From the IMG/VR virus record IMGVR_UViG_3300017788_001744, positions 1 to 20,848 of that record: a stretch of DNA of 20,848 nt; one strand, given 5' to 3'. Each line of letters begins with the position of its first letter. Within the stretch, counting starts at the first letter, position 1. The position numbers were made by a program, and so were the translations under genes. Source of the DNA: a virus. Below, piece by piece: positions 1 through 20,848 of the stretch. The notes beneath the pieces are model-generated. The model saw only the letters and a list, made by a program, of their open reading frames with translations. It did not search any database and was not told the DNA's origin.

Positions 1-429
1 TCGCCAGAGGTTGACATCCATGAACTCGTTCTCTGGAACTCGTTCTCGCAGAATGTTTCGGTGACTGAGTTTCAGGCTATGAGAAACATGCGAATGACCT
101 ACGTTGCTCGTTCTGGTGAGTTCGTGAATGGGAAGTACCTGTTCACTCTTGACTGGCACGCACCCGATGACAACGTAATCAACGCAGGCTTCTCTGTGAA
201 TCCGGGGCAACACAAGTGTGGCCATGTGATTGAACGAGATGACGGAAACTTCGCAATACAACCGAACAACAGGGTGCGTTTGTTTGACCCATCATTTACC
301 ACCAAGAGTGGCACACTCATTGAGCGTCTAGTGAACACGAGGAAGTGGGATGTAGAAGACGCCGCCAAGTGGGTCACTTCTGACGACGACCGATACGAAT
401 ACGACATCGAAAAAAGGGAGAGCAAGTGA
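1..429 (+). CDS. Unknown phage protein, 5' end outside window
   Basis: The reading frame is open from the first base, so the real start lies upstream; the first start codon inside the window is GTG at 61, which would give 122 aa. I do not recognise a family. Counted from that GTG there is a HKCGH patch at residues 51-55 that could bind metal, and an acidic C-terminal third ([11 protein letters not shown]). The stop codon overlaps the GTG start of the DUF262-HNH gene by 4 bases (GTGA), so the two are translationally coupled and probably work together. Function is unknown. Confidence 0.7.
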
Positions 430-1598
430 AAACGCAACTCAAGACATATACCGTCAAGGAATTAGTCGAGGGATTCTCGTACGATGACTTTGAGGGGAAG
501 GGTCTGTTCGGACTAAATGGGCGCTTGACGATTCAGCCCGAGTACCAGCGGAACTACCTATATGCGGAGCAGAAGCAGGACATCGGCGTGATTGACTCCA
601 TCCTGAGAGGATTCCCCTTGGGGTTGGTCTACTTTGTCAAGACCGACGACGGGAGGCTCGAGGTACTGGATGGACAGCAACGCATTACGAGCATCGGCAG
701 GTTTGTGCGGGGCGAGTTCTCGTACCTAAAGGACAAGGTTGGGCCGTGGGATTTCTCCACAATGCCCGAGGACAAGCAAGAACTTATCTTGAATACGGAG
801 ATTCTTGCTTACGAATGCGAAGGAACAGAAACCGAAATCAAGGAATGGTTTCAGATTGTGAATATCGCAGGCATTCAGGTAAACCAGCAAGAGGTGCTGA
901 ATGCCGTATATTCGGGACAGTTCGTTACTCTTGCCAAGGCAAAGTTCAGCAACAGCAGGGCCGTGCCAAACATCTGGGCAACCTACATCAAGGGTCAGGC
1001 CAATCGTCAGGACTATTTGTCGTGCGCCCTCAAGTGGGTGAGCAAGAAAGATGATGCGTCGGGCGATGTTGCCGCCTACATGAACAAGCATCGTCATGAT
1101 GCCGACATCACCGAAATCGTCGCGTATTTTGACTCAGTCATCAACTGGGTGAACACGATATTCAAGTCGGTTCACAAAGAGCAGAAGGGTATTGATTGGG
1201 GTTCCCTGTACAGGGAATATCATCACACTGGCTACAACCCCGATGAACTCGATGTTGATGTCGCGGGACTTCTGGAGGATGTTCACGTCACAAATAAGAA
1301 GGGAATCTGGGAGTATGTGCTGGGCGGGAAGAAGACTCCCCAACTACTTGAGGTTCGCTACTTTGATGAGGCGACCAAGAAGATTGCCTATGGGGCGCAA
1401 ACTCGCCTAGCGCAAGAGGCTGGTCACTCCAACTGCTCTCACTGCGCAATGGGTACAACGGCCCTCAATAAGAAGATTTACAAGCGTGACGAGATGGACG
1501 CCGACCATGTGACTGCTTGGAGCACTGGCGGTTCCACTACGTTGGAAAATTGTGAGATGCTTTGCATCAAGCACAATCGGGCAAAGGGCAATAAGTGA
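426..1598 (+). CDS. DUF262 (GmrSD N-terminal-like) protein with C-terminal HNH nuclease
   Basis: 390 aa. Residues about 5-200 resemble the DUF262/ParB-like fold of GmrS: YQRNY at 40-44, FPLG at 63-66 and the signature DGQQRITSI at 82-90, which in this family binds or hydrolyses NTP. Residues 337-390 form an HNH endonuclease: CxxC at 337/340, DH at 360-361, GG at 368-369, N375, C380 and HN at 383-384. The family includes type IV restriction enzymes against modified DNA and antiphage proteins. On a phage it may attack competing phages or host DNA, or act at packaging; the target is inference. The GTG start is set by the 4-base overlap with the preceding gene. All expected HNH residues are present, so it is probably active. 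Confidence 0.85.
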
Positions 1599-1630
1599 CG
1601 AGTCCGTACCCACCCAACACGGGACTGTGC

Positions 1631-1793
1631 TACCCTGACTGTCGCATAAGGACGACAGCAGGGAGCCTGCCGGTCACCTCCTTTCGGCCGTAGGAGTCGT
1701 CCTCCCCTTCCCTCTTGGCCAGCCATGGGTGTCGGGCTCATGTCTCGGCGACAGATGCGTGTCCATGCGCATCGTGGGGGAGGGGTGAACCCC
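1631..1793 (+). ncRNA. Candidate structured RNA with 16S-tail-like loop
   Basis: This 232-base gap between genes (1599-1830) carries no convincing ORF but many stems: AGGACGAC (1649-1656) with GTCGTCCT (1696-1703) closing a domain; inside it GCAGG/CCTGC and CCG(1670-1672)/CGG(1685-1687), whose loop holds TCACCTCC. Further on, TGTCG (1730-1734)/CGACA (1749-1753), GATGCG (1754-1759)/CGCATC (1768-1773), and GGGG (1782-1785)/CCCC (1790-1793) with a TGAA loop. A possible -10 box TACCCT is at 1631-1636. TCACCTCCTTTC at 1674-1685 equals the anti-Shine-Dalgarno end of bacterial 16S rRNA. I match it to no known RNA family. Expression as an independent RNA is inference. Confidence 0.35.
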
Positions 1794-1819
1794 TGCATTC
1801 GGGACTCCAGTCAATCGAC

Positions 1820-1830
1820 TACAATGGGGT
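1820..1830 (+). promoter_or_regulatory. Leaderless promoter of the 56-aa gene
   Basis: A -10 box TACAAT (1820-1825) lies 5 bases before the ATG at 1831, leaving no room for a ribosome site, so transcription should start at or next to the ATG. No good -35 box is seen. One CGGGACT heptamer (1800-1806) lies just upstream. Confidence 0.5.
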
Positions 1831-2001
1831 ATGGCTAAAGCATCACCCCAAAAGAAGACAGTCAAATCATCTTCCCCCTCGGTCGTCGTCATTGAGGAGT
1901 CGGTTAGCCGCAAGGGTGTCCATGCCAAGCGTGGAACCTCCCAGTTGAAGTCCTCCAAGAATTACAAAAAGCCCTATCGTGGGCAAGGACGCAACCGGTA
2001 G
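1831..2001 (+). CDS. Small basic protein, 56 aa, unknown
   Basis: ATG to TAG, 56 aa, rich in Lys, Arg and Ser, with a short hydrophobic patch (SVVVIEE, near 17-23) and a strongly basic C-terminus (KNYKKPYRGQGRNR). Such a composition suits binding to nucleic acid, but no fold is recognisable. It is preceded by a leaderless -10 box and followed 28 bases later by the sigma-4 gene, which has its own -10 box. Codon choice matches neighbouring phage genes. Function unknown. Confidence 0.65.
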   Translation: MAKASPQKKTVKSSSPSVVVIEESVSRKGVHAKRGTSQLKSSKNYKKPYRGQGRNR

Positions 2002-2017
2002 TAGGCCCCGCTCGTGC

Positions 2018-2029
2018 TAGTGTGCGGGC
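2018..2029 (+). promoter_or_regulatory. Leaderless promoter of the sigma-4 gene
   Basis: TAGTGT at 2018-2023 is followed by 6 bases and the ATG at 2030, the actinobacterial leaderless arrangement. No Shine-Dalgarno sequence and no clear -35 box are present. Confidence 0.4.
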
Positions 2030-2266
2030 ATGGAAAACAAGACCGCGTTGGCTCACCAACGTAAAGCATGGGAAGAATTGACCCTCGCCATCAAGTCGCT
2101 CCCAGAAGAACAGCGACAGGCATTTGTTATGAGAGATGCCATGAACATGGAGTATTCCGACATTGCCGAAGTAATCGGAATTGCCGAAGAAGATGTTCGC
2201 TCCCTCGTAACTCGAGCACGGGGCTCGGTTGCTGACTTTACGGAAGAATCAGCCTCGGAGGCGTGA
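2030..2266 (+). CDS. Stand-alone sigma-70 region 4-like protein
   Basis: 78 aa. Residues 15-65 match sigma region 4: LAIKSLPEEQRQAFVMRDA (19-37) leads into a helix-turn-helix at about 41-64 (EYSDIAEVIGIAEEDVRSLVTRAR). In full sigma factors this domain contacts the -35 box and the beta flap of RNA polymerase. Regions 1-3 are absent and the ORF is complete, so this is not a remnant of a longer gene. It could redirect -35 recognition, act with a separate sigma-2 protein as in two-subunit sigma factors, or regulate by mimicry. It is read from a leaderless promoter and its end overlaps the convergent RHH gene by 18 bases. The fold assignment is firm, the role is not. Confidence 0.75.
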   Translation: MENKTALAHQRKAWEELTLAIKSLPEEQRQAFVMRDAMNMEYSDIAEVIGIAEEDVRSLVTRARGSVADFTEESASEA

Positions 2267-2599
2267 GTTACACTTCAGGCAAAATTCTGCCCACGGGTAG
2301 TAGCGACGCATGTTGATGGGGTGCTGGCAGTCAAGAATGTCTGAAACACGAGCGTTCACTGCCTCTCGGATGAACTGAGACATACTCTTTCCGTCCCGCT
2401 GAGACGCACGCTTCCATCTCTCGTGGTCATCGTCAGTTGTACGAACAATTACTTGCTTGGTTGTTGGGCCATCATCGCCAACGAGGGTAGACACGGTCAT
2501 GTCCATCGTCTCGGCAATTTTATCTACGGCAACTTTTAGGTTGTCCTGATTCTGCGGGGCTGGCTCTTGGGCCGCATCCTCACTCCACGTATTGCTCAT
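2249..2599 (-). CDS. RHH-like DNA-binding protein with C-terminal zinc motif
   Basis: 116 aa from ATG at 2599. Residues about 48-86 (KQVIVRTTDDDHERWKRASQ, then SMSQFIREAVN) look like a ribbon-helix-helix domain of the Arc/CopG type. The C-terminus carries C91xH93 and C107xxC110, a likely zinc site. The start is chosen because AGGAGG stands 9 bases upstream; it overlaps the preceding gene by 20 bases. The longer GTG start at 2617 would sit on top of that ribosome site. It is last in the leftward replication operon and may be its regulator (inference). Confidence 0.7.
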   Translation of the reverse strand: MSNTWSEDAAQEPAPQNQDNLKVAVDKIAETMDMTVSTLVGDDGPTTKQVIVRTTDDDHERWKRASQRDGKSMSQFIREAVNARVSDILDCQHPINMRRYYPWAEFCLKCNSRLRG

Positions 2600-3227
2600 T
2601 ATCGTCTGCCTCCTCACCCGATACTAACTCAGCAAGAATTGGTTGAGGGGAGGGTTCTGATAATTGCTGACCAAGGATTCCAGACACCACATCGGCTGGG
2701 ATGACCCCAGTACGCCCCATGAGTTCCAGAAGCGCCCGTGCCTCAACCTCGGGGTCAAAGGCATCAACGGCAAGTCTTTCGGTAGCCCCGGCAAGTGACG
2801 CCTTGATTTCCTGCTTTGAGTTGACGTCCATTTGGATGCTGACGTTGTTCTGCTCAAGGCCCAACAACTTAGAACGTGCGGTCATGATGGACAGAACCTG
2901 CTGAATGGCCTTGAGGTCCGGCTCAACGGTCACTTCGCTCCCGTCGTCCAAGGTCACCTTCCGGTGTTGTGTCAGGGGCCAGATTGCGGATTGAAGACTG
3001 TCAAGTCGTTCAAGTTCCATACGGAGAACCTCGGGGAATGCCAAGAATGCTTCCCTATTCAACTTCTCCAACTGTCTCTGGATTGCCTTATTGACAACCG
3101 AGGTAGTTACGCCAAAGCGTTTTGCGATGTCGGTAATGGGGACACCGGCTTGGCGTTGCTTGAAGATGCGGAGGTCCCGTTCTGCAAGGAACTCCTTTGT
3201 CATTACTTGAGGATTACGGTCCGCCAT
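2580..3227 (-). CDS. HTH protein resembling a terminase small subunit
   Basis: 215 aa from ATG at 3227, 14 bases inside the end of the primase gene, with AAGG just upstream. Residues 15-50 form an HTH (ITDIAKRFGVTTSVVNKAIQ at 31-50); 58-125 are helical with ELERLD and, after a gap, RSKLLGLE, a phrase typical of small terminase subunits of actinobacteriophages; the C-terminus is acidic. Small terminases recognise the packaging site and recruit the large subunit, but no large terminase is in the window and the neighbours are replication genes. It could instead be a replication or regulatory protein. Confidence is good for a gene, moderate for the family. Confidence 0.6.
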   Translation of the reverse strand: MADRNPQVMTKEFLAERDLRIFKQRQAGVPITDIAKRFGVTTSVVNKAIQRQLEKLNREAFLAFPEVLRMELERLDSLQSAIWPLTQHRKVTLDDGSEVTVEPDLKAIQQVLSIMTARSKLLGLEQNNVSIQMDVNSKQEIKASLAGATERLAVDAFDPEVEARALLELMGRTGVIPADVVSGILGQQLSEPSPQPILAELVSGEEADDNEQYVE

Positions 3228-6048
3228 CTCCAACCTTCTTATACTCGATGGTCTCAAAAGGCCACTTGCCAGATTTTCCACGTCTCATCTTGACAGGCCA
3301 ATAACGCTCGTCTCTTTCTCCACGAAAATGCTTTACGTCGTATACATATTCTCCCACAGCAGTAGGGTCTGGCTGGAGAGCAAGTCCAAACTCGGGCCAT
3401 CGTGACCACACGGCAGAACCGAAGGGGCGTAGATTGCGGGACGTCTGCGACTCACCCAACGGAGCGTGGTGCTCCAACCACAGAGCGCAGTCAAAGTACA
3501 CGCGCAGTGTGTCTAGGTATTTGACGACCTCAATGGCAACTGCTTCTGAGGTTTTGTTGCCGGGGTCAAGGAAGGCTTTGTACAAAGGGCCCAAGATGAG
3601 CATGTCTGGTTTGATTTGCTCCATGTAGGACTCCAACAGCAACTTGTCAGATATGTCAAGCAGGTTCAGTCCGTCCGGCTTGATGACCAAGTGAGCACGG
3701 GGCTCCAAGCAGTAGCCCAGCGCCTTGGATGCACCCATGATGGTTCTCGTTGAGCGACGAATGATTCGTTCGGGGTTCTCCAAGTCAATGGTCAGCGTTG
3801 TGATGGGGGCCATTCGTTGGAATGAGAAGGGTTGGACGCCACACGCAGTAGTGATAGCCACCTGCCTAGCAAGCATCGTGTTGTGTGTGGGGATATATGC
3901 ATCACCTATTAGGTATGTGTTGTCGGGACCATCAACGGAGATGCATCTCATGGGTACGGGGTCAATCTTCTCCACGGACACGATGTAGCGGTACAGCGAC
4001 CGACGAGTCTTCAGTTTTTTTGGGAGCCGTTCTACTTTACGCTTGAGTCTGCACACAGGAATATCGGTCTTAAAGGAGATTCTGTACCTTCGCCCGGTCA
4101 CTCGTCCGTAAAGTTTGGCATCACCTTCATGCATCGTTGCTTTAATGCCAAGGGTTTGTATGAGGTCAAGGAACCACTTTGCCAATTCGGCATCCGTGAC
4201 AGAGAACTCACACAAGCCATTGGTGGCAATGTATCCATCGGTGTCCATCAACCCCTGAACGAGGGCAAGACGTTGCTCATATGATGCACGTGCATAGACG
4301 GCGGGAATATGCTTATTCTTGAATAGGCCGTGTTCTTTTAGTTGCGCCTGCAGGCCAAGAATTCCATAGATGTTTGGTGTTGATTCCCTCTTGCGAACGG
4401 AATACCCGTCATTGCGGATTCCCTCAAGTACCTCATCATCCTCGGAGCAGATGGAACCATCGGCAGAAGTCCCGTCTCCCAGCCATGCGCCCAATGTGTA
4501 TGGAGGAATGGGGAGTTTCGCTTCGGGGAGATTTAGGGGCATCGTTGTCGGAATGGCGTGGTTGAGTGCTTTTGTGCTCCTGTTGGAAATGAGTGTGTCG
4601 AGAATTTCCTTAGTTGTGCGAACACCGCCAAGTTTCCTCTTCTCTCGCTCATTAAGTGTTTCCGTGTACCACTGATGCTCGGCATCGGCATCAATAAAGT
4701 TCCCGTCAGAGAATGTCACTCTGTAGGCATCTGGGTTTGCTTCCACGGGGCTGATGTAGGTGACCTTGACCGGGTTGCCGAAACGGTCAATGACGGTATC
4801 ACCAACAGATATGTCCCTGAGTGTCGTCCAACCAGAAGGAGTAGGTATGCCGCTAGTTAGTGCAGCACGCTTGCCCACGCCCTCCGCCGCAACCACAATG
4901 ACTCGCTCTCGTCGCTCGAGGAGTCCCGGGATTAGCCAGTCGTAGTTATCTACGTCAGTTTCGCTGACGAAGTGGTCCCAGTTGACGAGTCGCCCCTGAT
5001 TGAGGGGCATCTGTGCCGTTGCAGAACCAATGATTGCCGATGCCCTCGTAATGAGGGTTGCTGTGGAGATGTCAGAACGCTCAAGAAGTTCCTTGAGTTT
5101 CTCAACAGTCTCGTCGCTGTTGACACGAGGAATGCCTCTGACCTCCTCCTCATACTCGTCTTCGCTATCCAGATGTTCTTCGGCAACCATCGGGGCTTGG
5201 TCTTCTTCGGATGGGATGAAGCGAACAAGTTCCTCTGTGTTTCCACCATCGGCAATGAAGTCGGAGATGTCCTTACACCGCGGTGGGGCGTACGCCTGAA
5301 CATCGCATCCCGCTTTGGCGAGTTCGCCGAGAACATGGGCGGCGTGCTTACGTCCCGGCTCATCGTTGTCGGCAATAACCAGCACGACTGCTCCGGCGAG
5401 TACTTCGGTGTGGATGTCGCTCCATGAGCCAGCGCCATTGGGCATAGTGGTGGCTACGACACCCATGGAGTTCAGGGTGTCTGCGTCCTTCTCTCCCTCA
5501 ACGACCCAAATCTCCTCACCCTTCTCTTTTGCTTTGAGAACATTTGGCAGGTTGTAGAGAATGCGAGGAATGCTTCCCAATGTGCCAATCCAGCCACCCT
5601 GTCCGTCAGGGCGACGTTGGCGAAATGTCTTACGACCATCTTCGTCCACGAACCGGCGCTTCTGGAAAGAGAGAGTCCCGTTTTCGTCAAAGTAGTTGTA
5701 CTCAGCGACGAATCGGAGTTTCTTCTTTTCCTTTCCGCCACCGTTATACGTTGAGGACTTTATTGTTGGGTAGGTGTCAATGGCATGGGCCATTTCCGAT
5801 GGAGGCATGAGGTCGGCCATGCTGATTCCTAGCGAGTCACAAATTTGCGACGCATTGCACCCGCCCCCTCTGTGGCAATACACGAGGATTTGGCCAGTTG
5901 GCTTCTCGTGAACGGACAAAGATGGAATGCTGTCGTCATTGCGACATGGGCACTTTGCGTCCCAGCCATTGCCGGTCTTGACAACCCCATCCAAACGAGC
6001 GAGAAGTTCGGAAGTGTGCTCAAACACGGGACGGATACCCCAGGACAT
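3214..6048 (-). CDS. DNA primase-helicase (zinc, TOPRIM, RecA-like) with intein
   Basis: 944 aa precursor, about 615 aa after splicing. Order: CHC2-like zinc region (C33, C35, C58, C64) for template recognition; TOPRIM at about 175-245 with VVEGEKDAD (182-190) and ADNDEPG (226-232) holding the catalytic Glu and Asp residues; linker; RecA/RepA-type helicase ATPase from about 365. The Walker A loop AAEGVGK (387-393) is cut by an intein and resumes at T724, giving AAEGVGKT after splicing; a Walker-B-like strand (DMLILGP) is at 815-821 and EHHAPLG at 859-865. It should make primers and unwind DNA at the phage fork. The ATG lies 29 bases inside the upstream WhiB gene and the end overlaps the next gene, marking an operon. 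Confidence 0.88.
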   Translation of the reverse strand: MSWGIRPVFEHTSELLARLDGVVKTGNGWDAKCPCRNDDSIPSLSVHEKPTGQILVYCHRGGGCNASQICDSLGISMADLMPPSEMAHAIDTYPTIKSSTYNGGGKEKKKLRFVAEYNYFDENGTLSFQKRRFVDEDGRKTFRQRRPDGQGGWIGTLGSIPRILYNLPNVLKAKEKGEEIWVVEGEKDADTLNSMGVVATTMPNGAGSWSDIHTEVLAGAVVLVIADNDEPGRKHAAHVLGELAKAGCDVQAYAPPRCKDISDFIADGGNTEELVRFIPSEEDQAPMVAEEHLDSEDEYEEEVRGIPRVNSDETVEKLKELLERSDISTATLITRASAIIGSATAQMPLNQGRLVNWDHFVSETDVDNYDWLIPGLLERRERVIVVAAEGVGKRAALTSGIPTPSGWTTLRDISVGDTVIDRFGNPVKVTYISPVEANPDAYRVTFSDGNFIDADAEHQWYTETLNEREKRKLGGVRTTKEILDTLISNRSTKALNHAIPTTMPLNLPEAKLPIPPYTLGAWLGDGTSADGSICSEDDEVLEGIRNDGYSVRKRESTPNIYGILGLQAQLKEHGLFKNKHIPAVYARASYEQRLALVQGLMDTDGYIATNGLCEFSVTDAELAKWFLDLIQTLGIKATMHEGDAKLYGRVTGRRYRISFKTDIPVCRLKRKVERLPKKLKTRRSLYRYIVSVEKIDPVPMRCISVDGPDNTYLIGDAYIPTHNTMLARQVAITTACGVQPFSFQRMAPITTLTIDLENPERIIRRSTRTIMGASKALGYCLEPRAHLVIKPDGLNLLDISDKLLLESYMEQIKPDMLILGPLYKAFLDPGNKTSEAVAIEVVKYLDTLRVYFDCALWLEHHAPLGESQTSRNLRPFGSAVWSRWPEFGLALQPDPTAVGEYVYDVKHFRGERDERYWPVKMRRGKSGKWPFETIEYKKVGDGGP
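3880..4869 (-). mobile_element. Class-3-type intein with LAGLIDADG homing endonuclease
   Basis: Residues 394-723 (330 aa) of the primase-helicase. The left edge is block A-like (LTSGIPTPSGWTT) and the right edge ends THN before T724. The W-C-T set of class 3 inteins is present: W460 in block B (EHQW), C702 where block F normally has Asp (RCISV), T721 before the final His-Asn. Such inteins need no nucleophile at position 1, which fits Arg394 here. Two LAGLIDADG-type motifs, LGAWLGDG (519-526) and LVQGLMDTDG (596-605), keep D525 and D604, so the homing nuclease is probably active. Placing the junction at K393/R394 restores a perfect Walker A; the exact N-junction is inferred. Confidence 0.8.
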
Positions 6049-6325
6049 CAGCGAGCGTTGGGCGGAGAATCCTTATCCCCATCCGGCGTCGCATCTTCTC
6101 CCTAAGGCCTTCGGGGATTCCTCCCCAGATTCCGACTGGTTCCCACTCCAATGAGTACGCAAGACACTCCTCACGGATGGCACAGGAATTACAAATCCTG
6201 ATTGCCTTGGACGCGCCCTCGCGAGCCTCTTGTCGCTGTTTGGCTGAATCACGATTGTTCGCACACGGATACCACCATTCGGTTGGCTTCCCCTTGCAAG
6301 CCCCGCCTTGCGGAGGTGTAGTCAT
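6020..6325 (-). CDS. WhiB-like iron-sulfur regulator
   Basis: 101 aa from ATG at 6325. Cluster cysteines: C10, C45, C48 and C54 in the pattern C-x34-C-x2-C-x5-C (C21 is extra), followed by GIWGG at 65-69, the turn that docks on sigma region 4 in WhiB proteins, and a basic tail (REKMRRRMGIR). WhiB proteins bind a 4Fe-4S cluster and the housekeeping sigma factor to alter promoter choice; phage versions reprogramme the host. The start lies 1 base after the stop of the preceding gene, whose last codons hold the ribosome site (GGGAAAGGGGA). It is followed by the primase-helicase in overlap. Confidence 0.88.
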   Translation of the reverse strand: MTTPPQGGACKGKPTEWWYPCANNRDSAKQRQEAREGASKAIRICNSCAIREECLAYSLEWEPVGIWGGIPEGLREKMRRRMGIRILRPTLADVLGYPSRV

Positions 6326-6326
6326 T

Positions 6327-6746
6327 TCATTCCCCTTTCCCCACGAGCCTGCTGATGTCCCCAGCAGACAAGAACACATACGCAGCCTTTATTTCTAGCA
6401 CACCACGATTCTCCGAAGCAACAATCTCGATGGCTTCTAGCGGGACCTTCATCTTTGCCGCAAGCGAAGCACGCACTCGACTGATGCGAATCTCCGATGA
6501 CGCAGAGTTGTCTTCTTCGTACTCCGCAATCATTGCCGGAACAGGAGGATTCAATTCTCGCAGTTCTTCTTCTCGCTCGATGGCTTTGACACACCAGAGA
6601 CAAGCGAGCCGAGTCGCTCTTGAAGCACGGGGCTTGTATTCGCTGTGCCCACACTCAAGAACATGTTGGTAGCGCACGTTGCCCCATGAGCCGACACGAA
6701 GAATCTCCTTCACCTCGCGCTTGGGTGCTTGTCGTCTCTCCTCCAT
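6327..6746 (-). CDS. Unknown protein with zinc-ribbon-like motif
   Basis: 139 aa. Near residues 32-52 the pattern ECGHSEY ... ACLWC gives CxH ... CxxC, a likely zinc site; the middle is rich in Glu and the C-terminal part (about 85-139) has alternating hydrophobic residues suggesting a small alpha/beta domain. I do not recognise the family. It is the first gene of the leftward operon leading to WhiB and primase, and is read from a -10 box 7 bases before its ATG, so the mRNA is probably leaderless. Confidence 0.7.
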   Translation of the reverse strand: MEERRQAPKREVKEILRVGSWGNVRYQHVLECGHSEYKPRASRATRLACLWCVKAIEREEELRELNPPVPAMIAEYEEDNSASSEIRISRVRASLAAKMKVPLEAIEIVASENRGVLEIKAAYVFLSAGDISRLVGKGE

Positions 6747-6759
6747 CGTCGAGACAATA
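6747..6759 (-). promoter_or_regulatory. Leaderless promoter of the zinc-ribbon/WhiB/primase operon
   Basis: On the minus strand TATTGT (6754-6759 reversed) is followed by 7 bases and the ATG at 6746. The identical box and spacing occur before the deaminase gene (14528). No good -35 box is seen. Confidence 0.45.
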
Positions 6760-6791
6760 CTTCGTCAGTGTTTGCAAGTTGGGGATACAAC

Positions 6792-6820
6792 AAAAAACCC
6801 ACCCCCGACAGTGGGGTGGG
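6792..6820 (-). terminator. Rho-independent terminator after the SSB-RHH operon
   Basis: Perfect 8-bp stem, CCCACCCC (6798-6805) with GGGGTGGG (6813-6820), 7-base loop. Read leftward it is followed by TTTTTT (6792-6797 reversed), the canonical layout. It closes the transcript of SSB and the 53-aa RHH gene and shields the next leftward operon. Confidence 0.85.
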
Positions 6821-6827
6821 TCTTTGC

Positions 6828-6907
6828 GGAGAAAGCGTCTCTCCTGATGTCGCGTTATGTAGCGACACTTCTCGTGCCGAGCGCCCTCACGGGGAGCGCT
6901 TATCGGC
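6828..6907 (-). ncRNA. Hairpin-rich 3' UTR, candidate 3'-derived small RNA
   Basis: Between the RHH stop and the terminator the minus strand can form three more stems: GCCGA/TCGGC (6907-6903 with 6880-6876) with inner GCGC pairing, TGTCGC/GCGACA (6867-6862 with 6853-6848) and GGAGA/TCTCC (6844-6840 with 6832-6828). With the terminator that makes four stems in about 115 bases. Such a tail may protect the mRNA or be cut off as a small RNA. No promoter of its own is visible. Confidence 0.35.
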
Positions 6908-6915
6908 AGACTTTC

Positions 6916-7077
6916 TCAGGAAATCTTTTCGCGCACCAAAGCGGCGAACGAGATGCCCCGTCCCTTGGCCTCATCTGCCAGCCGGTCAATGAGTGACTCT
7001 GGGAAGGTGAGGGTGACTCGGCGTGAGCCTTCCTGTGGGTTGATGCGGGGGCGACCCCGACCTTGCTTGGTGTCCAT
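6916..7077 (-). CDS. Short ribbon-helix-helix protein, 53 aa
   Basis: 53 aa from ATG at 7077, overlapping the SSB stop by ATGA. A basic arm (KQGRGRPR, 4-11) precedes an RHH unit: strand RRVTLTFPESL (19-29), helix DRLADEAKGRG (31-41) and helix SFAALVREKIS (43-53), the CopG/Arc-type pattern. RHH proteins bind DNA as dimers through the paired strands and often repress their own operon. The dyad at 7551-7566 before SSB is an obvious candidate operator (inference). It ends just before a hairpin-rich tail and the terminator. Confidence 0.75.
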   Translation of the reverse strand: MDTKQGRGRPRINPQEGSRRVTLTFPESLIDRLADEAKGRGISFAALVREKIS

Positions 7078-7535
7078 CAGAAGGGCTCCTCTTCGTCGGT
7101 GATGTTGGGCACGGTCTGACGCTGTTGGGCTTGGCGAGGAGAGACAGCCTTCTTGCCCGGGGCTCCACCCTCGGGGTTGCGACGCTTGCGCTCAAAAGAC
7201 TCGATGGAGCGAGTGAGTACGCCAATATTGTCGGCAGTGATTTCCACAACCGACCGCTTCTGTCCGGTCTCCTTGTCGTCCCACGAACGCTGTTCCAAGC
7301 GTCCGCTGACAATAACGCCAACGCCCTTCTCGAGGACGTTTGCCGAATCCTCGGCTAGGTAGCGCCATGCGGTCACGTTGATGAAGGAAACCTTCTCTTG
7401 CTTCTCGCCCTTGGCATCGGTGTAGTAGTAGTTGACTGCCACTCCGAAGTTCAGGCGGGGGGTTCCTTCTCCCGTGAACATAAGTTTCGGGTCGTCCGTG
7501 ACGTTCCCGATAATCGTCGTTGCTGACTGACTCAT
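7077..7535 (-). CDS. ssb: Single-stranded DNA-binding protein
   Basis: 152 aa from ATG at 7535, chosen because AAGGAG stands 7 bases upstream and the OB fold begins at once (TTIIGNVTDDPKLMFT). Residues 5-110 are the OB fold, with ISGRL-type motif VIVSGRLEQRSW and ITADNIGVL; about 115-145 is a polar Gly/Gln-rich linker; the acidic tip DEEEPF is the classic docking tail for replication and repair partners. It coats single-stranded DNA at the phage fork. It is the first gene of a two-gene operon with the RHH protein. Confidence 0.93.
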   Translation of the reverse strand: MSQSATTIIGNVTDDPKLMFTGEGTPRLNFGVAVNYYYTDAKGEKQEKVSFINVTAWRYLAEDSANVLEKGVGVIVSGRLEQRSWDDKETGQKRSVVEITADNIGVLTRSIESFERKRRNPEGGAPGKKAVSPRQAQQRQTVPNITDEEEPF

Positions 7536-7550
7536 AACTCTCCTTGTCTT

Positions 7551-7566
7551 TTGGGGCACGCCCCAA
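7551..7566. promoter_or_regulatory. Dyad between SSB promoter and ribosome site
   Basis: TTGGGGC-AC-GCCCCAA is a perfect 7-bp inverted repeat with a 2-bp centre, inside the SSB leader. It could be an operator or an mRNA hairpin near the ribosome site. A related half (GGCGTGCCCC plus AAAAG) recurs in the leader of the gene at 11310. Confidence 0.4.
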
Positions 7567-7578
7567 TCTGGTAGTGCG

Positions 7579-7609
7579 AACGTAGCACAGGTCACACGGG
7601 GGTCGTCAA
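7579..7609 (-). promoter_or_regulatory. SSB promoter
   Basis: Minus strand: -35 TTGACG (7609-7604) and -10 TACGTT (7584-7579). The spacer is 19 bp, longer than ideal, but TGTGC before the box may help. Confidence 0.4.
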
Positions 7610-7636
7610 CCATTCCGACATCTTTTTTTTTCTTCC

Positions 7637-7665
7637 TTGACAACGAGCCCGACATGGGCTAGGTT
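7637..7665 (+). promoter_or_regulatory. Strong housekeeping promoter of the 101-aa gene
   Basis: TTGACA (7637-7642), 17-bp spacer, TAGGTT (7660-7665). A run of nine T (7622-7630) lies just upstream of the -35 box, like an UP element. Transcription should start near 7672, and AAAGGA upstream of the ATG at 7690 serves as ribosome site. Confidence 0.7.
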
Positions 7666-7689
7666 TCGTTCACTGCGAAAGGACGCGCC

Positions 7690-7995
7690 ATGGCACACGA
7701 ATTGGAATTGTTGAAAATCATCCGGCACATCTCGTCGGTGTATCAAGACCTCAACGACACCGGCACTCTCACGAAGGAGGAGATTGTCGAGAATGAGGAA
7801 ATTGGAGACGAAGTAGCCGATTGTCTTATCAAGTCGCTATCGCTCGAAGTCGTCGGGACTGACGGAGACACCATCACGGTGAAAATCAAGACCCTTGACG
7901 AGACTTGGCAATTCGTGTCGCATTATTGGAACTCGGAAATCGTGCAACTGACCGAAGAGGAACCCCTCCGGCAGACGGACAATTTGTCTGAATAA
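7690..7995 (+). CDS. Unknown acidic phage protein, 101 aa
   Basis: 101 aa, acidic, with helical N-terminal half (HELELLKIIRHISSVYQDL) and a strand-rich middle (LSLEVVGTDGDTITVKIKTL). No family is recognised and no signal, membrane span or metal site is visible. It has the best consensus promoter of the window, suggesting early and strong expression, and a good ribosome site (AAAGGA). A GGGC/GCCC stem at 7998-8009 after the stop is a weak candidate terminator. Confidence 0.75.
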   Translation: MAHELELLKIIRHISSVYQDLNDTGTLTKEEIVENEEIGDEVADCLIKSLSLEVVGTDGDTITVKIKTLDETWQFVSHYWNSEIVQLTEEEPLRQTDNLSE

Positions 7996-8036
7996 TCGGG
8001 CAAATGCCCTCGTAAATTAGAACTTTCAGTTCTTTG

Positions 8037-8065
8037 TTACAACATTCATCATCAAATGGTAATAT
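8037..8065 (+). promoter_or_regulatory. Promoter of the leader ORF and lysozyme genes
   Basis: TTACAA (8037-8042), 17-bp spacer, TAATAT (8060-8065). Transcription would start near 8072, giving a 68-base leader that carries the small ORF and the competing hairpins. Confidence 0.55.
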
Positions 8066-8092
8066 TTATGGATGGGGGTCGCTAGGGTTCCC

Positions 8093-8143
8093 ATGAGGAG
8101 ACTGAGTCTCCAGCCGTATCCGACGAACACTGGAGACACATGA
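8093..8143 (+). CDS. Leader peptide ORF, 16 aa
   Basis: ATG at 8093 encodes MRRLSLQPYPTNTGDT and stops at TGA 8141-8143, overlapping the ATG (8140) of the lysozyme-like gene as ATGA. The overlap, and the fact that ribosomes reading it would melt the hairpins at 8097-8137, suggest translational coupling. Its own ribosome site is weak (TAGGG at 8083-8087). Translation of this ORF is inference. Confidence 0.4.
   Translation: MRRLSLQPYPTNTGDT
8097..8137 (+). promoter_or_regulatory. Mutually exclusive hairpins over the lysozyme ribosome site
   Basis: Three segments compete: GGAGAC (8097-8102), GTCTCCAG (8106-8113) and CTGGAGAC (8130-8137). Segment 2 can pair with 1 (6 bp, 3-base loop) or with 3 (8 bp, 16-base loop). 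Segment 3 contains the ribosome site GGAG (8132-8135) of the gene at 8140, so pairing 2-3 would hide it and pairing 1-2 would free it. Confidence 0.5.
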
Positions 8144-8688
8144 AAAATCCGCTAAGACTTCTTTTTCCCGTTCTTGTAATCACCCTTGGCATCACAATCA
8201 GAGCCAGCGCCCCTGGGAAGGAGGAACTCAGCGTAGTGTCCACAACGACAACAACCGTTGCTCGTGCCGTTACAACAACGACACCGCCAACAACTGTTGC
8301 GCCCACGACGACCACAACCGTCGTAACACTCCCTGAGGGATTCTTTTCTTTCGTTGCTGGAATCCCTGCCAACGTGCCTTGCCAAGAGTGGGCACAGACC
8401 GCCTACGAGGCTGGTTGGCCCATTGAGGTGCTTCCCGAACTTCTCTGGGAAGTCTGGTCGGAGTCCCGATGCCTGAACATCATTGACGGCCACAAGAACT
8501 TCAACGGCCATGACCGTGGTCCACTCCAAATCAACCAAGTCTGGCTTGACGACATTGAGGCCAAGTACGGCGACTGGACGGTCGTCAACGACCCTCGCTA
8601 CAACTTCGCTTGGGGTTGGGAAATGTACAGATGGTACGAGGACAGAAAGGGCTGTGGCTTTATTCCTTGGTCACGCCCGTGCAAGTGA
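8140..8688 (+). CDS. Secreted lysozyme/transglycosylase-like protein 1
   Basis: 182 aa. Residues 1-24 are a signal peptide or signal anchor (NPLRLLFPVLVITLGITI); 35-63 are a Thr-rich spacer with TTTTT runs; 80-182 are a lysozyme-like domain with likely catalytic Glu108 in WSESRC, then RGPLQIN at 126-132, matching the SLT/goose-lysozyme ExSR ... GLMQIN pattern. Several Cys may form disulfides outside the membrane. It should cut cell-wall glycan, for lysis or entry. It is followed 12 bases later by a paralogue. Expression may be tuned by the leader ORF and hairpins. The long Thr spacer suggests it is tethered and spans the wall. Confidence 0.8.
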   Translation: MKNPLRLLFPVLVITLGITIRASAPGKEELSVVSTTTTTVARAVTTTTPPTTVAPTTTTTVVTLPEGFFSFVAGIPANVPCQEWAQTAYEAGWPIEVLPELLWEVWSESRCLNIIDGHKNFNGHDRGPLQINQVWLDDIEAKYGDWTVVNDPRYNFAWGWEMYRWYEDRKGCGFIPWSRPCK

Positions 8689-8700
8689 TAGGGGGACATC

Positions 8701-9213
8701 ATGAAGAACGCACGACGATTCGTTATTGGCATTTTCCTCACCATTATGGTCGTTGCTGTTTCAACCTGTGGGGTTGATTGGGATAAGGCGAAAGCCGTCA
8801 ACCCCACTAACGGTGCTCCGCCCATTGACCTTTCTGGGGTTGACTGGACGGGACTAGCGAGGCTCATGTACGGCAAGTGTGGGGAGTGGCACGACCTTGC
8901 TATTGCTGTCGGCTGGTCGGAGGCCCAATGGCCCAAGTTGAGTTACGTCCTTCATCGGGAAAGCCGGTGCAACATCAACTCATTCAACAAAACCGACCCT
9001 AACGGCGGAAGCCGTGGCTTGATGCAAATCAACGGTTACTGGTGCCGAAAGAATAAGTACAACCCAAGCGGTTGGCTTCAGGCCAAGGGAATCCTCCGCA
9101 ATTGTGATGACCTTTACAACCCCGAGACCAACCTTCGTGCCGGACTTGCCATGTGGAACTACAGCCAAGAGCGCAATAAGTGCGGCTGGCGCCCATGGGC
9201 TACACGGTGCTAG
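8701..9213 (+). CDS. Secreted lysozyme/transglycosylase-like protein 2
   Basis: 170 aa. A Sec-type signal covers about residues 1-24 (RRFVIGIFLTIMVVAVSTC); C23 is a poor lipobox. The domain at 55-170 keeps the family pattern: likely catalytic Glu87 in HRESRC, RGLMQIN at 105-111 and a closing WNYSQERNKCGWRPW. It resembles its upstream neighbour in layout (E-S-R-C, x-MQIN or PLQIN, CGWRPW or CGFIPW) and probably arose by duplication, but lacks the Thr spacer. GGGGGA is its ribosome site. Two enzymes with different reach may act on different parts of the envelope (inference). Confidence 0.85.
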   Translation: MKNARRFVIGIFLTIMVVAVSTCGVDWDKAKAVNPTNGAPPIDLSGVDWTGLARLMYGKCGEWHDLAIAVGWSEAQWPKLSYVLHRESRCNINSFNKTDPNGGSRGLMQINGYWCRKNKYNPSGWLQAKGILRNCDDLYNPETNLRAGLAMWNYSQERNKCGWRPWATRC

Positions 9214-9222
9214 GTTTACGGG

Positions 9223-9492
9223 ATGGAAGATTTCTCAATCACCATTGGCTCCACTCGGCTCACGAACCTGACTCGCATCATCGACGCCGTTCTGGACGAG
9301 TACGAGGCGTCAATCGGGACTGGCCTCGATGAGTTGAGGGTGGATGAGCGCCGTCGGGCAGTGGAGTTCCTCTACTCAATCGGTTACTTTGATATGCGTG
9401 ATTCAGTTGAGTCATTCTGCTCACGAGCGCATGTCTCCAGAATCACTGTGTACGAACATCTCAAAAGAGCCATCAACTCTCCTGTTAGATAA
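9223..9492 (+). CDS. DauR/YheO-type HTH protein, 89 aa
   Basis: Residues 36-86 (LDELRVDERRRAVEFLYSIG, then SVESFCSRAHVSRITVYEHL) match the HTH found at the C-terminus of DauR/YheO regulators, where the order is ER, LxxxGxF, AVxxxA and VSRxTVYxYL. The usual N-terminal PAS-like sensor is missing. The start is 9 bases after the lysozyme stop, with only a weak GGG ribosome site, so it is probably co-transcribed and coupled. Likely a small DNA-binding regulator; the target is unknown. Confidence 0.65.
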   Translation: MEDFSITIGSTRLTNLTRIIDAVLDEYEASIGTGLDELRVDERRRAVEFLYSIGYFDMRDSVESFCSRAHVSRITVYEHLKRAINSPVR

Positions 9493-9577
9493 AATCAGAT
9501 AAGTAACCCCTGCTGGTGCCTCAGCAGTGTAATATTTGCGGGTTATTGCTTTCTTCTTACCTTGACAGGGAGGCGTT

Positions 9578-9748
9578 ATGTGCTTGCTTTTTTATTTGGC
9601 TGGTGTGGCTACTGGTTACCTCGCCTGGAGACTGGCTTCTGCCCCGAAACTGTGGGATGCGGAAGAGGAACGGGATTTCTGGCGCAAGCAATGGAGCGCC
9701 CTCAAGAACGAGAATGACCTGCTCACAAGCAATATTTCCAAGGACTGA
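9578..9748 (+). CDS. Small membrane protein, possible lysis accessory, 56 aa
   Basis: ATG at 9578 behind a strong ribosome site (GGGAGG). Residues 2-20 (CLLFYLAGVATGYLAWRLA) form one membrane span and 26-56 a charged helix (WDAEEERDFWRKQWSALKNE), likely a coiled coil. The layout of one N-terminal span plus cytoplasmic or external helix is seen in small holins and inner spanins. Its place after two lysozyme genes supports a lysis role, but no family match is claimed. A TAATAT box at 9530-9535 may give it a separate promoter. Confidence 0.6.
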   Translation: MCLLFYLAGVATGYLAWRLASAPKLWDAEEERDFWRKQWSALKNENDLLTSNISKD

Positions 9749-9789
9749 GAAACTTCTTACAAATTTCTTTGGTTTAGTGTGAAAATTGC

Positions 9790-9818
9790 TTGCGTTTTTT
9801 GGGGTCGCTCATTACAAT
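9790..9818 (+). promoter_or_regulatory. Leaderless promoter of second WhiB gene
   Basis: TTGCGT (9790-9795), exactly 17 bp, TACAAT (9813-9818), then 6 bases to the ATG at 9825. This is the clearest leaderless promoter in the window and fixes the start codon. Confidence 0.7.
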
Positions 9819-9824
9819 GGCCCT

Positions 9825-10124
9825 ATGGATGAAATTACTACCATCATCAAGCCACCCAGCACCTCATGGATGACGTACGCCATTTGCCGAGGAAAGACCA
9901 GCGTCTTTTTTGCCCCGTACGGAGAAAGACCACAAGCGCGAGTTAGGCGTGAATTGCTTGCCAAGGCCATGTGTCGCGTCTGCCCAGTATCAGAGCAGTG
10001 TCGTGATTACGCTCGCGATAACCGCGAATACGGGGTCTGGGGCGGAGAGGCCGAACTTGAGCGACACAATGCCGGTTTCAGACTTGCCTCCCCCCTCGGA
10101 CTTCGGGACGAAAGTGGTCGGTGA
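9825..10124 (+). CDS. WhiB-like iron-sulfur regulator 2
   Basis: 99 aa. Cluster cysteines C21, C50, C53 and C59 (AICRGK ... MCRVCPVSEQC) and GVWGG at 70-74 are all present, so cluster and sigma docking should be intact. It has the canonical WhiB architecture, closer to the family norm than the copy at 6020. The C-terminal 25 residues are short and only mildly basic. Its stop codon lies inside a 10-bp dyad (10110-10132). Two WhiB genes in different transcription units suggest control of two stages of infection (inference). Confidence 0.9.
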   Translation: MDEITTIIKPPSTSWMTYAICRGKTSVFFAPYGERPQARVRRELLAKAMCRVCPVSEQCRDYARDNREYGVWGGEAELERHNAGFRLASPLGLRDESGR

Positions 10125-10132
10125 CCACTTTC
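10110..10132. promoter_or_regulatory. 10-bp perfect dyad over the WhiB stop codon
   Basis: GAAAGTGGTC (10110-10119) and GACCACTTTC (10123-10132) with a 3-base centre. No T run follows, so it is a poor terminator; its position 20 bp before the -35 box of the DUF932 promoter suits an operator or an mRNA-end stabiliser. Confidence 0.45.
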
Positions 10133-10151
10133 AGAAAAATCTGACCAGAGG

Positions 10152-10180
10152 TTGTTGCGCACACGGGGGGGCGCTATTCT
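10152..10180 (+). promoter_or_regulatory. Promoter of the DUF932 gene
   Basis: TTGTTG (10152-10157), 17 bp, TATTCT (10175-10180). The transcript starts near 10187 and holds the ribosome site GAAGGAG before the ATG at 10214. Confidence 0.65.
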
Positions 10181-10213
10181 TTCCTCAAGAGATTTATCCA
10201 GAAGGAGAAAGCA

Positions 10214-11251
10214 ATGTCGCACGGACTAGATACAACCAAAGAGGGCAAGGTTCGGATGGCCTACGCGGACCACGAAGTCCCGTGGCACCGTCTCGGAACA
10301 CCGATGAAGGGCCTGCGTACGGCAGAGGAGATGCTGCGAGCCGCAGAAGCCGACTTCACCGTCGTACTCACCCGAGTCGTTGCCCTAGATGAGTTCGGTA
10401 GGGTCATCATGACCCAGAATGCCGATGGGGCAGATATCCCATTGGAGATTGAGGACAGTCGGGCAACCGTTCGTGTCAATAGCGATGGCACATTTGACGC
10501 ATTGTCGACGGTCGGGACTCGCTACGTCGTTCAGCAGAACGCTGATTGTATTGGTCGTGCCCTTGACATCGTGGGGGCAAGCAGGGGCGATGCTGTGGTG
10601 GACACCTGCGGAGTCCTCAATGGTGGTCGTGAGTTCTTCGCTTCGATTGACCTCGGACAACTCATCATTGACCCTCTGGGAGTGAACGACCACATTGAGC
10701 GCTACTTGCTTGTCCGCAACGGTCACGACGGCAAGACGCCCATCACCTACGCCAACACTTCCATCCGTGCGGTCTGCAAGAACACCGTCAATGCCGGTAT
10801 GAGCGCCGCCTTGCGAGTCTTTACCGCTCGCCACACCCGTAATCAGGACAACGCCATCGAGCACGCTCAAGAGGTTCTGAACTTCTCTACGGCTTGGGCT
10901 GATGAGTTCCGCACCACCGCCGAGAGAATGCTTTCCATTCCTGTCCCTGAGAGTTCGGCACGATTTGACACCATTGTCAATTCCGTTTTCCCGAAGCGCA
11001 AGGATGAGACCGACCGACAGAAGAAGAATCGCGAAGACATCATCACTTTGGTGAGAGGTTTGTACCCATCAACGAAGAACGGTGGTGGATACGGCTACAA
11101 CGGATGGGCCGCATACAACACAATCGCGGAATACCTTGACCACTATCGAGATGCGAAGGCCTCAGAGCGTGCGCAGTCTTCTATGGACCCCAACTCATGG
11201 GTAACCAAGAAGAAGCAGGACGCACAGAATGCCGTTCTTTCCTTTTTCTGA
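10214..11251 (+). CDS. DUF932 phage/plasmid-like protein
   Basis: 345 aa with a strong GAAGGAG ribosome site. The N-terminus carries the family hallmark VPWHRLGTPM (22-31); later landmarks are PITYANTSIRAVCKNTV and ARHTRN. These match DUF932, called phage/plasmid-like protein TIGR03299, common in actinobacteriophages and plasmids; some relatives are abundant early proteins. The biochemical role is not known; a part in DNA replication or recombination is often suggested from context. Length is normal for the family. It has its own consensus promoter. Confidence 0.85.
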   Translation: MSHGLDTTKEGKVRMAYADHEVPWHRLGTPMKGLRTAEEMLRAAEADFTVVLTRVVALDEFGRVIMTQNADGADIPLEIEDSRATVRVNSDGTFDALSTVGTRYVVQQNADCIGRALDIVGASRGDAVVDTCGVLNGGREFFASIDLGQLIIDPLGVNDHIERYLLVRNGHDGKTPITYANTSIRAVCKNTVNAGMSAALRVFTARHTRNQDNAIEHAQEVLNFSTAWADEFRTTAERMLSIPVPESSARFDTIVNSVFPKRKDETDRQKKNREDIITLVRGLYPSTKNGGGYGYNGWAAYNTIAEYLDHYRDAKASERAQSSMDPNSWVTKKKQDAQNAVLSFF

Positions 11252-11309
11252 CCCAAAGTCGTGAGAGAATGGGGTATGCACTTGGCGTGCCCCCACAAAA
11301 GGACGTGCT

Positions 11310-11726
11310 ATGGAACCTGATGACTTTGACGCAGAGATGTCCCGTAGCGAACTGATTGAGTTCCTTGGCGACTTCATGTCCCAGAACAGCAATCCAGAGA
11401 TTCTCTTCCGCGACCATCTGTGCTCTCTCGTTGTTGCGAAGGTCTTTTCCGACTTTGGGCACGAAGGTCTATGTGCACTCATGATGGAAATCGACCGGAA
11501 AGCCAACTGGATTTCTGACATTATCTTTGAGCAAGCAGACTTTGATAACGCCATGTTCTTGTCACACGGGACTTACGATTCCGAGATTGTTCACAAGGCT
11601 CGGAACACGGAGTCCATCATTGAGTTGAACAAGAAGATTTGGCGATTGAGAAAGAAGTACGCACGCGCCATCGTTAATGAAGTTATTGAGGAAGAAGAGG
11701 ACGACATCATTGAGGGCCCTCAGTGA
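11310..11726 (+). CDS. Unknown acidic helical protein, 138 aa
   Basis: 138 aa, largely helical, very acidic at both ends (MEPDDFDAEM; EEEEDDIIEGPQ). No motif or family is recognised, and there is no signal or membrane span. The ribosome site AAAGGACG lies 6 bases before the ATG; the same AAAGGACG precedes the gene at 7690. The last bases overlap the next gene as GTGA, so the two are coupled. Confidence 0.7.
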   Translation: MEPDDFDAEMSRSELIEFLGDFMSQNSNPEILFRDHLCSLVVAKVFSDFGHEGLCALMMEIDRKANWISDIIFEQADFDNAMFLSHGTYDSEIVHKARNTESIIELNKKIWRLRKKYARAIVNEVIEEEEDDIIEGPQ

Positions 11727-12019
11727 GTACTCGTTGGATGGAAATGAATATCTGGATAGATAAATCTCCAGATATCTCGCCGGAAGAGAAGTGGGCTAAC
11801 ATCAGGGGCCACAAGTGGGAGACAGTTAGTCTCGCTCAGAAGTTTGCTTGCGAGTCGTTCATCGGGACTGCCGACTACTGCTCGGTCTGCGGGGTGGCGT
11901 ACGCAACTAACTTGTCGGCTTGGCCATGTGAGGTCATGCAAACAGGATGGCGACCCGAGAAAGAAACCCTCCTCGAGTCCCGCAACCGAGACCGCAACAA
12001 CCGCCAGCCCAATCGCTAA
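11723..12019 (+). CDS. Small zinc-finger-like protein, 98 aa
   Basis: GTG start at 11723 overlapping the previous stop (GTGA). Residues 53-69 hold CSVCG and, after a gap, WPC, giving CxxC ... C; with C43 this could be a four-cysteine zinc site. The C-terminus is rich in Arg and Asn (SRNRDRNNRQPNR), suiting nucleic-acid contact. Family unknown. It is the last gene of the rightward block, followed by a hairpin between convergent genes. Confidence 0.65.
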   Translation: MSTRWMEMNIWIDKSPDISPEEKWANIRGHKWETVSLAQKFACESFIGTADYCSVCGVAYATNLSAWPCEVMQTGWRPEKETLLESRNRDRNNRQPNR

Positions 12020-12026
12020 ATAAGCG

Positions 12027-12063
12027 GAGCCCCCGACATCCCTGGGGTGGGGAGTGGGGGCTC
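12027..12063. terminator. Hairpin between convergent genes
   Basis: GAGCCCCC (12027-12034) pairs perfectly with GGGGGCTC (12056-12063). No T run follows, so termination efficiency is uncertain. A second dyad, CGTTGAC (12071-12077)/GTCAACG (12092-12098), follows. The whole gap 12020-12169 holds nothing else visible. Confidence 0.5.
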
Positions 12064-12169
12064 AACGCCACGTTGACTTGATGGGCACCACGTCAACGGA
12101 AGTAAAGTTAGTCATAAACGAGACTTCACGCAACTGTTGTGAGATAATTTACAGACTTTGTTGCAACCA

Positions 12170-14146
12170 CTAAATGTCAAGAAGTTTGAGAATGAGACTA
12201 GACGCATCGTCCTCTACGAACGAAATCTCTCCCTCGGTGGCCATGCCCACAACGGCCCGCTTCTTCGCAATCAAAGAATAGATTTCTTCGTCAATGGTTC
12301 CCGACGTCAGCATGTAAGTAGATGTAACGGAGCCCTTCTGTCCAATGCGGTGACAGCGACTGTAGGTCTGGTCAACATCGGCTGGCGTCCATGGCAACTC
12401 CACGAACAGTACATCTTGAGCCGCAGTCAACGTATGTCCCGTCTTCGCGGCTTGGATGGAGAGGACAATGACTGGAGCCTTGTCCACGGGGAGGGTCTGA
12501 AACTTGTGCTTTGCGTCCTCAACAGCCTCAACGTCCATTCCTCCCTGAATCTTGAGACCGCCATAACGATTGGCAAGTGAGTCAACTATCTCTCGGTGGT
12601 GGGCTGCGATGACGACTTTCTTGCCATCGGCAATGTGGGCATCCACCCACTCCTCAACAACTTCCATCTTTGCCTTAGCCGCAATCTTGCGTAGGACACT
12701 CATCTTGACAAGGTGTTCATTCGCCTCTGCTTTGAGGCGAGCCATGACGGTCGCGGCTCCGACGGGCACGCCAAGTTCTTCGGCAATCTGCTTTGCTCGC
12801 TCCACAAGGTAGGCAACAATGTCGGCTTCTGCCTTTTTGTACTCCTTCATGATGGACGCAGTCCCGTCTACGGTGACTTCGCTGTGGAGAACGGGTGGCA
12901 ACTCCGACATCACTTGGTCTTTGGTTCGCCGGATGTAGCAGGTCGCACGCAACTTGTCGTTCAGTTCCTCCAGATTGGAGTTGCCTTCCAGATGCCATTG
13001 ACCCCACCTGTCTTGGAAGGCGTTGCAGTAGCGACGATAAAAGCCCCATAAACCACCAAACTTGTCCAACTGACCCATGATGTCTAACTGCGGCGCATAC
13101 TCGGCTGGACGGTTGGTTACTGGCGTTCCGGTCAGGCACAGGACAACCGCATCCTTGTTTGATTTAGTCATCTTCTTTGCCGATTTCGTGCGTTGAGTAT
13201 CGCGGGACTTGCAGTAGTGGCTTTCATCAAAGACGTAGGCGTTGTGGTTGCAGAGTTGCTTCTCCCATGCCGTGATGTTGGAGTAGCCGATAACCAAAAC
13301 GTCGTATGTGCCGAACATCGGAATCTCTTTGCGGTTTGCAACTGTCTCCACAATGAGGTCAGGCAGGAACTTGTTGTATTCCTTCTTCCAGTTCAGAACA
13401 AGACTTGGTGGGCAAACAACAACAGCCGGATAAACGGGACTCGTCTCGTCATCTCCATACTGTGAATGTATGTGCTCAAGCGTTGCCATCGCTTGGATTG
13501 TCTTACCCAAACCCATTTCGTCAGCAATGAACGAGCGCCGTGTGTGAGACGCATACGAAACGCCCGCTCGCTGGTAAGGAAGCAGTTCTCCGTGTAGACG
13601 AGGTATGGAGATGTCGGCATCAACCGAACGACTTGCTTCACGAATCTCAGTCAGCGAGACAGAGATGCGGTCAGCCTCGGCTCGCACATAGTCGGGAACT
13701 GGTTGCTTGAATGTTGTCGCCCACTTGATGACGCTTTCTATCGACGTCAGCGGGGCTTTCCATGCCTTGGTCTTGGCATCCCACGTCACGCTAGGTATCT
13801 GCTTGACGGACCGAACCATTACTGGGTCGTATCTGAACGACATCATGAGGTACTTACCCTCAATGGAGACACCGTCACCGGGATTGCTGTGAACAGGAAG
13901 GTCAAAAGCAAGGACTTCGTTGGAGATGTCGTAGTTCCACTTCAGGGCAAGGTCACGCACTTGCTTCAGGCTTGACATTGGGAGACGCCACACCTTGCCA
14001 ACTTTGTCCCACTTAGCCCCGGGTAGTGCTTTCACCTGACTTACTTGGTCGGGGTCATAAGGAAAATCAAAGACCAGTACGTCGTCAGCCAAGTAGAGGA
14101 TGGATTGCCGAGGCGTGTCTGGTGTCTGCGCTGATGAGTTCTTCAT
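12170..14146 (-). CDS. SNF2-family helicase with two HARP-like repeats
   Basis: 658 aa. Residues 22-70 and 97-146 are two related N-terminal units (each with FxYDPxxVxxVKxxPxxxWD and a WK or WR-P-L/M step), resembling the HARP domain of SMARCAL1-type annealing helicases. The ATPase core from about 185 has Walker A DEMGLGKT (209-216), the DEAH-type box DESH (307-310), LTGTP (338-342), and in the second lobe SIQAAKTGHTLTAA (563-576) and QTYSRCHRIGQ (593-603). It should translocate on DNA and rewind or remodel forks. The ATG is 62 bases inside the deaminase gene and has no clear ribosome site; a TTG at 14095 is an alternative. Confidence 0.9.
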   Translation of the reverse strand: MKNSSAQTPDTPRQSILYLADDVLVFDFPYDPDQVSQVKALPGAKWDKVGKVWRLPMSSLKQVRDLALKWNYDISNEVLAFDLPVHSNPGDGVSIEGKYLMMSFRYDPVMVRSVKQIPSVTWDAKTKAWKAPLTSIESVIKWATTFKQPVPDYVRAEADRISVSLTEIREASRSVDADISIPRLHGELLPYQRAGVSYASHTRRSFIADEMGLGKTIQAMATLEHIHSQYGDDETSPVYPAVVVCPPSLVLNWKKEYNKFLPDLIVETVANRKEIPMFGTYDVLVIGYSNITAWEKQLCNHNAYVFDESHYCKSRDTQRTKSAKKMTKSNKDAVVLCLTGTPVTNRPAEYAPQLDIMGQLDKFGGLWGFYRRYCNAFQDRWGQWHLEGNSNLEELNDKLRATCYIRRTKDQVMSELPPVLHSEVTVDGTASIMKEYKKAEADIVAYLVERAKQIAEELGVPVGAATVMARLKAEANEHLVKMSVLRKIAAKAKMEVVEEWVDAHIADGKKVVIAAHHREIVDSLANRYGGLKIQGGMDVEAVEDAKHKFQTLPVDKAPVIVLSIQAAKTGHTLTAAQDVLFVELPWTPADVDQTYSRCHRIGQKGSVTSTYMLTSGTIDEEIYSLIAKKRAVVGMATEGEISFVEDDASSLILKLLDI

Positions 14147-14528
14147 GAATCAGCCTATTCAGCCTTTGCTTGCCCCAGCCAGAGGGTTCCGTCCAGACAG
14201 CAGCGCTGACTCCATGCTCCAAGAGTAGTGCCTGACATCTCCGACATGGCCGGGCAGCCCCGATTTTCCCGCTTCTGGTGAGGCGAGCAACATAGATGGT
14301 TGCGCCTTCGGGGTCGCTGACTCGGCGCAGGGCAACTTCCTCTGCGTGGTATGAGACATACCCATACTCGACCTGAGATGGGTCGTTGCGATAGCGGTTG
14401 ACACCCGTGGCGAGGACGTTCCCACTACGAACGAGGACTGCTCCGACCCGCCATTGTTTGTGGGTTGCCTCTTCGCAGATGTCAACGGCTGATGTAAGCC
14501 AACGCAACTCTGCTCGCGACAACTCCAT
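14085..14528 (-). CDS. Deoxycytidylate/cytidine deaminase-like protein
   Basis: 147 aa. The zinc site is complete: HAE at 61-63 (His ligand and proton-shuttle Glu) and PCRRC at 94-98 (two Cys ligands). The short form and position of the motifs suit the CMP/dCMP or riboflavin-type deaminase superfamily; the phage setting favours dCMP to dUMP for thymidylate supply, but base or tRNA substrates cannot be excluded. No allosteric insert is visible. It starts a leaderless transcript and overlaps the helicase gene by 62 bases. Confidence 0.75.
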   Translation of the reverse strand: MELSRAELRWLTSAVDICEEATHKQWRVGAVLVRSGNVLATGVNRYRNDPSQVEYGYVSYHAEEVALRRVSDPEGATIYVARLTRSGKIGAARPCRRCQALLLEHGVSAAVWTEPSGWGKQRLNRLIHEELISADTRHASAIHPLLG

Positions 14529-14535
14529 AAACCGG

Positions 14536-14565
14536 ACAATAGAGCGGGGCGTGGGGTAGCGTCAA
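14536..14565 (-). promoter_or_regulatory. Leaderless promoter of deaminase-helicase operon
   Basis: Minus strand: TTGACG (14565-14560), 18-bp spacer, TATTGT (14541-14536), 7 bases, ATG at 14528. The -35 box overlaps the stop codon of the preceding gene. Confidence 0.7.
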
Positions 14566-15191
14566 GCATTCGCTTTTGCTGTAGCGATAAACTCCGAGAC
14601 TGAGGCGATTGCCTTCTTGCTTGTGGTGTAGGTGAGCCTCCAGTCAGGTGCGCCCGTGTAATCCAAGTCGTCGGCGGGGAAGTAGTAAAGGATGCCCTGC
14701 TCCAAGTCAAGGGTCAGTTGGTTCCGCCCCGTGAAGTTGCGGAAAGCGCCCTTTGTCTTAGTGATTCTTCTCGCATCACCAGCAACTATCTGATGCTCAG
14801 GGCGGTCAACCTGAGACATCGTGAAGTCAACAACATGGTCATTGGCTGTCAGTACGATGACATGACCACCGAGTCCCGTCTTTGCATCATTGCCCTCAGC
14901 GGCTCCCAATGCGTATTCGCCATCACGAAAGGTCATACCATCATCATCCTCGGCAAGCGAGGTGAGCCTGTCGTAGCGCACCTTATTCATAGCCAGCGAC
15001 GTAACGGCAGAGACACGGTGGGTGAGTCCGAAGTGCTTGAGTACATCGCTGGTGATGCGTGCGGTAAGAATGCAGGCGTTGTAGGTGTAGTTGTCCTTTT
15101 CTTCGTCCCACCATCGAACGAGTCCCGCTAGGACTTGTTCTTCTAGTCTGGCACTAGCCACCCGTGCTTGCTTGACCTTCTTGCCTCTCAC
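14562..15191 (-). CDS. Putative transglutaminase/papain-like Cys-His-Asp protein
   Basis: 209 aa. The line-up YNACILTARI (C40), GLGGHVIVLT (H110) and DHVVDFTMSQ (D122) has the order and spacing of the catalytic Cys, His and Asp of transglutaminase-like or NlpC-type folds: Cys at the start of a helix, His and Asp on adjoining strands. The N-terminus is basic (RGKKVKQAR). No signal peptide, so it acts inside the cell. It might cut or cross-link a host protein or be a phage maturation enzyme; the assignment rests on motif pattern only. GTG start overlaps the previous gene (GTGA). Confidence 0.5.
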   Translation of the reverse strand: MRGKKVKQARVASARLEEQVLAGLVRWWDEEKDNYTYNACILTARITSDVLKHFGLTHRVSAVTSLAMNKVRYDRLTSLAEDDDGMTFRDGEYALGAAEGNDAKTGLGGHVIVLTANDHVVDFTMSQVDRPEHQIVAGDARRITKTKGAFRNFTGRNQLTLDLEQGILYYFPADDLDYTGAPDWRLTYTTSKKAIASVSEFIATAKANA

Positions 15192-15406
15192 TTCTTATTC
15201 CGCTGAATAAGGCGAGTAACGCCGTAGACGACGCCGAACCATATGGCTCCATTGACAACTCCATCAATCACAAGTCCACCATTGGCGAGTGGGGCGATAA
15301 AACCGATGCCAGCACCGATACAGCCTGCCTTCTTAGCGAATTGCTTTCGTTCCACCTCTCCTTTGGGTGGATTGGGTGGGGAGTTCGGGGGAGGGAAGTC
15401 GTTCAT
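15188..15406 (-). CDS. Small membrane protein, 72 aa
   Basis: Pro-rich polar N-terminus (DFPPPNSPPNPPKG), then about residues 28-66 hydrophobic (AGCIGAGIGFIAPLA and IWFGVVYGVTRLI), enough for two short spans or one span plus a re-entrant loop, ending in basic KK. Size and layout are compatible with a holin, but position among envelope genes is the only support. Good ribosome site (AGGAG). ATGA/GTGA overlaps on both sides place it in a tight operon. Confidence 0.6.
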   Translation of the reverse strand: MNDFPPPNSPPNPPKGEVERKQFAKKAGCIGAGIGFIAPLANGGLVIDGVVNGAIWFGVVYGVTRLIQRNKK

Positions 15407-15711
15407 ACATCTCCTGTTTCTTTGTTTGCCGTATGGATTTGCTCATTTAGTAGGCTATCCAAGTCAATATGAAGAATCTCGGAGTATGACCTAAACAACT
15501 CCATGTGCTTGGGCTCAATGTCCAGAACGCTATCAGGAACCTTCACCCAAGCAGAGCCATCCCACAGACACATTCGTCGTACTCGCTTCTTGGTGAAGCG
15601 CCAGAACTCAAGGTAGAAATACCGTCCCGGTTCTTTGTGCTGGAATACCACCTTCCTTAGGAAGGGATTCCGACTGAACTCAAAGGCGACCTCTTTCCGA
15701 GGAGATGTCAT
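15403..15711 (-). CDS. Unknown soluble protein, 102 aa
   Basis: ATG at 15711, overlapping the upstream stop as ATGA, with AGGAGG 5 bases before it; a longer start would ignore that site. Basic and aromatic N-terminal half (EFSRNPFLRKVVFQHK, GRYFYLEFWRFTKKR), acidic C-terminal half. No family recognised. It sits in the five-gene coupled run 14562-16357. Confidence 0.65.
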   Translation of the reverse strand: MTSPRKEVAFEFSRNPFLRKVVFQHKEPGRYFYLEFWRFTKKRVRRMCLWDGSAWVKVPDSVLDIEPKHMELFRSYSEILHIDLDSLLNEQIHTANKETGDV

Positions 15712-15929
15712 TGTTCCTCCTGTTGCCTTCGCTGAATCTTGCGGATAACCCACATAGCAAGTATCGCCAGAAGTGCTGGTCCAACTATCCAGACGAATGA
15801 GCCAGCCGTCAGTGAGTCATCCTTGACTGCGGGCATCAGTTCAGGATGCTCGCACTCAATAGTGACTGGCGGTTCCCCCGGAAAGGAGGTCGGCACCGTA
15901 GGGCAGGGGTGAGCAATGAGGTTCGTCAT
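15708..15929 (-). CDS. Single-span membrane protein, 73 aa
   Basis: Polar N-terminal 42 residues with two Cys (C9, C26), one membrane span at about 43-62 (GSFVWIVGPALLAILAMWVI), then a basic and Gln-rich tail (RKIQRRQQEEQ). The positive-inside rule places the N-terminus outside the cell. Could serve as a surface or superinfection-exclusion protein, which is only a guess. It overlaps both neighbours by ATGA. Confidence 0.6.
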   Translation of the reverse strand: MTNLIAHPCPTVPTSFPGEPPVTIECEHPELMPAVKDDSLTAGSFVWIVGPALLAILAMWVIRKIQRRQQEEQ

Positions 15930-16357
15930 TCCTCACACGCCTCAGTCATCGCATACTGCCACTCTGATTCAAGTCCTACTGCCATGGGTTCCAAGTCTTC
16001 ATTTGTGTATTCCTCACTGAAGCCCGGATAATGCTCCAAGATGCCGCCATTGCTCAAATAAACCTGCAGTGATGTCAGCGTAGTAAGGGGCTTGATGCAG
16101 TCTACCAACCAGAGTGCACTTATCTTCTCAACATCTCCCAATGGGGTTTGCTTCGGTGTGAAGTAACTGTATGTGAGTAACGAATCAAATTCACCAGGAC
16201 CATAGAGGGCACCATCCGTCCTGCCAGCCGCCAGACACACCTCAAAGTCCACCTGTCGGGTGCATCCACCATAAAAGTCATCGCCACTGGAGCCACAGGC
16301 AACGAGAAGTGATGACGCGATAATGGTGACGAGTAATCGCGTCATAGAGCCAACCAC
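15926..16357 (-). CDS. Predicted lipoprotein, 143 aa
   Basis: Signal peptide with lipobox LVAC (18-21 from the GTG start), followed by the usual polar linker GSSGDD. Mature part has paired Cys and an acidic end (MTEACEE). The GTG at 16357 is preferred over the ATG four codons later because GGGGAG stands 6 bases before it. Phage-encoded lipoproteins commonly block superinfection by acting at receptor or injection machinery; here that role is inference from class only. It is the first of a run of envelope proteins. Confidence 0.7.
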   Translation of the reverse strand: MVGSMTRLLVTIIASSLLVACGSSGDDFYGGCTRQVDFEVCLAAGRTDGALYGPGEFDSLLTYSYFTPKQTPLGDVEKISALWLVDCIKPLTTLTSLQVYLSNGGILEHYPGFSEEYTNEDLEPMAVGLESEWQYAMTEACEE

Positions 16358-16358
16358 A

Positions 16359-17336
16359 TCAAACTCCCCACTTTTCGCCAGCGAGGTCGTTCTTTATCTT
16401 CATCACGGTCGTCAGGCTGAGACCAGACTCTCGGGCAATCTCTGCTAGTGGCTTGCGGTTGTCGGCAGATAGCAACTCACGAGCCTTGCGTCGCTCTTCC
16501 CACTTCGGGTGTCCCGGTGGCAAGCGTCGCAGACCAATCTCCTTACGAATCTTGTCCACGGTAGTGACGGAGCAACCAATGGCTTCGGCAATCTGGCGAC
16601 AGGTCATTCGGGGGAGGGGGGACTTGAGCATCTCCTCAACTTGGGAGCGCTCATCGGGACTCAGCGGACGACGACGCTTTACACCAATCTCCTCGCAACG
16701 CCGACGCACCCAGTTCATGGGGATAGCGTGACGAGAGGCGATGATGACAAGAGATAGGTCGCCAGCACGCAGGTCAGCATCCACTTCGGTGTAGTCAAAG
16801 ACGACTCGCTGGCTGGAGCGACGATTGTTGCGTGCCGAGCGAGGGATGCCCAGCAAGTCCCGTTGCCGAGCGACGTGAGCGAAAGAGATTCCCGACGCAC
16901 GAGAAACTTCCAAGTCGGTTATCAGGGGGTTGGCGGTCAGCAACTCACGAGCCTTGATGGTGGCTTCGGAGGGCTGTTGGATGCCACGCCGTGCCGATGG
17001 TACACCAAGCATCTTGCGGTACTTGGCAACCGTAGCCCCGCTACAGCGGTACAGCACGGAAATCTGCGTGTTGGTGTCGCCGGGGTTGGTTTTCAGATGC
17101 TTCATGATGTCGCCCTGACGCTTGCGGTACGGACTCATGGGCTTGAGTCCCTCCTGCTCACGAATGAAACTGACGACGCTCTGCTGAACATCGTGTGCGA
17201 GTGCGATGTCGCCGTCATAGCGATACTCGTCCCGCTTGATGTCCTCACGGATAACCTCAACCTGCTCTGGAGTCATGTCCTTGAGTAGACGCTTTGCCAA
17301 CGGCTTATTCACACTTTTCCCTTCTGGCTTATTCAC
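16359..17336 (-). CDS. Protein with six tandem HTH-like units
   Basis: 325 aa, basic. HTH-like units recur about every 45-55 residues: 42-63 (DIALAHDVQQSVVSFIREQE), 88-112 (ISVLYRCSGATVAKYRKMLG), 138-165 (DLEVSRASGISFAHVARQRD), 192-220 (LSLVIIASRHAIPMNWVRRR), 243-270 (TCRQIAEAIGCSVTTVDKIR) and 294-319 (PLAEIARESGLSLTTVMKIK). Units 2-6 each end near a hydrophobic/basic helix and a Gly. It may read a long or repeated DNA site, for example in the noncoding region nearby. Start: GTG at 17336 or 17312, because a 24-bp duplication has copied the ribosome site (GAAGGG) and start. Confidence 0.75.
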   Translation of the reverse strand: MNKPEGKSVNKPLAKRLLKDMTPEQVEVIREDIKRDEYRYDGDIALAHDVQQSVVSFIREQEGLKPMSPYRKRQGDIMKHLKTNPGDTNTQISVLYRCSGATVAKYRKMLGVPSARRGIQQPSEATIKARELLTANPLITDLEVSRASGISFAHVARQRDLLGIPRSARNNRRSSQRVVFDYTEVDADLRAGDLSLVIIASRHAIPMNWVRRRCEEIGVKRRRPLSPDERSQVEEMLKSPLPRMTCRQIAEAIGCSVTTVDKIRKEIGLRRLPPGHPKWEERRKARELLSADNRKPLAEIARESGLSLTTVMKIKNDLAGEKWGV

Positions 17337-17349
17337 ACTTTTCCCTTCT
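17302..17349 (-). repeat. 24-bp exact tandem duplication of ribosome site and start
   Basis: 17302-17325 and 17326-17349 are identical. Each unit contains, on the minus strand, AGAAGGGAAAAGT followed by GTGAATAAGCC, that is a ribosome site and an in-frame GTG start. The result is two start signals 8 codons apart and the repeated N-terminus with VNKP twice. Confidence 0.9.
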
Positions 17350-17459
17350 TATGGCTCGCCCCCAGCGGACGTCCCCCTCACCATACAGCCCCCGTGCGAC
17401 ATTCGCAACCCGAGAGAGAGTCCCGTCGCTGACGCTCCCCCGTCGCTGACGCTCCCCCA

Positions 17460-17591
17460 CTACCGCTTCCCCCACAACTTGCGCAACTTGCGATGCCCTG
17501 AGATGTGGTCGGCAATCCTGACGAGGAGCCACGAGAACGGTACGGCAACGGCGAGACCGAGAGGTGCGTTGAGGAAGGTGTCCATGTTCAT
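17460..17591 (-). CDS. Small membrane protein, 43 aa, behind element A
   Basis: ATG at 17591, immediately after repeated element A. Residues 9-27 (APLGLAVAVPFSWLLVRIA) form one membrane span, and the C-terminus is strongly basic (GHRKLRKLWGKR), so N-out, C-in. No family recognised. The coordinated upstream element is the main reason to believe the gene. Toxin-like or membrane-acting small phage proteins have this layout, but no function is claimed. Confidence 0.55.
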   Translation of the reverse strand: MNMDTFLNAPLGLAVAVPFSWLLVRIADHISGHRKLRKLWGKR

Positions 17592-17625
17592 ACCCATTCT
17601 GTCACCCTCTCACTCGTAAGGATTT
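17592..17625 (-). promoter_or_regulatory. Repeated start element, copy A
   Basis: Minus strand: AAATCCTTAC, 12 bases, GACAGAATGGGT, then ATG at 17591. One of six copies with identical spacing. Confidence 0.7.
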
Positions 17626-17639
17626 GCCCGTGAGGGGCA

Positions 17640-17656
17640 GGGGGGCGAACCCCCCC
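17640..17656 (-). terminator. G/C hairpin after the acidic-protein gene
   Basis: Read leftward, seven G then TTCG then six C (17656-17640): a very stable UUCG-capped stem, 16 bases after the TGA of the acidic gene. It separates that gene from element A. There is no T run. Confidence 0.5.
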
Positions 17657-17671
17657 ACCCCCCCCGTGGGG

Positions 17672-17797
17672 TCAGTCCTCGTCCTCGCAGTCCTCGTACT
17701 CGTCCAGAGCGTCCTCGCCCAGCAGGAGTGCCGTCCACGAGAAGGAAGTGGCAGGGTCGTGTTCGTCGTTTTCGTCGTATTCCGGTGTGGTGTTCAT
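17672..17797 (-). CDS. Very acidic 41-aa protein behind element D
   Basis: ATG at 17797 directly after element D. About 18 of 41 residues are Asp or Glu, in two runs (EYDENDEHD near 6-14 and DEYEDCEDED at the end), around a short hydrophobic middle (FSWTALLL). Such charge is seen in DNA-mimic proteins that occupy host DNA-binding enzymes; this is a guess from composition. Its first codons resemble those of the genes behind elements C and E. Confidence 0.55.
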   Translation of the reverse strand: MNTTPEYDENDEHDPATSFSWTALLLGEDALDEYEDCEDED

Positions 17798-17831
17798 ACC
17801 TTCACTGTCGCCACCTACCGTGTGTGGATTT
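17798..17831 (-). promoter_or_regulatory. Repeated start element, copy D
   Basis: Minus strand: AAATCCACAC, 12 bases, GACAGTGAAGGT, ATG at 17797. The AAATCCACA part also forms the palindrome TGTGGATTTCCACA (17823-17836) next to a DnaA box. Confidence 0.7.
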
Positions 17832-17839
17832 CCACAGCC

Positions 17840-17848
17840 TGTGGATAA
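17840..17848. promoter_or_regulatory. DnaA box
   Basis: TGTGGATAA, the exact complement of the consensus TTATCCACA. It lies 8 bp upstream of element D; TGTGGA/TCCACA half-sites at 17823-17836 may add a second, weaker contact. Confidence 0.6.
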
Positions 17849-17879
17849 CAACGAGTGCTAGTTCGCAAGCGTTGCTAAC

Positions 17880-17916
17880 TTACCCGTGGGTAACTTGTAC
17901 GCTACAAGTATCTTGT
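17880..17916. promoter_or_regulatory. Operator-like cluster of palindromes
   Basis: TTACCC-GT-GGGTAA (17880-17893) is directly followed by CTTGTA (17894-17899), TACAAG (17903-17908) and CTTGT (17912-17916), each separated by 3 bp, so the middle half-site can form a dyad with either side. It lies between the leftward gene cluster and the possible rightward ORF at 17955. Confidence 0.5.
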
Positions 17917-17954
17917 TGCTTACAGGTCATAAGCCCCAAGCCCCGCTCGCGTCG

Positions 17955-18173
17955 ATGCCTCTAGGTGTTACGGTGGTGGAAAGCGAACTACAGATAGATT
18001 CAGTCGCACACCTTACGACGGTTTACGCCTCACATAGATTCATCAGCACAGTCGACGAGGTCGACGAAGACGGGACTTGTCCGCTCGAGTACCAAGTTCA
18101 GATAAATCAGGAAACGCACACATCTCGTGCCTTCATGCCCCCTCCCCTCGAGTGGCACGACAGCCCCGGATGA
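17955..18173 (+). CDS. Possible 72-aa protein, doubtful
   Basis: ATG at 17955 (an in-frame GTG at 17886 lies in the palindrome cluster). The product has balanced composition (GVTVVESELQIDSVAHLTTV ... LEYQVQINQETHTSRAF) and could be a small strand-rich protein, but there is no ribosome site, and the codons ATA, CTA, AGA and TCA are commoner than in neighbouring genes. If real it would be controlled by the operator-like cluster upstream. No family recognised. Confidence 0.3.
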   Translation: MPLGVTVVESELQIDSVAHLTTVYASHRFISTVDEVDEDGTCPLEYQVQINQETHTSRAFMPPPLEWHDSPG

Positions 18174-18316
18174 CCCGCTCGAGGCGTCGAGGCGGCTCGA
18201 ACAACAAAAGCGCACATCAGGGGCACATTCATCAAGCGACCAGAGACCAGACGACGGCGCACATCTATTCCTCAACGAAGAACCAGTCCCGATTCCCACC
18301 CCAAGAGAGACACTCA

Positions 18317-18353
18317 CACACAGAGGGGGAGAGAGACCCTCACACAGAGGGGA
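18317..18353 (+). repeat. CACAGAGGGG repeats, rightward pair
   Basis: CACACAGAGGGGGA (18317-18330) and CACACAGAGGGGA (18341-18353), 24 bp apart, with AGAGAGAC between and before them. Confidence 0.75.
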
Positions 18354-18520
18354 AGAGCAAACAAAGCAAAAAAGAGTGTAAGCAAAATCCAAATCGCCAG
18401 ACCGGTCAAATAAACAATAAATAGTGTTCCCCGTACCCCGCTGTTTCGCATCCGCCCAGGAACGGGGCTCCCCCCGCCGCACCCGAGCAGTTCCACCACA
18501 AGGAGTGGTTACCACACGAC

Positions 18521-18549
18521 TTGGATAAATCTATGCGAGCGTGTGTTAT
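18521..18549 (+). promoter_or_regulatory. Promoter-like sequence in noncoding region
   Basis: TTGGAT (18521-18526), 17 bp, TGTTAT (18544-18549). No gene follows convincingly: a GTG at 18559 directly abuts GGGGAGGA, leaving no spacing for a ribosome site. It may drive a noncoding RNA. Confidence 0.35.
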
Positions 18550-18689
18550 AGGGGAGGAGTGACATCAAATCTCACGGAAAGTGAAAAATGGGGCAAAATC
18601 GCGAGGTTCCCCCCGTATTTCGTCTCTCTCAGTAGTCCCGCGACATCGACCCTGCGTAGCGAGCCACACTCAATCTCCGACTCAACACC

Positions 18690-18732
18690 CACTCTGGGTG
18701 GTCAAAAGGTGTTTATCATCACTTTGGGTGGT
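18690..18732 (+). repeat. Two 13-bp direct repeats 30 bp apart
   Basis: CACTCTGGGTGGT (18690-18702) and CACTTTGGGTGGT (18720-18732). A 30-bp step is close to three helix turns, so bound proteins would sit on one face, as in iterons or paired operators. Confidence 0.65.
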
Positions 18733-18823
18733 ATTGAGTAAAGTGTGAGGAATGGTGTGAAGTGTGCGATTGGCGAACATGAGCCGCCAGCCCCGGGGGA
18801 TGAGCCGGAGCGAAATCGTTCTT

Positions 18824-18870
18824 TCCCCCTCTGTGTGTCTCTCTCCCCTAGTGTTTCTTCCCCTCTGTGA
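18824..18870 (-). repeat. CACAGAGGGG repeats, inverted pair
   Basis: Minus strand carries CACACAGAGGGGGA (18837-18824) and TCACAGAGGGGA (18870-18859), again with AGAGAGAC between them. Facing the rightward pair, they form an inverted arrangement about 470 bp apart. Confidence 0.75.
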
Positions 18871-18944
18871 TACCGCTGTCCTTGTTATCCGTTGAGGTAA
18901 TGAAAAGCCGCCCATTTGTTCGTGGGGTTCCACTAGAACGGGAC

Positions 18945-19358
18945 TCATCCGCAGTACGGTACGAAAATGGAGCATGATGAAATCGCTAGCCGTCTTGACC
19001 GCCTGAACGCCGACCTTGCCCGTCTTGAAGATGTCATCGGCACGGTGTACGAGGAAGTTCTCCGTCTACGGGCGGACATTTCGGGGACGGAGCCCCGCGG
19101 CACGCGCTGGCAAGTCGCCTCGTCGTGGTTCCCTCCGATGCCCGATTGACGAGTGGGGAGGGTTTCCCCTCCCCTGACCCGTCGGAGCCACTCGGCGAGG
19201 TCGCCGTCGGCGATTTCGGAGTAGTCCACCCCTTCGGCATCGGCAATCGCTTGCCAGACCGCTTCCTCCGTGAGTGGGGACTCCCAATCAATGTAGTCCA
19301 TCCACCCCTTCGGGGTGTCGTCGCAGGGCTTCGGTTCGGGTTCGGGTGTGTGTTCCAT
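18945..19358 (-). CDS. Acidic protein behind element C, C-terminal half doubtful
   Basis: ATG at 19358 follows element C exactly. Residues 1-66 look genuine: EHTPEPEPKPCDDTPKGWMD then a helical acidic part (LTEEAVWQAIADAEGVDYSE, DLAEWLRRV). After that the frame stays open for 70 more residues but becomes Arg/Ser-rich and runs fully antisense to the coiled-coil gene. Either the protein really has this basic tail, or a shifted stop or a sequencing error hides the true end near 19150. N-terminal codons resemble those behind elements D and E. No family recognised. Confidence 0.5.
   Translation of the reverse strand: MEHTPEPEPKPCDDTPKGWMDYIDWESPLTEEAVWQAIADAEGVDYSEIADGDLAEWLRRVRGGETLPTRQSGIGGNHDEATCQRVPRGSVPEMSARRRRTSSYTVPMTSSRRARSAFRRSRRLAISSCSIFVPYCG
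18955..18966 (+). promoter_or_regulatory. Leaderless -10 box of the 60-aa gene
   Basis: TACGGT (18955-18960) then 6 bases to ATG at 18967. A CGGGACT heptamer (18939-18945) lies in the spacer region; no clear -35 box. Confidence 0.45.
18967..19149 (+). CDS. Coiled-coil protein, 60 aa
   Basis: Residues 1-40 show a clear heptad pattern (IASRLDRLNADLARLEDVIG, then VYEEVLRLRADI) typical of a dimeric coiled coil; the last 20 residues are Trp/Pro-rich and probably unstructured. Leaderless promoter upstream, stable hairpin 5 bases after the stop. The opposite strand is also open (see 18945-19358), but the heptads and promoter favour this strand as coding. Could be a small oligomerising adaptor; function unknown. 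Confidence 0.6.
   Translation: MEHDEIASRLDRLNADLARLEDVIGTVYEEVLRLRADISGTEPRGTRWQVASSWFPPMPD
19155..19174 (+). terminator. Hairpin after the coiled-coil gene
   Basis: GGGGAGGG (19155-19162) and CCCTCCCC (19167-19174) with a TTTC loop, 5 bases after the TGA. Very stable but without a T run. Confidence 0.5.
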
Positions 19359-19392
19359 GCCTTCTCTGTCTCGGGGTGTCCGGTAAGGATTT
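19359..19392 (-). promoter_or_regulatory. Repeated start element, copy C
   Basis: Minus strand: AAATCCTTAC, 12 bases, GACAGAGAAGGC, ATG at 19358. It is divergent from copy F, with 16 bp between the two AAATCC boxes. Confidence 0.75.
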
Positions 19393-19408
19393 GGGCGACA
19401 CGCTGGAC

Positions 19409-19442
19409 AAATCCTTATGGAAGCGTTAGGGACAGGGAGGGT
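19409..19442 (+). promoter_or_regulatory. Repeated start element, copy F
   Basis: Plus strand: AAATCCTTAT (19409-19418), 12 bases, GACAGGGAGGGT (19431-19442), ATG at 19443. The only copy on the plus strand. Confidence 0.75.
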
Positions 19443-19652
19443 ATGACCCACTACTACGAAATCACAGACACGCTCACCGGAGACCTGCTGGACGTTGTTC
19501 CCTTCTGTTCGGACTACTGCCACTACTGGTACTGCCACCAGAGCGGTCTGGAGTACGGGGGGTGGAACGGGTGTCATGAGCACCCCTACAACGATGAGTG
19601 CCGTGAGTGTGGCACTCTCATCAGGGGGATTCAGGAAGCGGTAGCCTGCTAA
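19443..19652 (+). CDS. Cysteine-rich small protein, 69 aa, behind element F
   Basis: ATG directly after element F. Strand-rich start (HYYEITDTLTGDLLDVVPF) then seven Cys: C22, C26, C31, C44, C53, C56 and C69, with several His, forming probable zinc sites; CRECG (53-57) is a knuckle-like CxxC. Composition and length recall small cysteine-rich proteins common in actinobacteriophage accessory regions. Partner unknown. It is divergent from the gene behind element C, sharing the control region 19359-19442. Confidence 0.7.
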   Translation: MTHYYEITDTLTGDLLDVVPFCSDYCHYWYCHQSGLEYGGWNGCHEHPYNDECRECGTLIRGIQEAVAC

Positions 19653-20080
19653 CCCTCTCGCCACGGTTCTCCCTGTACGCAACAGTTCATTGAGCGTGCG
19701 GGACGTGCCACGCCCGTGCTGTCCTCTCATCAAGGGTGATAGCACGGGCTATCGGCGTTCTGAGCAGGCATTTTGTGTCCTGCCTGCCCGATGCCGGTTA
19801 CTCCCCTCTGTCAGGACAGCCTGACGCACCCGCCCGTCGAGGTAGCCGGACGCCCCGCTGTTCGACTCGAGCGGACAAATGAGGGGGCATTTCCAAAATT
19901 TGCCGATTTAGCAGGGGTGATGCCGGTGATAGCAGTGCTTCGAAGGAGGCGGGACTATCCCGTACTGGGCGTGGGTGCTGTGGGCGTGGGGGTAAATAGA
20001 GAACCGGAGAGGCTTATTCAGCCCCTCCGGTAGCGAGGAATCGTGTTCCTAATGCCCGTCTGGGCTATGTGCCTGTCCGA
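19653..20080. other. Noncoding, hairpin-rich stretch
   Basis: No convincing ORF. Perfect stems: GCCCGTGCT (19712-19720) with AGCACGGGC (19741-19749), with an inner ATCA/TGAT; GTCAGG (19810-19815) with CCTGAC (19820-19825). The long stem at 20003-20031 is listed separately. The first two may be terminators or processing sites after the Cys-rich gene, or part of an RNA. Confidence 0.45.
20003..20031 (-). terminator. Terminator-like hairpin after the element B gene
   Basis: ACCGGAG (20003-20009) pairs with CTCCGGT (20025-20031), one mismatch, then GGC/GCC and a 7-base loop. Read leftward it is followed by TCTCTATTT, a weak T-rich tail. Confidence 0.5.
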
Positions 20081-20218
20081 CTACTTGCGGACGAGGGAAC
20101 GGACGACAGCGTTCTTGACGCGAGCGAACACGCTGAGCGAGCCACGCATGACCCAGTAGCCGTCCTCCTCCTCCACAGCCTTGACGCGGGAGAAAAGGTT
20201 CATCATCACCTCCTTCAT
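20081..20218 (-). CDS. Small basic protein, 45 aa, behind element B
   Basis: ATG at 20218 follows element B; the first codons (AAGGAGGTG) also form a strong ribosome site for a second start, ATG at 20206 or 20203, so two translation modes are possible (leaderless long, Shine-Dalgarno short). The product is a likely amphipathic helical protein (NLFSRVKAVEEEDGYWVMRG then LSVFARVKNAVVRSLVRK) with basic C-terminus, possibly membrane- or nucleic-acid-associated. Unknown family. Confidence 0.55.
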   Translation of the reverse strand: MKEVMMNLFSRVKAVEEEDGYWVMRGSLSVFARVKNAVVRSLVRK

Positions 20219-20252
20219 ACCTACTCTGTCTCAGGCTATTGGGTATGGATTT
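20219..20252 (-). promoter_or_regulatory. Repeated start element, copy B
   Basis: Minus strand: AAATCCATAC, 12 bases, GACAGAGTAGGT, ATG at 20218. A LexA-like box and two DnaA boxes lie just upstream. Confidence 0.75.
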
Positions 20253-20257
20253 CCCCA

Positions 20258-20269
20258 GAACAAGTGTTC
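20258..20269. promoter_or_regulatory. LexA-like (SOS) box
   Basis: GAACAAGTGTTC fits the Gram-positive/actinobacterial SOS consensus GAAC-N4-GTTC and extends to a 5-bp dyad (GAACA/TGTTC). It is 5 bp upstream of element B. Confidence 0.5.
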
Positions 20270-20271
20270 GT

Positions 20272-20292
20272 TGTGGATAAAACTGTGGATAA
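20272..20292. promoter_or_regulatory. Two DnaA boxes in tandem
   Basis: TGTGGATAA at 20272-20280 and again at 20284-20292, both exact consensus, same orientation, 12 bp apart start to start. A GGGACT/AGTCCC hairpin (20315-20336) follows. Confidence 0.65.
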
Positions 20293-20339
20293 CTCGGTCG
20301 TCAGCCCACATAAGGGGACTCGCTTCGCTCAGTCCCGCC

Positions 20340-20368
20340 TTGTGGTTCTGGGTTCCAGACGGTAGTTT
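20340..20368 (+). promoter_or_regulatory. Promoter of the 77-aa gene
   Basis: TTGTGG (20340-20345), 17 bp, TAGTTT (20363-20368); ATG at 20380 leaves a leader of about 5 bases. Confidence 0.5.
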
Positions 20369-20379
20369 GGCGAACCACG

Positions 20380-20613
20380 ATGGCGACCCACACACCAATC
20401 ATCAACGGAATGGTCTTTCTTCTCCGGTTTACGCCCATACGGGACTCCCGAGGCGGGTACACGGGGGAGATGCTGGACAAGGAGACTGACGAACAGGTGT
20501 TCGTTGATGTGTTCCCGTCATACGCCGATGCGTACAGGGAACTACGCAAGATGGACGAGGGTGCGTGGGACGGAGGCCCCGCTTACGAGCCGTGCGGTGT
20601 CCAGACGGCGTGA
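20380..20613 (+). CDS. Unknown protein, 77 aa
   Basis: Strand-rich N-terminal half (PIINGMVFLLRFTPIRDSRG) and an acidic helical part (FPSYADAYRELRKMDEGAWD) ending in a single Cys. No recognised family. It lacks a ribosome site and is preceded by a short-leader promoter. It is convergent with the zinc-ribbon gene at 20645, and a CCCC-CGAA-GGGG type hairpin (20621-20632) lies between their ends. Codon use is like that of the surrounding small genes. Confidence 0.6.
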   Translation: MATHTPIINGMVFLLRFTPIRDSRGGYTGEMLDKETDEQVFVDVFPSYADAYRELRKMDEGAWDGGPAYEPCGVQTA

Positions 20614-20644
20614 AACCCCACCCCCGAAGGGGCAGGGTCGCTGG

Positions 20645-20779
20645 TCAGGCAGGCTCTCTGATTGCCTCGTACCAGTCGGCACCGCAGTCGTCGCAGATGA
20701 GTCCGTAGTCCTCTCCGCAGTCGTTGAGGTCGTCGGTGGTTCCGCAGAACCGGCAAGTGGTGTGTTCGGTGTTCTCCAT
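20645..20779 (-). CDS. Small zinc-ribbon protein, 44 aa, behind element E
   Basis: ATG at 20779 directly after element E. Two CxxC knuckles, C9xxC12 (TCRFCG) and C29xxC32 (ICDDCG), 16 residues apart, form a complete four-Cys zinc ribbon; the rest is acidic (TTDDLNDCGEDYG, ADWYEAI). Acidic zinc ribbons of this size may bind proteins such as RNA polymerase rather than DNA; that is inference. N-terminus (MENTEHTT) resembles those of the genes behind C and D. Confidence 0.65.
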   Translation of the reverse strand: MENTEHTTCRFCGTTDDLNDCGEDYGLICDDCGADWYEAIREPA

Positions 20780-20813
20780 ACCTACTCTGTCGCCCGTGGC
20801 ACGGTAAGGATTT
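20780..20813 (-). promoter_or_regulatory. Repeated start element, copy E
   Basis: Minus strand: AAATCCTTAC, 12 bases, GACAGAGTAGGT, ATG at 20779. The window ends in TTATCCA, a possible cut-off DnaA box upstream of it. Confidence 0.75.
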
Positions 20814-20848
20814 GGGAATACTTGCGTACGCCAAAGGTATGTTATCCA

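Follow-up and report, generated by a model that had tools for sequence, protein, structure and literature searches.

A rigidly spaced 34-bp element at the starts of small phage genes is likely a phage-specific promoter class

Why should the same 34 bp stand directly in front of a whole series of short phage genes? To our knowledge, descriptions of actinophage start-associated sequences go back to 2011, and no role is known for them. The stretch of DNA analysed here (20,848 nucleotides, hereafter the window) belongs to an uncultured phage, of which it is a fragment; its two WhiB genes suggest that the host is an actinobacterium. A sequence-only reading of the window had proposed that six copies of the element act as non-housekeeping -35/-10 pairs with leaderless starts, with a translation-linked start-associated sequence as the alternative.

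The six copies are real. The pattern AAATCC-NNA-N13-GACAG-NNNN-GG-N-ATG has 6 exact matches in the whole window, against 0.03 expected by chance in the shuffled window with 3 mismatches allowed. AAATCC and GACAG are 16 bases apart in all six copies, other spacings being absent, and the downstream box has the context GRGACAGA in the type found in this phage. A seventh, weaker copy carries AACAG instead of GACAG and lies within the 3' end of the upstream gene (Table 1). The genes that follow the six copies are all short, as claimed earlier, their lengths being amended from the 41-138 aa then given to those of Table 1. Copies C and F are divergent: the 84 bp between their ATGs consist of the two motifs and 16 bp, and nothing else.

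Table 1. Positions of the element copies and associated features in the window.
Feature	Position	Strand	Remarks
Motif copy A	17592..17625	-	Exact match; +1/ATG at 17591; orthologous copies G002 15295(-), G004 15154(+)
Motif copy D	17798..17831	-	Exact match; TTATCCACAGGCTGTGG immediately before
Motif copy C	19359..19392	-	Exact match; back to back with F, 16 bp apart; arrangement kept in G002 17125(-)/17178(+)
Motif copy F	19409..19442	+	Exact match; orthologues in G002, G004
Motif copy B	20219..20252	-	Exact match; then ATGAAGGAGGTGATGATG (SD inside); G002 orthologue without +1 ATG
Motif copy E	20780..20813	-	Exact match; G002 19318(-)
Seventh copy, degenerate (AACAG)	15407..15440	-	2 mismatches; orthologous sites G002 1407, G004 13096, G005 7790, G001 12999 keep GACAG
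43-aa ORF after copy A	17460..17591	-	
41-aa acidic ORF after copy D	17672..17797	-	
137-aa ORF after copy C	18945..19358	-	Counterparts 56 aa in G002, 51 aa in G004
69-aa Cys/His-rich ORF after copy F	19443..19652	+	80-87% identity to G002, G004
45-aa ORF of copy B	20081..20218	-	True start possibly 20206 or 20203
Terminator-like hairpin, just 3' of gene B	20003..20031	-	Hairpin number not above shuffles
44-aa Cys-rich ORF after copy E	20645..20779	-	91% identity to G002
72-aa membrane-type ORF of seventh copy	15188..15406	-	
325-aa protein, six tandem HTH modules	16359..17336	-	Putative motif reader

The search of this genome and of related phages proposed in the sequence-only reading brought the total to 73 distinct copies from eight contig sets, throughout which the 16-bp gap is kept. 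The 57-kb relative G002 has 47 copies; there AAATCC and GACAG are separated by 16 bases in 46 of 50 cases, and the remaining four distances are single chance cases. Absence of the motif before orthologous genes, which that reading had named as refuting it, does not occur in the close relatives compared; it occurs for one orthologue in the remote L085, which has an SD there instead. Comparison of 11 orthologous pairs gives 98% identity for the boxes and 38% for the 10-base spacer. The motif is shared by small genes that differ from one another and are mostly unrelated, and the relatives vary in gene content, which is compatible with a recombination or cassette boundary, that is, a repeat that would let phages swap small genes while doing no direct regulatory work. 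We regard this as highly improbable: orthologous sites keep their boxes although the spacer between them changes, the phasing to +1 is exact, and a recombination substrate would favour contiguous identity. The box subtype is uniform within each phage, being AAAT in 19 of 19 copies from six contig sets and TTAC-like in the 54 copies of the window and G002. This is what a single trans-acting reader in each phage would be expected to produce. Among annotated phages, megablast found no close relative, and helicase relatives were found only at 30-35%. Bacterial genomes gave two single isolated pattern matches, in unrelated bacteria and at about chance level, and thus no prophage or host gene with the element; the pattern matches L081, L083 and L087 are probably chance.

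The earlier statement that the 34-bp length never varies needs amending for the relatives, where the distance to the ATG is almost, though not fully, constant: the ATG adjoins 68 of the 73 copies and is missing from +1 in the other five. The base at -1 is C or T in 73 of 73 copies and the base at +1 is A or G in 71 of 73, both exceptions forming one orthologous pair with the ATG 2 nt further on; operon-internal genes of the same phages have A or G at -1 in 53 of 71 cases. Two of the G002 copies without a +1 ATG, at 18008 (AGG) and 20695 (GTG), lead into GGAGG and a downstream ATG. At G002 28103, +1 is an A and a Pistol ribozyme (54.2 bits, gathering cut-off 34.5) starts 3 nt later, with a strongly folded region on its 3' side (z -4.8). 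This copy heads a structured noncoding RNA. No tRNA was found that would account for the copy lacking the ATG.

The element is very probably a promoter class specific to this phage lineage, from which transcription would start on the A of the ATG to give leaderless mRNA. AAATCC(T/A)(T)A(C/T), at -34 to -25, would take the place of the -35 element, and GACAGA, at -12 to -7, that of the -10. RNA synthesis would begin at +1. As this base is normally the A of the ATG, most of the small genes would be translated from leaderless mRNAs; with the start codon at another place, the promoter would instead yield an SD-led mRNA or a noncoding RNA. Against a promoter, the -10-like box is not A+T rich, which is unusual for a melted region.

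The start-associated sequence would instead be a 34-nt mRNA segment that brings ribosomes, or an RNA-binding factor of the phage, to the start codon. The fixed distance of 68 copies to the ATG fits this explanation, as does the GG conserved at -3 and -2, directly before the ATG, which a promoter does not strictly need. It also fits the nine copies (in G002 and the window) at 4-bp gene overlaps, where one promoter per gene seems redundant. A purely translational role is nonetheless improbable, because copies without ATG persist, one heading the ribozyme RNA and others followed by SD-led starts, because every copy has a pyrimidine at -1, mostly followed by a purine at +1, and because of two observations described below, the missing housekeeping -10 and a differently worded family in more distant relatives. 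Moreover, the conserved AAATCC lies at least 28 nt from the start codon, with an unconserved spacer. SD pairing as the reason for the right box was rejected, an SD core at -14 to -5 being present in 13 of 51 motif genes versus 29 of 53 internal genes.

The SAS of cluster K mycobacteriophages are repeats before start codons, made of one 13-bp box at a variable 3-9 bp from the start; about half of the SAS genes also have an ESAS upstream, and a putative promoter has been located within this second element (PMC3203893, PMC11373665, PMC12699233). A 12-13 bp motif occurs in cluster EF Microbacterium phages (PMC12859693). Like these motifs, the 34-bp element is repeated right before the start codons of many small non-structural actinophage genes. 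Unlike the SAS, which is tied to translation starts, it has two rigidly spaced boxes and is kept in copies without a start codon. The SAS consensus GGGATAGGAGCCC (at most 2 mismatches, near start codons) gave 0 matches in the window and 0 in G002, which also speaks against the alternative raised in the sequence-only reading.

Neither box fits the housekeeping consensus, as that reading had noted. None of 56 motif genes has TAnnnT 5-8 nt before the start; it stands there in 15 of 50 first-in-unit genes lacking the motif and in 5 of 71 internal genes. In actinobacterial leaderless promoters, which serve about 14% of mycobacterial genes, the -10 sets the transcription start on the start codon (PMC7148126). 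The 34-bp element likewise has a -10-type box positioned for a start on the start codon, but this box (GACAGA) is a different one and is combined with a constant upstream box. TAnnnT is also scarcer upstream of motif genes than in the reversed control (15 versus 36), there is none on either strand of the window's 84-bp C/F region, and no sigma70-like match was found in 17300-20848. A start-associated sequence in the mRNA would need a promoter further upstream to transcribe it, and no housekeeping one was found for it in the C/F region. The corresponding region of G002 has one TAnnnT per strand, each within the opposite element, an observation that counts against the promoter.

The copies could in principle be an operator set, bound at many gene starts by a phage repressor or stoperator-type protein, with the true promoters elsewhere. 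The site is indeed repeated, asymmetric and mostly in one orientation, a multi-HTH protein gene lies nearby, and TTATCCACA boxes cluster upstream of the copies. We find this explanation quite improbable, as the register to +1 and the ATG is fixed, the bipartite layout with 16-bp spacing at -34/-12 is that of a promoter, and the tight divergent region of the window shows no other promoter. The 13-bp L5-type stoperator consensus, taken as GGTGGMTGTCAAG, is at chance level, with one 2-mismatch match versus 1.6 expected.

Promoters of comparable layout are known. In the phiEco32-like phage 7-11, the sigma factor SaPh711_gp47, which the phage encodes, reads eight late promoters of the form GTAAtg-(16)-aCTA, with the start about 6-9 bp from the downstream box (PMC8948821). 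The 34-bp element is similarly bipartite, phage-specific and non-housekeeping, with two conserved boxes 16 bp apart, a variable spacer and several copies per genome; it differs in sequence and in number (about 47 copies), and the 7-11 promoters are not reported as fused to start codons. T4 middle promoters combine a MotA box with a sigma70 -10, through sigma appropriation by AsiA/MotA (PMC7403470). Here too, scattered genes of the phage would have a box of its own where the -35 element is expected, but the -10 of the window type is itself non-canonical and lacks TAnnnT. The T4 layout is closely matched in L034/L035, relatives at 62% in the helicase. They carry TT(G/A)GTTTCTGAYA-N11-TAnnnT about 18 times, the offset of 24 being constant, and either a leaderless ATG or an SD leader comes next. 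Judged from sequence, this family is analogous and differently worded, and its -10 is an ordinary one. From the architecture and its constraint, the initiator bases (with the -1 pyrimidine in 73 of 73 copies), the copies without ATG, the missing housekeeping -10, the 84-bp region and this family, we infer that +1 would be the transcription start and translation leaderless, which agrees with the pair first proposed.

The reader is most likely a holoenzyme, either an alternative one or one modified by the phage, or else an activator from the phage that acts together with RNA polymerase, since neither box fits the housekeeping sigma factor and each phage has one box subtype. We did not retain a promoter for a single-subunit phage RNA polymerase, given that the element extends to -34 and its spacer is not conserved. 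In contrast to phage 7-11, where the sigma factor is known, no Sigma70_r2 match was found in the six contigs searched, all of them fragments, which does not favour a full phage sigma factor and counts against the promoter. The sigma-like proteins of the contigs searched are region-4-like only. A 78-aa protein of this kind was rejected as sole reader: the motif-bearing G001, G004 and G005 have no Sigma70_r4 match, and its syntenic site is empty in G001 and G004. The leading candidate, still a tentative one, is the six-HTH protein, which is encoded next to the motif regulon and co-occurs with the motif. It has no relative among annotated phages; as its best PDB match was not significant (E 0.12) and its predicted structure had a low pTM (0.32), only its module count was used. 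One possible but doubtful scenario is that this six-module tandem protein is a new type of promoter-specificity factor, which steers the RNA polymerase of the host to the rigid 34-bp element joined to the start codons, thereby controlling a leaderless regulon of nearly 50 genes, including the Pistol-headed noncoding RNA, with element and reader diversified together between lineages.

This phage group would thus offer a clear case of a start-associated element best explained as a promoter starting on the start codon. If so, a virus-specific signal unlike the usual one of the host would control many tiny genes, as well as a self-cleaving RNA in one relative. The change of boxes from phage to phage, in all copies at once, makes this a natural system for identifying a new RNA polymerase-redirecting factor, and the copy in front of the ribozyme points to a noncoding RNA of the phage that may be undescribed.

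The same phages also carry leaderless genes of the TAnnnT type. Gene B probably starts 12-15 nt past the motif, after the SD in AAGGAGGTGATGATG. Given the 56-aa and 51-aa counterparts in relatives, the 137 aa of ORF C probably result from the loss of the stop of a 56-aa gene.

The six 34-bp elements (an AAATCC box, a 16-base gap, a GACAG box, then ATG) that the sequence-only reading had placed before small genes were all confirmed, at 17592-17625 (copy A), 17798-17831 (D), 19359-19392 (C), 19409-19442 (F), 20219-20252 (B) and 20780-20813 (E), and their shared-base pattern gave six exact matches in the window. Even with three mismatches tolerated, 0.03 matches are expected in shuffled sequence of the window. 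Five copies lie on the minus strand and F alone on the plus strand; a seventh, weaker copy was found at 15407-15440. The window, a linear fragment of 20.8 kb, is the complete IMG/VR record. It encodes an SNF2 helicase, a toprim/AAA replication protein, an SSB and two WhiB proteins, and the host is therefore probably actinobacterial.

A scan of viral contigs showed that several further uncultured phages carry the element. The 57-kb relative G002 (3300021963_000150) is colinear with the window and carries 47 copies, mostly ahead of small ORFs; 42 of its 46 first-pass matches are on one strand. More copies were found in the contigs G001, G003, G004, G005, L023, L032/L082, L085 and L086. After removal of duplicates (G003 nearly duplicates G002), 73 distinct copies were counted. 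In G002, AAATCC and GACAG stand 16 bases apart in 46/50 cases, other lengths being single chance cases. Base counts of the element showed information near the maximum at -34 to -25, at -14 and at -12 to -8 relative to the proposed transcription start (+1, normally the A of ATG), low at -24 to -15 and moderate at -7 to -1. Comparison of 11 orthologous pairs gave 98% identity for AAATCC and GACAG against only 38% for the ten spacer bases, which argues that the element is under selection and not merely inherited. All copies of one phage agree in subtype: AAATCCAAAT occurs in six contig sets (19 copies), and the window and G002 subtype (54 copies) has AAATCC followed by TTAC, TTAT, ATAC, ACAC or near variants. 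In L086, of AAAT type, copies precede orthologues of five adjacent G002 motif genes, that is, genes behind the element. Such genome-wide agreement would be expected of one trans-acting reader common to all copies of a phage.

At the sequence level the element is rigid and two-boxed, under selection, furnished with initiator bases, independent of the ATG and without a housekeeping -10; we consider it very probably a promoter rather than a translation signal. Pyrimidine at -1 with purine at +1 is the usual initiator preference. The -1 base is a pyrimidine in 73/73 copies and +1 a purine in 71/73, while -1 is mostly a purine in internal genes of the same phages. The two exceptions form one orthologous pair (G002, L086), with the ATG beginning two bases later in both. 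The G002 copies at 18008 and 20695 have no ATG at +1 and lead into a strong Shine-Dalgarno (SD) sequence, then a later ATG. Window copy B and some G002 and G004 copies keep the ATG, yet a like arrangement of SD and ATG follows it shortly downstream. TAnnnT at the leaderless position was found in 0/56 motif genes versus 15/50 first-in-unit genes lacking the motif. In the window just 16 bp of the region between the divergent pair C/F fall outside the two elements, and neither strand of this whole region contains TAnnnT; its G002 counterpart has one TAnnnT per strand, within the opposite element. Judged by their bases, motif genes are without a housekeeping -10. An RNA polymerase of altered specificity would bind -34 to -7, transcription would begin at +1 and the resulting mRNA would be translated leaderless. 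Leaderless translation occurs often in actinobacteria, for instance in about 14% of mycobacterial genes (PMC7148126).

The copy at G002 28067-28103 has no evident ORF behind it, and a translation signal would serve no purpose at this site. Three bases past its +1 starts a full-length Pistol ribozyme (Rfam RF02679; 54.2 bits versus a gathering score of 34.5), and a promoter starting at +1 would thus yield an RNA headed by this ribozyme. Folding of the first 417 nt, counted from +1, is much stronger than that of shuffled sequence (z -4.8), and no Rfam family other than Pistol matches the region. It may represent an undescribed phage noncoding RNA.

Sigma region 2 was not found in the six contigs searched. 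Region-4-like proteins are present in the window, G002 (three matches of the sigma70 kind) and G003, and were not found in G001, G004 and G005, though these carry the element. A candidate reader of the element is a 325-aa protein with six three-helix HTH modules, whose gene directly adjoins the regulon; it occurs in seven motif-bearing contigs (window, G002, G001, G004, G005, L023 and L025/L032) and is absent from helicase relatives without the motif. Its identity is 43-46% between TTAC and AAAT phages and 65% between window and G002; helicase identity is 87-91% throughout. A protein with several HTH modules could recognise a site that is long and asymmetric; the link of the six-HTH protein to the motif is a correlation inside one clade. 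L085 has one element copy and no six-HTH gene on its 11 kb.

Of the promoters described to date, the closest to the element are the phage 7-11 promoters (GTAAtg-16-aCTA; PMC8948821), for which a phage sigma is the reader, and the middle promoters of T4 (PMC7403470). The nearest start-associated elements include the SAS/ESAS of cluster K mycobacteriophages (PMC3203893), in which recent work places putative promoters within ESAS (PMC11373665), and a short motif of cluster EF phages (PMC12859693). Identity with SAS was rejected, its consensus not being matched; unlike SAS, the present element is bipartite and rigid. We rate it a new variant among phage-specific promoters, distinctive in start-codon fusion and copy number. 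The contigs L034 and L035 (62% helicase identity) carry a different repeated family, TT(G/A)GTTTCTGAYA-N11-TAnnnT with a constant offset of 24, in about 18 promoter-like elements followed by an ATG 6-7 bases on (leaderless) or by an SD leader. This family looks like a promoter class that combines an upstream box specific to the phage with an ordinary -10. Its boxes occupy the same positions as those of the window element, which further favours the promoter reading of the latter.

Coordinates of additional features in the window and in G002
Feature	Location	Strand
DnaA-box-like TTATCCACA sites	window 17795-17860 and 20250-20295; 18 sites in G002	
78-aa protein, solely sigma70 region 4	window 2030-2266	+
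Pistol-headed folded region without evident ORFs (L014:2600-3016)	G002, about 27650-28070	-

Other features of the window were also observed. The 944-aa replication protein (3214-6048, minus strand) contains an insertion of LAGLIDADG type, about 330 aa long, that is absent in the relatives G002, G001 and G004 and is probably an intein. A GmrSD N-terminal-type protein with an HNH domain (426-1598, plus strand) has no match in the related contigs compared. ORF C (18945-19358, minus strand) encodes 137 aa versus 51-56 aa in relatives, its extension being antisense to a conserved 60-aa ORF (18967-19149, plus strand). The region 17840-18960, over 1 kb, has few conserved ORFs, no significant Rfam match and short inverted repeats, such as CCCCTCTGTG and its complement. 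The DnaA-box-like sites are enriched (window, 3 versus 0.12 expected; G002, 18 versus 0.28) and in 3/3 window and 11/18 G002 cases a motif copy follows within 80 bp downstream. They often read TTATCCACAGnCTGTGG, abutting AAATCC, and are possibly a second regulatory site.
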